64,000 bases of DNA from contig NZ_JADMKU010000003.1 in assembly GCF_018219815.1 (NCBI RefSeq), forward strand, positions 62,001 through 126,000. The letters run 5' to 3'. Source of the DNA: Thalassovita aquimarina (GTDB lineage Bacteria > Pseudomonadota > Alphaproteobacteria > Rhodobacterales > Rhodobacteraceae). Each line of letters starts with the position of its first letter. Position 1 is the stretch's first letter. Shown here piece by piece: positions 1 to 64,000 of this stretch. Under the pieces are notes generated by a model. That model saw nothing but the letters and a program-made list of their open reading frames with translations. It was not told the DNA's origin and did not search any database. The translations under genes were made by a program, and so were the position numbers.

Positions 1-860
1 TCGTCGGCGCTGGCATGGGCCAGGCTGCGGACACGGGAAAGGGCCATTTCCCGCGCGGCGATCCAGTTGTTCAGCAGGACAGGGTGGTTGACGATGAACG
101 GCGCCAGGCCAAGCCCGGTGGAGTTGCCGACACCAAAGCGGCGACGCAGGTCGGGATCGAGCGCCACGGCGGTATCGGGCGAGCGGGACCGGGCCATATG
201 TTCAACCAGGTCGAGCGTATAGGCCCTGGTCAGGTAGACCGAAAGCATCTCGGCCATGAACGGGCCGGCGCATTCCGGGCGGCCCGCAATTGCCTCGCGG
301 TCCGCTGCGCCCAGCTTGCCCGATCCATAGACGGCGGTGGTGCGCATCAGGTATCCGACGGCCTCGATCTGTTCGGGATCGGGCTGCTGGCCGGCGGCCA
401 GCCGCGACACCACATGTTCAAACAGCCGGACCGAACGATTGGCCCGCGAAACAGAAACCTCGCTTTGGTTGACACGGCCCGCTTCCTGTTTCGGGACGTT
501 CCGCGACAGACGTTCGATATCGTCTGCCGTAGGGACACCGTCGAACAGGGTGAAGGTGGAATCCCAGGCGTGGGCGATCACGCGATCCGAACGCTGGTCG
601 GCCGGCAGGTCATGGGCGAAACAGACCAGCGAATAGGTGCGCTCCGGCCCCTTGGCGGAATAGACCGCGACGCCGACGCCTTTGTCGTCGATATCGAAGA
701 CCGGGCGTTCGAAGCTCCAGTTCTCGGTCTTCATCCGGCGCATCAGGCTGCGCATGAAGGACAGGCGGCACTGGTGGGCCGATCCGAGACGGGCCAGGCG
801 CATCACCACATCCGGTGACCGCAGCGGTACCTTGGGTGCGTCTTCGCGTTGGGCTTTCAT
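1..860 (-). CDS. Unknown conserved-looking protein, 3' end outside window
   Basis: The minus-strand frame opens at an ATG at 860 and stays open to the window edge, giving at least 286 residues. The start has a strong ribosome site, GGAGGAAAGTC, directly before the ATG. The N-terminus is basic (MKAQREDAPK) and the visible part has no signal peptide or membrane segment; it contains WSFERPVFDID and GNSTGLGLAPFIVNHP. I do not recognise the family. It lies 62 bases downstream of the BCCT gene on the same strand, so it is probably the last visible member of that operon and may be a cytoplasmic enzyme acting on the imported compound. That role is inference only. Confidence 0.8.
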   Translation of the reverse strand, partial: MKAQREDAPKVPLRSPDVVMRLARLGSAHQCRLSFMRSLMRRMKTENWSFERPVFDIDDKGVGVAVYSAKGPERTYSLVCFAHDLPADQRSDRVIAHAWDSTFTLFDGVPTADDIERLSRNVPKQEAGRVNQSEVSVSRANRSVRLFEHVVSRLAAGQQPDPEQIEAVGYLMRTTAVYGSGKLGAADREAIAGRPECAGPFMAEMLSVYLTRAYTLDLVEHMARSRSPDTAVALDPDLRRRFGVGNSTGLGLAPFIVNHPVLLNNWIAAREMALSRVRSLAHASAD

Positions 861-922
861 GACTTTCCTCCCCGGTTTCGAGATCCGGGGCACGCAGGCA
901 CGCGCCCCGGATGTGACGTTGA

Positions 923-2473
923 TCAGCCGCGTTGTTCCCGGCCTTTCAGCATGGTGATACGGGCGGCATCCCACAGTGACGGCAACAGGATCAGCGACAC
1001 CGGCACGGCGGTGACCACGATGAAGCTCTGCAGCTTGCCGACACCGCCCGAACCGACCGAAATCAGGATCAGCGCCATCAGACCCATCGCCACGCCCCAG
1101 AACACGCGCATCGCCGTCTTGGGATGCTCGTCCTGGCTCATCGTCACCGCGATAACATAGGTCATCGAATCGCCCGTGGTCGCCACGAAAATGGTGGTCA
1201 GGATCAGGAACAGCAGTGAGACGATGAATCCCATCGGCAGTTGCTGGGTGATCGCCAGCAGGGCGGCAGGCAGGTTGAAGCCTTCGAAGGCGGTCGAAAC
1301 CGAGCCGGGATTGGCCAGTTCGAAGGCGATGCCCGAACCACCGACGATGGTGAACCAGAAGTTGGTCACGATCGGCGCGACGATCGACAGCATGATGATG
1401 ATCGAACGGATCGAGCGGCCGCGCGAAACACGGGCGATGAACATCGCCATCAGCGGACCGTACCCCATGAACCAGCCCCAGAAGAACACGGTCCACCAGC
1501 CAAGCCAGCCCGGCGCGCCGAAAAGACCTGCATCGCCGCGATAAAGCGCCATATCGAAGAAGCTGCCGAGATAGGTGGCGAAACCGGCGAAGAAGCCCTT
1601 GAAGATGAAAAGCGTCGGCCCGGCGATCAGCATGAACAGCAGCAGCACTGCGGCAAGGACCACGTTGATCCGGCTGAGAATCTGGATGCCCTTGTTCACC
1701 CCGGTGATGGCCGAACCGGTGTAAAGAGCGACCAGGCCAGCGATTACCACGAGCTGGGTGCCAAATCCGTTCGGGATTCCGAACAGGGCGTTGAGGCCAT
1801 AGCTGACCTGCAGGCCGAGAAATCCGATCGGACCGACGGTGCCGGCAACCACGGCGATGATGGCCGACGCGTCGGCGATCAGGCCGATGGGGCCGTTGAT
1901 CGCCCTGTCACCGAAGACCGGGTATAGAAGCGTGCGCGGCGCCAGCGGCAGGCCCTTTTCGTAGTGGTAGTACATCAGCATCACGGTCGAAAGCGACCCG
2001 AGGATCGCCCAAGCTAGGAAACCCCAGTGCATGTAGCTTTGCGCCAGCGCGGAGTTCACGGCGGCTTGGGTGCCGGACTCGGCCCCGAAAAGCGGCGGCG
2101 AAGACAGGAAATGCGCCATCGGCTCCCCCGCGGCCCAGAACACGCCGCCCCCGGCAAGAAGCGTGCACATGATCATCGCACCCCACTGGAATACGGTGAA
2201 TTCCGGCTTGGCGAGGCCGCCCATGACCGCCTTGCTACCGGGCAGGACGCACAACACGAGCCCGATCAGGAAAGTCGCCAGCAACAGAACCTGCCAGTAG
2301 AGGCCGAAATAAGTGGCCGAGACGTTGAAGCCCCAGTCCACCACGGCCGACAAGGTATCGAGGCTGAACAGAGCAGTCAGGCAGAAAAGGGTGATGAATC
2401 CCCCGGTGATCGCGAAGAGCGGCAGAACGCGCCGCCCCTGTACGCCCGGATTTTCGATTGAAGTGTCCGCCAT
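923..2473 (-). CDS. BCCT-family transporter
   Basis: A 516-residue inner-membrane protein with about twelve hydrophobic segments, the size expected for betaine/carnitine/choline carriers. The family signature in the eighth segment is clear: WTVFFWGWFMGYGPLMAMF followed by IARVSRGRSIR. BCCT proteins import or exchange quaternary ammonium or sulfonium compounds, usually with sodium or protons. Two details differ from glycine-betaine carriers: the aromatic run usually written WAWWISW reads WGWFMGY, and the glycine-rich third segment reads AGGGVFWAAGEP. The substrate may therefore not be glycine betaine. The ATG at 2473 follows GGGAGGACAAA. It lies in a leftward operon with the M19 protein and the aldehyde dehydrogenase, which suggests uptake for catabolism rather than osmoprotection alone. 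Confidence 0.95.
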   Translation of the reverse strand: MADTSIENPGVQGRRVLPLFAITGGFITLFCLTALFSLDTLSAVVDWGFNVSATYFGLYWQVLLLATFLIGLVLCVLPGSKAVMGGLAKPEFTVFQWGAMIMCTLLAGGGVFWAAGEPMAHFLSSPPLFGAESGTQAAVNSALAQSYMHWGFLAWAILGSLSTVMLMYYHYEKGLPLAPRTLLYPVFGDRAINGPIGLIADASAIIAVVAGTVGPIGFLGLQVSYGLNALFGIPNGFGTQLVVIAGLVALYTGSAITGVNKGIQILSRINVVLAAVLLLFMLIAGPTLFIFKGFFAGFATYLGSFFDMALYRGDAGLFGAPGWLGWWTVFFWGWFMGYGPLMAMFIARVSRGRSIRSIIIMLSIVAPIVTNFWFTIVGGSGIAFELANPGSVSTAFEGFNLPAALLAITQQLPMGFIVSLLFLILTTIFVATTGDSMTYVIAVTMSQDEHPKTAMRVFWGVAMGLMALILISVGSGGVGKLQSFIVVTAVPVSLILLPSLWDAARITMLKGREQRG

Positions 2474-2529
2474 TTTGTCCTCCCTTTAACGACGGTGATG
2501 CGCCGGATTCGGCCGCATTCGATGCGCTG

Positions 2530-3522
2530 TCAGGAACTCCCCGCAGCAACGAAGTTCGATTTGTAGAAACGGTGCCAGTTCCCCCCCATGATCCCGGCGA
2601 CCTCGTCCTCGGCAAAGCCGACCGCTTTGAGCCCGGATTCGATGTTGCCGAAGTCGCGGTTGTCCTCGAACCAGCCCGGCATGGCCGGGAAGCCCGGCGC
2701 ACTGGCCGACCCTTCGCCGTAGTCGATTTCCTTAGTCCAGCGGCCGACGCGCATCCATTCGACGACACTGTCGGGCTGGTCCTGGCAAAGGTCGGTGCCG
2801 ATACCGAAATGCTCGGTCCCGAACTTTTCGGCGGTCCGTGCGATCATTTCGCAGAAGCTTTCCAGCGTGCAGTCGGATTTGTCTTTCAGGTGATGCGGAT
2901 AGACCGAAAATCCCATCATGCCGCCGTTTTCCGTCACCGCGCGGATCACATCATCCTTCTTGTTGCGCAGCGCCGGGGCCCAATCGTAGGGATTGGCGTG
3001 GGTGATCGCGATTGGCCGTTCGGAAATCTCGGCTGCCTCTATGGTCGAACGGTCCGCCGAATGCGACATGTCGACGACCAGGCCGACGCGGTTCATTTCC
3101 TTGATGACCTGCCGGCCCATCCGGGTGATGCCGTTGTCTTCGGCCTCGTAGCATCCCGTCGCCAGAAGCGACTGGTTGTTGTATGTCAGCTGCATAAAGC
3201 GCGCGCCCAGCGTGTGGACGATTTCGACCAGGCCGATGTCGTCCTCAATCGGGCTGGGATTCTGGAAGCCGAAGAAAATGGCGGTCCGGCCCGTTTCCCG
3301 CGCCGTGTCCACGTCTTCCGCCCACTGGCCCTTCATGATCAGGTCCGGAAAACGTTCGAACCAGCGATTCCATTTCTCGAAGTTCAGGACCGTTTCGCGG
3401 AAGGATTCGTGATAGGCGATGGTGACATGAACGGCGTCGACGCCACCTTCCCGCATCTGGCGAAAGATCTTTTCCGACCAATTGGCGTATTGCAGGTTGT
3501 CTATTCTAGGTCCGGGTCGCAT
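2530..3522 (-). CDS. M19 (renal dipeptidase)-like protein with altered metal site
   Basis: A 330-residue cytoplasmic protein of the M19 amidohydrolase fold. Recognisable landmarks are VVDMSHS (His154), IAITHANP (His175) and FGIGTD (Asp244), matching the conserved histidines and late aspartate of the family. The N-terminal HxD metal pair is missing: the place where DGHND is expected reads IDNLQYAN. The bridging glutamate is also not seen; that region reads FFGFQN. A classical binuclear dipeptidase is therefore doubtful. Its ATG overlaps the stop of the aldehyde dehydrogenase (ATGA), implying translational coupling. From memory, M19-like proteins of this kind also occur beside dimethylglycine catabolic genes in Pseudomonas. 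The substrate is unknown. Confidence 0.85.
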   Translation of the reverse strand: MRPGPRIDNLQYANWSEKIFRQMREGGVDAVHVTIAYHESFRETVLNFEKWNRWFERFPDLIMKGQWAEDVDTARETGRTAIFFGFQNPSPIEDDIGLVEIVHTLGARFMQLTYNNQSLLATGCYEAEDNGITRMGRQVIKEMNRVGLVVDMSHSADRSTIEAAEISERPIAITHANPYDWAPALRNKKDDVIRAVTENGGMMGFSVYPHHLKDKSDCTLESFCEMIARTAEKFGTEHFGIGTDLCQDQPDSVVEWMRVGRWTKEIDYGEGSASAPGFPAMPGWFEDNRDFGNIESGLKAVGFAEDEVAGIMGGNWHRFYKSNFVAAGSS

Positions 3523-4973
3523 CAGACCGGCTCCCCGGCGCTGATATAGGCCGTCTTGACCGTGGTATAGAACTCGGCTGCGGCCTTGCCCTGCTCGCGC
3601 GGACCGTAGGAACTGTCGCCCCGGCCGCCGAAGGGCACGTGATAATCGGTCCCCGCGGTGGGCAGGTTGACGGTCACGACGCCGGTCTTCGCATTGCGCC
3701 GGAAATGGGTGGCACGCGCGAGGCTTTGCGTGACAATCCCCGAGGTCAGGCCGAAATTGGTGTCGTTGACGGTGGCCAGCGCTTCGTCATAGCTGCCGAC
3801 CTTGATCACCGAGGTCAGCGGCGCGAACATTTCTTCGCGGTTGATGCGCATGCCGTTGGTGGTGTTCACGAACACGCCGGGCGACATGTAATAGCCCTCG
3901 GTCTCCATGTTCAGCCGGGCGCCTCCGCAGGCCAGTTCCGCGCCCTCGGACTTGCCGAGCTCGACATAGGCAAGGTTCTCATCCAGCTGCTGTTCGCTGA
4001 CAACCGGGCCCATCTGGGTGCCCTCGGACAGCGCATGCCCCACCTTCATCGCCTTCGCCCCGGCGACCAGCTTTTCGACGAAGGCGTCGTGGATCGCCTC
4101 GTGCACCACCAGCCGCGAAGAAGCGGTGCATCTCTGTCCGGTGCCGCCGAAGGCGCCGCCCAGTGCCAGCGAAACCGCCAGATCCAGATCAGCGTCATCC
4201 ATGACGGCCAGGGCGTTCTTGCTGCCCATCTCCGCCTGGATCTTGGTGAAGTTCTGCACCGCTGCGCTGGCAATGCCGCGGCCTACGGGCACCGAACCGG
4301 TGAACGAAATCGCGTTGATTTTCGGGCTTTCCACGAGGCGCTGCCCCACGTCGCGCCCGGCGCCCATCACCAGGTTGAACAGGCCCGCGGGAATGTCCTG
4401 ACGGCTGATGATCTCGGTCAGGGCCACCGCCGAGGCCGGCGTCGCGTTGGCAGGCTTCCAGACCACCGCGTTGCCGTAGGCGAGCGCGGGGGCGATTTTC
4501 CAGCTTGCGGTGGCGGTGGGGAAATTCCACGGGCTGATGACGGCAACGACACCGACCGGTTCACGGCGGATGTCGACCTCGATATTCGGGCGTACGCTGT
4601 CGGCGTTTTCCCCGATCTGGCGCAGGCATTCGGCAGCGTAAAAGGTGAAGAACTGACCGGCGCGGTACACTTCACCCTTGCCCTCGGCCAGCGGCTTGCC
4701 CTCTTCGCGCGACAGCAATGTGCCAAGCTCTTCGGAACGGGCCATCAGCTCGTTGCCGATATTCATCAGGACGGCCTGCTTGCGCTCCATTCCATAGGCC
4801 GCCCATTCGGACTGCGCACGCGCCGCCGCCGCCAGAGCGTCATCCAGTTGCGACGACGATGCCTGGGCATAGATACCGACCAGATCGGACAAATCCGAAG
4901 GGTTGCGGTTTTCGATCTCGGACGACCCGGCCACCCATTCTCCTGCAATGTAGTTAAGCTGAGTGGTGGTCAT
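3522..4973 (-). CDS. Aldehyde dehydrogenase, possibly semialdehyde-specific
   Basis: A 483-residue NAD(P)-dependent aldehyde dehydrogenase of usual family length. Seen are the cofactor motif SPWNFP (about 148-152), FTGSVPVGRG (224-233), the general-base Glu248 in QAEMGSKN and the catalytic Cys282 in GTGQRCTASS. The TGQRCTASSRLVV block resembles alpha-ketoglutarate-semialdehyde dehydrogenases, so a dicarboxylic semialdehyde is a reasonable guess. I start it at the ATG at 4973 (MTTTQLNYIAGEW), which has AAGGAG eight bases upstream; an in-frame ATG at 5039 adds 22 residues that do not look conserved. It is the first gene of the leftward operon and lies just downstream of a LysR-type operator dyad. 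Confidence 0.95.
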   Translation of the reverse strand: MTTTQLNYIAGEWVAGSSEIENRNPSDLSDLVGIYAQASSSQLDDALAAAARAQSEWAAYGMERKQAVLMNIGNELMARSEELGTLLSREEGKPLAEGKGEVYRAGQFFTFYAAECLRQIGENADSVRPNIEVDIRREPVGVVAVISPWNFPTATASWKIAPALAYGNAVVWKPANATPASAVALTEIISRQDIPAGLFNLVMGAGRDVGQRLVESPKINAISFTGSVPVGRGIASAAVQNFTKIQAEMGSKNALAVMDDADLDLAVSLALGGAFGGTGQRCTASSRLVVHEAIHDAFVEKLVAGAKAMKVGHALSEGTQMGPVVSEQQLDENLAYVELGKSEGAELACGGARLNMETEGYYMSPGVFVNTTNGMRINREEMFAPLTSVIKVGSYDEALATVNDTNFGLTSGIVTQSLARATHFRRNAKTGVVTVNLPTAGTDYHVPFGGRGDSSYGPREQGKAAAEFYTTVKTAYISAGEPV

Positions 4974-5080
4974 GCCGAATCTCCTTGGTTCGTGATCTCT
5001 TTGCGCTTGCCCGATTGACGGGATGCGCCCAAAAGCCACGAGGAAGCCGATTCAGGCAATCTCAAAGAAATTGATTTGAA

Positions 5081-5095
5081 TTCAGTAGAACTGAA
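5081..5095. promoter_or_regulatory. LysR operator-like dyad, copy 1
   Basis: TTCAG-TAGAA-CTGAA is a perfect 5+5 dyad with a 5-base spacer and contains T-N11-A, the core expected for LysR-type regulators. It lies between the end of the LysR gene and the start of the aldehyde dehydrogenase operon, about 110 bases before its ATG. The same dyad recurs next to the LysR start. Flanking bases extend the symmetry to TTGAATTCAG/CTGAATTAA, so it could also act as a weak hairpin at the end of the LysR transcript. Confidence 0.6.
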
Positions 5096-5977
5096 TTAAG
5101 GAGCGACACCTTCGACCCTGGTCGTGCGGATCATGTTGGCCAGGGCCCGTGCCGCAGGGGTAAGCAGCCTCTTCGGCTGGATCACGATCCAGACCGTGCG
5201 GCGCGCCTCGACATCCGCGAGGGGCAGAAAGGCAAGGTCGGAAAATTCTGGCATTACGGTCAGGCGCGGCAAGACGGTCACCCCGACCCCCGCCTTCACC
5301 AGGCCCAGCAGCGACGCCGTATTGCGCACCGTCAACACCGATCTGTCCAGCAATGGCAGGAAACCGGGATCCCTGATCTGGGCACACAGGCCGTTGGCGA
5401 TGAAGCGTTCGCCGGCGAGGTCTTCCCAAGTCCTGTTGTCCCATCCCTCGACCAAGGGACAGTCGGCGCGGCAAACCACGCCGAAGTGATCCGAAAACAA
5501 CTCGTAACGTTCGAAACCCGGCATCGGGCCGATACTGGCCAAACCGATATCGGCGCGTTCGGCCATCAGGTCGGATTGCACGCCTTCACTGTCCATGTCG
5601 CGGATATCGATCCGGACATCGGGGTGTTCGTCCAGAAAACGGGTCAGGAGCCGGGGCAGCACCATTTGCGCCACCGATGGCGTTACAGCTAAACGCACAT
5701 GCCCCTGTTGCCCGCGCGACAGGTCTTCGATGGTCGAGATCGTACGGTCGAAATGATCCAGTTCGTTGCGCACCTCGGCATAGATCATCCGGCCAAGGGG
5801 AGTCAGGTTGGATTTGCGCGCGGCTTCGAAAAGCGGCGCGCCGATGTGATCCTCGAACTGCTTCAGCATCATCGACACGGCCGAAGCCGTCCGCCCCAGA
5901 TGCGCGGCCGCTTCCGCCAAGCTGCCGTGATCCGCCACCGCCCGGAAGCAACGCATCATTTCGACCTTGATCGCCAA
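5096..5977 (-). CDS. LysR-type transcriptional regulator
   Basis: About 293 residues from a proposed TTG start at 5977; the open frame runs upstream to 6100 but those residues look non-coding. The N-terminal winged helix-turn-helix reads MRCFRAVADHGSLAEAAAHL followed by RTASAVSMMLKQFE, the classic LysR pattern. The rest is the periplasmic-binding-protein-like effector domain. The TTG is preceded by AGGAATACTGAAG. Alternatives are the CTG two codons earlier, or ATG at 5959. It is transcribed toward the catabolic operon and divergently from ridA, so it is the likely local regulator. Operator-like dyads lie immediately upstream of its start and between it and the operon. Confidence 0.93.
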   Translation of the reverse strand: MAIKVEMMRCFRAVADHGSLAEAAAHLGRTASAVSMMLKQFEDHIGAPLFEAARKSNLTPLGRMIYAEVRNELDHFDRTISTIEDLSRGQQGHVRLAVTPSVAQMVLPRLLTRFLDEHPDVRIDIRDMDSEGVQSDLMAERADIGLASIGPMPGFERYELFSDHFGVVCRADCPLVEGWDNRTWEDLAGERFIANGLCAQIRDPGFLPLLDRSVLTVRNTASLLGLVKAGVGVTVLPRLTVMPEFSDLAFLPLADVEARRTVWIVIQPKRLLTPAARALANMIRTTRVEGVAP

Positions 5978-5978
5978 C

Positions 5979-5993
5979 TTCAGTATTCCTGAA
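5979..5993. promoter_or_regulatory. LysR operator-like dyad, copy 2
   Basis: TTCAG-TATTC-CTGAA has the same arms and spacer length as the copy at 5081. It lies directly upstream of the proposed LysR start and overlaps its ribosome binding site, an arrangement that fits autoregulation. Confidence 0.6.
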
Positions 5994-6008
5994 AGTATTT
6001 CAACAAAA

Positions 6009-6023
6009 TTCAGCCTACCTGCA
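6009..6023. promoter_or_regulatory. LysR operator-like dyad, imperfect copy 3
   Basis: TTCAG-CCTAC-CTGCA matches the other two dyads except for one base in the right arm. It starts exactly 30 bases from copy 2, close to three helical turns, so two bound dimers would lie on the same face of the DNA. It sits in the LysR/ridA divergent promoter region. Confidence 0.45.
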
Positions 6024-6093
6024 GTGCAGTATTTCGTCCATACGCGCGCTTGGACGTTTCCCGCAACATAGCAACAAACCGAGGATTCAAACC

Positions 6094-6447
6094 ATGCCAA
6101 GCGAATTGATCAAGATCGGCGGATCGGCCCGTTTTTCGGCCATCGCCATTCACAACGATACCGTCCATCTGGCCGGTCAGGTGTCGCAGCTGAAAGACGC
6201 GGACATCCGCGAACAAAGCCGCGACGTGTTCGCCAAGGTCGACGCATTGCTGGAACAGGCGGGAACCACCCGTGACAAAATGATTTCCGTACAGATCTGG
6301 CTCGCCGACATGGACGACTATGCCGGCATGAACGCCGAATGGGATGACTGGGTATCCGGCATAACCCCACCCACCCGTGTCTGCGTCGAGGCGCGCATGG
6401 CCCAGCCGCATTACCTGATCGAAGTGCTGGTTCTCGCAGCAAAATAA
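6094..6447 (+). CDS. RidA/YjgF-family protein
   Basis: A 117-residue protein spanning the whole RidA fold. RidA proteins hydrolyse reactive enamine and imine intermediates formed from amino acids, releasing ammonia. The key arginine is present (Arg95 in PTRVCVEARMA), along with the late glutamate (Glu110), so it belongs with active members. The ATG is preceded by GAGG. It is transcribed divergently from the LysR gene across the region that carries dyads 2 and 3, so it may be co-regulated with the catabolic operon. If so, it would protect the cell from an imine made when the imported compound is oxidised or demethylated; that link is inference. Confidence 0.93.
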   Translation: MPSELIKIGGSARFSAIAIHNDTVHLAGQVSQLKDADIREQSRDVFAKVDALLEQAGTTRDKMISVQIWLADMDDYAGMNAEWDDWVSGITPPTRVCVEARMAQPHYLIEVLVLAAK

Positions 6448-6870
6448 GATCACGGTTTCGGGGTGGCAGGCCACTGAACACCCGGCTCTTGGTCCTCGTC
6501 CTCTCGTTTTTTCAGAGCGAACGGTTCCGAGCCACCCCGAATCCTGGCAGCTCAGGCGCAATTACCTCGATTTCATCAAGCGTCCGGCGCAAACTGAAGC
6601 AAACGACCCAAAGCGGACGTTTCCCCCTGAGACAACGCGGGACCGGTTCAAGCACCAGGCTCAAGACCCATTTATTGATTGCATGTCGCTTGGTCGCATT
6701 TCACCTGCCCCAAAAACAGAGGGCATGATGAATAGTCTTTTCTGATTGGTGAGCGTAGCATGCGGCCAATACTTGAGACTCAGCCGACATCAGAAAGGTG
6801 GACCAGAGGGTAAACTGGCACCACTAATACTACCCCAAGAAATTGAAATAGAAAAAAAATTTGGAACAAG
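6448..6870. other. Gene-poor interval between ridA and tRNA-Thr
   Basis: No convincing gene is present: the only sizeable frame (6489-6728) has no family pattern and no good ribosome site. The stretch contains an 11-base perfect inverted repeat (6457-6467 with 6531-6541), a segment CAAACGACCCAAAGCGGACG near 6600 that resembles dispersed intergenic sequence, and an AT-rich end at 6841-6870. It could be the remains of decayed genes or of a mobile element beside the tRNA. Confidence 0.5.
6457..6541. repeat. 11-bp perfect inverted repeat
   Basis: TTCGGGGTGGC at 6457-6467 and its exact complement GCCACCCCGAA at 6531-6541 are separated by 63 bases. Nothing between them is recognisable as a gene. 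The pair could be a long-loop RNA structure after ridA or the ends of a very small degenerate element. Confidence 0.5.
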
Positions 6871-6946
6871 TGGTGCCGCTGAAGGGACTCGAACCCCCGA
6901 CCCCATCATTACGAATGACGTGCTCTACCAGCTGAGCTACAGCGGC
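6871..6946 (-). tRNA. tRNA-Thr (anticodon CGT)
   Basis: The minus strand folds as a 76-base tRNA with encoded CCA. The acceptor starts GCCGCTG and pairs with CAGCGGC. The D arm is GCTCAGCTGGTAGAGC. The anticodon stem CGTCA/TGATG encloses the loop TTCGTAA, giving anticodon CGT for ACG codons. The T arm contains GGTTCGAGTCC. It lies 44 bases downstream of hemY on the same strand. On the same strand just past the CCA is a run of eight T (6851-6858) that could end transcription. Confidence 0.97.
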
Positions 6947-6990
6947 CTGGTAGGCGGGGCTATAGCACCCCGACCGATCTTGGAAAAGAC

Positions 6991-8511
6991 CTATTTTTCG
7001 GCGGCTTCTTCGACGTCCTCGGCCATATCCCCTGCCCTGACCGTACCGTCTTCCAGTTCGGCAATCGGATCCACCACCTCGGCCTCCTCGACCTGTTCTT
7101 CTGGCTCGGGTTCGGCCGCTTTGCTGTGATCCTCCAGCGATCCGACGATCAGCGGCAGCATGGCGACGCCGGTGGCCGAGGCGACCTCGCTTTCGGGCGG
7201 GGATTGCCAGCTCAGGGTGTCGAAACCGCCGCAGTTTTCGCAGACCGGCACCCATTCGTTATGGATGGTATGGCACTTGTCGCAAACCCATTGCGGCCCG
7301 CGCGGCGCGTTCAGCGCCCGCGCCAGCCATCCCTTGACCACCGTGTCGCTGGCGCCTTCGCCGCGCGCCACCGCCGCCATGATGGTCAGCGCCCGTGAAT
7401 CGGGGTTGTCGTCGACCAGATCCCCCAGAGCGCGACGGGCGGCGGGGAAATCTTCCGCCGCGATCTGCAATTCGGCCTCCAGCAGCCTGGATTCGCGGTG
7501 ATCGGGCACCAGGTGCAACAGCGGCTGGAACCGTTTCAGCCGCTCGGCGGCGCTTTCGTCAGGGTGGATCGCCGCGAAAGCGGCGGCTAGGTCGGGATGC
7601 GGATGCACCGACCAGGCCTTTTTCAGCATCCGCGCCGCCTTGCGCAGTTGCTGCTTTTCGATCAATGCGCGCGCCGCCAGCGCCGCTGCCGGCACCAAAT
7701 CGGGCGACAGGCGGTTGGCCTCGATCGCTTCGTCCATCGCCTCGGCGCTGTTGCCTTGCTGCAGGATCGCTTTGGCTTCCGACAACGCCAGAACCGCGTC
7801 GCGGCGCTTGTGCACGTCGCGCGGCAGCGAGCCGTTTTTCAGCTTCAGGTTCAGCGTGCCGCGTGCGCCGGACCAATCGCGGGCCTGGGCCTGCAATTGC
7901 AGCAGCGTATCCTGGGTTTCCTCGTGCTTGGGCTTCAGCGCGATGGCCTTTTCCGCCAGTTTCCGCGCGGTATCGGCATCGCCTTCGGACAGTTTCTGTT
8001 TCATGATGCCGCGCACGCCCACGAAGCGCGTCTTGTCGTCCTTCAGCAGCCGCTTGTAGACATCCTGCGCCTTCTTGGTGTCGCCGGCCATTTCCGCCGC
8101 CTGCGCGGTCAGAAGGTTGGTCAGTCCCGGCTTGCCGAGGAATTTCTCGGCCCGCGCCGCCTTGTTCATCGCCACACGCGGTTCGCCCGAGGCCAGCGCC
8201 ATCATCCCTTCGGTCAGCGCCTGGTACCCTTTGCGTTCGCGGTTGCGATCGAAATAGCGCGACAGCGCGGTTTCATCGCCGTTGAGGAATTTCAGAACCG
8301 CCACGCCCAGCGACGCCAGTTTCAACACCAGCCACAACGACAGCAGCAGAACCACCAGCGCGATGACCGAGGTCAGCGGCGTCAGGTTCAATTCGATACC
8401 GGCAAAGGCGATGCGCAAACCGCCTTCCATTTCAAGCAGATGCGCCGCGCCCAAGGCCGCCGACGCGACGAGGACAACGAAAAGCACAATCTTGATAAGA
8501 GACCAAAGCAT
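6991..8511 (-). CDS. hemY: HemY-like membrane TPR protein
   Basis: A 506-residue inner-membrane protein. Two hydrophobic segments lie at about 1-24 and 41-66, followed by a long helical, TPR-like region and a C-terminal zinc-ribbon-like motif CDKCHTIHNEWVPVCENCGG. This is the alphaproteobacterial HemY architecture, found in haem operons but with an unclear biochemical role; it is not protoporphyrinogen oxidase. I use the ATG at 8511 (MLWSLIKIVLF), preceded by AGAGGA and 14 bases after the mic60 stop; upstream in-frame residues to 8604 overlap mic60 and are not credible. The acidic tail (about 440-506) is rich in Glu and Pro. It forms an operon with hemD and mic60. Confidence 0.93.
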   Translation of the reverse strand: MLWSLIKIVLFVVLVASAALGAAHLLEMEGGLRIAFAGIELNLTPLTSVIALVVLLLSLWLVLKLASLGVAVLKFLNGDETALSRYFDRNRERKGYQALTEGMMALASGEPRVAMNKAARAEKFLGKPGLTNLLTAQAAEMAGDTKKAQDVYKRLLKDDKTRFVGVRGIMKQKLSEGDADTARKLAEKAIALKPKHEETQDTLLQLQAQARDWSGARGTLNLKLKNGSLPRDVHKRRDAVLALSEAKAILQQGNSAEAMDEAIEANRLSPDLVPAAALAARALIEKQQLRKAARMLKKAWSVHPHPDLAAAFAAIHPDESAAERLKRFQPLLHLVPDHRESRLLEAELQIAAEDFPAARRALGDLVDDNPDSRALTIMAAVARGEGASDTVVKGWLARALNAPRGPQWVCDKCHTIHNEWVPVCENCGGFDTLSWQSPPESEVASATGVAMLPLIVGSLEDHSKAAEPEPEEQVEEAEVVDPIAELEDGTVRAGDMAEDVEEAAEK

Positions 8512-8525
8512 CAATCGTTTTCCTC

Positions 8526-9824
8526 TTAATTGCTCATCAACTGCTGGCTCAGCGCCTCGGCGGCGGCCAAACCATCGGCCCGCTGGGTGGCCAGCGCCAT
8601 CCAATCGGTCAATTCGACCCGGCCCTGTTCCGGCAAGGCCTCCAATTCGGCCATCGCATCGCTCAGGTGGCCGGCTTTCAGCGCCGCCTCGGCCCGTGAC
8701 AGGATCGCGTCGGCGTCATTGCCTTCACGCGGTTCCAGCGACCGCACGCCCAGATGATCGCGCAGGAAATTCAACGCGCCGCCATCGGTTTCGGCCTGGC
8801 GCGCGGCCTTCAGCGCGGCACGCGCCGCATCGGGGAAAGCTTCCTGCAACGCGGCACGGGTCGGCACGCCGTCGACCATGCGGTCCAACGCCTCCGGCAC
8901 TTTGATCCCGGCCTGTTTCAGGTCGCTCACCGGTTCGGCGAAAGACGCGCCGGTGTCCATGGCAACCTGAATCCGGGCCAGTGCGCCACGCAAAACGGTA
9001 TCGCGGGCGGTTGCGACGGCTTCTGCTTTCTTCGCCTCGGCCACGGCCAGCATGTCCTCGATCTCGCTGCGCTGGTTGGCCATCGACTGCTGCAGCGCCT
9101 TCAGTTCGCGCTCGTAAGCCTCGACCACCTCTTGCGATGCGGATTCGGTGATGGGGCGCTTTTCCATGTCGGTCAGGCGCGCTTGGTAGCCGTCGATCTG
9201 GGCTGCAAGCTGCTGCAAACGGGTGCCGTTCTGGTCAACCCTTTCCGCAAGCTGCCCAAGGTCTGCGCTCGGATCGGACGGTATCTTGAGGCTGTCGACC
9301 TTGTCGGCCAGCGCATCGACCTTCTTGGCCTGCGCCGCTAGGCCGGTTTGCATCTGGGTTCGCAGATCGTCGATTCCGCTACCACCGGACAAACCACCGG
9401 GCAGCAAGTAAAGCGCGCCCCCGGCCCCGATCCCGGCGGCGATCACGCCGCCCAGAATCGCGGGCCAGAACCCGCCCTTGCGCACCACGACAGGTTCGGG
9501 CGCTGGCGCAACGGGCGTGTCTTCAACGGGTTCTTCCTCGGGCGGTTCCGCCCCGCGGTCCGCTTCTTCGGCAACATCCAGCTCTTCGGACTGTTCAGCG
9601 AAATCGGAACTGGGCTCAGGTTCTTCAACCGCTTCGGGTTCCGCCGCGATGTCCGATTCAGCGCTTTCACCGGGTTCTGCGTCCCCTTCCCCGGTCTCTT
9701 CCCCGGAAACGGCATCATCCTGTTTGGCGCCCGTTTCCTCTGCAACATCGTCAGCGATAACCGCATCTTCGATCTCTGCAGGGCTGTCTTCGGATTGATC
9801 TGCGGTTTTCTTGGGATCGGACAC
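8526..9824 (-). CDS. Mitofilin/Mic60-domain inner-membrane protein
   Basis: A 432-residue protein from a GTG start at 9824 with AAGGTGG eight bases upstream. Domains in order: a very acidic, low-complexity cytoplasmic region (1-110); one membrane helix with glycine zipper features (GGVIAAGIGAGGALYLL, about 122-138); a long coiled coil (about 155-260); and a C-terminal mitofilin-like domain. Alphaproteobacterial Mic60 proteins of this design shape inner-membrane invaginations and are relatives of mitochondrial MICOS Mic60. The position between hemD and hemY is the usual one. This assignment rests on domain order and neighbourhood rather than a sharp sequence motif. Confidence 0.87.
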   Translation of the reverse strand: MSDPKKTADQSEDSPAEIEDAVIADDVAEETGAKQDDAVSGEETGEGDAEPGESAESDIAAEPEAVEEPEPSSDFAEQSEELDVAEEADRGAEPPEEEPVEDTPVAPAPEPVVVRKGGFWPAILGGVIAAGIGAGGALYLLPGGLSGGSGIDDLRTQMQTGLAAQAKKVDALADKVDSLKIPSDPSADLGQLAERVDQNGTRLQQLAAQIDGYQARLTDMEKRPITESASQEVVEAYERELKALQQSMANQRSEIEDMLAVAEAKKAEAVATARDTVLRGALARIQVAMDTGASFAEPVSDLKQAGIKVPEALDRMVDGVPTRAALQEAFPDAARAALKAARQAETDGGALNFLRDHLGVRSLEPREGNDADAILSRAEAALKAGHLSDAMAELEALPEQGRVELTDWMALATQRADGLAAAEALSQQLMSN

Positions 9825-9908
9825 CTGCGCCCACCTTTCGAATCTCTGAAATTCGTGAACCTGAATAGTGATGTAAGCTTACTTTCCGCCGAATGAACCC
9901 TCAAGCGA

Positions 9909-10595
9909 TCACCCTGCGGCCATCAGTCTCTCTATCGCGGCGATCATCGCGGTCGCGTCAGGCGTTTGCGCCCGCTCGACCCGCCGCACCGGCAATGTGC
10001 CAAGGGCTTCGATCACCGCATCGCTCATCGCGGCGATGAAAAGCGGCGCCTGGCCCACATGCTGGCGGGCGAAGATTTTCGCGCTGCGCGGCGAAAAAAG
10101 CGGCACGATCACCGTCTGTTCACCACGAAGCAGCGTTTCTGCCACCGTGCTCAGCGGTGTTTCACGCTGTTCGTAAACCACTTCTTCGCGCGTTTCGATC
10201 CCTGCATCCGTCAGCCGTTCGGCCAGCCGCCCGCGCGCGTGGCGGCCGTGCAGATGCAACAGAGGCCCCGACGGATGATCGGCCATTATCCGCTGAAACA
10301 GGTCCTCGGCGTTCCGTTCCACCGCGATCGGATCGAACCCCGCCGCCCGCGCCGCATCGGCAGTCGCCGACCCGACCGCGTAGCACGGCATGCCCTGCCC
10401 CTCGGCCACCGCCAACAGGGCATTCTGCGAGGTGAAAATCACCGCCCGGGCACCGGCAAGATCGGGCGCGCGTCCTACCGGGTCGATCTGCAAAAGTGGC
10501 GAAATCATCATTGGCACATCGCCCAGCCGCTGCCGCAGCTGCGCCGCGAAACGCTGCGAAGACGCCAAGGGCCGGGTCAGCAGGAGTGTCGCCAT
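9909..10595 (-). CDS. hemD: Uroporphyrinogen-III synthase
   Basis: A 228-residue protein that would close and invert ring D of hydroxymethylbilane to make uroporphyrinogen III. It shows the family's two-lobe pattern: an N-terminal LLTRP, a VIFTSQNAL segment, a VGSATADAARAAGF segment, LHLHGRHARGRLAERL, and a C-terminal FSPRSAKIFA. The ATG at 10595 fits; the open frame continues antisense through tsaD to 11498 and that extension is spurious. It is the first gene of hemD-mic60-hemY and is divergent from tsaD with a 72-base gap. No hemC lies beside it. Confidence 0.93.
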   Translation of the reverse strand: MATLLLTRPLASSQRFAAQLRQRLGDVPMMISPLLQIDPVGRAPDLAGARAVIFTSQNALLAVAEGQGMPCYAVGSATADAARAAGFDPIAVERNAEDLFQRIMADHPSGPLLHLHGRHARGRLAERLTDAGIETREEVVYEQRETPLSTVAETLLRGEQTVIVPLFSPRSAKIFARQHVGQAPLFIAAMSDAVIEALGTLPVRRVERAQTPDATAMIAAIERLMAAG

Positions 10596-10667
10596 GTCAC
10601 CGCCGGGATTGTTTGAACCTGTCTGCGGTGTTACCTGCGGGGCACCATTCATGCAACGGGCGGGATC

Positions 10668-11765
10668 ATGGGCATAACGCACACCATTCTGGGACTGGAA
10701 AGCAGCTGCGACGATACAGCGGCCGCCGTTGTGCGCCAAAGCGAAGGCGAAGTTCCGGAAATCCTGTCCTCGGTCGTCTTTGGCCAGACCGAGCTTCATG
10801 CCGAATTCGGCGGCGTGGTGCCCGAAATCGCCGCCCGTGCCCATGCCGAAAAAATCGATATTTGCGTGAAACAGGCTCTGGAACAGGCAAATTTGACGCT
10901 GGCCGATATCGACGCCCTCGCGGTGACCGCCGGTCCTGGCCTGATCGGCGGCGTGCTGTCCGGCGTGATGTGCGCCAAGGGATTGGCCGCCGGATCGGGC
11001 AAGCCCCTGATCGGGGTGAACCACCTGGCCGGGCATGCCTTGACGCCGCGGCTGACCGACGGGATCGCCTTTCCCTACCTGATGCTTCTGGTGTCGGGCG
11101 GGCATTGCCAGTTCCTGCTGGTGAAAGGCCCCGAGGATTTCACCCGCCTTGGCGGCACCATCGACGACGCGCCCGGCGAAGCCTTCGACAAGACCGCGCG
11201 GCTTCTGGGCCTGCCGCAACCGGGCGGGCCTGCAGTGCAGGCCGAGGCGGAAAAGGGCGATCCGAAACGGTTCCGCTTTCCCCGGCCGCTGCTGGATCGT
11301 CCCGGCTGCGACATGTCGTTTTCCGGGCTGAAAACCGCTTTGTTGCGTGCCCGCGATCAGGTCGTGGCGGAAAAGGGCGGGCTGACGACACGGGACCGCG
11401 CCGATCTTGCCGCCGGTTTCCAGGCCGCCGTGCGCGACGTTCTGGTGGAAAAAACCCGCCGCGCGCTGGCGCTCTACCTGGCCGAAAACCCCGCGCAACC
11501 GGTTCTGGCGGTGGCCGGTGGCGTGGCCGCGAATACCGCGATTCGGGCCGGGTTAGAGACTGCTTCGGATGAAATGAAGGTCAGTTTCACCGCCCCGCCG
11601 CTGGCCCTATGCACCGACAACGCTGCGATGATCGCCTATGCCGGCCTGGAACGGTTCCGGCTGGGGCATTGCGATGACATGACGCTGGTCGCCCGGCCAC
11701 GCTGGCCACTGGACAAACAGGCCAAAGCCCTGCTTGGATCGGGCAAGAAAGGAGCCAAGGCATGA
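10668..11765 (+). CDS. tsaD: tRNA N6-adenosine threonylcarbamoyltransferase
   Basis: A 365-residue TsaD/Kae1/Gcp protein that transfers the threonylcarbamoyl group to A37 of ANN-decoding tRNAs, in complex with TsaB and TsaE. Seen are the N-terminal [25 protein letters not shown], the metal-binding [16 protein letters not shown] and the C-terminal [10 protein letters not shown]. It is divergent from hemD and overlaps gpsA by four bases (ATGA). Its partner tsaE lies in this window at 24697. Confidence 0.97.
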
Positions 11766-12724
11766 TCGCGGTCGCAGGATCAGGGGCATTCGGAACGGCG
11801 CTGGCGATATCGCTGGCCGCCACCGGTCAGGGGGTGCAGCTTTGGGCGCGCGATCCCGCCCATGCCGACGAAATGCGGCAGGCGCGCGAAAATACCCGCC
11901 GCCTGCCTGGCGTGGAATTGCCCGACAACCTGCAGATCATCACCGAACTAGAGACTATTGCAGCCGAAATGCCGGTTCTCCTGGCAGCCCCCATGCAGCG
12001 GCTGCGCGACATGCTGGTGCTGCACAAGCTGGCGCTTGGCGGCCGGCCGCTGGTGGCCTGCTGCAAGGGCGTGGAGCTATCCACCGGGCTGGGCCCGACC
12101 GGAATCATCGAGGAACTGATCCCCTCGGCGAAGCCCGCGATCCTGACCGGCCCCAGTTTCGCCACCGATATCGCCCATGGCCTGCCCACCGCGCTGACGC
12201 TGGCCTGCCGCGATCGCGACGCGGGCCGGGCGCTGCAACAGGCCCTGACAACGCCGAATCTGAGGATTTATCGCACCACCGACACGGTCGGCGCCGAACT
12301 GGGCGGCGCGGTGAAGAACGTGATCGCCATCGCCTCGGGCGCGGTGATGGGAGCGGGATTGGGCGAAAGCGCCCGCGCGGCGCTGATGACCCGCGGCTTT
12401 GCCGAAATGCAGCGTATGGCGCTCGAACTCGGCGCGCGGCCCGATACATTGGCCGGTCTGTCGGGGTTCGGCGACCTGGCTTTGACCTGCACTTCCGAAC
12501 AGTCGCGCAATTACCGCTATGGCCAATCGCTGGGCCGGGGCGAAAGCTTCGATGCGGATATCACCGTCGAAGGCGCCGCCACGTCCCGCGCCGTGCTGGA
12601 CCAGGCACGCGAGATGAAGATCGACATGCCGATCACCGAAGCGGTGGTGGCAATGCTTGACGGCACTTTGCAGCTGCGTCAGGCGATGGAAATGCTGCTG
12701 TCCCGACCCCTGAAGGAGGAATGA
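11762..12724 (+). CDS. gpsA: Glycerol-3-phosphate dehydrogenase [NAD(P)+]
   Basis: A 320-residue cytoplasmic enzyme that reduces dihydroxyacetone phosphate to sn-glycerol-3-phosphate for phospholipid synthesis. The Rossmann start is [18 protein letters not shown] (about 2-19). Other landmarks are [15 protein letters not shown], the catalytic-lysine region [13 protein letters not shown] and [13 protein letters not shown]. It overlaps the tsaD stop by four bases and is followed directly by the YciI gene, so the four genes tsaD-gpsA-yciI-EVE form one operon. Confidence 0.97.
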
Positions 12725-12994
12725 ATGCTGATAGCCCTGATCGCGCGCGACAAGAAAGGCGCGCTTGATATCCGCAAGGCCAACCGAGACGCCCACCTGG
12801 CCTATATTGATGCGACCGGCGTTGTCGCACAGGCCGGCCCGCTGATCGAAAACGACGACATGGCCGGTTCGCTGGTCATCCTCGACGTGGCCGACATGGC
12901 GGCGGCGGAAGACTGGGCCGCGAACGACCCCTATGCCAAGGCGGGCCTGTTCGATAAGGTCGAGCTGATCGAATGGAAAAAGGTGATCGGCTGA
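12725..12994 (+). CDS. YciI-family protein
   Basis: An 89-residue single-domain protein with the YciI ferredoxin-like fold: MLIALIARDKKGALDIRKAN at the start, then HLAYIDATG, GSLVILDVADMAAAEDWAANDPYAKAGLF. Family members carry a conserved His-Asp pair and are linked to small-molecule dehydrochlorinase-like or stress roles, but no physiological substrate is established. The ATG directly follows the gpsA stop and has AAGGAGGA four bases before it. Its stop overlaps the next start (TGATG). Confidence 0.92.
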   Translation: MLIALIARDKKGALDIRKANRDAHLAYIDATGVVAQAGPLIENDDMAGSLVILDVADMAAAEDWAANDPYAKAGLFDKVELIEWKKVIG

Positions 12995-13413
12995 TGCGGT
13001 ACTGGCTGTTCAAATCCGAACCCTCGACCTGGGGCTGGCACGACCAGATCGGCAAGGGCGAGCAGGGCGAGGAATGGGACGGCGTGCGCAACTACCAAGC
13101 GCGCAATTTCATGCGCGACATGAAACTCGGCGATCGCGGTTTCTTCTACCATTCGCAGAAGGAAAAGGCGGTCGTCGGCATTGTCGAGGTCTGCGCCGAG
13201 GCGCATCCCGACAGCACCACCGACGATCCGCGTTGGGAATGCGTCGACATCAAGGCGGTCGAGCCAGTGAAAACCCCGGTCACGCTGGACCAGATCAAGG
13301 CCGACGAACGGCTGTCCGACATGGTTCTGGTGAAGAATTCCCGCCTGTCGGTGCAGCCGGTCACGGCCGAGCAATGGCAAATCGTCTGTGCCATGGCGGG
13401 TGTAAGTCCCTAG
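12994..13413 (+). CDS. EVE-domain protein
   Basis: A 139-residue PUA-like EVE domain protein. The start MRYWLFKSEPSTWGW and the segments WDGVRNYQARNFMRDM, GFFYHS and VGIVEV are typical. EVE domains bind modified bases in DNA or RNA and are related to thymocyte nuclear protein 1. I use the ATG at 12994, which overlaps the YciI stop by one base, instead of the in-frame ATG at 12973, which would lie inside yciI. The role here is unknown; the tsaD operon setting suggests nucleic-acid modification biology but does not prove it. Confidence 0.93.
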   Translation: MRYWLFKSEPSTWGWHDQIGKGEQGEEWDGVRNYQARNFMRDMKLGDRGFFYHSQKEKAVVGIVEVCAEAHPDSTTDDPRWECVDIKAVEPVKTPVTLDQIKADERLSDMVLVKNSRLSVQPVTAEQWQIVCAMAGVSP

Positions 13414-13474
13414 CCTTGCTCGAAAAGATCGGGCAGTCTTCCCGCGCAACACATTGCGAACAGGGGAGAAAGCA

Positions 13475-13867
13475 ATGGAATTCGTGAACGTCTTCGCGGC
13501 GGCAATTGCCGCCTATGGTTTCGGCGCGCTCTGGTACATGGTCAATTCCAAGACCTGGATGGAGGCCTCGGGCGTGGAACTGGGCGCGGACGGACAACCG
13601 AAGGACCGTTCGCCGATGCCCTATATCGTATCCTTCATCTGCGTGGTGATCGTGGCCGGGATGATGCGGCACGTCTTTTCGCTGGCGGGGATCGACACGC
13701 TGGGGATGGGCGTGGTGGCCGGGCTTGGTGTCGGGCTGTTCCTGGTGACGCCGTGGATCGTCACAAATTACACCTTTGCACGCAAACCCCGCGCGCTGAG
13801 CCTGATCGACGGCGGTTATGCCACCGGCGGCTGCACCATCATCGGGGCGGTGCTGACCCTGTTCTGA
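13475..13867 (+). CDS. DUF1761 small membrane protein
   Basis: A 130-residue protein with four hydrophobic segments, an N-terminal MEFVNVFAAAIAAYGFGALW and a central loop holding NSKTWMEASG. This matches the DUF1761 family of uncharacterised inner-membrane proteins. The ATG at 13475 has GGGGAGAAAGCA just upstream, which decides it over the in-frame ATG at 13454. It stands alone, converging on glmM with 24 bases between stops. Confidence 0.85.
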   Translation: MEFVNVFAAAIAAYGFGALWYMVNSKTWMEASGVELGADGQPKDRSPMPYIVSFICVVIVAGMMRHVFSLAGIDTLGMGVVAGLGVGLFLVTPWIVTNYTFARKPRALSLIDGGYATGGCTIIGAVLTLF

Positions 13868-13891
13868 TCCCGAAAAAGGCTCTGTTCCGGC

Positions 13892-15232
13892 CTAGCAGAC
13901 GGTTTCGACCGCGCTGCAGATTGACGTGATGACGTCGTCCAGCAGGGCCTGATCGGTGGATTCGCCCATCACCCGGATCAACGGTTCGGTGCCCGATTTG
14001 CGGATCAGAAGCCGCCCGTCGCCGTCCAGCCGCTTTTCGCCGTCGGCGATGGCCTGCTGCACGCAATCGGTTTCAAGCGGCAACTTGCCCGGCGCATAGC
14101 GCACGTTGCGCAGGATCTGCGGCACCGGATCGAAGACGCGGGCCAGATCGCTGGCCTTGCGGCCGGTTTCGACCATCGCGCGCAGGAATTGCAGCGCCGC
14201 GATCAACCCATCGCCGGTGGTGGCGTAATCGGTCATCACAATATGGCCCGACTGTTCGCCGCCCAGGTTGAAGCCTTTTTGGCGCATCTTTTCGACCACG
14301 TAACGATCGCCCACGGCAGTCCGTTCCAGAGCGATGCCCTGATCGGCAAGGTAGCGTTCCATGCCGAGGTTCGACATCACCGTCGCCACCAGGGTATCAC
14401 CCGCGAGAATGCCGTCGCGTTTCCAGAGCGACGCGATCAGCGCCATGATCTGGTCGCCATCGGCCTGGTCGCCGTTTTCATCGAGGATGATCACCCGGTC
14501 GGCATCGCCATCGAGGCAGATGCCCAGGTTGGCGCGGGTTTCGCGCACCTTGGCCGCCGCAAGCGCGGTATCTGTCGATCCGCAACCGTCGTTGATGTTG
14601 CGCCCGTTCGGGGTGACGCCCAGCGGCACCACCTCGGCGCCCAGTTCCCACAGAACCGCCGGTGCGGCCTTGTAGGCGGCGCCGTTGGCGCAATCCAGAA
14701 CCACCCGCAGCCCGTCGAGCCGCAACTTGTTGGGGAAGGTCGTCTTGGCATATTCCACGTAGCGGCCCAGGGCGTCGTCGATCCGCTTGGCGCGGCCGAT
14801 GTTTTCCGGCGCGGCCAGCGCCACACCTTCGTTCAGCAGCCGTTCGATTTCCACCTCGGCGTCATCCGACAACTTGTACCCGTCGGGGCCGAAGAACTTG
14901 ATGCCGTTGTCATAGGCGGGGTTGTGGCTGGCCGAAATCATCACGCCGACATCGGCGCGCATCGAATGGGTCAAATACCCAATCGCCGGGGTCGGCATCG
15001 GGCCGAGCAGCAGCACGTTCATGCCGGTGGAGGTGAACCCGGCGGTCAGCGCGTTTTCCAGCATGTAGCCCGACAGCCGGGTATCCTTGCCGATCACCAC
15101 CCGGTGTTCCTGCTGGTCGCGGCGGAAATACCGCCCCGCCGCCGCGCCGAGCTTCATCGCCAGTTCCGCCGTCATCGGATAACTGTTGGTAAGCCCGCGC
15201 ACCCCGTCGGTGCCGAAAAGAGACCGTGTCAT
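13892..15232 (-). CDS. glmM: Phosphoglucosamine mutase
   Basis: A 446-residue enzyme interconverting glucosamine-6-phosphate and glucosamine-1-phosphate, feeding UDP-GlcNAc for cell wall and lipopolysaccharide. The start [13 protein letters not shown] is the family signature. The phosphoserine is Ser102 in [16 protein letters not shown], the metal loop is DGDADR and the late phosphate-binding loop is [15 protein letters not shown] chose ATG 15232, preceded by GAGGGG; sixteen extra upstream residues in the open frame look spurious. It is a single gene. Confidence 0.97.
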
Positions 15233-15393
15233 TGCCCGCTGACCCCTCAGATTTCTTTTATTTGGCCCGTTCCTACGCACCGGGTCCGATCAAGTCCACC
15301 CGAACGCTGGTACCGTCACGGGCATTTTGCGCATAAACTCGCCGGTTCCGGCGTGATCGCGACACAGTCTGAAACATTTCGACGGTGCCGTGA

Positions 15394-15735
15394 TCAGCCG
15401 TAAATCGATTCCCGGCCGAAATGCTTGACCAGCATGTAATAGACGACGGCGCGGTATTTGCGCGGCTCGTCGCGGCCATAATCGTCGATCACCGATCTTA
15501 TCGCCGCCATCAGTTCCGGCCCGTCTTCCAGGCTGAGCTTGCGGATCAGGAAGTTGTTGCGGATCAGCGCCAGTTCGGATTGCTGGGTTGCCGCCACGAT
15601 CGAGCCGTCGGGATCATAGATCGCCGGGCCGCAACCGATGGTCACCTTTTCCAGCAGGTCCATATCCGGTTCCATGCCGCATTTGGATTTCAGATCCTCG
15701 GCATATTTCGCGATCAATTCGCCCCGCTTGCCCAT
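15394..15735 (-). CDS. DUF2853-like small protein
   Basis: A 113-residue soluble protein beginning MGKRGELIAKYAEDLKSKCG, with a central SELALIRNNFLIRKL and an ending HFGRESIYG. This fits the DUF2853 family of uncharacterised proteins. There is no signal peptide or membrane segment. It is 161 bases upstream of glmM on the same strand; a small hairpin (15340-15353) lies between them. Confidence 0.75.
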   Translation of the reverse strand: MGKRGELIAKYAEDLKSKCGMEPDMDLLEKVTIGCGPAIYDPDGSIVAATQQSELALIRNNFLIRKLSLEDGPELMAAIRSVIDDYGRDEPRKYRAVVYYMLVKHFGRESIYG

Positions 15736-15850
15736 CGCTTTGCCCTCGTGATTCAGTGCCTAATCCTGCACAAGTCCGCCCGAAAAGAACCGATCAAAGC
15801 CTAGCCGCCTAGACACCAAGGACAAAGAAAAACTTGCGGCAAGAGGGTAT

Positions 15851-15893
15851 GCCCGAGCGCGCGCTCGGGCGATGCGGCGCCGGGCGGCGCCGC
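15851..15893. repeat. Tandem palindromes, REP-like
   Basis: 15851-15870 is a perfect 20-base palindrome, GCCCGAGCGC followed by its complement GCGCTCGGGC. Three bases later GCGGCGCC-gggc-GGCGCCGC (15874-15893) forms a perfect 8-bp hairpin. No T-run follows on either strand, so they are not simple terminators. They look like a dispersed intergenic element. Confidence 0.6.
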
Positions 15894-15939
15894 CGTTCCG
15901 GGATCGATCCCCCCGCTCGAATGCCCCAAAAGTCCGGCA

Positions 15940-15968
15940 TTGACAGGGCGCGGACGCATCGCCTAACC
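15940..15968 (+). promoter_or_regulatory. Candidate promoter for the hydrolase gene
   Basis: TTGACA at 15940-15945, a 17-base spacer, then CTAACC at 15963-15968. The -35 is perfect and the -10 is weak. It would give a leader of about 150 bases before the start at 16127. Confidence 0.3.
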
Positions 15969-16094
15969 GTGCCACATCCGGGCAATCCGGAAACAAGAGG
16001 CGGTCATGAAACTCATCCGTTAGCGATACTGGGGCAACGACATCGGCGCCGGGCAGCAACCCGGCGAAATCGTTTTTGCACCAAAATGACGGAG

Positions 16095-16116
16095 CGCGAA
16101 GGGCATCCCCTTCGCG
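16095..16116 (+). promoter_or_regulatory. Hairpin just upstream of hydrolase start
   Basis: CGCGAAGGG and CCCTTCGCG form a perfect 9-bp stem with a CATC loop, ending ten bases before the ATG at 16127. There is no T-run after it, so termination is unlikely. Its position over the expected ribosome-binding region suggests an effect on translation. Confidence 0.4.
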
Positions 16117-16126
16117 GACATGACAC

Positions 16127-16993
16127 ATGGACATTTCAAACCAACCGGCCCGCCGCAGGCAGGGCTTTCTGCGCCGTGACGGCTTTCACCTTGGCTATGC
16201 CATCGAAGGGCAGGGCGCGCCGCTGCTGATCCCGGGCAGCCATATCTATTACCCGCGTAGCTTTTCACGGTATCTGCGCCAACACCGGACGCTGATCTTT
16301 GTCGATCATCGCGGTTTTGCTCGCTGTGACCGCCCGCTGGCGCCGCGCGATATGCAACTGGACACGATCCTGGACGATATCGAGGCGCTACGCCGCCATC
16401 TCGACCTGGGCCGCTGCGACGTGCTGGGCCATTCCGGCCACGGCTACATGGCGTTGGACTACGCCCGCCGCTTTCCCGATCACGTAGGGCGGGTGGTTCT
16501 GGTCGGCACCGGGCCCAGCCAAGCGCCCGCCCATATGCAGGCCGCCCAACACGCTTGGGAAACCCGCGCCGAACCGGAACGGCGGGCGCTGCTGGCCCGA
16601 GATCTGCCACTGATGGAGGCCGACATCCGCACCGCGCCGGAACGGCGTTTCGTCTGGATGTGCCTCGGGATGGCGGCGCGCAGCTGGTACAATCCGGGCT
16701 ATGACGCGCGCCCGCTATGGGATGGGGTGACGACCCAGATGCCGATTTTCGACGCGCTTTGGGGCGAAACCTTTGCAGGTTACCCGATCAGGGAGGCGCT
16801 GGCGGATATTTCCGCGCCGCTGCTGATCTGCATGGGGCGGCACGATTACCTTGTCGCGCCCGCGGAAAGCTGGGCGCCCCTGTTGGCCGATGCGCCCGGG
16901 GCGCAAATCGCCGTCTTCGACCGCAGCGGCCACACCCCGCAACTGGAAGAACCTGACGCCTTTGACAAGCGTCTGCTGGATTTCCTCGGCTGA
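16127..16993 (+). CDS. Alpha/beta hydrolase
   Basis: A 288-residue soluble alpha/beta hydrolase. The catalytic triad can be read: nucleophile Ser103 in GHSGHG, acid Asp240 in MGRHDYLVAP and base His269 in RSGHTPQLEEP. The FVDHRGFARCDRP segment and the size resemble proline iminopeptidase-like or lactonase-like members, but the substrate cannot be told. The ATG lacks a clear Shine-Dalgarno sequence; a hairpin lies just upstream. It stands alone and converges on ahcY across a strong shared terminator. Confidence 0.9.
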   Translation: MDISNQPARRRQGFLRRDGFHLGYAIEGQGAPLLIPGSHIYYPRSFSRYLRQHRTLIFVDHRGFARCDRPLAPRDMQLDTILDDIEALRRHLDLGRCDVLGHSGHGYMALDYARRFPDHVGRVVLVGTGPSQAPAHMQAAQHAWETRAEPERRALLARDLPLMEADIRTAPERRFVWMCLGMAARSWYNPGYDARPLWDGVTTQMPIFDALWGETFAGYPIREALADISAPLLICMGRHDYLVAPAESWAPLLADAPGAQIAVFDRSGHTPQLEEPDAFDKRLLDFLG

Positions 16994-17009
16994 CCGGTCA
17001 TCGCCAATG

Positions 17010-17050
17010 AAAAAGCGCCGCACCGGTTTCCCGGTGCGGCGCCCCTTTTT
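17010..17050. terminator. Bidirectional intrinsic terminator
   Basis: GCGCCGCACCGG (17015-17026), loop TTTC, CCGGTGCGGCGC (17031-17042), with AAAAA before and TTTTT shortly after. The 12-bp perfect stem can end both the hydrolase transcript and the opposing ahcY transcript. Confidence 0.92.
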
Positions 17051-17063
17051 CGAACCAGCCGGA

Positions 17064-18458
17064 TCAATAGCGGTAATGTTCCGGCTTGAACGGGCCTTCT
17101 GGGCTGACGCCGATGTAATCGGCCTGGTCCTGGCTCAGCTTGCTGAGCTTCACGCCGATCCGGTCCAGATGCAACCGGGCGACCTTTTCGTCCAGATGCT
17201 TGGGCAGGATATAGACCTCGTTGTTGTACTGATCGCCACGGGTCCACAGCTCGATCTGCGCCAGCGTCTGGTTGGTGAAGCTGGCCGACATCACGAAGGA
17301 CGGGTGACCGGTGGCGTTGCCGAGGTTCAGCAGGCGGCCTTCGGACAGCAGGATGATCCGCGCGCCCGAGGGCATTTCGATCATGTCCACCTGGTCCTTG
17401 ATGTTGGTCCATTTGTGGTTCTTCAGCGCCGCGACCTGAATTTCGTTGTCGAAATGGCCGATATTGCCGACGATCGCCATGTCCTTCATCTCGCGCATGT
17501 GCTCGATGCGGATGATGTCCTTGTTGCCGGTGGTGGTGATGAAGATGTCGGCAGTCGACACCGCGTCTTCCAGCGTCACCACCTCGAACCCGTCCATCGC
17601 CGCCTGCAGGGCGCAGATCGGATCGACCTCGGTCACCTTGACCCGGGCGCCGGCGCCGCGAAGCGAGGCAGCGGACCCTTTGCCCACGTCGCCGTAACCG
17701 CAGACCACGGCGACCTTGCCGGCCATCATGGTGTCGGTAGCGCGGCGGATGCCGTCGACCAGCGATTCCTTGCAGCCATACTTGTTGTCGAATTTTGACT
17801 TGGTGACGGAATCGTTCACGTTGATGGCGGGGAAGGGCAGGTGGCCCTTTTCCATCATCTGGTACAGGCGATGCACGCCGGTGGTGGTTTCCTCGGTCAC
17901 GCCCTTGATCATGTGGCGCTGCTTGGTGAACCAGCCGGGGCTTTCCTTCAGCCGCTTCTTGATCTGCGCAAACAGCGCGACTTCCTCTTCCGAGGTCGGC
18001 GTTTCGATCAGGTCGGTTTCACCTTCTTCGACCCGCGCGCCGATCAGGATGTACAGCGTCGCGTCACCACCATCGTCGAGGATCATGTTGGCGCCGCCTT
18101 CCTCGAATTGGAAGATGCGATCGGCGTAGTCCCAGTATTCCTCCAGCGTCTCGCCCTTGACGGCGAATACCGGCGTACCGCCCGCGGCAATGGCGGCGGC
18201 AGCGTGGTCTTGGGTGGAAAAGATGTTGCACGATGCCCAGCGGACTTCGGCGCCCAGCGCCACCAGCGTTTCGATCAGAACGGCCGTCTGGATCGTCATA
18301 TGCAGCGACCCGGCGATGCGCGCGCCCTTCAGCGGCTTGCTGTCGCCGTATTCTTCGCGCAGCGCCATCAGCCCCGGCATTTCGGTTTCGGCGATGTCGA
18401 GTTCCTTGCGACCGAACTCAGCCAGATTGATGTCTTTTACGATATAGTCGTTTGCCAT
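17064..18458 (-). CDS. ahcY: Adenosylhomocysteinase
   Basis: A 464-residue NAD-dependent enzyme that hydrolyses S-adenosylhomocysteine to adenosine and homocysteine. Landmarks: [16 protein letters not shown], the substrate region [15 protein letters not shown], the catalytic [15 protein letters not shown], the Rossmann motif [12 protein letters not shown] and the C-terminal KPEHYRY. The ATG at 18458 has AAGGAG ten bases upstream; six upstream in-frame residues are unlikely. In Rhodobacter, ahcY belongs to the regA neighbourhood, and regA lies nearby here too, but with unrelated genes in between and no hvrA. Confidence 0.98.
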
Positions 18459-18491
18459 CCGGATGGCTCCTTGCAATCAACGTTTGCAAGG

Positions 18492-18520
18492 CAGATAGCA
18501 TTCGCCCCCAGAGCAGACAA
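18492..18520 (-). promoter_or_regulatory. Candidate ahcY promoter
   Basis: On the minus strand TTGTCT (18515-18520), a 17-base spacer, then TATCTG (18492-18497). This is a fair sigma-70 match placed about 34 bases before the ahcY ATG. Confidence 0.45.
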
Positions 18521-18619
18521 TGAACGATTGGCCTTTCATGCCTTTTGGCGGCATCCTTTTGACGATGCAGGCTCTATTGCGACCCGGTGCAGCGTGTTTG
18601 TCCGAACCTGATCGCCCGC

Positions 18620-18928
18620 TCAGCTTTCCACGTCTTGCGGCGGGGCCGCGGCGACCGAATTCCAATGCTGCCCACTGGCGACGATACAGCTGATACCTTC
18701 GGGCGTCGTGATGAAGACCGTGAAACTGCCGGACTGATCCGACGACCAGATTTCGATCAGCTGCTGCGGATTTTACAGCTCGCCTCCGGTCAGGTTTTCG
18801 TCATAGCGGTTTTTCAGGCTTTCAATCAGGGCCGTACGCGGCATGCAGGACTGCGATTGCGCCTGAACCGGCGGGGCCATGGCTGCGGCGCCAAAGATTA
18901 CTGCTGCGGAAAATAGACGTTTGAACAT
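18620..18928 (-). pseudogene. Small secreted protein gene with in-frame stop
   Basis: From ATG 18928 (AAGGAG nine bases upstream) the frame encodes a signal peptide (MFKRLFSAAVIFGAAAMA, cleavage probably after VQAQ) and then 32 residues before a TAA at 18773-18775. The same frame continues after the stop for 50 codons, with strong coding character, to a TGA at 18620: NPQQLIEIWSSDQSGSFTVF, then ISCIVASGQHWNSVA. The TAA differs from a glutamine CAA codon by one transition. I read this as one periplasmic protein of about 102 residues broken by a nonsense mutation. Function is unknown. A sequencing error or a stop read through are the alternatives. Confidence 0.7.
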
Positions 18929-18946
18929 GATGCGCTCCTTGGGTTG

Positions 18947-18976
18947 GGGCGCACGTCGAAACAGGCGCGTGCGCCC
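18947..18976 (-). promoter_or_regulatory. 9-bp hairpin in leader of secreted-protein gene
   Basis: GGGCGCACG (18947-18955) and CGTGCGCCC (18968-18976) form a perfect stem with a 12-base loop. It sits 18 bases before the ATG at 18928, just upstream of AAGGAG. It may be a leader structure or the foot of a divergent transcript. Confidence 0.4.
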
Positions 18977-19115
18977 GGTGTCGGATTGATACAAATATGG
19001 GATTTCAGGCAGGAATTTGCGATGCACGGCCAAACACGGTTCTGTGCGGCTCTGTGTTCGTTGCGCATCGGGGTCGGGCGCGCTAGTTCATTGGTAACCG
19101 ACAGGAGAGCGCTGA

Positions 19116-19712
19116 ATGCCCGCCAAACAACCCCGCGCATGGCAAAGGATGCTTTCGGGCCGCCGGCTGGACCTGCTGGACCCGACCCCGATGGATATCG
19201 AGGTCGAGGATATCGCCCACGGGCTGGCCTTCGTGGCGCGCTGGAACGGGCAGACGCTGGGCGATTTCGCCTATTCGGTGGCCGAACATTCGCTGCTGGT
19301 CGAGGATCTGTTCACCCGCATGTATCCCGCCGCACCGGTGAAATGGCGGCTGGCCGCGCTGCTGCACGACGCGCCGGAATACGTGATCGGCGACATGATT
19401 TCGCCGGTCAAGGCGGCGGTGGGGCCGGGATATGACGAACTGGACAAGCGGTTGATCGCGGCGATCCACATCCGCTTCGGCCTGCCTGCGGCGATCCCGG
19501 TCAAGGTGAAGAAGCAGATCAAGAAGGCCGACCGGATCAGCGCCTGGATGGAAGCCACGCAAATCGCCGGGTTTTCGGTGACCGAAGCGAACAAGTTCTT
19601 CGGCGAACCCGACCCGCAGGTGATCGAGGGCCTGTCGATCCGCCTGCGCCCGCCGGTCGAGGCGCGCAACGATTACACCGCGCGGATTGAAACCCTGTTA
19701 CGGGAATGCTGA
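19116..19712 (+). CDS. HD-domain phosphohydrolase (YfbR-like)
   Basis: A 198-residue soluble HD hydrolase. The metal-binding residues can be read in order: His58 in VAEHS, His84-Asp85 in LLHDAPEY and Asp139 in KKADRIS, with Glu88 nearby. The DAPEYVIGDMISPVK segment resembles YfbR 5'-deoxynucleotidases, so a nucleotide substrate is likely though not certain. The GNAT gene follows after a single base, so the two are co-transcribed. Confidence 0.88.
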   Translation: MPAKQPRAWQRMLSGRRLDLLDPTPMDIEVEDIAHGLAFVARWNGQTLGDFAYSVAEHSLLVEDLFTRMYPAAPVKWRLAALLHDAPEYVIGDMISPVKAAVGPGYDELDKRLIAAIHIRFGLPAAIPVKVKKQIKKADRISAWMEATQIAGFSVTEANKFFGEPDPQVIEGLSIRLRPPVEARNDYTARIETLLREC

Positions 19713-19713
19713 A

Positions 19714-20196
19714 ATGAAGATCCGCCGCGCGACCCGGCTCGACACCCGGCAGATGGCCGATCTGCTGAACGGCATCATCGCGGCGGGCGGCACGACGGCG
19801 CTTACCGATCCGGTCACCGGCGACATGCTGTGGGACTGGATCGAAACCGGCAGCGACCGCGCCGCCTGGCACGTGGCGGAGCAGGATGGCGAAATCGTCG
19901 GATTTCAATGGATCGGGCCGCAGGATGACCTGCCGGAAGGGGCCTGCGATATCGCGTCTTTCGTGCGGATCGGCCAGACCGGGCTGGGCATCGGATCGAA
20001 ATTGTTCGACGCGACGCAGGAGGCCGCGCGGGATCTTGGTTACGCCTGGATCAACGCCAATATCCGCGCCGACAACGACAGCGGTCTGACCTATTACCAA
20101 AGCCGTGGATTCCGTGTTTACGGCCATGTGCGGGATTACCGGCTGAACGACGGGCAGGTGGTCGACAAGGTCTTGAAACGCTTCGACCTCGACTGA
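19714..20196 (+). CDS. GNAT-family N-acetyltransferase
   Basis: A 160-residue acetyltransferase. MKIRRATRLDTRQMADLLNG is the typical N-terminal strand-helix, GLGIGSKLFDATQEAARDLG is the acetyl-CoA loop and following helix, and YYQSRGFRVYG is the late motif B region. The ATG at 19714 lies one base after the HD gene stop; nine upstream in-frame residues overlap that gene. The acceptor substrate is unknown. Confidence 0.92.
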   Translation: MKIRRATRLDTRQMADLLNGIIAAGGTTALTDPVTGDMLWDWIETGSDRAAWHVAEQDGEIVGFQWIGPQDDLPEGACDIASFVRIGQTGLGIGSKLFDATQEAARDLGYAWINANIRADNDSGLTYYQSRGFRVYGHVRDYRLNDGQVVDKVLKRFDLD

Positions 20197-20230
20197 TCAC
20201 GCCCGGCAGTTTCGTGCCCAAACATCCACA

Positions 20231-20246
20231 GCCCCGCAGCCGGGGC
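20231..20246 (+). terminator. Weak hairpin terminator
   Basis: GCCCCG-cagc-CGGGGC, a 6-bp stem between the convergent GNAT and regA stops, followed after several bases by GTTTTC. It is a plausible but weak terminator. Confidence 0.4.
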
Positions 20247-20284
20247 AGGGCGTTTTCACGACAAGACGATGGGCGGTGCGGACC

Positions 20285-20836
20285 TCAGCGCGGGCTGCGC
20301 TTGGCCAGAATGCGCTGCAGCGTGCGGCGGTGCATGTTCAGGCGCCGGGCGGTTTCGCTGACATTGCGGTCGCACAATTCGTACACACGCTGAATGTGTT
20401 CCCAGCGCACGCGATCCGCGCTCATCGGGTTTTCCGGCGGCGGCGGCAATTCGTCCCCGGTCGCCAGAAGAGCATTGGTGATGTCGGTCGCATCGGCCGG
20501 TTTCGACAGGTAATCGGTGGCGCCGATCTTGACCGCCGCCACGGCGGTGGCGATCGCGCCATAGCCGGTCAGAACCACGATCCGGCTGTCGGGGCGTTTT
20601 TCGCGCAGCACCTCGACCACGTCCAGACCGTTGCCGTCCCCAAGCCGCAGATCGCAGACGGCATAGGCCGGCGGCCGGGCGGTAGCGATGGCCCTGCCGG
20701 CGGCAACGGACCCGGCGGTTTCCACTTCGAAACCGCGCTTTTCCATCGCCTTCGCCAACCGCTTCAGGAAGGGTTCGTCGTCATCGACGATCAGAAGCGA
20801 CTTGTCCTCGCCAATGTCCTGCAACTGATCCGCCAT
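20285..20836 (-). CDS. regA: Redox response regulator RegA/PrrA
   Basis: A 183-residue two-component regulator. The receiver domain (about 10-125) has the acidic pair in LLIVDDDE, phospho-acceptor Asp62 in AVCDLRLGDGNG, and YLSKPAD with the conserved lysine. A proline-rich linker (ELPPPPENP) leads to a Fis-type helix-turn-helix ending NVSETARRLNMHRRTLQRIL, which is nearly invariant in RegA/PrrA/ActR. It globally controls respiration, carbon and nitrogen fixation and, in phototrophs, photosynthesis genes. The ATG at 20836 follows GGGAGGAACCAC. Its kinase RegB and SenC are adjacent. Confidence 0.97.
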   Translation of the reverse strand: MADQLQDIGEDKSLLIVDDDEPFLKRLAKAMEKRGFEVETAGSVAAGRAIATARPPAYAVCDLRLGDGNGLDVVEVLREKRPDSRIVVLTGYGAIATAVAAVKIGATDYLSKPADATDITNALLATGDELPPPPENPMSADRVRWEHIQRVYELCDRNVSETARRLNMHRRTLQRILAKRSPR

Positions 20837-20925
20837 GTGGTTCCTCCCAACGTCGCGCGCTCGCTGTCTCAATGGTTCTATAGCGCGGGCTACCTTGCGT
20901 CAAATGATCCCGGACCGGCCCGATT

Positions 20926-21552
20926 TCAACCATGCGCGTCCAGAAAACACTGAACCCTGTCAGCCATTTGCTCGGGCGTCAGGTCGCGGCGGAAAAACTC
21001 GACGAAGCCGTCGTCGGGGAACACCAGATAGGTGAAGGTGGAATGGTCGACCAGGTAATATTCCTCGTCGCCCGGTTCCGGTTCCTGTTTCTTGTAGTAG
21101 GTGCGATAGGCCTGGCTGGCCGCCTTGACCTGTTCCGGGGTGCCGGTCAGGCCGACCATGCGCGGATGCAGGTAATCGGTGAAATCGGCCAGAAGTTCGG
21201 GCGTGTCGCGTTCGGGATCGATGGAAATGAACACCGGCTTTACGATCCTATCGCGGTTTTCGAGGATCTCGATCGCCTCGGCGTTGCGCGAATTATCCAA
21301 CGGACAGACATCGGGGCAGAAGGTGTAGCCGAAATAAAGCAGCGTCGGCTGATCGATCACGTCAGTGTCGGTCACCGTCTTGCCGGTTTCATCGACCAGC
21401 GTGAAAGGCCCGCCGATACTGGCGCCACCGGCCACGGCGCCGGTGCGGCAGTCGGCATATTTGTCATCCGGTCCCGAGGTCACGAACCATGTCACACCCA
21501 GCAAGGCGGTTACGGCCACGGCCGAGATCGAAGCGATAAGAGTACGGTTCAT
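20926..21552 (-). CDS. senC: SCO1/SenC/PrrC copper-binding protein
   Basis: A 208-residue membrane-anchored periplasmic protein with one N-terminal helix (about 5-24) and a thioredoxin-like SCO domain. The copper ligands are Cys79 and Cys83 in TFCPDVC and His170 in LVDHSTF. It delivers copper to the CuA site of cytochrome oxidase and, in this locus, influences RegB signalling. It is transcribed leftward toward regA (89 bases apart) and divergently from regB. Confidence 0.96.
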   Translation of the reverse strand: MNRTLIASISAVAVTALLGVTWFVTSGPDDKYADCRTGAVAGGASIGGPFTLVDETGKTVTDTDVIDQPTLLYFGYTFCPDVCPLDNSRNAEAIEILENRDRIVKPVFISIDPERDTPELLADFTDYLHPRMVGLTGTPEQVKAASQAYRTYYKKQEPEPGDEEYYLVDHSTFTYLVFPDDGFVEFFRRDLTPEQMADRVQCFLDAHG

Positions 21553-21646
21553 GATAATGTCCTTGGTTCGCGAACGGTGGTATTGATAGCAACCTCTTGC
21601 ATATCTAACACTGGATTCAAAAGTTCAACGGGACGAAGTCGCGCAG

Positions 21647-23044
21647 ATGGCCGAAACCAAATTCGAAGTTCTGAAAGGGCAGGAGCGCGGCAACTGGATC
21701 AAGCTGCGCACCATCACCCTGCTCAGATGGGGCGCCATTGCGGGGCAACTGACGGCGATCGTCGTCGCGCAGCACATGTTCGACCTGCAATTGGAACTCA
21801 GCCTGTGCCTGCTGGTCATCTCGGTGTCGATCCTCGGCAACCTCGTGGCGATGTTCATCTTTCCCGAAAGCAAGCGGCTGACGGAAACCGAAAACCTGCT
21901 GATGGTGCTGTTCGACCTGCTGCAGCTGTCGGCGCTGCTGTACCTGACCGGCGGGCTGCACAACCCGTTTTCGATCCTGATCCTCGGCCCGGTCACGGTA
22001 TCGGCCTCGGCCCTGTCGCTGCGCTCGACGGTGTTTCTGAGCATCACCGCGATCCTGGCGGTCACGCTTCTGGCCAAATATCACCTGCCGCTGAGGACCG
22101 AACAGGGGTTCATCATGCGGGTGCCGGATATCTTCGTTTTCGGCAACTGGATCGCCACGGTGATCGCGATCATCTTCCTCGGCGCCTATTCGCGCCGGGT
22201 GACGGTGGAAATGCACGCGATGTCGGATGCGCTGCAGGCGACCTACATGGCGCTTTCGCGGGAACAGAAACTGACCGATATCGGTGGCGTGGTGGCGGCC
22301 GCCGCGCACGAACTGGGCACGCCCTTGGCCACCATCAAGCTGACCAGTTCCGAATTGATCTACGATCTGGACGACAGGCCGGACCTGCAGGAAGACGCGC
22401 GGCTGATCCGTGAACAGGCCGACAGGTGCCGCGACATCCTGCATTCGATGGGGCGGGCGGGCAAAGACGACCTGCACCTGCGCCAGGCGCCGTTGATGGC
22501 GGTGCTGCGCGAAGCGGCCGAACCACATATGGATCGCGGCAAGGTCCTGCATTTCGATCAGGCCAGCGAAGACCTCGATCCGCTGGAACAGCCATCGATC
22601 CTGCGCCGTCCCGAAATCATCCACGGGGTGCGCAACCTGATCCAGAACGGCGTCGATTTCGCCGCCCGGAACGTCTGGATCGAAGCGGGCTGGAACGAGG
22701 AAACGATCTGCGTCCGCATCATGGATGACGGGCGCGGATTCCCGCCGCACCTGATCGGACGGATCGGCGATCCCTTCATGCGCCGCAAGCGCGGCCAGAG
22801 CGACCGGACCAAGCGCCCCGAATACGAAGGCATGGGGCTCGGTCTGTTCATCGCCAAGACATTGCTGGAACGCTCGGGGGCCGAGCTGAGTTTCGCCAAT
22901 GGCCGCGATCCGCACCTGCGGCGCCGCACCGATTCCAAGAAATGCGGCGCCATCATTGAAGTGGTCTGGCCACGGCGCAAAATCGATGCCGAAAGCGGTG
23001 AAAACCCGATCCCGGTTGGTGAAAACCGACCCCTCGAGGTCTGA
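21647..23044 (+). CDS. regB: Redox sensor histidine kinase RegB/PrrB
   Basis: A 465-residue membrane sensor kinase. Six hydrophobic segments fill about 25-180. The conserved quinone-binding heptad GGLHNPF (102-108) lies between segments. The phospho-acceptor is His221 in AAHELGTPLATIKL, the redox-active cysteine is Cys261 in REQADRCRDIL, and the ATPase has DDGRGFP and GMGLGLFIAKTLLE. It senses ubiquinone/respiratory redox state and phosphorylates RegA. It is divergent from senC with a 94-base shared promoter region, and its transcript probably ends at the hairpin at 23083. Confidence 0.97.
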   Translation: MAETKFEVLKGQERGNWIKLRTITLLRWGAIAGQLTAIVVAQHMFDLQLELSLCLLVISVSILGNLVAMFIFPESKRLTETENLLMVLFDLLQLSALLYLTGGLHNPFSILILGPVTVSASALSLRSTVFLSITAILAVTLLAKYHLPLRTEQGFIMRVPDIFVFGNWIATVIAIIFLGAYSRRVTVEMHAMSDALQATYMALSREQKLTDIGGVVAAAAHELGTPLATIKLTSSELIYDLDDRPDLQEDARLIREQADRCRDILHSMGRAGKDDLHLRQAPLMAVLREAAEPHMDRGKVLHFDQASEDLDPLEQPSILRRPEIIHGVRNLIQNGVDFAARNVWIEAGWNEETICVRIMDDGRGFPPHLIGRIGDPFMRRKRGQSDRTKRPEYEGMGLGLFIAKTLLERSGAELSFANGRDPHLRRRTDSKKCGAIIEVVWPRRKIDAESGENPIPVGENRPLEV

Positions 23045-23055
23045 GCCACCGGCGA

Positions 23056-23070
23056 TTAAGATTTTATTAA
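23056..23070. promoter_or_regulatory. Full CtrA-type box
   Basis: TTAA-GATTTTA-TTAA, followed by CC, is an exact TTAA-N7-TTAAC match to the CtrA recognition sequence. It lies 45 bases before the start of the PAS-protein gene and 12 bases after the regB stop, so the PAS gene is the likely target. Confidence 0.65.
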
Positions 23071-23082
23071 CCGATTTTGTAC

Positions 23083-23112
23083 AACCCTTGCGCTTGCTTT
23101 GAAGGGTTTTTT
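23083..23112 (+). terminator. Intrinsic terminator overlapping next ribosome site
   Basis: AACCCTT (23083-23089) pairs with AAGGGTT (23102-23108) across a 12-base loop and is followed by TTTT. It would end regB transcription. Its 3' arm contains AAGGG, the only Shine-Dalgarno candidate for the ATG at 23115. Confidence 0.65.
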
Positions 23113-23114
23113 CA

Positions 23115-24656
23115 ATGCTTGATTTTCAAAGTTTGCTGGTGGTTAGCGCCATTTCATTATCGGTTGCCGCGCTCACCTTTTACATCGCTTCCCGCACCAC
23201 GGTCACCGCGCCGCCCCCCCAGCAGGGCGCGGCGCGGGCAACCCGGTTTCTTTATGACGGGACGGATCTTCTCGATGCCAGCGACGGGGGGGAATTCCTG
23301 CTTGGTATGTGCAGCAGCGACCGCTGCGACTGGCAGGAACTGGCCCGGTTTCTGACACCGCGCTTTCCCGGTTTCCCTGCCATCCCTCCGGAAGGATTGA
23401 TCACGGAACCGATCAAGCTGAATTCGGCCGATATCGGCGCCCGTTCGCAGGTGGTGATCGAAAACGTAAGGGGACTGATCCGCGTCAGCCTGATCGAACA
23501 TTCCGGCCCCACGGCACCGACCACGGGCGAACTGCACCGGCAGCGCCTGCAGGCGGCGCAGATCGAAACCTTGTGCAACGCGGCCCATGGCGCGCCCTAT
23601 CCAATCTGGCAGACCGATCAACATGGCGAAATCCGCTGGACCAATGACGCCTATGATCTGCTGGCGCGGGCCTGTTCGAAGCCGGTTTCGGCAAATCCTC
23701 CGCCGCTTTTCGATCTTGAAGGCCAACACCCTTCCGCACCGTCGAACAACCGTTTGTCGCTGACCCTGAACAAACGGGCCGAGGAAGTGTGGTACGACGT
23801 GACCTCGGTGCAGACGGGTGACTTCGCCATGCATTACGCGGTGGACATAAACGCGGTGGTACAGGCGCAGGCGGCACAGAAAAATTTCGTGCAAACGCTG
23901 ACCAAGACCTTTGCCCAGCTGTCGATCGGCTTGGCGATTTTCGACCGCAAACGCGAATTGGCCCTGTTCAATCCGGCACTGACCGACCTGACCGGCCTGC
24001 CGGTGGAATTCCTCAGCAACCGGCCCAGCCTGCTCGGCTTCTTCGACCGGTTGCGCGACAATCAGACCATGCCGGAACCGAAGAACTACAATTCGTGGCG
24101 CGAAAAGATGGATGATCTGGCCAACGCCGCCGCCGACGGGCGCTATCTGGAAACCTGGAACCTTCCTTCGGGGCTGACCTTCCGGGTCAGCGGCCGACCG
24201 CATCCCGACGGCGCCGTGGCCTTCCTGATCGAAGATATCAGCGCCGAGATTTCGCTGGCCCGGCGGTTCCGCGCCGACCTGGAACTGAACCAGTCGGTGA
24301 TCGATCACCTCGACCTCGCCGTGGCCGTGTTTTCCGCAAGCGGGCAGCTTTACCTGTGCAACGACATGTATCGCGATATCTGGAAAACCGATCCCGACCG
24401 CAGTTGCAGCGACGTGTCGATCCACGATTCCCTGCGCCTGTGGCAGGACGCTTGCCTGCCGTCGGACAGATGGGATGAAATCGCCTGTTTCGTTACCGAT
24501 GCCAATCCCGACCGCGACCATGGCGGCACCGTGCAATTGCGCGATGGCACCAGGCTGAATACCCGGATGGAACGGATCCGTGGCGGCGCCAGCATGGTGA
24601 TCTTCGATTTTGCCCGCCCGGCGAAACGACGGATCAGGGTCGCCGAAAGCGCCTGA
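23115..24656 (+). CDS. Kinase-less PAS-domain protein, DivL-like
   Basis: A 513-residue protein with one N-terminal membrane helix (about 5-25) and at least two PAS-like domains: around 160-235 (YPIWQTDQHGEIRWTNDAYD) and around 270-370 (FAQLSIGLAIFDRKRELALF); a third PAS-like stretch starts near 390 (VIDHLDLAVAVFSASGQLYL). There is no histidine-kinase dimerisation or ATPase domain. This is the build of the truncated DivL PAS proteins of Rhodobacterales, which act in the CckA-ChpT-CtrA phosphorelay controlling motility and gene transfer agents; that match is from memory. A full CtrA box lies upstream. It sits between regB and tsaE. Confidence 0.8.
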   Translation: MLDFQSLLVVSAISLSVAALTFYIASRTTVTAPPPQQGAARATRFLYDGTDLLDASDGGEFLLGMCSSDRCDWQELARFLTPRFPGFPAIPPEGLITEPIKLNSADIGARSQVVIENVRGLIRVSLIEHSGPTAPTTGELHRQRLQAAQIETLCNAAHGAPYPIWQTDQHGEIRWTNDAYDLLARACSKPVSANPPPLFDLEGQHPSAPSNNRLSLTLNKRAEEVWYDVTSVQTGDFAMHYAVDINAVVQAQAAQKNFVQTLTKTFAQLSIGLAIFDRKRELALFNPALTDLTGLPVEFLSNRPSLLGFFDRLRDNQTMPEPKNYNSWREKMDDLANAAADGRYLETWNLPSGLTFRVSGRPHPDGAVAFLIEDISAEISLARRFRADLELNQSVIDHLDLAVAVFSASGQLYLCNDMYRDIWKTDPDRSCSDVSIHDSLRLWQDACLPSDRWDEIACFVTDANPDRDHGGTVQLRDGTRLNTRMERIRGGASMVIFDFARPAKRRIRVAESA

Positions 24657-24696
24657 ACCCGCTTGCAGCCCGCGCGCTTCCGGGTAATCTCCGGGC

Positions 24697-25167
24697 ATGG
24701 CCAGCTGCCCCTTGATCATCGACCTCGCAACGCCCGACGAAACCGCGTCTCTGGCCCGTGCAATCGCTTCCGCGTTGCGCCCCGGCGACGTGATCCTGAT
24801 GGAGGGCGGCATCGGTGCCGGCAAAACCCATTTCGCCCGTGCCCTGATCCAATCCCTGCTGCCCGAACCCGAGGACGTGCCATCCCCCACCTTTACGCTG
24901 GTACAGGTCTATGACACCCCTGATACGGAAATCTGGCACACCGATCTCTATCGCCTGACAGGTCCGGACGAAGCGGTCGAACTGGGGCTGGAAGACGCTT
25001 TCGAAACCGCGATCTGCCTCGTCGAATGGCCCGACCGGCTGGCCGAACTGGCGCCCGACAACGCCCTGACCCTGTCGTTCGAGGTCACCGGGGACGAAGA
25101 ACGCCGCGTGATCTGCAGCTGGAGCGATAACAAATGGAACGACAAGCTGGACGGGGTGGCACCATGA
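24697..25167 (+). CDS. tsaE: tRNA threonylcarbamoyladenosine biosynthesis ATPase TsaE
   Basis: A 156-residue P-loop ATPase of the t6A pathway. The Walker A motif is GGIGAGKTHFARAL, followed by the family segments VPSPTFTLVQVY and WHTDLYRL, and then CLVEWPDRL. It works with TsaB and TsaD. It overlaps the next gene by four bases (ATGA) and begins a tight operon tsaE-amgK-murU-addB-addA. Confidence 0.96.
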   Translation: MASCPLIIDLATPDETASLARAIASALRPGDVILMEGGIGAGKTHFARALIQSLLPEPEDVPSPTFTLVQVYDTPDTEIWHTDLYRLTGPDEAVELGLEDAFETAICLVEWPDRLAELAPDNALTLSFEVTGDEERRVICSWSDNKWNDKLDGVAP

Positions 25168-26174
25168 CGGGCCGGGCGGATTTGATAGGGCGTTTTATCG
25201 CGGGCACCGATTGGGCCGGGGCGGATCGCCGCCCGCTGGCCGGCGATGCCTCGAACCGGCGCTATGAACGTCTGCACCGGGACGGCGACACCGCCGTGCT
25301 GATGGATGCGCCGCCCGAAAAGGGCGAAGACATCCGCCCCTTCACCCGGATCGCCCGTCACCTGACCGGGCTGGGGCTGAGCGCGCCGCGAATCATTGCC
25401 GAGGATGCCGAAAACGGGTTCCTGATCCTCGAAGACCTGGGCGACGACCTGTTCGCGCGGGTCATTCCCCGTGACCCCGGTCTGGAAACCCCGTTATACG
25501 AGGCCGCCACCGACGTCCTGACCCGGCTGCACAAGGCCGATCCGCCGGAACTCGATCCCTATTCGCCGCAGGTGATGACCGACATGGCCGCGCTGGCCTG
25601 GCAGTGGTACCGGGCGGGCAGCATCGGCAGCGATGATGCATCGGAACGGGCGTTCCGCGACGCTTTCGGGCCGATCCTGAGCCGTCATGCCGGCGACCAA
25701 TCGGTGCTGATCCAGCGCGATTACCACGCCGAAAACCTGCTCTGGCTGCCCGGAAGGACGGGCGAGGCGCGGGTCGGGCTGCTGGATTTCCAGGACGCGA
25801 TGACCGGCCACCGCGCTTATGACCTGGTATCGCTGCTGCAGGACGCGCGCCGCGACGTGCCGCCCGCGATCGAAGCGGCGATGATCGACCGCTATGTCGA
25901 TCACAACGACATCGACCCCGAGGCATTCCAAACCGCCTACGCGGTGCTGGGCGCGCAACGCAACCTGCGCATCGTCGGCATCTTCGCCCGGCTGTGCATC
26001 CGCGACGGCAAGGCGCATTATGTCGACCTGATCCCGCGGGTCTGGGACCTGATGAAGCGCGACCTCGACCATCCGGCGCTGGCGCCGGTCAGGTCGCTGA
26101 TACTAGACACGCTGCCCGAACCGACCCCCGAAACCCTGCAGGAATTGAGGCTGAAATGCGCCCGCAAGCCGTGA
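25164..26174 (+). CDS. amgK: Anomeric sugar kinase AmgK (APH fold)
   Basis: A 336-residue aminoglycoside-phosphotransferase-fold kinase. Typical AmgK features are PLAGDASNRRYERL and VLMDAPPEKGEDIRPF near the N-terminus, the catalytic loop VLIQRDYHAENLLWL and metal-binding LLDFQDA. AmgK phosphorylates N-acetylmuramic acid and N-acetylglucosamine at C1 in peptidoglycan recycling. Pairing with the nucleotidyltransferase next door (MurU) strongly supports this. The ATG at 25164 overlaps the tsaE stop. Confidence 0.9.
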   Translation: MTGRADLIGRFIAGTDWAGADRRPLAGDASNRRYERLHRDGDTAVLMDAPPEKGEDIRPFTRIARHLTGLGLSAPRIIAEDAENGFLILEDLGDDLFARVIPRDPGLETPLYEAATDVLTRLHKADPPELDPYSPQVMTDMAALAWQWYRAGSIGSDDASERAFRDAFGPILSRHAGDQSVLIQRDYHAENLLWLPGRTGEARVGLLDFQDAMTGHRAYDLVSLLQDARRDVPPAIEAAMIDRYVDHNDIDPEAFQTAYAVLGAQRNLRIVGIFARLCIRDGKAHYVDLIPRVWDLMKRDLDHPALAPVRSLILDTLPEPTPETLQELRLKCARKP

Positions 26175-26842
26175 TGCTGTTCGCCGCCGGCTTCGGCACC
26201 CGGATGGGGGCGCTGACGGCGGAAAAACCCAAGCCTTTGATCGAGGTCGCGGGCCGCCCGCTGATCGATCACGCGCTGGATTTCGTCGATGCCTTCGGCG
26301 CCGAGAGGGTCGTCGCCAACCTGCATTACAAATCCGACATGCTGCGCACCCATCTGGCCGGGCGCGCGATCGGTTTTTCCGAGGAACAGCCCGAGATTTT
26401 AGAAACCGGCGGCGGATTGCGCGCCGCGCTGCCGATGCTGGGGCAGGGGCCGGTGATGACGATGAACACCGACGCGGTGTGGAACGGGCCCAATCCCTTG
26501 CAATTGCTGGCCGAGGCCTGGGATCCGGACCGGATGGATGCGCTGTTGGTCTGCATCCCGCGCGAAAGCGCCGTCGGCCATGCCGGGCAGGGCGATTTCG
26601 TCGCCGACGACCGCGGCCGCCTGACCCGTGGCCCCGGCGCGATCTATGGCGGCGTGCAGATCGTGAAAACCGACCGGCTGAGCGATATCGAGGAAGAAGC
26701 TTTTTCGCTCAACCTGCTGTGGGACCGGATGCTGGAACAGGAACGACTGTTCGGGCTGACCTATCCCGGCCAATGGTGCGACGTGGGCCATCCCGAAGGG
26801 ATCGAACTGGCCGAACGGATGGTGGGATTCGGCGATGTTTGA
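26156..26842 (+). CDS. murU: MurNAc-1-phosphate uridylyltransferase-like (MurU)
   Basis: A 228-residue sugar-phosphate nucleotidyltransferase. The N-terminal loop is MLFAAGFGTRMGALT followed by KPLIEVAGRPLI, with the metal aspartate in MNTDAVW and the late YPGQWCDVGHPEG. MurU makes UDP-MurNAc from the AmgK product, bypassing de novo synthesis and the fosfomycin target MurA. The start at 26156 overlaps amgK by 19 bases; ATG 26174 is the alternative. It overlaps addB by eight bases. Confidence 0.9.
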   Translation: MRPQAVMLFAAGFGTRMGALTAEKPKPLIEVAGRPLIDHALDFVDAFGAERVVANLHYKSDMLRTHLAGRAIGFSEEQPEILETGGGLRAALPMLGQGPVMTMNTDAVWNGPNPLQLLAEAWDPDRMDALLVCIPRESAVGHAGQGDFVADDRGRLTRGPGAIYGGVQIVKTDRLSDIEEEAFSLNLLWDRMLEQERLFGLTYPGQWCDVGHPEGIELAERMVGFGDV

Positions 26843-29768
26843 CCCGTCCAAACTGCGGATCTTCGGCATTCCGTCCGGATCGGATTTTCCGAAGGTGCTG
26901 GTCGAGGGCCTGATGCAGCGCCACGGCGATGCACCGCCCGAAGACCTTGCGCGGACCACGCTGATGGTGAACACCCGCCGGATGGCGCGGCGCATCCGCG
27001 ACCTGTTCGATGCCGGCCCGGCTCTGCTGCTGCCGCGAATGGGATTGGTGACCGACCCGGCGATGGGCCGGATCCTGCCCGACATCCCCGACGCGGTGTC
27101 GCCGCTGCGTCGCCGTCTGGAAGTGGCGCAGCTGGTATCGCGCCTGCTCGACAGCCAACCGGATCTGGCGTCGCGCGCCTCGCTTTACGACCTGTCCGAC
27201 AGCTTGGCCGCCTTGATGGACGAAATGCAGGGCGAAGGGGTGGCGCCGGATGTGCTGCGCAACCTCGATGTCAGCGACGAATCCGGCCATTGGAAACGCG
27301 CGCTGAACTTCCTCGACATCGTGCAGCATTATTTCGAGGGCGGAGACGAGGCCCCCGACAGCGAAACCCGCGCCCGGATGATCGTCACCGCCCTGGCCGA
27401 AGACTGGCAGGAAAACCCGCCGCAAAACCCGCTGATCATCGCTGGGTCGACAGGATCGCGCGGCACCACGATGCTGTTGATGAAGGCGGTGGCGAAACTG
27501 CCGCAGGGCGCGATCGTGCTGCCCGGATTCGATTTCGACATGCCGCTGTCGGGCTGGGACGATCTGGACGACGCGCTGGCGGCCGAGGATCATCCGCAAT
27601 ACCGCTTCCGCAGGCTGATGAACGAACTGGGCATCGGCCCGCAGGACATTGAGCCTTGGACCGAAGCGCCGGCGCCGTGCCCGCCGCGCAACCGGCTGCT
27701 GTCGCTGGCGCTGCGCCCGGCCCCGGTCACCGACCGCTGGCTGGAGGAAGGTCCGCGCCTGCAGGACCTTGATCAGGCCTGCGCCGACCTGACCCTGATC
27801 GAAGCCCCCTCGAAACGCGACGAAGCGCTGGCCATCGCGTTGCGCCTGCGTCGCGCCGCCGAAGAAGGCATCACCGCCGCGCTGATCACCCCCGATCGGA
27901 TGCTGACCCGGCAGGTGACCTCGGCGCTCGACCGCTGGGGCATCACGCCCGACGATTCCGCCGGCACGCCTTTGCAACTGTCGCCGCCGGGGCGGTTCCT
28001 GCGCCATGTCGGGGCGCTGTTTCACCGCAAGCTGACTTCGGAAGCGCTGCTGACGCTGCTGATGCACCCGCTGACCCATTCGGGCGGCGAGCGTGGCCCG
28101 CACCTGTTGCTGACCCGCGAATTGGAACTGCATATCCGCCGTACCGGCATGCCGTTCCCCGATCCGGTCCAGATGCGCGCCTGGGCCGCCGTTCTGGACC
28201 GACCGATGGCCGTGGACTGGATGGAATGGGTGATCGGTCAGTTCATCGACAAGGATGCGGCCGGCACAATGGCGCTGACCGATCACATCGAACGCCATAT
28301 CGACCTGGCCGAAAAGATCGCCACCGGCAGCACCGCGGCAGGGGACAACGCGCTGTGGTCCGGGGATTCCGGGCAGGCGGCGCGGGACGTGGTGGCGACG
28401 CTGCAGGGCGAGGCCGAACATGGCGGTGTTCTGACGGCATCGGATTACGCCGACATGTTCGGCGCGATCCTGTCGCAGGGCGAGGTGCGCAACCCCGACG
28501 AACCGCACCCCAGGATCCTGATCTGGGGTACGCTGGAGGCCCGGGTTCAGGGCGCCGACCTGGTGATCCTGGGCGGTCTGAACGAAGGTAGCTGGCCGGA
28601 AATGCCCAATCCCGATCCGTGGCTGAACCGCCGCATGCGCCACGATGCCGGGCTGTTGCTGCCCGAACGGCGCATCGGGCTGTCGGCACATGATTTCCAG
28701 CAGGCGGCCGGCGCGCCGCAGGTTTGGCTGACCCGGTCGATCCGGTCGGATGATGCCGAAACCGTGCCCTCGCGCTGGCTGAACCGGATGACAAACCTTT
28801 TGAACGGATTGCCGGGGCAAGGCGGCGACAAGGCGCTGCAAGGCGCCCGCGCGCGCGGCGACGAATGGTTGGCGCTGGCGCGCAAGCTGGAAGAACCGGG
28901 AACAACCCCCGCCGCGCCACGCCCGTCGCCGCGCCCGCCGGTCGCGTCGCGTCCCACCCGGCTTTCGGTGACCGAAATCAAGCGTCTGATCCGCGACCCC
29001 TATGCCATCTATGCCCGCCACGTACTGCGGCTGCGACCGCTTGATCCGCTGATGCGCGCGCCCGACGCCTTGCTGCGCGGGATCGTCACCCATTCGGTTC
29101 TGGAACAGTTCATCCACGAAACCCGCGCCGACCCGGCGGCGTTGACGGCGGAACGGCTGAACCGGATCGCAGAGACTGTTCTGTCCGAAAACGTGCCCTG
29201 GCCGGAAATCCGCGCGCTTTGGGCGGCGCGGATCGCCCGGATCGCCGATTGGTTAGTCGCGACCGAGGAACAGCGCCAGGCGCGCGCCAATCCCGGTTTC
29301 TTCGAAGAAAAGGGCATGGTGAAGTTCGACGACATCGATTTCACCCTGTCGGCCAAGGCCGACCGGATCGACATGGACGCGCAAGGCCGCGCCCATATCT
29401 ACGACTACAAGACCGGCGCCCCGCCGAGCGCAAAGCAGCAGCGCATTTTCGACAAGCAACTGCTGCTTGAGGCGGCGATGATCGCCAAGGGAGGATTTGA
29501 AAACATCGGTCCGGCCGACGTGGCCGAGGCCGTGTTCATCGGGCTGGGATCAGCCCCGAAAGAAGTCCCCGCCCCCCTGGACGAAGAACCGGTCGAACAG
29601 GTCTGGGAAAAATTCGAAACCCTGATCAAACGCTATTTCGAACCGAAACAGGGCTACACGGCGCGCCGGGCGCTGTTCAAGGACACCGATATTTCCGATT
29701 ACGACCAGCTGTCGCGCTTTGGCGAATGGGATGTCACCACCGAAGCCGAACCGGAGGACCTGACATGA
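26835..29768 (+). CDS. addB: Double-strand break repair protein AddB
   Basis: A 977-residue protein of the alphaproteobacterial AddB type. It has a degenerate helicase-like body, with no canonical Walker A at the N-terminus (GIPSGSDFPKVLVEGL), and a C-terminal RecB-like nuclease: SVTEIKRLIRDPYAIYARHV starts the domain, and IYDYKTG supplies the Asp and Lys of the PD-(D/E)xK site. AddAB processes DNA ends and loads RecA in place of RecBCD. It overlaps addA by four bases. Confidence 0.95.
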   Translation: MFDPSKLRIFGIPSGSDFPKVLVEGLMQRHGDAPPEDLARTTLMVNTRRMARRIRDLFDAGPALLLPRMGLVTDPAMGRILPDIPDAVSPLRRRLEVAQLVSRLLDSQPDLASRASLYDLSDSLAALMDEMQGEGVAPDVLRNLDVSDESGHWKRALNFLDIVQHYFEGGDEAPDSETRARMIVTALAEDWQENPPQNPLIIAGSTGSRGTTMLLMKAVAKLPQGAIVLPGFDFDMPLSGWDDLDDALAAEDHPQYRFRRLMNELGIGPQDIEPWTEAPAPCPPRNRLLSLALRPAPVTDRWLEEGPRLQDLDQACADLTLIEAPSKRDEALAIALRLRRAAEEGITAALITPDRMLTRQVTSALDRWGITPDDSAGTPLQLSPPGRFLRHVGALFHRKLTSEALLTLLMHPLTHSGGERGPHLLLTRELELHIRRTGMPFPDPVQMRAWAAVLDRPMAVDWMEWVIGQFIDKDAAGTMALTDHIERHIDLAEKIATGSTAAGDNALWSGDSGQAARDVVATLQGEAEHGGVLTASDYADMFGAILSQGEVRNPDEPHPRILIWGTLEARVQGADLVILGGLNEGSWPEMPNPDPWLNRRMRHDAGLLLPERRIGLSAHDFQQAAGAPQVWLTRSIRSDDAETVPSRWLNRMTNLLNGLPGQGGDKALQGARARGDEWLALARKLEEPGTTPAAPRPSPRPPVASRPTRLSVTEIKRLIRDPYAIYARHVLRLRPLDPLMRAPDALLRGIVTHSVLEQFIHETRADPAALTAERLNRIAETVLSENVPWPEIRALWAARIARIADWLVATEEQRQARANPGFFEEKGMVKFDDIDFTLSAKADRIDMDAQGRAHIYDYKTGAPPSAKQQRIFDKQLLLEAAMIAKGGFENIGPADVAEAVFIGLGSAPKEVPAPLDEEPVEQVWEKFETLIKRYFEPKQGYTARRALFKDTDISDYDQLSRFGEWDVTTEAEPEDLT

Positions 29769-32700
29769 CCCGCGATGAAGCGACAGAAAAGCAGGTCCAC
29801 GCGGCCCGGCCCAAGCATTCGACATGGCTGTCGGCCAATGCCGGATCGGGCAAGACGCGGGTTCTGACCGACCGGGTGGCGCGGCTGCTGTTGGAAAAGG
29901 TACAGCCGCAGCACATCCTTTGCCTGACCTATACCAAGGCCGCGGCGAGCGAGATGCAGAACCGCCTGTTCAAGCGGCTGGGCGAATGGGCGATGCTGGC
30001 CGATGACAAGCTGCGCAAGCAATTGCTGGATCTGGGCATCACTGGCGGGATCAGCGACGAAGACCTGCGCAATGCCCGGACCCTGTTCGCCCGCGCCATC
30101 GAAACGCCGGGCGGGCTGAAGATCCAGACCATTCACTCGTTCTGTTCCTCGCTGCTGCGCCGGTTCCCGCTGGAAGCACGGGTCAGCCCGCAATTCGCCG
30201 AAATGGAAGACCGCGCAGCGGCCCTGCTGCGCGGCGAAATCGTGCAGGATCTGGCCGACGCGCCCGACGCCCCGGTGATCCGCCGCGTAGCGCACCATTT
30301 CACCGGCGAAGATTTTGACAGCCTCACCGCTTCGATCGTCAACCAGCGTGCTCTGCTGCAAACGCCGCTTGGGCCGGACGATTGCCTGACGCTGTTCGAC
30401 CTCGATCCCGGCTTCGACGAAGATGCGCTGGAAAAACTGGTTTTCCTCGGTGGCGAAGACGACCTGTTGCGCGATGTGATCGCGATGCTTGCCGCCGGCA
30501 GTGCCGCCGATGCGAAAGCGGCGGACAAGCTGCGGCTGATCCAGCGCCTTGATCTGGCGGCGTTGCCGGTGCTGGAAAGCGTTTTCCTGTTCGGGGCGAC
30601 GGCGAAATCGCCGTTTGGCGCCAAGATAGGGTCTTTCCCGACGAAAAAGACCCGCGAATCCATGGGGTCGCTTCTGCCCCGGCTGGAAGATTTCATGCGC
30701 CGCGTCGAAGACGCGCGGAACCGGCGGCTATCCCTGTCGGCGGCGCGCAAGACCCACGCACTGCAGGATTTCGCCCGCATCTTCCTGCCCGCCTACGAGG
30801 CCCGCAAACAGCAGATGGGGTGGCTCGACTTCGATGACCTGATCCTGAAGGCGCGCGACCTGCTGACCGATCCGGCGGTGGCGGCCTGGGTGCTGTACCG
30901 GCTCGATGGCGGCATCGACCATATCCTGGTGGACGAGGCGCAGGACACCAGCCCCGCCCAATGGAAGGTAATCGAGCTTCTGGCGCAGGAATTCACTTCC
31001 GGTTCCGGCGCGCGATCGGACGTGGAGCGCACGATTTTCGTGGTCGGCGACAAGAAACAGTCGATCTATTCCTTCCAGGGCGCCGATCCGCGCGAATTCG
31101 ACCGGATGCAGGCGGAATTCGCCCAGCGCCTTGCCACCACCGAACGGCCGCTGAACGAGATGGAACTTCAATTCAGCTTCCGCTCGTCGCACGTGATCCT
31201 TTCGCTGGTGGACGAGGTGTTCAAGGGCCACGAGGCGTCGGGGTTCCACACCGGATCCGAACACCGGGCGTTCAAGGACCGGATGCCGGGGCGGGTCGAT
31301 CTGTGGCCGGTTGTGGAAAAGACCGGCGAGGAGGAAGACGAGGACTGGGCCGCGCCTGTGGACCGGCTGGGCGTCAAGCATCACACCGTTTTGCTGGCCG
31401 AACGGATCGCCCGGCAGATTCGCACGATGATCGACAATAAAGAGACTATTCCGGCGGAAATCGGCCATTCTGGCGACTATCAGATGCGCCCGGTCAGCGA
31501 AGGCGATTTCCTGATCCTGGTGCAGCGGCGCTCGGACCTGTTCGCGGAAATCATCCGCGCCTGCAAGGAACAGGGGCTGGCCATCGCCGGGGCCGACCGG
31601 CTGAAGGTCGGGGCGGAACTGGCGGTGCGTGACCTCGCCGCCTTGATGAGCTTCCTTGCCACGCCCGAAGACAGCTATTCGCTGGCCGTGGCGCTGAAAT
31701 CGCCCTTGTTCGGCTGGGATGAACAGAAGCTGTTCGACTTCGCCCATCGCCGCAAAGAAAAACACCTGTGGGAAACCTTCCGCCACCGACAGGATGACAT
31801 CCCCGAGGTGATGGCGGTGCTGAACGATCTGCGCGACAAGGCCGATTACCTGCGGCCCTATGACCTGATCGAACGCATCCTGACCCGCCATGACGGGCGG
31901 CGCAAATTGCTGGCGCGCCTTGGGGCCGAGGCCGAGGACGGCATCAATGCCTTCCTGTCCCAGGCGCTGGCCTATGAACGCAGCGCGATCCCCAGCCTGA
32001 TCGGGTTCCTGCAATGGATGGAAACCGACGAGCTGGAAGTCAAGCGGCAGATGGACAGCGCCGGGAATCGCATCCGGGTGATGACGGTACATGGAGCCAA
32101 GGGGCTGGAAGCCCCGATCGTGATCCTGCCCGACACCGGCAAACGCAACGTGCAGCTGCGCGACGACGTGCTGGCCGACGAAGGTCAGGTGATGTGGCGC
32201 ACCGGCAGCGGGCAGATGCCGGAACGGATGCAGGCGGCACGCGACAAACGGCTTGCCTCGGAAGAGGCCGAGCGCGACCGGCTTTTGTACGTCGCGATGA
32301 CGCGGGCGGAAAAATGGCTGATCGTGGCGGCGGCGGGCGATTTGGGCAAGGACGGGTCAAGCTGGTACGACAAGATCGGCGGCGCGATGCAGGACATGGC
32401 GGCCGAAGCGCACGATTTCCCCTTCGGCGCCGGTTTGAGGCTGAGCCACGGTGATTGGCGCGGCGAAACCATCGCTGCGCCCAAACGGATCGCGGAGGAA
32501 AAGGTCGCTCTGCCCGATTGGGCGACGGTGGCCGCCGCAGCGCCAGAACCGATTACCAAGACGCTTAGCCCCTCGACCGATCTGGGCGGCGCCAAGGCCT
32601 TGCCAGGCGAGGATAACCTGGACGAAGACGCGGCCAAGAAACGCGGCCGGCAGATTCACCTGCTGCTGGAGCACCTGCCCGAGTCCGAACAGTCGGATTG

Positions 32701-33148
32701 GCCCGAAATGGCAAGGAAGCTGTTGTTGCCCGGCGCCGACGCGGCGGCCACAGAGGACATCCCCGCCCTGCTGGACGAAGCGACCCGCGTTTTGACCAAT
32801 CCCGAATTGCAGCCGCTGTTCACCGATGCGGCGCTGGCCGAGGTGCCGGTGACCGCGACGATCGACGCCTTGGGCGGGCAACGCATCCACGGCACCATCG
32901 ACCGGCTGATCGTCAATGAAAAATCCGTGATGGCGGTGGATTTCAAAACCAATGCCGTGACGCCCAATACACCCGAGGATTGCCCGCTGGGCCTGATCCG
33001 GCAGATGGCAGCCTATGCCGATGCTTTGACACGGGTTTATCCCGGTCGCGAGGTCAAGACCGCGCTGCTTTGGACCCGCACGGCGCGGCTCATGCCGCTG
33101 CCCGATCACCTACTGACACATTCGCTTGAAACGATCTGTTCGTCTTGA
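29765..33148 (+). CDS. addA: Double-strand break repair helicase AddA
   Basis: A 1127-residue UvrD-type helicase-nuclease. Walker A is [16 protein letters not shown] (about residues 22-37), Walker B/motif II is [14 protein letters not shown], motif III is [17 protein letters not shown], and late motifs include [19 protein letters not shown] and [13 protein letters not shown]. The C-terminal nuclease shows VMAVDFKTN and a YADAL helix. I start it at the ATG at 29765, overlapping the addB stop. It is the last gene of the tsaE-to-addA run. Confidence 0.97.
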
Positions 33149-33173
33149 CGATATCGGGTTCCAAACCTAGGTT
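33145..33173 (+). promoter_or_regulatory. Candidate trxA promoter
   Basis: TTGACG (33145-33150), 17-base spacer, TAGGTT (33168-33173), ending about 31 bases before the trxA ATG. It overlaps the last codon of addA, so trxA can be expressed separately from the operon. Confidence 0.5.
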
Positions 33174-33204
33174 TGCCGCAACCCAAATCCTCAGGAGAAA
33201 CCAA

Positions 33205-33525
33205 ATGGGCACCGTAGCCGTTACCGACGACACCTTCGACGCAGAAGTGAAGAATTCCGATATCCCCGTCGTGGTGGATTTCTGGGCCGAATGGTGCGGC
33301 CCCTGCAAGCAGATCGGCCCGGCTCTGGAAGAACTGGCCGCCGAAATGGAAGGCAAAGTCAAGATCGCCAAGGTCGACGTGGACAGCAACCCGAACGCCG
33401 CCGCCGCCATGGGCGTGCGCGGCATCCCGGCGCTGTTCATCTTCAAGGACGGTCAGGTCGTTTCGAACCGCGCCGGCGCCGCCCCGAAGGCCGCGCTGCA
33501 AAGCTGGATCCAGGATTCGATCTGA
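33205..33525 (+). CDS. trxA: Thioredoxin
   Basis: A 106-residue thioredoxin with the redox motif WCGPC (Cys31, Cys34) in [20 protein letters not shown] and the cis-proline region [12 protein letters not shown]. It reduces disulfides in cytoplasmic proteins including ribonucleotide reductase. ATG 33205 follows CAGGAGAAACCAA; the in-frame ATG at 33145 would overlap the promoter and addA. A strong terminator follows. Confidence 0.98.
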
Positions 33526-33547
33526 TCGGTTGCCGACAGTGAATTCG

Positions 33548-33578
33548 AAAAGCCCCGGTCGTCGCGCCGGGGCTTTTT
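33548..33578 (+). terminator. Intrinsic terminator after trxA
   Basis: AAAAGCCCCGG (33548-33558), 8-base loop, CCGGGGCTTTT (33567-33577), 11-bp perfect stem ending in a T-run. The leading A-run means it can also stop the convergent gene at 33597. Confidence 0.93.
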
Positions 33579-33596
33579 CTTTGCGGTATGGTGACT

Positions 33597-34514
33597 TTAG
33601 ACAGGCCACCCGGCCCGGCGCAGCGCCTGCCGTATCTTGTTCGTGGCCTCGGGCCGGTCGGCATTGATCGACATTTTTTGCCAGAACCACCAGATGTAGC
33701 TTGCGTAATCGGGTGTTTCAGTCAGCACGGTTTCGAACGCCCGGTCCAGCCCCATCCGGTACACATCCGCCGCGATATGGTGGAAATCCACCCGCGCGAA
33801 CAACACGCAGGGTTTGCCGAAGAAATAGCCGTTGAAGGCAGCGCTGGAATTCTGCGTCACCACGTAATCGCAGCGCTGCAGCATCTCGGCCATGTCGATT
33901 TCCTGCACCGTCAGGCGCGGAAACCGGGCCTCCAGCGCATCCAGCTTGGAAATTTCCGAGGCCGAATAGTGTTCTTTCGGGTGAAGGGTCGCGATCACCC
34001 GGCGCGATGGGTCGTGCTGCAACGTAGACACCAGCATTTCCATTGGTGAACAGGTCTGAAACGACCGCCTTTCCGTCAACCGGCCCTGTAGCGGTACGTA
34101 AACGATGCCGTCGCGCGTCGCCTTATCCGCGGCGTCCCCGAACAGCCGCTTGCGCCAGTATCCGTAAAAACGCCGCGCTTCGGTTTCGTCGATCCTTGCC
34201 GTGTCGAACCGGGTTTGCGCCACCCGCCAGTCCCAGCGTTTGTTCGTCGGTTCGATCTGCCAGAACGGATAGTGATACACCCGCCGAAATGTCAGGGCGC
34301 GCGGCCCGTTAGGTTCCTGCATGTGGAACATCGTGTAGCCGGGACGGTTACGGCTTTCGTCCCGTTCACGCAACGAATCGCCGCGGAAACCGACGGTAAA
34401 TCCGCCTTGCTCGGCCACCTCGACGATCTTGGCGATGAAATTGTGATTACCTGCCCGCGCATTCTTCAGAAGACCGGGATGAAGGTAGAAATCGAGGTGT
34501 TTTTCACTGCTCAT
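33597..34514 (-). CDS. Capsule/teichoic-type glycosyl or glycerophospho transferase-like protein
   Basis: A 305-residue soluble protein. The C-terminal half looks like the nucleotide-sugar/CDP-glycerol-binding lobe of capsule polysaccharide or glycerophosphotransferase proteins: [11 protein letters not shown], then [20 protein letters not shown] with [13 protein letters not shown]. The N-terminal half ([20 protein letters not shown]) is not recognised. I chose ATG 34514 ([12 protein letters not shown]); neither it nor the ATG at 34550 has a good ribosome site. It stands alone between trxA and hslV with no other surface polysaccharide genes nearby. Function is uncertain. Confidence 0.72.
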
Positions 34515-34612
34515 GGCGGGAAAGCTACTGGCCGCAACCGCAGCGGGCAAGCGCTACCCTTGTGCCGCCGCGCGCCAGCTTCCATATAGGCGGCAACGAC
34601 AGGAGGCATCAC

Positions 34613-35170
34613 ATGGCTGAGGATAAATTCCCCGGATGGCACGGCACCACCATCATCGGCGTCAAGAAGGGCGGCAAGGTGGTGATCGCGGGTGACGGGC
34701 AGGTTTCACTGGGGCAGACCGTGATCAAGGGCACCGCGCGCAAGGTGCGCAGGCTCAGCCCCGGCGGCTACGACGTCGTGGCGGGGTTCGCCGGGTCGAC
34801 GGCGGATGCCTTCACCCTGCTGGAACGGCTGGAGGCGAAGCTGGAAGCTACCCCCGGCCAACTGGCCCGCGCCAGCGTCGAACTGGCCAAGGATTGGCGC
34901 ACCGACAAGTACCTGCAAAAGCTCGAAGCGATGCTGATCGTGACCGACGGCGCGGAAATGTTCGTGATCACCGGCGCGGGCGACGTGCTGGAACCCGAAC
35001 ATGACGTCACCGCCATCGGGTCGGGCGGCAACTACGCGCTGGCCGCCGCGCGCGGCATGATGGACAGCGACATGAACGCCGAAGACATCGCCCGCAAAGC
35101 GATGGCGATCGCCGCCGATATCTGCGTCTACACCAATGGAAATCTGACGGTGGAGACGATTTCCAAATGA
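34613..35170 (+). CDS. hslV: ATP-dependent protease subunit HslV
   Basis: A 185-residue proteasome-like peptidase. The catalytic threonine lies in [20 protein letters not shown], preceded by about ten residues ([11 protein letters not shown]), the short N-terminal extension usual in alphaproteobacteria. Other landmarks are [15 protein letters not shown] and [12 protein letters not shown]. It forms a dodecamer capped by HslU. The ATG follows AGGAGGCATCAC. Its stop overlaps the start of a membrane-protein gene that separates it from hslU. Confidence 0.97.
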
Positions 35171-36234
35171 TATCCGACGACGATCTTCGCGCCGCCGTCG
35201 GCTCGGGCCTGTTGTCCGAAGCGCAGGCGGCATCGCTGGCGGCCCTGGCCGACAGTCGTCGCGGTGCGCGCGAAAATCTGTCGCCGGGGGATGAACCTTT
35301 CGAGCTGTTCAAGGGATTCAACGAAATCTTCATCGTCGTCGGGCTGCTGATCCTGGCCGGGGGCTGGGCCGGGGTGACCGGTGCGGCGCTGACCGGTCAG
35401 ATCGTGAACGTGCAGACCGAGGTGGCCACCGCCGCCGCGATTGCCGCCGGGGCGATTTGGCTGCTGTCGGAATATTTCATCCGCCGCCGCCGCATGGTGG
35501 CGCCGGCCATCGCGCTTTCGGTGCTGTTCGCGATGAACGCCGCGACCGGGCTGACCACGTGGTTTTCACAACCCTTCATGGTGGCGCAGAACGACCTGAC
35601 CAGCCTGCCTTTTCCGCTGGCGCTGACCACAGCGGCGATCGCGGTTTTCTGGATCCGGTTCCGGGTACCCTTCGCAATGGCGCTGATCGCGCTTGGCATC
35701 TTCGCGCTGGCAATGCTGATTGGGGCCAACCAGGCCGGGGGAAGGCCCGCGGAAATCACCGACTTCTTCCTGCTGTCGGCCAGCGGGCCGTTCGCCTGGA
35801 TCACGCTTCTGGTCGGGCTGGCCGTCTTCGCCGTGGCGATGTTTTTTGACATGAGCGACCCGCACCGCGTCACCCGCCGGTCGGCGCAGGGATTCTGGCT
35901 GCATGTCGTCGCGGCCCCCGCGCTGGTCAACACCATCGCGCTCAGCCTGCTGGCAAAGGGCTCGTCGGGTGCTTACCTGATCCTGCTCGGCGTTCTGGTT
36001 CTTTTCGCCGCCGTCGCCATCGTGATCGACCGGCGGTCCTTCCTGATCGCCGCGATCGGCTATATCGTCACCCTTGCCGGCACCGTTTTCGACGGCGGGG
36101 GTGCGGCGATGACCATTCTGATCCTGGGATTTTTCCTGGTGATCCTCGGTGCGTTCTGGGCACGGATCCGCGCCGCGCTTCTTTCACCCCTGTCCGGGCT
36201 GCTGCCGCTGCATCGGCTGCCGCCCTCACACTGA
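35167..36234 (+). CDS. Unknown polytopic membrane protein between hslV and hslU
   Basis: A 355-residue protein with a soluble N-terminus (about 1-50, [20 protein letters not shown]) and roughly ten hydrophobic segments. The helical start followed by [17 protein letters not shown] resembles DUF2157-type proteins, but I am not sure of the family. Its ATG overlaps the hslV stop (ATGA) and its stop is 12 bases before hslU, so it is translated with the protease genes. No catalytic motif is visible. Confidence 0.88.
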
Positions 36235-36246
36235 TACGGGACTGTC

Positions 36247-37554
36247 ATGACCAATCTTACCCCCCGCGAAATCGTTTCCGAACTCGACCGGTTCATCATC
36301 GGCCAGAAGGACGCCAAGCGCGCCGTCGCCGTGGCGCTGCGCAACCGCTGGCGGCGCAAGCAGCTTTCGGATGACCTGCGCGACGAGGTCTATCCGAAAA
36401 ACATCCTGATGATCGGGCCGACCGGGGTCGGCAAAACCGAAATCAGCCGCCGGTTGGCCAAGCTGGCCAAGGCGCCCTTCATCAAGGTCGAGGCAACCAA
36501 GTTCACCGAGGTGGGGTATGTCGGCCGTGACGTGGAACAGATCGTCCGCGATTTGGTCGATGCGGCGATTGCGATGACCCGCGAATACATGCGCGAAGAC
36601 GTCAAGGCCAAGGCGCATCAGGCCGCCGAGGACCGGGTGATCGAAGCGATCGCCGGCGAAGACGCGCGCGAAGCGACCCGCGACATGTTCCGCAAGAAGC
36701 TGAAGGCGGGCGAACTGGACGATACCATCATTGAACTGGACGTGGCCGACACGTCGAACCCGATGCCGATGATGGACATTCCCGGCCAGCCGGGCAGCCA
36801 GATGGGCATGATGAACCTGGGCGATATCTTCGGCAAGGCCTTCGGCGGCCGGACCACACGCCGCCGCATGACCGTTTCCGAAAGCTACGAAGTGCTGATC
36901 GGGGAAGAGGCCGACAAGCTGCTGGACGACGAAACCGTGACCAAGACCGCGCTGGAATCGGTCGAGGAAAACGGCATCGTTTTCCTTGATGAGATCGACA
37001 AGGTCTGCGCCCGTTCCGACGCGCGCGGCGCTGACGTGTCCCGCGAAGGCGTGCAGCGCGACCTGCTGCCGCTGATCGAGGGCACCACTGTCAGCACCAA
37101 ATACGGGCCGGTGAAGACCGACCATATCCTGTTCATCGCCTCTGGCGCCTTCCACATCGCCAAACCGTCGGACCTGCTGCCCGAATTGCAGGGCCGGTTG
37201 CCGATCCGGGTCGAACTGCGGGCGCTGACCGAGGACGATTTCGTCCGCATCCTGACCGAAACCGACAACGCGCTGACCCGTCAGTACACCGCGCTGATGG
37301 CGACCGAAGAGGTCACGGTGACCTTCACCGATGACGGCATCGCGGCATTGGCAAAGATCGCGGCGGACGTGAACCAGTCGGTGGAAAACATCGGCGCGCG
37401 GCGGCTTTACACGGTGATGGAACGGGTGTTCGAGGAACTGTCGTTCACCGCGCCTGACCAACCGGGCCAGTCGGTGACCGTGGATGCGGCATTCGTCGAC
37501 AAGAACCTGGGCGAACTGACCAAATCGGCCGATGTAAGCCGCTACGTGCTGTAA
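36247..37554 (+). CDS. hslU: ATP-dependent protease ATPase subunit HslU
   Basis: A 435-residue AAA+ unfoldase. Walker A is [15 protein letters not shown], followed by [20 protein letters not shown], the intermediate I-domain (about 110-240) and Walker [13 protein letters not shown]. Sensor 2 lies in [14 protein letters not shown]. The C-terminal tail ends SRYVL, whose last residues dock into HslV. It is the last gene of the hslV operon. Confidence 0.98.
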
Positions 37555-37649
37555 CGACGGGACCGGGCAAAGCCGCCCCCAAGCAAGCACTGGATTGCGC
37601 CGGGGAAAACCGCTAGCTCTGGCACCATACACCAGTGCCGGAGCCGACC

Positions 37650-38750
37650 GTGGTCAGACGTGCTTTGATAATCTGCCTGATCTTCCTTGCCGCCTGCAGC
37701 GACCGCGAAGCGATCGTGATACAGCCAGGGGCGCGGGAAACCGGGCAGGTCTATACCGCTTTCGTCGCCACCAGTCGCGGCCGGAACGATGCCGGATGGT
37801 ACGGCGAAGCGCGGGAAAGAGAGCTTGACTACCTGTCGGTCGACGTGTCGGTACCGCCGCAGCGACAGGTCGGTCAGATCAAGATCGGCATGCGCAGCGT
37901 AAACCCGGAAAAGCACTTCACCGTTGTCGGCAAGCAGGATTACGGCAGCGCCACCGCCTTTACCGGCGCGCTGCGCAAAACGCTGGCAAAGCAGCCGAAG
38001 GGCGACCGCGACGTATTGGTTTACGTGCATGGCTACAACAACAGCTTCAGCGACGGGGTGTTCCGCACCGTCCAGATGAAGCACGATTTCGACTTGCCCG
38101 GCGTCGTGGTGCATTATTCCTGGCCCAGTGCGGCAAATCCGCTGGCCTATACCCATGACCGCGACAGCGTGCTCTATGCCCGCGATGGTTTCGAAATCCT
38201 GCTGCGGCAGGTCCGCGTCGCGCAGCCGGGGCGGATCATCCTTGTCGGGCATTCGCTGGGCACGATGCTGGTAATGGAAACGCTGCGGCAGATCGAAATC
38301 GCCACGCCGGGATGGTCCAGGCGGACCCTCGGCGGTGTGGTTCTGGTGTCGCCCGATCTGGATATCGACCTGTTCAAGACGCAGGCGGATCGTCTAGCCG
38401 GGCTGCCGCAGCCCTTCGCGATCTTCGTGTCTTCGCGCGACCGCGCGCTGCAATTGTCGGCGCGGCTCAACGGCAGCCGCAGACGGCTGGGAAACCTGAC
38501 CGATCCCGAGGAACTGGCCGAATATCCGGTCACGCTGATCGATGTTTCCCAGTTCGCGAAGGCAACCGGCACGCGGCATTTCACGGTGGGCACGTCGCCG
38601 CTGCTGATCGCGCTGCTGAGCAACAGCGCCGCGGTGAACGAAGCCTTCGGCCGCGACCGCGCCGGCCGGTCCGGGCTATTGCCCGGCACCGTGATCACCG
38701 CCCAGAACGCGACCCAGCTGATCCTGTCACCGCTGTTGTTGCTGAATTAA
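37650..38750 (+). CDS. Lipoprotein alpha/beta hydrolase (DUF900-like)
   Basis: About 366 residues starting at GTG 37650, which has GGAG upstream; GTG 37635 is an alternative with no ribosome site. The lipoprotein signal RRALIICLIFLAACSD places the lipidated cysteine at residue 16. The hydrolase part shows DVLVYVHGYNNSF and the nucleophile elbow ILVGHSLGT, typical of DUF900 esterase/lipase-like proteins. It is probably anchored in the periplasmic face of a membrane; substrate unknown. Its 3' end overlaps the opposing Smr gene by four bases. Confidence 0.88.
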   Translation: MVRRALIICLIFLAACSDREAIVIQPGARETGQVYTAFVATSRGRNDAGWYGEARERELDYLSVDVSVPPQRQVGQIKIGMRSVNPEKHFTVVGKQDYGSATAFTGALRKTLAKQPKGDRDVLVYVHGYNNSFSDGVFRTVQMKHDFDLPGVVVHYSWPSAANPLAYTHDRDSVLYARDGFEILLRQVRVAQPGRIILVGHSLGTMLVMETLRQIEIATPGWSRRTLGGVVLVSPDLDIDLFKTQADRLAGLPQPFAIFVSSRDRALQLSARLNGSRRRLGNLTDPEELAEYPVTLIDVSQFAKATGTRHFTVGTSPLLIALLSNSAAVNEAFGRDRAGRSGLLPGTVITAQNATQLILSPLLLLN

Positions 38751-39328
38751 CGGTTCCGCCGCAGATAAACGTAATAGGCGCCCGAACCACCGTGGCTGAG
38801 ATGCGCCTCGGACACCTGCAGGACCACCGCCGACAGCGGCGGCATGGTCAGCCATTGCGGCACATTGTGTTTCAGCACGCCGAAGCGGACCGGGATCGGC
38901 CCGCCCTCATCGCGATGCTTGCCCTTGCCGGTGATCACCAGGACCAACCGCTTGCCCTGTCCATGCGACCGCATGATGAACCCGTTCAACACCGAATGCG
39001 CGCGGTCCAAGGTCATACCGTGCAGGTCGATCTTGCCCTCGGGCACCAGTTTGCCGCGTTTCATCTTGCCGAAGGTCTTGCGATCCATGCGCACCGGACC
39101 GCTGCCCAGCTGTTCGGCAATCGACGGCATCAGGTCATCGCGGGACGGTGTTGCGCCCGCTTTGGCACCGACCTGGAAATCGGGCATGCGGAACGTCGGT
39201 GTTTTCTGCGGTTTCGGTTTGGGTTTCGGCAATTCGGACTTGGGCCGTTCCGGATGCAGCCTTTCGGCCGTTTCCGCCACCTTCTTCCAAAGCTCGACTT
39301 CCTCGGGCTTCAGCCTCCGTCGCGTCAT
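38747..39328 (-). CDS. Smr-domain protein
   Basis: A 193-residue protein with a basic, proline/lysine-rich N-terminal half (PKSELPKPKPKPQKTP) and a C-terminal Smr domain: IDLHGMTLDRAH and VLVITGKGKH are the two signature motifs. Smr domains have endonuclease or nucleic-acid binding activity and, in stand-alone form, relate to MutS2 and ribosome rescue nucleases. Its start overlaps the mltA stop, making it the last gene of tim44-mltA-smr. Confidence 0.92.
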   Translation of the reverse strand: MTRRRLKPEEVELWKKVAETAERLHPERPKSELPKPKPKPQKTPTFRMPDFQVGAKAGATPSRDDLMPSIAEQLGSGPVRMDRKTFGKMKRGKLVPEGKIDLHGMTLDRAHSVLNGFIMRSHGQGKRLVLVITGKGKHRDEGGPIPVRFGVLKHNVPQWLTMPPLSAVVLQVSEAHLSHGGSGAYYVYLRRNR

Positions 39329-40362
39329 TGCTCGGTCTCCGGCAGCAAGGCATAGGCGCGCTGTATCGGCAGCAGAACCATCATCCGGCCGGTATCGCGC
39401 AGCTTGCCGGCGGCACGGCCCGCCGCGTCGCCGGTGCCAAAGAAAATGTCGGCCCGCTGCGGCCCCTTGATCGCCGACCCGGTATCCTGCGCGACCATCA
39501 GCCGACGGATCGGATTTTCGCCCTGTTTTTCCAGCCAGACCGGCGCGCCCAGCGGCGTATATGCCGGGTCGACGGCGATGCTGCGGCCGGTGGTGACCGA
39601 CCGGTTCATCGCGCCCAGGGGGCCGTTTTCGGGCGACACGCTGTCGATCCTGCGGAAGAAGACGTAGGACGGATTATGGCGCAGCAATTCCTGCCCATCC
39701 TCCGGGTTGCGCCGCACCCATGACTTGATCACCTGCGCCGACACCTGGTGTTTCTTGTATATGCCGCGGCGGATCAGTTCGACCCCGATCGAACGGTAGT
39801 CATGCCCGTTCGATCCGCCATAGCCGACCCGGACATGGTGCCCGTTCGGCAGGCGGATGCGCCCAGATCCCTGGATTTGCAGAAAAAACAGTTCCACCGG
39901 ATCATCGACCCAGGCGATTTCAAGCCCGCGACCCTCCATCACGCCGCCGGTTTCGATTTCGCGGCGCGACAGCCAGCGCTTGGCGCGGCGCGCCTCGGCG
40001 GGCTGGCGATAGATCGGGAAGCGGAACCGTTCGGTGCGCTCCAGCGCCCCGTCGAGTTCCGGTTCGAAATAGCCGGTGAAAAGCGGCTTTTGCCCGTTCT
40101 CGATCAGCACCGGGCGGAAGAAAAGTTCGAAGAACGTCTTGGGGTTCTCGATCGTCTGCGCCACCGCACAAAGCGATTGCCAATCCGGCGCGCCGATATC
40201 AGGGCAGGTGTTCAGGAACACATCAAGCGCGGCGGCATGATCGTCGCGTTCCCAACCGTCGAGATCAGCGAAATCATGCACCTCGTAGGACAGGTCGGCG
40301 GCCTGCGCCGCACCCGTCATCAACGCCCCTGCCAGAACGGCGGCTGGCAGCCGCCGGATCAT
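39325..40362 (-). CDS. mltA: Membrane-bound lytic murein transglycosylase A
   Basis: A 345-residue exported enzyme. The signal peptide is MIRRLPAAVLAGALMTGAAQA with an AQA cleavage site and no lipobox, so despite the family name it may be soluble in the periplasm. The MltA domain has LFTGYFEPELDG and IQGSGRIRLPNG, and the C-terminal 3D domain has VAQDTGSAIKGPQRADIFFG with the catalytic aspartates. It cleaves peptidoglycan with 1,6-anhydro-MurNAc formation, the substrate stream recycled by AmgK/MurU. Both ends overlap neighbours by four bases. Confidence 0.95.
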   Translation of the reverse strand: MIRRLPAAVLAGALMTGAAQAADLSYEVHDFADLDGWERDDHAAALDVFLNTCPDIGAPDWQSLCAVAQTIENPKTFFELFFRPVLIENGQKPLFTGYFEPELDGALERTERFRFPIYRQPAEARRAKRWLSRREIETGGVMEGRGLEIAWVDDPVELFFLQIQGSGRIRLPNGHHVRVGYGGSNGHDYRSIGVELIRRGIYKKHQVSAQVIKSWVRRNPEDGQELLRHNPSYVFFRRIDSVSPENGPLGAMNRSVTTGRSIAVDPAYTPLGAPVWLEKQGENPIRRLMVAQDTGSAIKGPQRADIFFGTGDAAGRAAGKLRDTGRMMVLLPIQRAYALLPETEQ

Positions 40363-41012
40363 TCGCCCGTGGCGACCAGTTGCCAGTTCGGGTCGTCGGT
40401 TCCCATCTTGCGGGCAAAGGTCCAGACGTCCTTCTGACGCTTGATCTCGTTCGGTTTTCCTTCGACGATTTCGCCGGAACTGTCGCGCACGACCGAGGTC
40501 AGTTCGCCAACGAATTTCACCGAAATCTCGGCAATATTGTCTTCGAATTCCGCGTCGACCAGCGCCATTTCGCGGATGCCCACGAAATCCGCCTCGATTT
40601 TCAGGCCCTGCGCGTCGCGCGCTTCGACCACTTCGGCGAAGCTGCCATAGACATCATCGCTGAGGAACGGCTTGATTTCGGCCAGATCGCCACGTTCGAA
40701 CCCCATGAGGATCATTTCATAGGCGCCGCGCGCGCCGCCCAGGAATTCGGACACGTTGAACGACGGCTCGACGCGCTTCATCTGCGCCAGCGCATGCGCC
40801 GCGGCGCTGCCTTCGGCGACGTGATCGGTAATATCGCGGTCGGGACCACCTTCGATCACCTCAAAGTCGCGGCGTGGGCCGGGTTTTTCCGTCACTCGCT
40901 GAACGGGAGGCTTTTCAAACCCTTCACGGGTTCCCAGCACGTTTTTCAACCGCAAAATCAGGAAGATTGCGATGCCGGCAAGGACCAGAAGCTGCAAAAT
41001 CGGCGAATTCAT
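40359..41012 (-). CDS. Tim44/TimA-like domain protein
   Basis: A 217-residue protein with one N-terminal membrane helix (MNSPILQLLVLAGIAIFLIL) and a C-terminal Tim44-like domain: FLGGARGAYEMILMGFERGD, LKPFLSDDVY-type sequence (IKPFLSDDVYGSFAEVV) and a late WTFARKMGTDDPNW. Bacterial Tim44-like proteins are relatives of the mitochondrial import motor subunit; their role in alphaproteobacteria is not settled. ATG 41012 follows GAGAGGATAAT. It is the first gene of tim44-mltA-smr and is divergent from fxsA. Confidence 0.93.
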   Translation of the reverse strand: MNSPILQLLVLAGIAIFLILRLKNVLGTREGFEKPPVQRVTEKPGPRRDFEVIEGGPDRDITDHVAEGSAAAHALAQMKRVEPSFNVSEFLGGARGAYEMILMGFERGDLAEIKPFLSDDVYGSFAEVVEARDAQGLKIEADFVGIREMALVDAEFEDNIAEISVKFVGELTSVVRDSSGEIVEGKPNEIKRQKDVWTFARKMGTDDPNWQLVATGE

Positions 41013-41118
41013 ATTATCCTCTCGAACCACGGGGCGTGGAAACCTGCCCGTTTGGTTCTTATGTAGGTGAGGCAGGCGGCCAAGTCCACTGCGTCAAGAT
41101 TACAGGAGAATGCCAAAT

Positions 41119-41607
41119 ATGTGGCTGCTAATCGCTTTCATCGCCGTTCCCATCATCGAGATATCGCTTTTCATTCAGGTCGGCGGCGCGATCGGGACAT
41201 GGCCGACGATCGGAATCGTGGTGCTGACCGCGATCCTGGGCACCTACCTGGTGCGGGCGCAGGGACGGCTGGCGATCGGCAATCTGCAGCGATCCTTTTC
41301 GCAGCTCGATGATCCGACGGAACCCTTGGCACATGGGGCAATGGTTTTGATTTCCGGCGTTCTGCTTCTGACACCGGGATTTTTCACCGATGCGCTTGGT
41401 TTCGCGCTGCTGGTACCGGCGATACGGTCGGCCGTGTTCCACTACCTGCGCAAAAGGGTGCGGGTGCAAAGTTTCACCATGGGGGCGGCGGGTGCCCGGC
41501 GGGAATACCGCCCGATGCAGGATGACGACGTGATCGAAGGCGAATTTTACGAGGTCGATCCGTCAAAACGACCGACCCACCGGCCTTCTGGCTGGACCAA
41601 GCATTGA
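41119..41607 (+). CDS. fxsA: FxsA-family membrane protein
   Basis: A 162-residue inner-membrane protein with two or three hydrophobic segments (WLLIAFIAVPIIEISLFIQV; GIVVLTAILGTYLV; MVLISGVLLLTPGFFTDALG) and a cytoplasmic tail. The LTPGFFTDALGFALLVPAIR segment marks the FxsA/UPF0716 family, known in E. coli to relieve F-plasmid exclusion of phage T7. AGGAG is ten bases before ATG 41119 but only one base before ATG 41110, so I use 41119. It precedes secB by 55 bases. Confidence 0.93.
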   Translation: MWLLIAFIAVPIIEISLFIQVGGAIGTWPTIGIVVLTAILGTYLVRAQGRLAIGNLQRSFSQLDDPTEPLAHGAMVLISGVLLLTPGFFTDALGFALLVPAIRSAVFHYLRKRVRVQSFTMGAAGARREYRPMQDDDVIEGEFYEVDPSKRPTHRPSGWTKH

Positions 41608-41662
41608 GGCGCGTGATTCATCCTGATAAGGACGGAGCAAACGCATTTTCTAGGAGCAAGAA

Positions 41663-42148
41663 ATGGCTGAAGCCGCCACCGACCCGCAGGCCCCGTCCTT
41701 CCGCATGAACGTCCTGAACCAGTTCATCCGCGACATGTCTTTCGAAAACATCCTGGCGCAGAAAGGTGCGTCGGGCGAAGTGCAGCCGGACGTCAAGGTA
41801 CTGGTCAATCTCGACGCCAAGAAGCGTCCGCAGGACAACCAGTTCGAAGTCGCCATCAAGCTGACCGTGGATTCCTCGGCCAAGGGCAGCGACGAAAAGC
41901 TGTTCCTGCTGGAAATCGATTATGCCGGTATCTTCCAGATCGATGGCGTGCCCGAAGACCAGATGCATCCGTTCCTGCTGATCGAATGCCCCCGCATGAT
42001 GTTCCCGTTCCTGCGCCGCATCGTCAGCGACGTGACCCGCGACGGCGGTTTCCCGCCGCTGAACCTGGAAAACATCGATTTCGTTCAGCTGTATCGCAAC
42101 GAACTGGCCCGCCGCCAGGCCGAAGGTCAGACCGCGCCGGCGAACTGA
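41663..42148 (+). CDS. secB: Protein-export chaperone SecB
   Basis: A 161-residue tetrameric chaperone that keeps preproteins unfolded and hands them to SecA. Landmarks: VLNQFIRDMSFENILAQK near the start, EVAIKLTVDS and LLEIDYAGIFQIDG, LIECPRMMFPFLRRIVSDVT and DFVQLYRNE. ATG follows TAGGAGCAAGAA. Its stop abuts the opposing dnaQ stop with no gap. Confidence 0.98.
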   Translation: MAEAATDPQAPSFRMNVLNQFIRDMSFENILAQKGASGEVQPDVKVLVNLDAKKRPQDNQFEVAIKLTVDSSAKGSDEKLFLLEIDYAGIFQIDGVPEDQMHPFLLIECPRMMFPFLRRIVSDVTRDGGFPPLNLENIDFVQLYRNELARRQAEGQTAPAN

Positions 42149-42883
42149 TCACTCAGACAGCTTTTTCCAAAGCGCGCCGTCGCCCATCGCCTCGACAAAG
42201 GCAGCATGGGCGGCGGTTTCTTCTTCGGTGATCCGCAGCGGCAGGGGCGCCGGGCGCGGGAACGGGCGCCAATCGTCGCCACCATCACCGCCCGATGACC
42301 CGGTGGACACCGCGCTGAGCCCAAAATCGGGCTGCCGGCCGCCGGTCAGTTCCAGATAGACATCGGCCAGGATTTCGGAGTCGAGCAACGCGCCGTGCAG
42401 CGTGCGCGACGAATTGTCGATCCCGAAGCGGCGGCAAAGCGCATCCAGCGTCGCGGGCGAGCCGGGAAATTTCTTGCGCGCGATCGCCAGCGTATCGAGC
42501 GCCTGTTCCCACGGAATCTGCGGCAGCCCCATCCAGCCCAGTTCGGCATTGAGGAACTTGATGTCGAAGGCGGCGTTGTGGATCACCAGCTTGGAATCGC
42601 GGATGAAATCCAGAAAACTTTGGCCCACTTCCTTGAAAACCGGCTTGTCCTTCAGGGTGATCTGCCCCGGTTTCGGGTCCTGCGGCGGCTGCAACAGGTC
42701 GGGCCCGATGCCGTGCACGCCGAAAGCCTCGTCCGGCATGTGGCGTTCGGGGTTGATATAGACGTGATAGGTTTCGCCGGTCGGCATGTGGTTATAAAGT
42801 TCGAGGCAGCCGATTTCGACGATCCGGTCGCCCGAATTCGGGTCAAAACCGGTGGTTTCCGTATCCATCACGATTTCACGCAT
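42149..42883 (-). CDS. dnaQ: DNA polymerase III epsilon subunit
   Basis: A 244-residue proofreading 3'-5' exonuclease. Exo I is REIVMDTETTGFDP, Exo II lies in LVIHNAAFDIKFLNAEL, and Exo III is HGALLDSEILADVYLEL with the histidine and aspartate. The C-terminal 60 residues carry the polymerase-binding tail. ATG 42883 with AGGGGAAA upstream is the best start; the open frame begins nine codons earlier. The start overlaps the coaE stop by eight bases. It is last in the maf-aroE-coaE-dnaQ operon that points away from the proposed origin. Confidence 0.97.
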   Translation of the reverse strand: MREIVMDTETTGFDPNSGDRIVEIGCLELYNHMPTGETYHVYINPERHMPDEAFGVHGIGPDLLQPPQDPKPGQITLKDKPVFKEVGQSFLDFIRDSKLVIHNAAFDIKFLNAELGWMGLPQIPWEQALDTLAIARKKFPGSPATLDALCRRFGIDNSSRTLHGALLDSEILADVYLELTGGRQPDFGLSAVSTGSSGGDGGDDWRPFPRPAPLPLRITEEETAAHAAFVEAMGDGALWKKLSE

Positions 42884-43469
42884 TGCGTAGTTTCCCCTGA
42901 ATGTCGTCAATCACCGCCTGCACCTGCGCGCGCGCATGGTCCAGAGTATCGGTCACGATCACATAATCGGCGCGGGCGCGTTTTTCCGCATCCGGCATCT
43001 GTTTTTCACGGATGGTTTTGAATTGCGCCGCGTTCATCGTGCCGCGCTCCATCACCCTTTGTTTCTGGATCTCCGGCGGGGCCGACACGGTCGCCACCGC
43101 ATCCATCGCCGCGTCGCCGCCGGTTTCGAACAGCAACGGGATGTCAAAGACAAGGATATCGGCACTCGCATTGGTGATGAAATCCGCGCGATCTTCGCCG
43201 ACCAGTGGGTGCACGATCGCCTCGATCCGTTTCAACGCCCCTGGATCGCGACCGATGATCTGCTTCAGCACATCGCGCGATACCGAGCCGTCGATCACCG
43301 CCTCGGGAAAATCACGCTGAAACGCGGGCACCGCCTTGCCACCCTTGGAATACAGCCGATGCACGGCGGCATCCGCATCCCAGACGGCGCAGCCCGCTTC
43401 GGCGAACATCTTGGCGGTGGTGGATTTGCCCATGCCGATCGAACCGGTCAGGCCCAGCTTGAACCTCAT
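42876..43469 (-). CDS. coaE: Dephospho-CoA kinase
   Basis: A 197-residue P-loop kinase doing the last step of coenzyme A synthesis. Walker A is LGLTGSIGMGKSTTAKMF; then CAVWDADAAVHRLY, HPLVGEDRADF, DIPLLFETGGD and the lid-region QKQRVMERGTM. The start at 43469 overlaps the aroE stop by four bases (ATGA); the long upstream frame is antisense noise over aroE. Confidence 0.97.
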   Translation of the reverse strand: MRFKLGLTGSIGMGKSTTAKMFAEAGCAVWDADAAVHRLYSKGGKAVPAFQRDFPEAVIDGSVSRDVLKQIIGRDPGALKRIEAIVHPLVGEDRADFITNASADILVFDIPLLFETGGDAAMDAVATVSAPPEIQKQRVMERGTMNAAQFKTIREKQMPDAEKRARADYVIVTDTLDHARAQVQAVIDDIQGKLRNA

Positions 43470-44299
43470 CGCAGCAACACCGCGCGGGTTGCCGCGTCGA
43501 CCTCGGGCCGTTGGCCGAACCAGCGTTCGAATCCCGGCACCGCCTGGTGGATCAGCATGCCCAATCCATCCACCGTGACGCATCCCATATCTTCGGCTTC
43601 GCGCAACAGGCGCGTGCGCAGCGGGTTGTAAACCAGGTCGGTCACCAACGCGCCCTTCTGCAATCCGTCCAGCGGCACCCGCAGCTCCGGTTTCCCCAAC
43701 ATGCCGAGTGACGTCGTGTTCACCACCGTTGCGGCTTCTTCCAGCATGTTGCCGGCCTGTACCCATTCAACAACCTTCACCCTGCTGCCGAAATCCTGTT
43801 GCAGGCTGTCGGCGCGCGCCCGAGTGCGGTTGCTGAGCATGATTTCCGGCACCCCGGCATCGAGAAGCGAAGCCACGACCGCCCGCGCGGCCCCACCGGA
43901 GCCCAGAACCGCGGCCGGTCCGGCGGCAGGATCCCAATCCGGCGCGTTCTGGCGCAGATTTTCGATGAAACCATAGCCATCGGTGTTGTCTGCGTGAATT
44001 TTGCCGTCTTCGCGGAATATCAGCGTGTTCGCCGCGCCAATCAGCGTCGCCCGGTCGGTGACCAGATCGGCGATCTGCATCGCGGCGACCTTGTGCGGCA
44101 CGGTGATGTTTACACCGACAAATCCCATCCGTGGCAGGGTGCGCAAAACGTTTTCCAGATCGTCCGGCGCCACGTCCATCGGAACATAAAAACCCTTGAT
44201 GCCGAGGGTTTTCAGCCAGTGACCATGCAGAAGCGGCGATTTCGAATGGGCGATCGGCGATCCGATCACGCCGGCCAGGGGAATACGCTCGACACTCAT
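43466..44299 (-). CDS. aroE: Shikimate dehydrogenase
   Basis: A 277-residue NADP enzyme reducing 3-dehydroshikimate to shikimate. The substrate motif is GSPIAHSKSPLLHGHWL, then NITVPHKVAAM with the catalytic lysine, the cofactor loop VLGSGGAARAVVASLLDAG and a late VDGLGMLIHQAVPGFERW. Overlaps with maf and coaE are four bases each. Confidence 0.97.
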   Translation of the reverse strand: MSVERIPLAGVIGSPIAHSKSPLLHGHWLKTLGIKGFYVPMDVAPDDLENVLRTLPRMGFVGVNITVPHKVAAMQIADLVTDRATLIGAANTLIFREDGKIHADNTDGYGFIENLRQNAPDWDPAAGPAAVLGSGGAARAVVASLLDAGVPEIMLSNRTRARADSLQQDFGSRVKVVEWVQAGNMLEEAATVVNTTSLGMLGKPELRVPLDGLQKGALVTDLVYNPLRTRLLREAEDMGCVTVDGLGMLIHQAVPGFERWFGQRPEVDAATRAVLLR

Positions 44300-44895
44300 T
44301 GTTGCAGCTCTCCTCGCAGGGTCAGGTAGGACAGGAGTTCCAGAAGCGGCAGCCCCAGAACCGTAAAATAATCGCCGTCGATACGGGAAAACAACCGTAC
44401 GCCTTCCTCTTCCAGCTTGTAACCGCCGACGCAGTGGCCGATTTCCGGCCAGTTGCGATCCAGATAGCCCTCAAGAAAGTCGTCCGAGAAATCGCGCATC
44501 CGCAAACGGACTTGCCCGATATGGCGCCAAAGCGGCTTGCCCGCCTCGCAGATCACCGCCGCCGACAGCAACATGTGCCGCTGACCGCGCATCTGGCGAA
44601 GCTGATCGCGCGCTTCGTCCCGGGTTTCGGGCTTCGACAGCATCAATCCGTTGAAATCGAGCACCTGATCGCAGCCGATCACCAAGGAATCGGGGAATTT
44701 TTCGCTGATCTTCGTCGCTTTCATCTCGGCCAGCGTATCGGCGATGTCGCGCGGCGTGGCATCTTCGGCCAGAAGCGCCGCTTTCACCATCTCTTCATCG
44801 ATTCGCGGCCGTTCGACGGTGAAGGAAACGTTGGCGTTTCGGAGCAGAGATTGCCGAATTTCGGACCCCGAAGCGAGGATCAGATTTTTCTGCAT
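44296..44895 (-). CDS. maf: Maf-family nucleotide pyrophosphatase
   Basis: A 199-residue Maf protein starting MQKNLILASGSEIRQSLLRN. Other landmarks are PRIDEEMVKAAL, VIGCDQVLDFNGLMLSKP, and the late NWPEIGHCVGGYKLEEEGV. Maf proteins hydrolyse non-canonical nucleotides or dTTP/UTP and can affect cell division. The ATG at 44895 shares a base with a perfect DnaA box (TGTGGATAA, 44895-44903), so its ribosome-binding region lies within the proposed origin. Upstream frame extension to 44967 is unlikely. Confidence 0.95.
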   Translation of the reverse strand: MQKNLILASGSEIRQSLLRNANVSFTVERPRIDEEMVKAALLAEDATPRDIADTLAEMKATKISEKFPDSLVIGCDQVLDFNGLMLSKPETRDEARDQLRQMRGQRHMLLSAAVICEAGKPLWRHIGQVRLRMRDFSDDFLEGYLDRNWPEIGHCVGGYKLEEEGVRLFSRIDGDYFTVLGLPLLELLSYLTLRGELQQ

Positions 44896-44903
44896 GTGGA
44901 TAA
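44895..44903 (-). promoter_or_regulatory. DnaA box, perfect consensus
   Basis: TGTGGATAA is the exact complement of TTATCCACA. It lies at the left edge of the maf-rho gap, at the maf start codon. Confidence 0.75.
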
Positions 44904-45211
44904 CCCCGTGGGAAAGCGATGGCATGACTTGGTGAAGAGTACTGGATGGTTCCGGGGATCTTTGCAAGTTGTGCGAAACTCACCATTCGATGCCCCGCTT
45001 GCATGACGCTTATCCTTTCGGGGCAAGGATAACTCCAGGACTGTGATAAACCGCGGTTACGCCCGCTTAGTCCAGTATTTATCCCCGATTCCGGAAACGA
45101 AAATGTCAAGCATAACTATCTGAAATCTAAAAATAATTTTTGAAATATTCAGAAAGTGTACCGGGTTTTTCCATAGATTTCTCTACAGGACGCGAAGAGC
45201 GTGAAAATCTC

Positions 45212-45220
45212 TATGGATAA
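45212..45220 (-). promoter_or_regulatory. DnaA box, one mismatch
   Basis: TATGGATAA is the complement of TTATCCATA, one base from TTATCCACA. It faces the box at 45226 across five bases. Confidence 0.55.
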
Positions 45221-45225
45221 CTCGA

Positions 45226-45234
45226 TAATCCACA
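45226..45234 (+). promoter_or_regulatory. DnaA box, one mismatch
   Basis: TAATCCACA differs from TTATCCACA at the second base. It is paired in inverted orientation with the box at 45212-45220 and precedes an AT-rich tract. Confidence 0.55.
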
Positions 45235-45333
45235 GGATTCCGGCGCCCTAAACCAAAAACAATCCTTTTATCTTTCTTTATTTATTTAAGGATGCCTGCC
45301 GGGGGACCTGCGTGTTCACTCCCGGGATCGGAA

Positions 45334-45362
45334 TTGACTCAGAAAGGACCGCGCCTTATATC
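45334..45362 (+). promoter_or_regulatory. rho promoter
   Basis: TTGACT (45334-45339), 17-base spacer, TATATC (45357-45362): a strong sigma-70 type match. It implies a leader of about 80 bases before rho that contains a small GC hairpin (45373-45386), which could serve the autogenous control common for rho. Confidence 0.65.
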
Positions 45363-45448
45363 GCTTCACAAGCCCCCGTCCGGGGGACCGATTTTCCTTC
45401 AGTAAAGAAGATAGCAATCCCGGTGGGATTGTTCGCAGGATTATTCCC

Positions 45449-46726
45449 ATGACAGAGCAGCAACAGCGCCTGAACCTGGCCGATCTCAAGGCCAAGAGCC
45501 CCAAAGACCTTCTCGCCATGGCCGAAGAGCTGGAAATCGAAAACGCCTCGACCATGCGGAAGGGCGAAATGATGTTCCAGATCCTTCGGGAAATGGCTGA
45601 TGAAGGCTGGGAAGTCGGCGGTGACGGCGTTCTGGAAGTGTTGCAGGACGGATTCGGCTTCCTGCGCTCTCCCGAAGCGAACTATCTGCCGGGTCCCGAT
45701 GACATCTACGTGTCGCCCGACATGATCCGCAAATATTCGCTGCGCACTGGTGACACCGTCGAAGGCGTGATCAAGGCGCCCGAGGAAAACGAGCGTTACT
45801 TCGCCCTGACCTCTGTCACCACGATCAATTTCGAAGAACCGGAAAAAGCGCGTCACAAGATCGCTTTCGACAACTTGACGCCGCTTTATCCCGATGAACG
45901 TCTGAAGATGGAAATCGAGGATCCGACGATCAAGGACCGGTCGGCCCGGATCATTGACCTGGTCGCGCCCATCGGCAAGGGCCAGCGGTCGCTGATCGTG
46001 GCGCCGCCGCGGACCGGTAAGACGGTTCTGCTGCAGAACATCGCGCATTCGATCGAAACCAACCACCCGGAAACCTACCTGATCGTTCTGCTGATCGACG
46101 AACGGCCCGAAGAAGTCACCGACATGCAGCGGTCTGTGAAAGGGGAAGTGATTTCCTCGACCTTCGACGAACCTGCGACCCGTCACGTTGCGGTGTCGGA
46201 AATGGTCATCGAAAAGGCCAAGCGCTTGGTCGAACATAAACGAGATGTTGTTATCCTTCTCGATTCGATCACAAGACTTGGTAGGGCTTTCAATACCGTG
46301 GTGCCGTCCTCGGGTAAGGTTCTGACCGGTGGTGTGGATGCCAACGCGCTGCAGCGGCCGAAGCGGTTCTTCGGTGCGGCCCGGAATATCGAAGAAGGCG
46401 GATCGCTGACCATCATCGCCACCGCGCTGATCGATACCGGTTCGCGCATGGACGAAGTGATCTTCGAAGAATTCAAGGGCACCGGCAACAGCGAGATCGT
46501 TCTCGACCGCAAGGTCGCCGACAAGCGCGTGTTCCCGGCGATGGACATCCTTAAATCGGGTACCCGGAAAGAAGACCTGCTGGTCGATCCGAAGGATCTG
46601 CAGAAAACCTTTGTTCTGCGCCGCATCCTGAACCCGATGGGAACCACCGACGCGATCGAATTCCTGATTTCGAAGTTGAAACAGACCAAGACCAACAGCG
46701 AGTTCTTCGATTCGATGAACGGCTGA
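45449..46726 (+). CDS. rho: Transcription termination factor Rho
   Basis: A 425-residue hexameric RNA helicase. The N-terminal RNA-binding domain includes [20 protein letters not shown] and the cold-shock-like segment [20 protein letters not shown]. Walker A is [15 protein letters not shown], followed by [13 protein letters not shown] (Q/R loops) and [16 protein letters not shown]. Length is normal, with no long insertion. It is the first gene right of the proposed origin and leads into mnmE after 21 bases. Confidence 0.98.
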
Positions 46727-46747
46727 AGCCTTTGCGGGACCTGACAG

Positions 46748-48034
46748 ATGGACACGATTTTCGCCCTTGCCACGGCCCACGGTAAGGCCGGGGTCGCGGT
46801 GATCCGCGTGTCCGGCCCGCTGGCGCATGCCGCGGGTGAACGGCTGGCCGGAATGTTGCCGGATCCGCGCAAGGCCGGCCTGCGGCTGCTCAGGGACGGG
46901 CAGGGGGTGCGGCTGGACGAGGCGTTGGTCCTGACCTTCCCGGACAAATCCAGTTTCACCGGCGAAGCGGTGGTCGAGCTTCAATTGCACGGATCGGTGG
47001 CGGTTGTGGCCTCGGTCCTGCGCGAACTGGGCAACATGGATGGGCTGCGGCAGGCGGAACCGGGGGAATTCACCCGCCGAGCGCTTGAAAACGGCCGTCT
47101 GGACCTGGCCCAGGTCGAAGGGCTGGCCGACCTGATTGAGGCGGAAACCGAGGCACAGAGGCGCCAGGCGCTGCGCGTTCTGTCCGGCGATCTGGGCAAC
47201 TGGGCCGAGGAATGGCGACGCGACCTGATCCGCGCGGCCTCGCTTCTGGAAGCGACGATCGACTTCGCGGATGAGGACATCCCGGTCGACGTGTCGCCGG
47301 AAGTGAACGAACTTCTGGATCGTGTGATTGCGTCTCTGTCCAAGGAAATCGCGGGGGTTTCGGCGGCTGAACGGGTCCGTACCGGGTTCGAGGTCGCCAT
47401 CGTCGGCGCGCCGAATGTCGGGAAATCGACCCTGCTCAACGCCCTGGCGGGGCGCGATGCGGCGATCACCTCGGAATATGCCGGCACGACGCGCGATGTG
47501 ATCGAGGTCCGAATGGATCTGGCCGGGCTGCCGGTGACGCTGCTGGATACAGCCGGATTGCGAGAAACCCAGGACAAGGTCGAAGAGATTGGCATCAAGC
47601 GCGCCCGCGAACGGGCCGGGCTGGCCGATCTGCGGGTGTTCCTGGTCGAGGGCGACCAGAAACCGGATTTCGAACCGCTGCCCGACGATATCGTTTTGAA
47701 GGCCAAGGCCGACCTGCTGAGCGATAAATCCGGTGCTGTGTCCGGAGCGAGTGGAGAAGGCGTTGCGAATCTGATAGATCAGATCACCGAACGCCTGTCG
47801 CAGCGCACCGCAAATATCGGCATCGCCACCCGTGAACGTCATCGCGTGTCGATGCAGAACGCGGTTGCCGCGCTCGATGAGGCGAAAAGACTGGTGGCGA
47901 TGGGCGAGGACATGACCGATATCGCGGCCGAAGAAATGCGGACGGCGATCCGCGCTCTGGATGCGCTGGTCGGCCGGATCGATGTTGAAAACCTGCTGGA
48001 CGAAATCTTCGCCAGTTTCTGCCTTGGGAAGTGA
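46748..48034 (+). CDS. mnmE: tRNA modification GTPase MnmE
   Basis: A 428-residue GTPase that, with MnmG, installs the 5-carboxymethylaminomethyl group on wobble uridine. The N-terminal start [20 protein letters not shown] is typical, the G1 loop is [15 protein letters not shown]3 is DTAGLRE, and the C-terminal FCLGK holds the catalytic cysteine and terminal lysine. Its stop is a few bases before mnmG, beside a parS site. Confidence 0.98.
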
Positions 48035-48038
48035 GGAG

Positions 48039-48054
48039 TGTTTCACGTGAAACA
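48039..48054. promoter_or_regulatory. parS site 1
   Basis: TGTTTCACGTGAAACA is the exact 16-base ParB-binding palindrome. It lies at the mnmE/mnmG junction, between the GAGGAG ribosome site and the proposed mnmG start GTG at 48047, which falls inside the palindrome. Confidence 0.95.
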
Positions 48055-49915
48055 ATTCGACTTCGATGTGATCGTGATTGGCGGCGGGCATGCCGGATCG
48101 GACGCGGCCCATGCCGCGGCCCGGATGGGTGCGCGCACTGCGCTGATTACCCTGCGCAAAGACGGCATCGGCGTGATGTCCTGCAACCCGGCGATCGGCG
48201 GTCTGGGCAAGGGCCACCTTGTGCGCGAGGTCGATGCGCTCGATGGTGTAATGGGGCGTGTCGCGGATGTGTCCGGCATCCAGTTCCGGCTGCTCAACCG
48301 CCGCAAGGGCCCGGCGGTGCAGGGGCCGCGCTGTCAATCCGACCGAAAGCTATACCGCCAGGCGATGCTGGCCGAGATCGAGGCGCAGCCGAACCTGAGC
48401 ATCGTCGAAGGCGAAGCCACCGATTTCATCATGCAGGGCGACAGCGTTGCCGGTGTGGTTTTGGCCGATGGGTCGGAATTGAAGGCGAAACAGGTGGTTC
48501 TGACCACCGGGACGTTCCTGCGCGGCGTCATTCATATCGGCGACGAACGGCGCCCCGGCGGGCGGATGGGCGACAAGCCCTCGGTCAAGCTGGCCGAGCG
48601 GATCGATGGGTTCGAATTGCCGTTGGGCCGTCTGAAAACCGGCACCCCGCCGCGTCTGGACGGACGCACGATCAAGTGGGACCTGCTGGAAATGCAGCCG
48701 GGCGATGACGACCCGGTGATGTTTTCCTTCCTGTCCAAGGGCCCGTCGGTGCGGCAGATTTCCTGCGGCATCACCCACACAAATGAACGCACGCACGACA
48801 TCATCCGTGAAAACTTGGAACGCTCGGCGATGTATGGCGGCCATATCGAAGGGGTAGGGCCGCGATACTGCCCGTCGATTGAGGACAAAATCGTAAGGTT
48901 CGCCGACAAGACCTCGCACCAGGTGTTCCTGGAACCCGAAGGGCTGGATGATCACACCGTCTATCCCAACGGGATTTCGACATCGCTGCCCGAAGATGTG
49001 CAGCGCGATTACGTGCATTCGATCTATGGGCTGGAAGATACCGAGATCCTGCAGCCCGGCTATGCCATCGAATACGACTACGTCGATCCCCGCGCTTTGG
49101 ATTCGCGGCTTGCGGTGAAATCGGTACCGGGGCTGTTCCTGGCCGGGCAGATCAACGGCACGACCGGTTATGAGGAAGCCGCCGCGCAGGGGGTGGTTGC
49201 CGGACTGAACGCCGCCGCCTTGGCCCTGGGTCGCGATCCGGTGCTGTTCAGCCGTTCTGACAGCTATATCGGCGTGATGATCGACGACCTGATCACGCGT
49301 GGCGTGTCGGAACCCTATCGCATGTTCACCTCTCGCGCCGAATTCCGGCTTTCCTTGCGCGCCGACAACGCCGATCAGCGGCTGACGCCCAAGGGGATCG
49401 AGGTCGGCTGCGTCTGTGAGACGCGCAAAGCCGCGTTCGAGGACAAGATGGAGAGGCTTCAAGCCGGCGAGGCGCGTCTGAAAACGTCGAGCTTCACCCC
49501 GCGCCACCTGAAGGAACACGGGTTCAACGTCAATCAGGACGGCGCGCGGCGCAGCCTGTACCAGGTGTTGTCCTTCCCGGATGTCGATTTCGACAAGCTG
49601 ATCGATCTGGACCCGCAGCTGTCGGATATCGACATGGAAACCCGCGGCCAGCTGGAAAAGGACGCGCTTTACGCCAATTACATCGAACGGCAGCAACGCG
49701 ATGTCGAAGCGGTGAAGCGCGATGAGCTGCAGGTGATTCCAGCAGATTTCAGCTATGACAGCATTGAAGGCCTGTCGAACGAATTGAAGTTGAAGCTGAA
49801 ACAGGCACGGCCGGAGAACCTTGCGCGGGCATCGCGGGTAGAGGGCATGACCCCGGCGGCGCTGACGCTGCTGCTGGCCAAGCTGCGGCAGGTGAAACGG
49901 GAAAAATCCGCGTGA
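48047..49915 (+). CDS. mnmG: tRNA U34 modification enzyme MnmG (GidA)
   Basis: A 622-residue FAD protein, partner of MnmE. The dinucleotide fold is [20 protein letters not shown]; later landmarks are [40 protein letters not shown] and the C-terminal [12 protein letters not shown] favour GTG 48047 because GAGGAG sits eight bases upstream; GTG 48038 would overlap that site. Either way the first codons are written in the parS palindrome. Its stop overlaps the rsmG start. Confidence 0.97.
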
Positions 49916-50520
49916 GACAGATCGGCATCGATGTTTCACGTGAAACAATGGCGCGGCTGGAACGCTATGCCGCGCTGCTGGAAAAGTGGAATCCCAAGAT
50001 CAACCTCGTCGCCCGGTCCACGCTGGAAACCCTGTGGGACAGGCATTTTGTCGATTCGGCGCAGGTGTTCCGTCATCTTCCCGAGGGCGCGCGAAGCTGG
50101 GCCGACTTAGGCAGTGGCGGCGGATTCCCCGGGCTGGTGATTGCGATCCTGGCGGCGGAAAAGGCGCCGGATATGCTGGTGACGCTGGTTGAAAGCGATA
50201 CCCGCAAGGCGGCCTTCCTGCGCACGGTGATCCGGGAAACCGGAATTTCGGTGCGGGTGATGGATGAACGGATCGAAAACATCCCGCCCTTGCATTCGGA
50301 TGTGATTTCAGCCCGGGCGCTGGCCGACCTTTCGACGCTTCTGGGCTTTGCTGCCCGACATTTGGGGCAGGGCGGCGTGGCCTTGTTTCCAAAAGGCGTC
50401 AATTGGGAAAAAGAAGTTCGGGAAGCGCAGCAAAAGTGGCGATTCACCTGTAAGCCATTTACAAGTGAAACCGATAGCGGAGCCGTCATTTTGCGAATCG
50501 AGGGAATCGAACATGTCTGA
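49912..50520 (+). CDS. rsmG: 16S rRNA (guanine527-N7)-methyltransferase RsmG
   Basis: A 202-residue SAM-dependent methyltransferase acting on G527 of 16S rRNA. The start is a GTG overlapping the mnmG stop (GTGA). Landmarks: [29 protein letters not shown], the SAM loop [17 protein letters not shown] and [10 protein letters not shown]. Codons 7-12 (DVSRET) are encoded by a parS palindrome. It overlaps parA by eight bases. Confidence 0.97.
49932..49947. promoter_or_regulatory. parS site 2
   Basis: A second exact TGTTTCACGTGAAACA, wholly inside the rsmG coding sequence, 1.9 kb from the first copy and 0.6 kb before parA. ParB is encoded 1.4 kb downstream. Confidence 0.95.
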
Positions 50521-51325
50521 TCCGACCCGCCTTCCGGGGCCGAAAATCATCGCCGTGGCCAACCAGAAGGGCGGGGTGGGCAAAACCACGACGACGATCA
50601 ACCTCGGCGCGGCGCTGGCGGCGGAAGGCATGAAGGTTCTCGTGGTCGATCTGGATCCGCAGGGTAACGCGTCGACCGGGCTGGGCATCGACCCCGAAAA
50701 CCGCGATTACACCACCTACGACCTGCTGATCGACGACAGCGATCTGGACAAGGTGATTCAGCCGACCCGCACCGAGCGGATGGATATCATCCCGGCCACC
50801 GTCGATCTGAGCTCGGCCGATATCGAGCTGATGTCAAACGAAAAGCGGTCCTTCCTGCTGCATGACGCGCTGCGCCAGCACGCGATGGACGCGCATGAAT
50901 ACGATTTCATCCTGATCGATTGTCCGCCCTCGCTGAACCTGCTGACGGTGAACGCGATGGTCGCGTCGCATTCGGTACTGGTTCCGCTGCAATCGGAATT
51001 CTTTGCACTGGAAGGGCTGTCGCAGCTGATGCTGACGATCCGCGAGGTGCGGCAAAGCGCCAATCCGGGGCTGCGGATCGAAGGTATTGTGTTGACCATG
51101 TATGACGCACGCAACAACTTGTCCCAACAGGTTGAAGCGGATGCGCGAGACAACCTCGGCGATCTGGTGTTCAGCACGGTGATTCCGCGCAACGTCCGGG
51201 TCAGCGAAGCGCCGTCTTACGCGGTGCCGGTTCTGGATTACGACCCGACATCGAAGGGCGCGCAGGCCTATCTGCAACTGGCCAAGGAATTGCTGTCGAA
51301 GAATATCCGCATCGCGGCACAATAA
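50513..51325 (+). CDS. parA: Chromosome partitioning ATPase ParA
   Basis: A 270-residue deviant-Walker ATPase. Walker A is IAVANQKGGVGKTTTTINL, Walker A' is VLVVDLDPQGNASTGLG and Walker B is DFILIDCPPSLNLLTVNAM. It segregates ParB-bound origins. ATG 50513 overlaps rsmG by eight bases; the frame upstream to 50348 is not credible. It is followed 14 bases later by parB. Confidence 0.98.
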   Translation: MSDPTRLPGPKIIAVANQKGGVGKTTTTINLGAALAAEGMKVLVVDLDPQGNASTGLGIDPENRDYTTYDLLIDDSDLDKVIQPTRTERMDIIPATVDLSSADIELMSNEKRSFLLHDALRQHAMDAHEYDFILIDCPPSLNLLTVNAMVASHSVLVPLQSEFFALEGLSQLMLTIREVRQSANPGLRIEGIVLTMYDARNNLSQQVEADARDNLGDLVFSTVIPRNVRVSEAPSYAVPVLDYDPTSKGAQAYLQLAKELLSKNIRIAAQ

Positions 51326-51339
51326 AAAAAGGGGCAAAA

Positions 51340-52254
51340 ATGAGCGAGAAACCCAAAACCCGTGGCCTGGGCCGTGGATTGTCGGCGCTGATGGCCGATG
51401 TGAACCCGACACCGCCAAGCATCGAAACCGGTGAAACCACGCGCCGGCCCGACATGATGGTGCCGATCGAAAAGGTACAGCCGAATCCGGATCAGCCGCG
51501 CCGCACCTTCACCAAGGAACAACTGGACGAACTGGCGTCTTCGATCCGGGAAAAGGGCATCATCCAGCCGCTGATCGTGCGGGAAAAGCCGGGCGCAAAG
51601 GGAATTTACGAAATCGTCGCCGGTGAACGTCGCTGGCGGGCGGCACAGATGGCGATGCAGCACACGGTCCCGGTGATCGTGCGCGATTTCGACGATACCG
51701 AGGTTCTGGAAGTCGCGATCATCGAAAACATCCAGCGCGCCGATCTGAACCCGGTCGAAGAAGCCGCCGGTTACAAGCAGTTGATGGAAAAATTCGGCCA
51801 TACCCAGGAAAAGCTGTCCGAGGTTCTGGGCAAAAGCCGCAGCTACATCGCCAACCTGGTGCGGCTGCTGCAATTGCCCGAGGAGGTGCAGGAATTCCTG
51901 CGCGAAGGCAAGCTGAGCGCCGGGCATGCCCGGGCGCTGATCACCTCGGACGATCCGGTGACCTTGGCGAAAAAGGTGATCCATTCCGGGCTGTCGGTGC
52001 GGGAAACCGAACGGCTGGCCAAGAAGCCTGCCAGCGATATCTTTAACGAGACCGCAAAGCCGGAAAAGAAGGCGCCGAAGTCGCTTGAAAAGGATGCCGA
52101 TACCCGCGCGCTGGAGGATGATCTGTCCGCCGCTTTGGGCATGAAGGTGCTGATCGACCACGATCCCGGCAAGGAAAGCGGGATGTTGATGATTTCCTAC
52201 AGGGATTTCGATCAGCTGGACGAATTGTGTCGCAAGCTGTCGGTCATGAGTTAG
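51340..52254 (+). CDS. parB: Chromosome partitioning protein ParB
   Basis: A 304-residue DNA-binding CTPase. The N-terminus RGLGRGLSALM is the ParA-interaction segment. PNPDQPRRTFTKEQLDELA and IVAGERRWRAAQMA form the CTP-binding ParB/Srx domain. The helix-turn-helix lies around TQEKLSEVLGKSRSYIANLV, and the C-terminus is a dimerisation domain. It binds the two parS sites nearby. AGGGG precedes the ATG. Its 3' end overlaps the opposing DUF454 gene by 11 bases. Confidence 0.98.
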   Translation: MSEKPKTRGLGRGLSALMADVNPTPPSIETGETTRRPDMMVPIEKVQPNPDQPRRTFTKEQLDELASSIREKGIIQPLIVREKPGAKGIYEIVAGERRWRAAQMAMQHTVPVIVRDFDDTEVLEVAIIENIQRADLNPVEEAAGYKQLMEKFGHTQEKLSEVLGKSRSYIANLVRLLQLPEEVQEFLREGKLSAGHARALITSDDPVTLAKKVIHSGLSVRETERLAKKPASDIFNETAKPEKKAPKSLEKDADTRALEDDLSAALGMKVLIDHDPGKESGMLMISYRDFDQLDELCRKLSVMS

Positions 52255-52597
52255 GCCGGGTCCAGATGAACGTCAGGACCGCGCCAAGCGTGATTGCCTG
52301 AATGACAAGGATCATGGGGCGCAGCCCCATGATCAGCGATATCGTGAAAACCGCGACGATGGACAGGGTGGCGATCCGTTTGCCCTTGGCGCTGATCGCG
52401 CCGCGTTCTTGCCAATCGACGATCGAAGGCCCGAATGTCGGGTGTTCGATCAGCCAGCCGTGCAAACGTTCGCTGGAACGGGCGAATGAGAAAGCGGCCA
52501 GCAACATGAAGGGCACCGTCGGGATAAGCGGCAAAAAGACACCGATCAGGCCCAAAGCGACACTGATCAAACCCAAGATAGCCCAGAAAACGCGCAT
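52244..52597 (-). CDS. DUF454 (YbaN-like) membrane protein
   Basis: A 117-residue inner-membrane protein with a hydrophobic N-terminal pair (WAILGLISVALGLIGVFLPL) and PTVPFMLLAAFSFARSSERL, then HGWLIEHPTFGP, the signature of DUF454. Two further segments follow (LSIVAVFTISLIMGL, ILVIQAITLGAVLTFIW). No function is known. It is last in rph-rdgB-hemW-DUF454, its start sharing a base with the hemW stop. Confidence 0.9.
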   Translation of the reverse strand: MRVFWAILGLISVALGLIGVFLPLIPTVPFMLLAAFSFARSSERLHGWLIEHPTFGPSIVDWQERGAISAKGKRIATLSIVAVFTISLIMGLRPMILVIQAITLGAVLTFIWTRPNS

Positions 52598-53757
52598 CAG
52601 CCGTCCACCAACAATTCCCTGATCACCGCATTCAGTACCATGCGCCCCTGATCTGTCACGCGCAGATTTGACGCAGACGGCGTAATCATTCCGATATCCG
52701 TCAGATAGCTCAGTTTTCCCGCGTTCAAGGGCTGTCCGGCGAGAGCCGTATAGCGATCAACATCTATGCCTTCGCTGATCCGCAGCCCCATCATCAGGTA
52801 TTCACCGGCCTGATCCAACCCTGTCAGCGCGCGCCGGGTTTCCGCCCCGGTGCCGCTTTCCACGCCGTGCAGCCATTTTCCGGGGGCCAGTTCGGTTTCA
52901 CTGGCGATGCGTTGGCCGTTCAGGGTGATGCGGCCATGGGCGCCCGGGCCGATACCGACGTAATCGCCATAGCGCCAGTAAATCAGGTTATGGCGCGATT
53001 CCGCGCCGGGTTTGGCGTGGTTCGACACCTCATAGGCGGTGAACCCGGCGGCACCGCAAATGTCCTGCGTCGCCTCGTACATGTCGGCTGCGGTATCGTC
53101 TTCGGGCAAGCCCCGCAGCGATCCGCGGTTGTAGCGGTCGCCGAAGGCGGTGCCCTGTTCGATGGTCAGTTGGTACAGCGATACATGGTCGATCGCCATC
53201 GACAGCGCCTCGGTCAGTTCGGCGCGCCAATCCTGCAGGCTTTGGTCCTGGCGGGCATAGATCAGGTCGAAACTGACGCGGTCGAACTGCGTGCGGGCGA
53301 TGTCGAAGGCCTTGCGCGCTTCCTCGACGGTGTGGATGCGGCCCAGACGGCGCAGATCGCGGTCGTTCAGGGCCTGAATCCCCATCGATACGCGGCTGAC
53401 CCCGGCCTGTGCATAGGCCGCGAACCGGCCCGCTTCGACGGATCCGGGATTAGCTTCAAGAGTGACTTCCAGATCGTTTGCCTGCGGCCAGATCTGGCGG
53501 ACACGTTCCAGGATGGCGTTTACCACCTCGGGGTCCATCAGACTGGGCGTGCCGCCGCCGAAGAAGATGGAATTCAGAACGCGGTGCGGGACTTCTTCGG
53601 CGTAGCGGTCTAGTTCGGCCAGATAGGCCTTGAGCCAGCGGGATTGGTCGATTTTACGCGCCACATGGCTGTTGAAATCGCAATAGGGGCACTTGGCGGC
53701 GCAAAACGGCCAATGCAGGTAGAGGCCGAAGCCCCCCTGTTGCCAATCTTCACTCAA
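52597..53757 (-). CDS. hemW: Radical SAM haem chaperone HemW
   Basis: A 386-residue radical SAM protein. The 4Fe-4S ligands are Cys19, Cys23 and Cys26 in [16 protein letters not shown], followed by [13 protein letters not shown]. HemW-type members bind haem and deliver it to respiratory enzymes, unlike HemN; the absence of the longer HemN N-terminus supports HemW. It starts at TTG 53757 with AAGGG upstream and overlaps rdgB by eight bases. Confidence 0.95.
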
Positions 53758-54361
53758 AGCAGCCCTTCACAAGCTTGCGGAAGGCGTCCGCGCGGTGGCT
53801 CATGTCCTGTTTCTTTTCCGGGTCCATTTCACCAAATGTAATGTCGAACCCGTCGGGAACAAAGATCGGATCGTAGCCGAAGCCCTGTTCGCCGCGCATC
53901 GGCCATGTGACCTGACCTTCGACCTTGCCCTCGAAAATTTCGTCATGGCCATCGGGCCAGGCAAGGCAGAGGGTGCAGTTGAACGCCGCCTTGCGCGGGA
54001 AGGGAGCGTTCTTTTCCTCCAGCAGATTCCAGGTCTTTTCCATCGCCATCGGGAAATCGCGCCCGTTCGGCGTTTCGGCCCAATCGGCGGTGTAGACGCC
54101 CGGCGCGCCGTCCAGCGCTTCGATCGTGATGCCGCTGTCGTCGGACAGGGCGGGCAGGCCGGTTTGCTTGGCCGCGTAATGCGCCTTGATCCGGGCATTG
54201 CCGGCGAAGGTGTCTTCGGTTTCTTCCGGTTCCTCAAGCCCGTGATCGGCGGCCGAGGTCACGGTGATCCCGAACGGGGCGAGCAAAGCCGCGATTTCGC
54301 GCAGCTTGCCCTTGTTGTGGCTGGCCAGGACCAGCTGATCTCCGTCGAACTTACGCTGCAT
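53750..54361 (-). CDS. rdgB: XTP/dITP diphosphatase
   Basis: A 203-residue house-cleaning pyrophosphatase removing ITP, dITP and XTP. Landmarks: [49 protein letters not shown] and [14 protein letters not shown]. It overlaps rph by 11 bases and hemW by eight, so the operon is translationally coupled. Confidence 0.97.
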
Positions 54362-55070
54362 CGACCGCAGCCCGCTGCGCCGAAACCAGTTCTTCGACGC
54401 CTTTTTCAGCCAGGTCCAGCAGCTGGTTCATCTGGTCGCGCGAATAGGTCGCGCCCTCGGCCGACATCTGCACCTCGATAAGCTGCTTGTTGCCCAGCAT
54501 GATGAAATTGCCGTCAACGCCCGCTTCGCTGTCTTCGGGGTAATCCAGATCCAGTACCGGCTGACCGGCATAAACGCCGCAGCTGACCGCGGCGACCGGC
54601 TGGATCAGGGGATCGGAATAGACGTCGCCGGCCTTCATCAGCTTGTCCACCGCCAGGCGCAACGCCACCCAGCCGCCGGTGATCGCGGCGCAGCGGGTAC
54701 CGCCATCGGCCTGGATCACGTCGCAATCGATGGTGATCTGGCGTTCGCCAAGCGCCACGCGATCCACGCCTGCTCGCAGGGAGCGACCGATAAGCCTCTG
54801 AATTTCAACGGTTCTTCCACCCTGCTTGCCCGCGGTGGCTTCGCGGCGCATGCGCGACGTGGTCGACCGCGGCAGCATGCCGTATTCCGCCGTGACCCAG
54901 CCCAGCCCGGACCCCTTGATGAAGGGCGGAACGCGGTTTTCCAGCGTCGCGGTGCACAGGACATGGGTATCGCCCATACGGATCATGCAGGACCCTTCTG
55001 CATGTTTTGTTACGCCGGTTTCGATTGAAACCGTGCGCATTTCACTTAAATCTCTACCAGATGGCCGCAT
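54351..55070 (-). CDS. rph: Ribonuclease PH
   Basis: A 239-residue phosphorolytic 3' exoribonuclease that trims tRNA ends. [19 protein letters not shown] is the usual start, then [40 protein letters not shown] and [20 protein letters not shown] 55070 follows GGGGAAATGTC; 47 upstream in-frame residues are spurious. It is divergent from hrcA. Confidence 0.98.
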
Positions 55071-55133
55071 GACATTTCCCCTTGTCCGTTTAGTGCGGGG
55101 ATACAGGGCTGGGCGCGTCAAACGCAACCCCGA

Positions 55134-55162
55134 TTGACCTTTGCGGCACAACCTCTTTAATG
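55134..55162 (+). promoter_or_regulatory. Candidate hrcA-grpE promoter
   Basis: TTGACC (55134-55139), 17-base spacer, TTAATG (55157-55162). If used, transcription starts after the ATG at 55160, which makes the ATG at 55184 the true hrcA start. I see no CIRCE element (TTAGCACTC with its inverted copy) here. Confidence 0.45.
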
Positions 55163-55183
55163 ACCCTGAGCAGGGTTTCGCGA

Positions 55184-56248
55184 ATGGATGACGGCAAGAA
55201 CATTCTGGCACAGATGAACGATCGGTCGCGCGAAGTGTTTCGCCGCGTCGTCGAAAGCTATCTGTCGAGCGGCGATCCGGTCGGGTCGCGCAGCCTGACC
55301 CGTGAAATGAGCGAAAAGGTCAGCGCTGCCACGATCCGCAACGTGATGCAGGATCTGGAATTCATGGGCCTGCTGGACAGCCCGCATGTGTCCGCCGGGC
55401 GGGTGCCGACTCAGATCGGCCTGCGGATGTTCGTCGACGGGTTGCTGGAAGTGCGCGATCTGGATCAATCCGACCGCCAGAAGCTGGATGAAACCGTCAG
55501 CAGCAATGCAGGCGACGTGCCCGACATCCTGAACCGGGTCAGCACCGCCTTGTCCGGCGTGACACGGGGGGCATCGCTGGTCCTGGCGCCGAAGCATGAA
55601 GCGCCGATCAAGCATGTCGAATTCGTGTCGCTGGGCGCGGACCGGGCGCTGGTGGTTCTGGTGTTTGCCGACGGCCACGTCGAAAACCGCCTGTTCACCC
55701 CGCCGGCCGGGCAAACCCCGTCCTCGATGCGGGAGGCGGCGAATTTCGTCAATGCCCTGGTCGAAGGCAAAACGCTGAGCGAACTGAGCGGCGCGATCCG
55801 GCAGCAGATCGATGAGCGGCGGCAGGAAATCGATGTTCTGGCGCGCGACCTGGTGGAAAGCGGGCTGGCGCTGTGGGATGGCGACGGCGACGAACATGAA
55901 CGCCTGATCGTGCGGGGCCGGTCGAATCTGTTGCAGGGCGAGGGCGGAGAAGAGGACCTGGACCGCATCCGGAGCCTGTTCGATGACCTGGAACGCAAGC
56001 GGGACATTGCCGATTTCCTTGATCTGACCGAAGCAGGCGATGGCGTGCGGATTTTTATCGGCTCGGAGAACAAACTTTTCTCACTTTCGGGTTCCTCTTT
56101 GGTGGTGTCTCCCTATATGAACGCTGATCGTAAGATAGTCGGTGCGGTCGGGGTCATCGGGCCCACACGCCTCAATTATGGGCGGATCGTGCCGATTGTG
56201 GACTATACGGCACAGCTGGTTGGACGGATGATTTCCGACCGCAGCTAA
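55184..56248 (+). CDS. hrcA: Heat-inducible transcription repressor HrcA
   Basis: A 354-residue repressor that binds CIRCE operators upstream of chaperonin genes. The N-terminal winged helix reads [20 protein letters not shown] followed by [11 protein letters not shown] and [18 protein letters not shown]; the C-terminus has [21 protein letters not shown] use ATG 55184 ([15 protein letters not shown]) for length and promoter reasons; ATG 55160 adds eight residues. It is in an operon with grpE. Confidence 0.95.
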
Positions 56249-56264
56249 AGTTGGAAGGTGGCAC

Positions 56265-56819
56265 ATGCCCAAGGAAAACGAATTTCTCGACGATATCGAG
56301 GCCGCCGAGGCCGAAGCCTTTGCCGAGGAAGAAACCGAGATCACGGACGAGGCAGCCGAAATCGACGCCTTGCGCACCGAGCGTGACGATTACAAGGACA
56401 AGTTCATGCGCGCCCTGGCGGATGCGGAAAATTCCCGCAAGCGCGCCGACAAGCAGCGCCGCGAAGCCGAACAGTACGGCGGGTCGAAGCTGTCCCGCGA
56501 CATGCTGCCGGTGTTCGACAACTTGAAACGCGCGATGGATGCGGTGACCGATGAACAGCGCGAACAGATGGGCGCGATGATCGAAGGGATCGAACTGACC
56601 ATGCGCGAATTGCTGAACGTGTTCAAAAAACATGGGATCGAAGTGATTTCGCCGGAAATCGGCGACAAGTTCGACCCGCAGGTGCACGAAGCGATGTTCG
56701 AAGCCCCGGTGCCGAACACGGTGGCGGGCGAAATCATTCAGGTTTCCGCCGACGGTTTCATGCTGCACGATCGCCTGCTGCGCCCGGCGCAGGTCGGCGT
56801 GTCGTCCAATCCCGGCTAA
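56265..56819 (+). CDS. grpE: Nucleotide exchange factor GrpE
   Basis: A 184-residue DnaK co-chaperone. The acidic N-terminal region leads into a long helix (DALRTERDDYKDKFMRALAD) and the C-terminal beta domain with FDPQVHEAMFEAP, then GEIIQVSADGFMLHDRLLRP. It lies 16 bases after hrcA with GGAAGGTGG before the ATG. An intrinsic terminator follows. Confidence 0.97.
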   Translation: MPKENEFLDDIEAAEAEAFAEEETEITDEAAEIDALRTERDDYKDKFMRALADAENSRKRADKQRREAEQYGGSKLSRDMLPVFDNLKRAMDAVTDEQREQMGAMIEGIELTMRELLNVFKKHGIEVISPEIGDKFDPQVHEAMFEAPVPNTVAGEIIQVSADGFMLHDRLLRPAQVGVSSNPG

Positions 56820-56840
56820 ACAGAAGACCGCAGTCATGTT

Positions 56841-56871
56841 AAAAGGCCCCCATTCTTTTGGGGGCTTTTTT
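56841..56871 (+). terminator. Intrinsic terminator after grpE
   Basis: GCCCCC (56846-56851), loop ATTCTTTT, GGGGGC (56860-56865), then TTTTTT, with AAAA before. The A-run and T-run extend the stem. It overlaps the leader, or possibly the first codons, of the downstream TPM gene. Confidence 0.85.
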
Positions 56872-56874
56872 GTT

Positions 56875-57918
56875 TTGAAACACCTCATAGCTTTTCTTTT
56901 CCTGGGCCTTTCCGCGATTGCCGCGCAGGCGCAGACCTATCCCGACTACACAGAGATTTATGTGAACGACCTTGCCGGCCTGCTGCCGGAACAGGACGAG
57001 GACCGCATTCGAGACAAGCTGAAGGAATTGCGCGTCGCGCGCGGTATCGAGTTTACCGTGGTCACCATCTACAGGATGTCGGATTACGGGCATCAAGGCG
57101 GCATCGAACCCTTCGCCACCGGGCTCTTCAACTACTGGGCCGTCGGCAATGCCGAACGCAATGACGGTGTGATGCTGCTGGTGGCGCGGTATGACCGGAA
57201 ATTACGGATCGAGGTGGGATCCGGCTACGGCGTATCGAAAAACGCCCCGATGCAGCGGATCATCGACGAAGAGATCGTTCCCAGCTTCAAGCGCGACGAC
57301 TATGTGACGGGGATCGAGGACGGGGTGGATGCGGTGATTTTCGATCTCACCGGCAGCTTTCCCGGGGAATACGACGCCAACCTCGCGCAAAAGGCGCTGA
57401 GCCGGGGCAGGCGGTTCCTCGATTGGATAGGCGGCTGGATTTTCGTGATCCTGGCGCCGTTGCTGGGCTTTCCGGTGCAGGCGTACCGCCGATGGCAGCG
57501 CAACAAGCCGCGGATTTGCCCGAATGACGGGTCGCGGATGGAACGGCTGGACGAAGGATGGGACGACAAACACCTGCAAAAAGGCCAGATCACCGAAGAG
57601 GAACTGAAAAGCGTCGATTACGATGTCTGGCAATGCCCGAAATGCGACCACGTGACGATCGAAGCCTACAAGGCCTGGTTCAGCCGCTATTCCGCCTGCC
57701 GGTCCTGCGGATACAAGACGGTCGAAGGCGATACCGAGATTCTGCAAGCCGCGACCACCGCGTCGACCGGTACGAAACGGATCGATTACCATTGCCTGAA
57801 TTGCGACGACCGCTGGTCGGTGACGCGGATCATTCCACGCAAATCTTCCTCCAGTTCGTCCAGCGGGTCCTTCGGTGGAGGATCATCCAGCGGCGGCGGC
57901 GCCAGCGGCAGCTGGTGA
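56875..57918 (+). CDS. TPM-domain (YgcG-like) membrane protein
   Basis: A 347-residue exported protein from TTG 56875 (read as MKHLIAFLFLGLSAIAAQA, a good signal peptide). A TPM domain (about 22-155) contains IYVNDLAGLLPEQDEDRI and VGSGYGVSKNAPMQRIIDE. Then come one membrane segment (GGWIFVILAPLLGFPVQA), two cysteine-pair zinc ribbons (CPKCDHV, CRSCGYK) and a C-terminal Ser/Gly tail ending GASGSW, typical of this family. The ATG at 56836 is in frame but would put the terminator hairpin inside the gene and spoil the signal peptide. It abuts the mutS stop. Confidence 0.88.
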   Translation: MKHLIAFLFLGLSAIAAQAQTYPDYTEIYVNDLAGLLPEQDEDRIRDKLKELRVARGIEFTVVTIYRMSDYGHQGGIEPFATGLFNYWAVGNAERNDGVMLLVARYDRKLRIEVGSGYGVSKNAPMQRIIDEEIVPSFKRDDYVTGIEDGVDAVIFDLTGSFPGEYDANLAQKALSRGRRFLDWIGGWIFVILAPLLGFPVQAYRRWQRNKPRICPNDGSRMERLDEGWDDKHLQKGQITEEELKSVDYDVWQCPKCDHVTIEAYKAWFSRYSACRSCGYKTVEGDTEILQAATTASTGTKRIDYHCLNCDDRWSVTRIIPRKSSSSSSSGSFGGGSSSGGGASGSW

Positions 57919-60558
57919 TCAGCCTGCTTTCAGCGCTTTCAACTCATAGATCAGGTTCAATGCCTCGCGCGGGGTAAGTTCGTCGGGGATGATGCCATCC
58001 AGTCTCTGTTCCAGCGGATCGGGGCCCTTTTGCGTGGCAGGGGCAGGGGCGGGCGCGGCGGAAAACAGCGGCAGATCGTCGATCACCGCCTGTTTCTTGC
58101 CGCCTTCCCGTTCGCCCTTTTCCAGCGCGTCCAGAACCACCCGCGCGCGTTCCACCACCGCATCGGGCAGGCCGGCCAGTTTCGCCACCTGCACACCATA
58201 GGACCGGTCGGCGGCGCCTTTGCGCACCTCATGCAGGAAAATCACCTCGCCTTCGAATTCCTTCACCGCGACGGTGGCGTTTTCCACCCCGTCGAGCTTC
58301 GCCGCGAGGTTGGTCAATTCGTGGTAATGGGTGGCGAAAAGCGCCCGGCAGCGGTTCACGTCATGCAGATGTTCCAGCGTCGCCCAGGCGATGGACAGCC
58401 CGTCATAGGTCGCCGTGCCACGCCCGATTTCGTCGAGGATCACCAGCGCCCGGTCGTCGGCCTGATTGAGGATCACGGCGGTTTCCACCATTTCCACCAT
58501 GAAGGTCGACCGCCCGCGCGCCAGGTCATCCGACGCGCCGACGCGGCTGAACAGCTGGCTGACCAGTCCAATCTCGGCTTTTCTTGCTGGCACATAGCTG
58601 CCCATCTGCGCCAGCAGCGCGATCAGCGCATTCTGCCTCAGGAAGGTCGATTTACCGGCCATGTTGGGGCCGGTCAGCAGCCAAATATCGGCGCCGTCGC
58701 TGCCCTCGGCCAGATCGCAATCATTGGCGATGAAGGGTGCGCCGCCCTGTTTCTTTAGTGCCTGTTCGACCACCGGGTGACGGCCGCCTTCGATGTGCAA
58801 TCTTCGGCTGTCATCTACCGTGGGCCGCGCCCAATCCTCGGACCGGGCCAGATCGGCCAGCGATGTGGCAAGGTCCAGTTCCGCCAGCGCGCGCGAGGCG
58901 ACGCTGATCTGGTCGGCGTGGGTCAGGATGGCCTGACGCAGGGTTTCGAACAGACGCTTTTCGATCTCCAGCGCCCGGCCGCCCGCGTTCAGGATCTTGG
59001 TTTCCATTTCCGACAGCGGCACGGTGGTGAAACGGACCTGGTTTGCCGTGGTCTGCCGGTGCTTGAACGTGTTGGACAGCGGTTCCGACAGCATCTTGTC
59101 GGCATGGGTCGCGGTGACCTCGACGAAGTACCCCAGAACGTTGTTGTGCTTGATCTTGAGCGAGGAAATGCCGGTTTCCTGCTGGTATTGAGCCTGCATC
59201 TGCGCGATCACGCCGCGGCCTTCGTCGCGCAACTGGCGCATTTCGTCGAGTTCTTCGTCGAAACCCGGCGCTATGAACCCGCCATCGCGGGCCAGCAGCG
59301 GCGGTTCGGCGATCAGCGCCTGATCCAGCAGGTCCAGCAATTCGTCATGGCCCACCAGCGCGCCAGCGGCATCCTTCAGCAGCGCAGGCAGGTCGAGCGG
59401 CGAGATGTGTTGCGAAATCTGCCCGGCCTGATCCAGCCCGTTGCGGATCGCCGCCAGATCGCGCGGCCCGCCACGATCCAACCCCAGCCGCGACAGGGCG
59501 CGATCCAGATCGGGCACCTTGCGCAGCTCGTCACGCAGCTCGGCCCGCATTCGACCCTGTTCCACCGCAAAATCCACTGCAGCCAGCCGGTCATGGATCA
59601 CCGACAGCACGCGCGAGGGGCTGGATACCCGCCGTTCCAGCAACCGCGCGCCCGCGGCGGTGACGGTGCGGTCGATGGTGGCCAGCAGAGAACCGGCTCG
59701 TCCGCCGTTCATCGCGTGGGTCAGTTCCAGGTTGCGCCTTGTGGCTGCGTCGATCTGCATCACCCGCGCTTGCGCTTCGCGATGCGGTTTGCGCAACAGC
59801 GGCAGTTTGCCCTTCTGAGTGATTTCCAGATATTCGACCACGGCGCCCATCGCCGACACCTCGGCGCGGGAAAACTGGCCGAACGCGTCCAGCGACGACA
59901 CTTCGAACAGCGCGCACAGCCGTTTTTCGGCGCTGGTGCTGTCGAAAACGGCGCGAGACAGCGGGGTCAGGGATGCACCGGATTCAGACACTATTTCGGC
60001 CAAATCGGCCTCTTGCGCCTCGGACACCACGACCTCGGACGGCATCAACCGCGCCAATTCGGGGCCAAGCCGCACCGGGGGCAGCGGCATCACGTGGAAT
60101 TCCCCGGTCGAAATATCGACCCAGGCCAGCGCGGCTTCGTCCCGCACCAGAGCGTAGGCGCTGAGGAAATTGTGTCGCCGGGCCTCCAGAAGGGATTCCT
60201 CGGTCAGCGTCCCGGGGGTCACCAGCCGCACCACTTCGCGCCGCACCACGGATTTCGACCCGCGTTTCTTGGCCTCGGCCGGGTCTTCCATCTGTTCGCA
60301 GACGGCGACGCGGAATCCCTTGCGGATCAGGGTCAGCAAGTAGCCTTCGGCGGAATGCACCGGCACGCCGCACATCGGGATGTCTTCGCCCGCGTGCTTG
60401 CCGCGCTTGGTTAAAGCGATGTCCAGCGCCTCGGATGCGGCGACCGCATCGTCGAAGAACATCTCGTAAAAATCGCCCATCCGGTAGAACAGAAGCGCGT
60501 CCTTATGCGCGTCCTTGATTTCCAGATATTGCGCCATCATGGGCGTTACTGCTGACAC
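57919..60558 (-). CDS. mutS: DNA mismatch repair protein MutS
   Basis: An 879-residue mismatch-recognition ATPase. The mismatch-binding Phe-x-Glu lies in [17 protein letters not shown] near residue 34. The ATPase has [16 protein letters not shown] as Walker [21 protein letters not shown] as Walker B/signature and [13 protein letters not shown]. It starts at GTG 60558 with GGGGG upstream; ATG 60540 is possible. It is divergent from maeB. Confidence 0.98.
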
Positions 60559-60691
60559 GATTTACCCCCGTTTCGTTTCGGCAGACCTTACAAATCACGG
60601 GACCGGGACGAAAGGCGAAAACGTGTTTCTGTTGAGACGCGGGCGTTCCCGCTGTAAGAGGCTTCGACTACATTAATTTCAGGCCAGACAG

Positions 60692-62947
60692 ATGACAAAG
60701 CAGAAAGTTACCCCGGAAGAGGCCTTGGCCTTCCATTTGGAACCAACCCCCGGGAAATTCGAAATCACCGCGACCGTACCGATGACCACGCAGCGCGACC
60801 TGTCCCTGGCCTATTCCCCCGGCGTCGCGGTGCCCTGCGAAGCGATCGCGGAAAATCCCGAAACGGCCTACGATTACACCAACAAGGGCAACCTCGTTGC
60901 GGTGATTTCCAACGGCACCGCCGTTCTGGGCCTGGGCAATCTGGGTGCGCTGGCCTCGAAACCGGTGATGGAAGGCAAGGCGGTGCTGTTCAAGCGTTTC
61001 GCCGACGTCAATTCCATCGATATCGAACTGGATAGCGAGGATCCCGAAGAAATCATCAAGGCGGTGAAGCTGATGGGGCCGACCTTCGGTGGCATCAACC
61101 TCGAGGACATCAAGGCGCCGGAATGCTTCATCATCGAACAGCGCCTGAAGGAAGAAATGGATATTCCGGTCTTCCACGACGACCAGCACGGCACGGCGGT
61201 GATCTGTGCGGCGGGTCTGATCAATGCGCTGCATATCTCGGGCAAGAAGATCGAGGATGTGAAAATCGTGCTGAACGGCGCGGGTGCTGCCGGGATCGCC
61301 TGTATCGAGTTGTTGAAGACGATGGGCGCGAAGCATCAGAACTGCATCGTGTGCGACACCAAGGGTGTGATTTACCAGGGCCGGACCGAGGGCATGAACC
61401 AGTGGAAATCGGCCCATGCGGTGAAAACCGACCTGCGCACGCTGGACGAAGCGATGAAGGGCGCCGACGTGTTCCTTGGCGTGTCGGTCAAGGGAGCGGT
61501 GACGCCCGAAATGGTCGAAGCGATGGCCGACAACCCGGTGATCTTCGCCATGGCGAACCCCGATCCCGAGATTACCCCGGAAGAGGCCCACGCGGTACGC
61601 GCCGATGCCATCGTGGCGACGGGGCGGTCGGATTATCCCAACCAGGTCAACAACGTGCTGGGCTTCCCCTACCTGTTCCGCGGTGCGCTGGATATCCACG
61701 CCCGCGCGATCAATGACGAAATGAAGATCGCCTGCGCCGAAGCGCTGGCGAAACTGGCCCGCGAAGACGTGCCGGACGAGGTCGCGATGGCCTATGGCAA
61801 GGCGCTGACCTTCGGGCGCGATTACATCATCCCGACGCCGTTCGATCCGCGGCTGATCCACACCATCCCGCCGGCGGTGGCCAAGGCGGGCATGGATACC
61901 GGCGCGGCACGCCGCCCGATCATTGACATGGATGCCTATGAGGTGTCGCTGAAATCGCGGATGGACCCGACCGCAAACGTGATGCGCGGCATCCATGCCC
62001 GCGCCCGCAAGGCGCAGGCACGGATGATTTTCGCCGAGGGCGACGATCCCCGCGTGTTGCGCGCCGCCGTACAGTATCAGCGGGCCGGCCTGGGCAAGGC
62101 GCTGGTGGTGGGCCGCGAACCGGATGTGAAACAGAAACTGGAAGCCGCCGGCATGGGCGACGCGGTGCGCGAACTGGAAGTCGTGAACGCCGCCAATACC
62201 CGGCATCTCGATACCTACAAGGATTTCCTGTACCGCCGCCTGCAGCGCAGGGGATTCGACCGGCACGACATTCACCGGCTGGCCGCGCGCGACCGGCATG
62301 TGTTTTCGTCGCTGATGCTGGCGCATGGCCATGGCGACGGGCTGATCACCGGGGCGACGCGGAAATCGGCGCATGTGCTGAAGCTGATCAACCACGTGTT
62401 CGACGCCGATGCCGAACACGGCGCAGTGGGCGTGACCGCGCTGTTGCACAAGGGCCGGATCGTCCTGATTTCGGATACATTGGTGCATGAATGGCCGGAC
62501 GAGGAAGACCTCGCCACCATCGCTCAACGGTCGGCGGATGTGGCGCGGCATCTGGGGCTGGAGCCGCGGGTGGCCTTCGTCAGTTTCTCGACCTTCGGAT
62601 ACCCGATATCGGAACGGGCCGAGAAGATGCACCTGGCCCCGGGTATGCTGGAAAAACGCGGCGTGGATTTCGAATTCGAAGGCGAAATGACCGTCGACGT
62701 GGCGTTGAACCCGAAAGCGGCCGAGGCCTATCCGTTCCAGCGGCTGACCGGCCCGGCCAATATCCTGGTGGTTCCGGCGCGGCATTCGGCGTCGATCTCG
62801 GTCAAGCTGATGCAGGAAATGGCGGGGGCGACCGTGGTCGGCCCGATCCTGTCAGGTGTCGATGAACCAATCCAGATCTGTTCGACCAACTCGACCGCGA
62901 ACGACATCCTGAACATGGCGCTGCTGGCCGCCTGCAAGATCGGATAA
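60692..62947 (+). CDS. maeB: NADP-dependent malic enzyme with phosphotransacetylase domain
   Basis: A 751-residue fusion. The N-terminal malic enzyme (about 1-425) has YSPGVAVPCEAIAENP, FHDDQHGTAVICAAGLINAL and the cofactor loop VLNGAGAAGIACIELLKTMG. The C-terminal domain (about 430-751) is a phosphotransacetylase homologue (MIFAEGDDPRVLRAA, ISFS-like FVSFSTFGYP), thought to bind acetyl-CoA as an allosteric regulator rather than to be catalytic. It decarboxylates malate to pyruvate with NADPH formation. A ribokinase follows 15 bases later. Confidence 0.97.
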   Translation: MTKQKVTPEEALAFHLEPTPGKFEITATVPMTTQRDLSLAYSPGVAVPCEAIAENPETAYDYTNKGNLVAVISNGTAVLGLGNLGALASKPVMEGKAVLFKRFADVNSIDIELDSEDPEEIIKAVKLMGPTFGGINLEDIKAPECFIIEQRLKEEMDIPVFHDDQHGTAVICAAGLINALHISGKKIEDVKIVLNGAGAAGIACIELLKTMGAKHQNCIVCDTKGVIYQGRTEGMNQWKSAHAVKTDLRTLDEAMKGADVFLGVSVKGAVTPEMVEAMADNPVIFAMANPDPEITPEEAHAVRADAIVATGRSDYPNQVNNVLGFPYLFRGALDIHARAINDEMKIACAEALAKLAREDVPDEVAMAYGKALTFGRDYIIPTPFDPRLIHTIPPAVAKAGMDTGAARRPIIDMDAYEVSLKSRMDPTANVMRGIHARARKAQARMIFAEGDDPRVLRAAVQYQRAGLGKALVVGREPDVKQKLEAAGMGDAVRELEVVNAANTRHLDTYKDFLYRRLQRRGFDRHDIHRLAARDRHVFSSLMLAHGHGDGLITGATRKSAHVLKLINHVFDADAEHGAVGVTALLHKGRIVLISDTLVHEWPDEEDLATIAQRSADVARHLGLEPRVAFVSFSTFGYPISERAEKMHLAPGMLEKRGVDFEFEGEMTVDVALNPKAAEAYPFQRLTGPANILVVPARHSASISVKLMQEMAGATVVGPILSGVDEPIQICSTNSTANDILNMALLAACKIG

Positions 62948-62962
62948 GGAAGGACCGCCCCG

Positions 62963-63838
62963 ATGACCATCTGGAACCTCGGGTCGATCAATTCCGACCA
63001 TTTCTACGGGGTCGACCATCTGCCGGAACCCGGCGAAACCGTTCTGTCCGAAACGATGGAACGGGGGCTGGGCGGCAAGGGGGCCAACATGTCGGTCGCC
63101 GCCGCCCGCGCCGCCGCCCATGTCAGCCATATCGGCGCGGTGGGACCGGACGGGCAATGGGCGGTCGACCGGCTGACCGAATACGGCGTCGATACGCGGC
63201 CCATCGCGCAGCTCGATACACCGACCGGGCACGCGGTGATCGCGCTGGATGCGGCGGGGGAAAATCACATCATCGTCTTCCCCGGCGCCAATCGTGAAAT
63301 TTCCCGCGATGCGATCGGCCTGGCTCTGTCCGAGGCCGCGCCGGGGGACATCCTGCTGATGCAGAACGAAACAAATGAACAGGCGTATGCAGCCGAAACA
63401 GGATCGAAACTGGGCCTGAAAGTGGCCTATGCCGCCGCGCCCTTTTCGGCGCAGGCGGTTCGGCAAGTTTTGCCTCATCTCGACATTCTGGTGCTCAACC
63501 ACATCGAAATGGCGCAACTGGTCGAGGAAACCGGTCTGCTGCCGGGGCCGAAGCTGGGCGTCGATACGGTGATCGTGACCAAGGGGGCCGCCGGCTGCGT
63601 GTTCTATGACCGGTCGAACGGGTTCGACGCGATAGGCTTCGATGCGATTCCGGTCGATGCGGTCGACACGACCGGGGCGGGGGACACCTTTACCGGCTAT
63701 TTCCTGGCCGGGATCGATCGCGGCATGGCGCCGGAAGAGGCGATCGGGACCGCGATCAAGGCTTCGGCGCTGATGGTGACGCGGCGGGGCACGGCGGATG
63801 TGATCCCGGACCTGAAAGAGGTTCTGGACTGGTCCTGA
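62963..63838 (+). CDS. rbsK: Ribokinase (PfkB family)
   Basis: A 291-residue sugar kinase. The N-terminal GGKGANMSVAAARAAAHVSH and GAVGPDGQWA match the ribokinase substrate region, VVFPGAN-type IIVFPGANREI follows, and the catalytic anion hole is DTTGAGDTFTGYF. Ribose is the usual substrate but related sugars are possible. AAGGAAGGA precedes the ATG. It probably shares a transcript with maeB. Confidence 0.9.
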   Translation: MTIWNLGSINSDHFYGVDHLPEPGETVLSETMERGLGGKGANMSVAAARAAAHVSHIGAVGPDGQWAVDRLTEYGVDTRPIAQLDTPTGHAVIALDAAGENHIIVFPGANREISRDAIGLALSEAAPGDILLMQNETNEQAYAAETGSKLGLKVAYAAAPFSAQAVRQVLPHLDILVLNHIEMAQLVEETGLLPGPKLGVDTVIVTKGAAGCVFYDRSNGFDAIGFDAIPVDAVDTTGAGDTFTGYFLAGIDRGMAPEEAIGTAIKASALMVTRRGTADVIPDLKEVLDWS

Positions 63839-63859
63839 ACGGCATCCCGGCACGGTTTT

Positions 63860-64000
63860 CTAGTGGTTGGCGAACGGCGCTGCGTCGCCCCATAGTTCGC
63901 GCACCCGCTGGTCGCGGCCGCAGGCATCGCGGTAGCGTTTATAGGCTTTCGACTGCTTGATCGGGCCGAAACGGGTCAGCACGCGCTTGTCGCCCTTGTA
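63860..64000 (-). CDS. C-terminal end of an unknown protein
   Basis: The minus-strand frame from the window edge to the TAG at 63860-63862 encodes 46 residues: starting YKGDKRVLTRFGPIKQSKAY and ending GDAAPFANH. It is basic and has strong coding character, but the family cannot be named from this piece. It converges on the ribokinase gene with a 21-base gap. Confidence 0.7.
   Translation of the reverse strand, partial: YKGDKRVLTRFGPIKQSKAYKRYRDACGRDQRVRELWGDAAPFANH

Follow-up and report, generated by a model that had tools for sequence, protein, structure and literature searches.

The gap between maf and rho in Thalassovita aquimarina is very probably the chromosomal replication origin (oriC) of this member of the Roseobacter group. 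This reading rests on computed observations: the position of the cumulative GC-skew minimum, the sign change of the skew across the corresponding gap of a relative, an enrichment in DnaA boxes, the neighbouring parABS system and the ancestral origin gene block in which the gap lies. The window, that is, the whole stretch of DNA analysed, is 64,000 nucleotides long (G000:C33:62001-126000) and belongs to a 4.33-Mb genome available as a 67-contig draft; the gap occupies positions 44896-45448 of it. The location of oriC is largely expected, as an oriC next to maf is already in print as conserved in Rhodobacteraceae, on the basis of DoriC (available text of PMC4793288). What this analysis adds is the apparent stepwise vanishing of RP001, hemE and hemJ from around the origin, as read from gene order. 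A genus of marine Roseobacter thereby gains a well-supported origin that can be put to experimental test.

The cumulative GC skew of the 306-kb contig C33, a view of the skew that covers only 7% of the genome, runs down for 107 kb and then up over most of the remainder. Its minimum, at C33:107517 (position 45517 of the window), lies 68 bp inside rho. The strand preference of GGGNAGGG, which we take to be one of the polar motifs that, as in other bacteria, give FtsK its direction, changes across the gap (plus:minus, 33:4 to the right and 7:15 to the left on C33).

Skew and GGGNAGGG were also sampled in twenty 20-kb stretches in each of three relatives: G001, which belongs to the same genus and is assembled as one 4.6-Mb contig, and G011 and G017, which belong to other genera. 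In G001, the skew was negative in all 10 left samples and positive in all 10 right ones, so that its sign flips somewhere from -12 to +12 kb; GGGNAGGG was found 48:1 on the right and 14:36 on the left, with the -12 kb sample running in the wrong direction (5:1). Similarly, the skew of G011 was negative in 8 of 10 left samples, positive in 8 of 10 right samples, and changed between -12 and +12 kb. GGGNAGGG was unpolarised near the gap in this genome. Over all samples its totals were 13:29 on the left and 26:16 on the right, and 10 of the 16 came from the +1700 kb sample, which shows the opposite sign and was probably taken from beyond the terminus. In G017, the far arms fit (7 of 10 left samples negative, 8 of 10 right samples positive), as does GGGNAGGG (left 6:25, right 27:4); closer in, up to 170 kb from the gap, the skew follows no order, with positive values in the samples at -90, -40 and -12 kb and negative ones in those at +90 and +170 kb, perhaps because of a rearrangement. 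The original prediction had placed the origin directly between maf and rho and had named GC skew as a check; the minimum in the window and the switch at the same gap in the one-contig genome both support it.

The sites found in and around the gap are listed in Table 1. Together with the skew minimum, they include features of the alphaproteobacterial oriC type, namely a box cluster, an AT-rich tract, the gene neighbourhood (with RP001, hemE and hemJ missing) and parABS. One point that speaks against an origin is the small number of boxes, one perfect and two with one mismatch. The window as a whole shows no significant excess of boxes when up to one mismatch is allowed: it has 7, vs 4.3 expected, and 15 of 100 shuffles have as many. 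What is unusual is their concentration, 3 of the 7 being in 441 bp of the maf-rho gap. Six-base cores (TTATCC at 45010 and 45079, GGATAA at 44898, 45027 and 45215) form the densest cluster on contig C33, with 5 in 450 bp, and the best other site has 2. The perfect box, the facing one-mismatch pair and the TTATCC cores had all been predicted and are all present. The two tracts of about 17% G+C predicted with them exist at the 30-bp scale (13% and 17%); at the 50-bp scale the minima are 18% at 45100 and 26% at 45248. The perfect box is conserved in all nine rows of a same-genus alignment.

Table 1. Features of the maf-rho region and of two box clusters elsewhere in the genome (window positions, unless a contig is given)
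Feature	Position	Strand	Evidence or remark
maf (Maf-like nucleotide pyrophosphatase)	44296..44895	-	Pfam PF02545, 154 bits; NCBIfam Maf models
Perfect DnaA box TTATCCACA, last base = base of maf ATG	44895..44903	-	motif scan
Opposed weak cores TTATCC (45010) and GGATAA (45027)	45010..45032	.	core scan
Weak core TTATCC	45079..45084	+	core scan
AT-rich tract 1, 18% G+C	45100..45149	.	lowest 50-bp window of the 306-kb contig C33
One-mismatch DnaA box TTATCCATA	45212..45220	-	motif scan
One-mismatch DnaA box TAATCCACA, terminal, beside presumed unwinding element	45226..45234	+	motif scan
Presumed site of DNA unwinding, with GC-rich spacer, degenerate triplets (CCTA...AATCC) and T-rich tract (AT-rich tract 2)	45235..45292	+	
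Conserved TTGACTC, possible -35 of a rho promoter, overlapping GANTC	45334..45340	+	same-genus alignment
rho	45449..46726	+	Pfam; NCBIfam equivalog TIGR00767
Perfect parS, in 5' end of mnmG	48039..48054	+	motif scan
Perfect parS, 5' end of rsmG	49932..49947	+	motif scan
parA	50516..51325	+	Pfam AAA_31, 217 bits
parB	51340..52254	+	Pfam ParB_N, HTH_ParB, ParB_C
5 perfect boxes in 455 bp	C6:56732-57186 (L006:9732-10186; also L209-L213)		argP end and argP-yebC gap
3 perfect boxes in 136 bp	C4:102212-102347 (L005:10212-10347)		just downstream of dnaE-like gene

GANTC (CcrM) sites, which had also been put forward, are present at 45087, 45236 and 45336 and make a weak point of the prediction: their density (5.4/kb vs 1.5/kb contig-wide) is near the expectation from the gap's own base composition, and GANTC enrichment was therefore dropped as origin evidence. 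No CtrA site (TTAA-N7-TTAA) was found in 44893-45448. An Rfam scan of 44700-45600 gave two matches, both far under the gathering scores and taken as chance; a promoter scan gave a single weak plus-strand match (45201-45229) that did not rise above shuffles, and BLAST of the gap against plasmids gave no match. The identities proposed for maf, rho, parA and parB were confirmed with Pfam. The two perfect parS sites of the window (0.02 expected) and parAB all lie within 7 kb of the gap.

Homologous gaps were collected from 113 loci (33 loci plus the top 80 of the 159 matches that were confirmed), of which 11 had no match to maf or rho and one (L204) was dropped for an impossible gap length, leaving 101 gaps (69 + 32). 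Upstream regions covered 32 of 40 relatives (all except G016, G026, G027, G030, G031, G035, G037 and G040). The relatives are not independent, and at least three gaps are counted twice, as L128, L129 and L130 very probably are contigs of G007, G002 and G008. The 101 gaps contain 77 perfect boxes, vs 0.6 in dinucleotide shuffles and none for the reversed pattern, and 303 boxes with at most one mismatch, vs 11.7 in shuffles and 4 for the reversed pattern. Of the 101 gaps, 57 carry a perfect box and 94 carry two or more boxes that deviate from the consensus by no more than one base; the most frequent one-mismatch variant (38 cases) is TAATCCACA, the terminal box of the window. In many gaps the boxes recur at the same offsets from the maf start (about 2, 130-150, 183-187, 291-302 and 315-334). 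The comparison with related gaps suggested earlier thus bears out the array.

It had also been predicted that the perfect box shares a base with the maf start codon. The ATG of maf is read from the sequence at 44893-44895, on the minus strand, and the shared base is there. In 90 of the gaps maf is the immediate neighbour; 73 of these have a box between -30 and +45 relative to the maf start, and in 47 of the 90 the box ends on the A of the maf ATG. This recurrence indicates that the overlap is old and no quirk of this one genome. A coupling of DnaA binding to maf expression would be a candidate effect, and the overlap offers a simple test case for an initiator acting on an adjoining gene.

The same overlap, together with the TTGACTC that is conserved ahead of rho in all nine same-genus rows (and is not listed as a promoter by the consensus scan), could mean that the gap is a mere divergent maf/rho promoter with DnaA-responsive boxes, and that initiation takes place elsewhere near parS. 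We consider this very unlikely: the skew minimum falls within 70 bp of the rho end of the gap, the skew switches at the gap in G001, and the boxes are spread over about 340 bp, at offsets that recur in relatives, with an AT-rich element beside the last one.

A plus-strand box lies at about 255-400 in 69 of the 101 gaps. Past this terminal box, relatives such as L132 and L173 carry CCCTAC..AA.CATCATC followed by a T-rich tract, a shared element situated about 20 nt beyond the box. CATCATC is found in 63 of 101 gaps, vs 3.5 in mononucleotide shuffles and 2 on the other strand. The stretch 45235-45292 of the window is in register with this element; its copy is degenerate, CTAAACCAAAAACAATCC then TTTTATCTTTCTTTATTTATTTAA, and lacks CATCATC.

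The order of these parts, a terminal box, a short spacer, a triplet-like stretch and an AT-rich tract, is that of the basal unwinding system (BUS), which consists of DnaA boxes plus DnaA-trios, in the available text of PMC8287927. The difference lies in the strict DnaA-trio rule (at least three trios, with a spacer of up to 16 nt from the DnaA box): in the window no run of three lies within 16 nt, and the run of three is found at 27 nt. Among the 69 gaps with a plus-strand box, 20 have a run of the strict kind, vs 37.5 in shuffles; under a relaxed rule chosen post hoc (five trios, spacer up to 30), 39 of 69 have one, vs 12.2 in shuffles. The BUS (DnaA-trios) was rejected as the unwinding element of the family because runs of the strict kind are rarer in the gaps than in shuffles. 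The unwinding element at 45235-45292 is thus presumed from its position and composition, not from BUS membership.

We infer from these sites that DnaA occupies the gap, that unwinding occurs in it and that initiation takes place there. DnaA would bind the perfect box next to maf, the weak sites further in and the two boxes that face each other at 45212-45234, and from the terminal box would presumably spread into the AT-rich element. Opening of this element by DnaA would allow the helicase to be loaded, two forks would leave the gap outward, one past maf and one past rho, and the ParABS system beside the gap would segregate the new origins.

The Caulobacter and Rickettsia origins lie between hemE and COG1806 (RP001), an arrangement that is likely ancestral, and the Caulobacter origin was mapped in this RP001/hemE block (available text of PMC1914354). 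In another survey, oriC was placed in 101 of 109 strains by skew, G+C minimum and parAB (available text of PMC6699656). The Thalassovita locus resembles Caulobacter crescentus Cori in having maf-aroE-coaE on one side and rho on the other, and DnaA sites with an AT-rich tract in an intergenic gap. It differs in that RP001, hemE and hemJ are gone, that the TTAA-N7-TTAA CtrA site is missing from the gap, and that the boxes are of the TTATCCACA kind and not G-boxes, the Caulobacter G-box being TGATCCACA (available text of PMC4285127). With the origins predicted by DoriC/Ori-Finder, for example that of Ketogulonicigenium vulgare, it shares a position directly beside maf (available text of PMC4793288).

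Gene order in the 101 gaps is maf-hemJ-rho in 70 and maf-rho in 19; RP001 and hemE are both present in 8, RP001 without hemE in 3, and hemE without RP001 in 1. Most of the gaps examined thus have hemJ between the origin and rho, whereas the Thalassovita group, like a small number of other genomes, has rho directly after the origin. Outside the family, G033 has maf-RP001-gap-hemE-hemH-hemJ-rho, and in other alphaproteobacteria RP001 and hemE surround the gap in the same gene block. Within the family, G012 retains RP001, hemE and hemJ, G009 and G023 retain RP001 and hemJ, and most genomes retain hemJ only; all three genes are missing at the locus in the Thalassovita set, G010, G017 and G019. The original prediction was right that hemE and the PPDK regulator are missing here: hemE has a hemC-like gene as its neighbour on contig C44, and a search of the T. 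aquimarina genome with PF03618, the family of PPDK regulators, gave no match. Of 25 genomes searched with PF03618, only 4 have a match, and these are precisely the ones that keep RP001 at the locus, which indicates that the other genomes lost RP001 and did not move it.

A search with PF03653 gave one match in each of 15 genomes. In the three with an origin-side hemJ it is that copy only (194-205 bits); all 12 maf-rho genomes have one divergent gene, which scores 70-89 bits and lies either at a distance of over 300 kb or on a different contig. The divergent HemJ-family gene of T. aquimarina is at G000:C22:156133-156543. The origin-side hemJ was presumably replaced by the distant HemJ-family gene, which would have taken over from it. 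A locus of the Caulobacter/Rickettsia type would thus have lost RP001, with hemE and hemJ also gone, so that the origin now sits between maf and rho: a conserved alphaproteobacterial origin locus pared down, with its DnaA-box array kept. The version without hemJ, and its history, were not met in the available portions of the literature on origin location.

A richer DnaA-box cluster elsewhere had been named in advance as a finding that would tell against the gap, and in the literal sense one exists. The T. aquimarina genome has 20 perfect boxes in all, and five of them lie in the last third of argP (NCBIfam ArgP/LysG) and the gap to yebC, a gap that is wider in Thalassovita than in other genera. 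Of 9 same-genus genomes, 6 have an argP relative (cut-off E <= 1e-60), and all six have 5 to 8 perfect boxes there; with up to one mismatch allowed, the count is 5 to 12 per 700 bp. In G008, four perfect boxes are within 700 bp and the fifth is just outside. In contrast, the argP relatives of 7 genomes of other genera have no perfect box, and one one-mismatch box in two of them.

That the origin is this cluster or the triple downstream of dnaE is very improbable, the least probable of the readings. Both outnumber the maf-rho gap in perfect boxes, but the argP cluster of G001 lies 1.08 Mb away from that gap, with negative skew on both sides (samples at -800 and -1200 kb) and no switch, it is missing from the seven argP relatives of other genera, and the dnaE-type triple is absent from the G001 list of perfect boxes. 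The argP-yebC cluster therefore does not overturn the reading of the maf-rho gap as oriC. It is a candidate DnaA titration or reactivation locus. In that role it would match, in an alphaproteobacterium, what datA/DARS or titration clusters are elsewhere, and it would exceed the origin in its number of strong boxes. Nothing on it was met in the titles and abstracts of the literature searched, and absence from print is not claimed. If the cluster titrates or reactivates DnaA, control by DnaA dose becomes testable in alphaproteobacteria. The joint proposal, a separate titration or reset locus at argP-yebC and a family-shared unwinding element outside the published DnaA-trio rule, is tentative, and we judge it rather unlikely to hold in both its parts.

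Upstream of rho, the window contains a hairpin, CCCCC-GTCC-GGGGG, at 45373-45386. It is not significantly stable (z -0.8 over a 36-nt stretch), and its arms covary within the genus (CCTC/GAGG vs CCCC/GGGG); these changes in the genus alignment point to a possible rho leader element.
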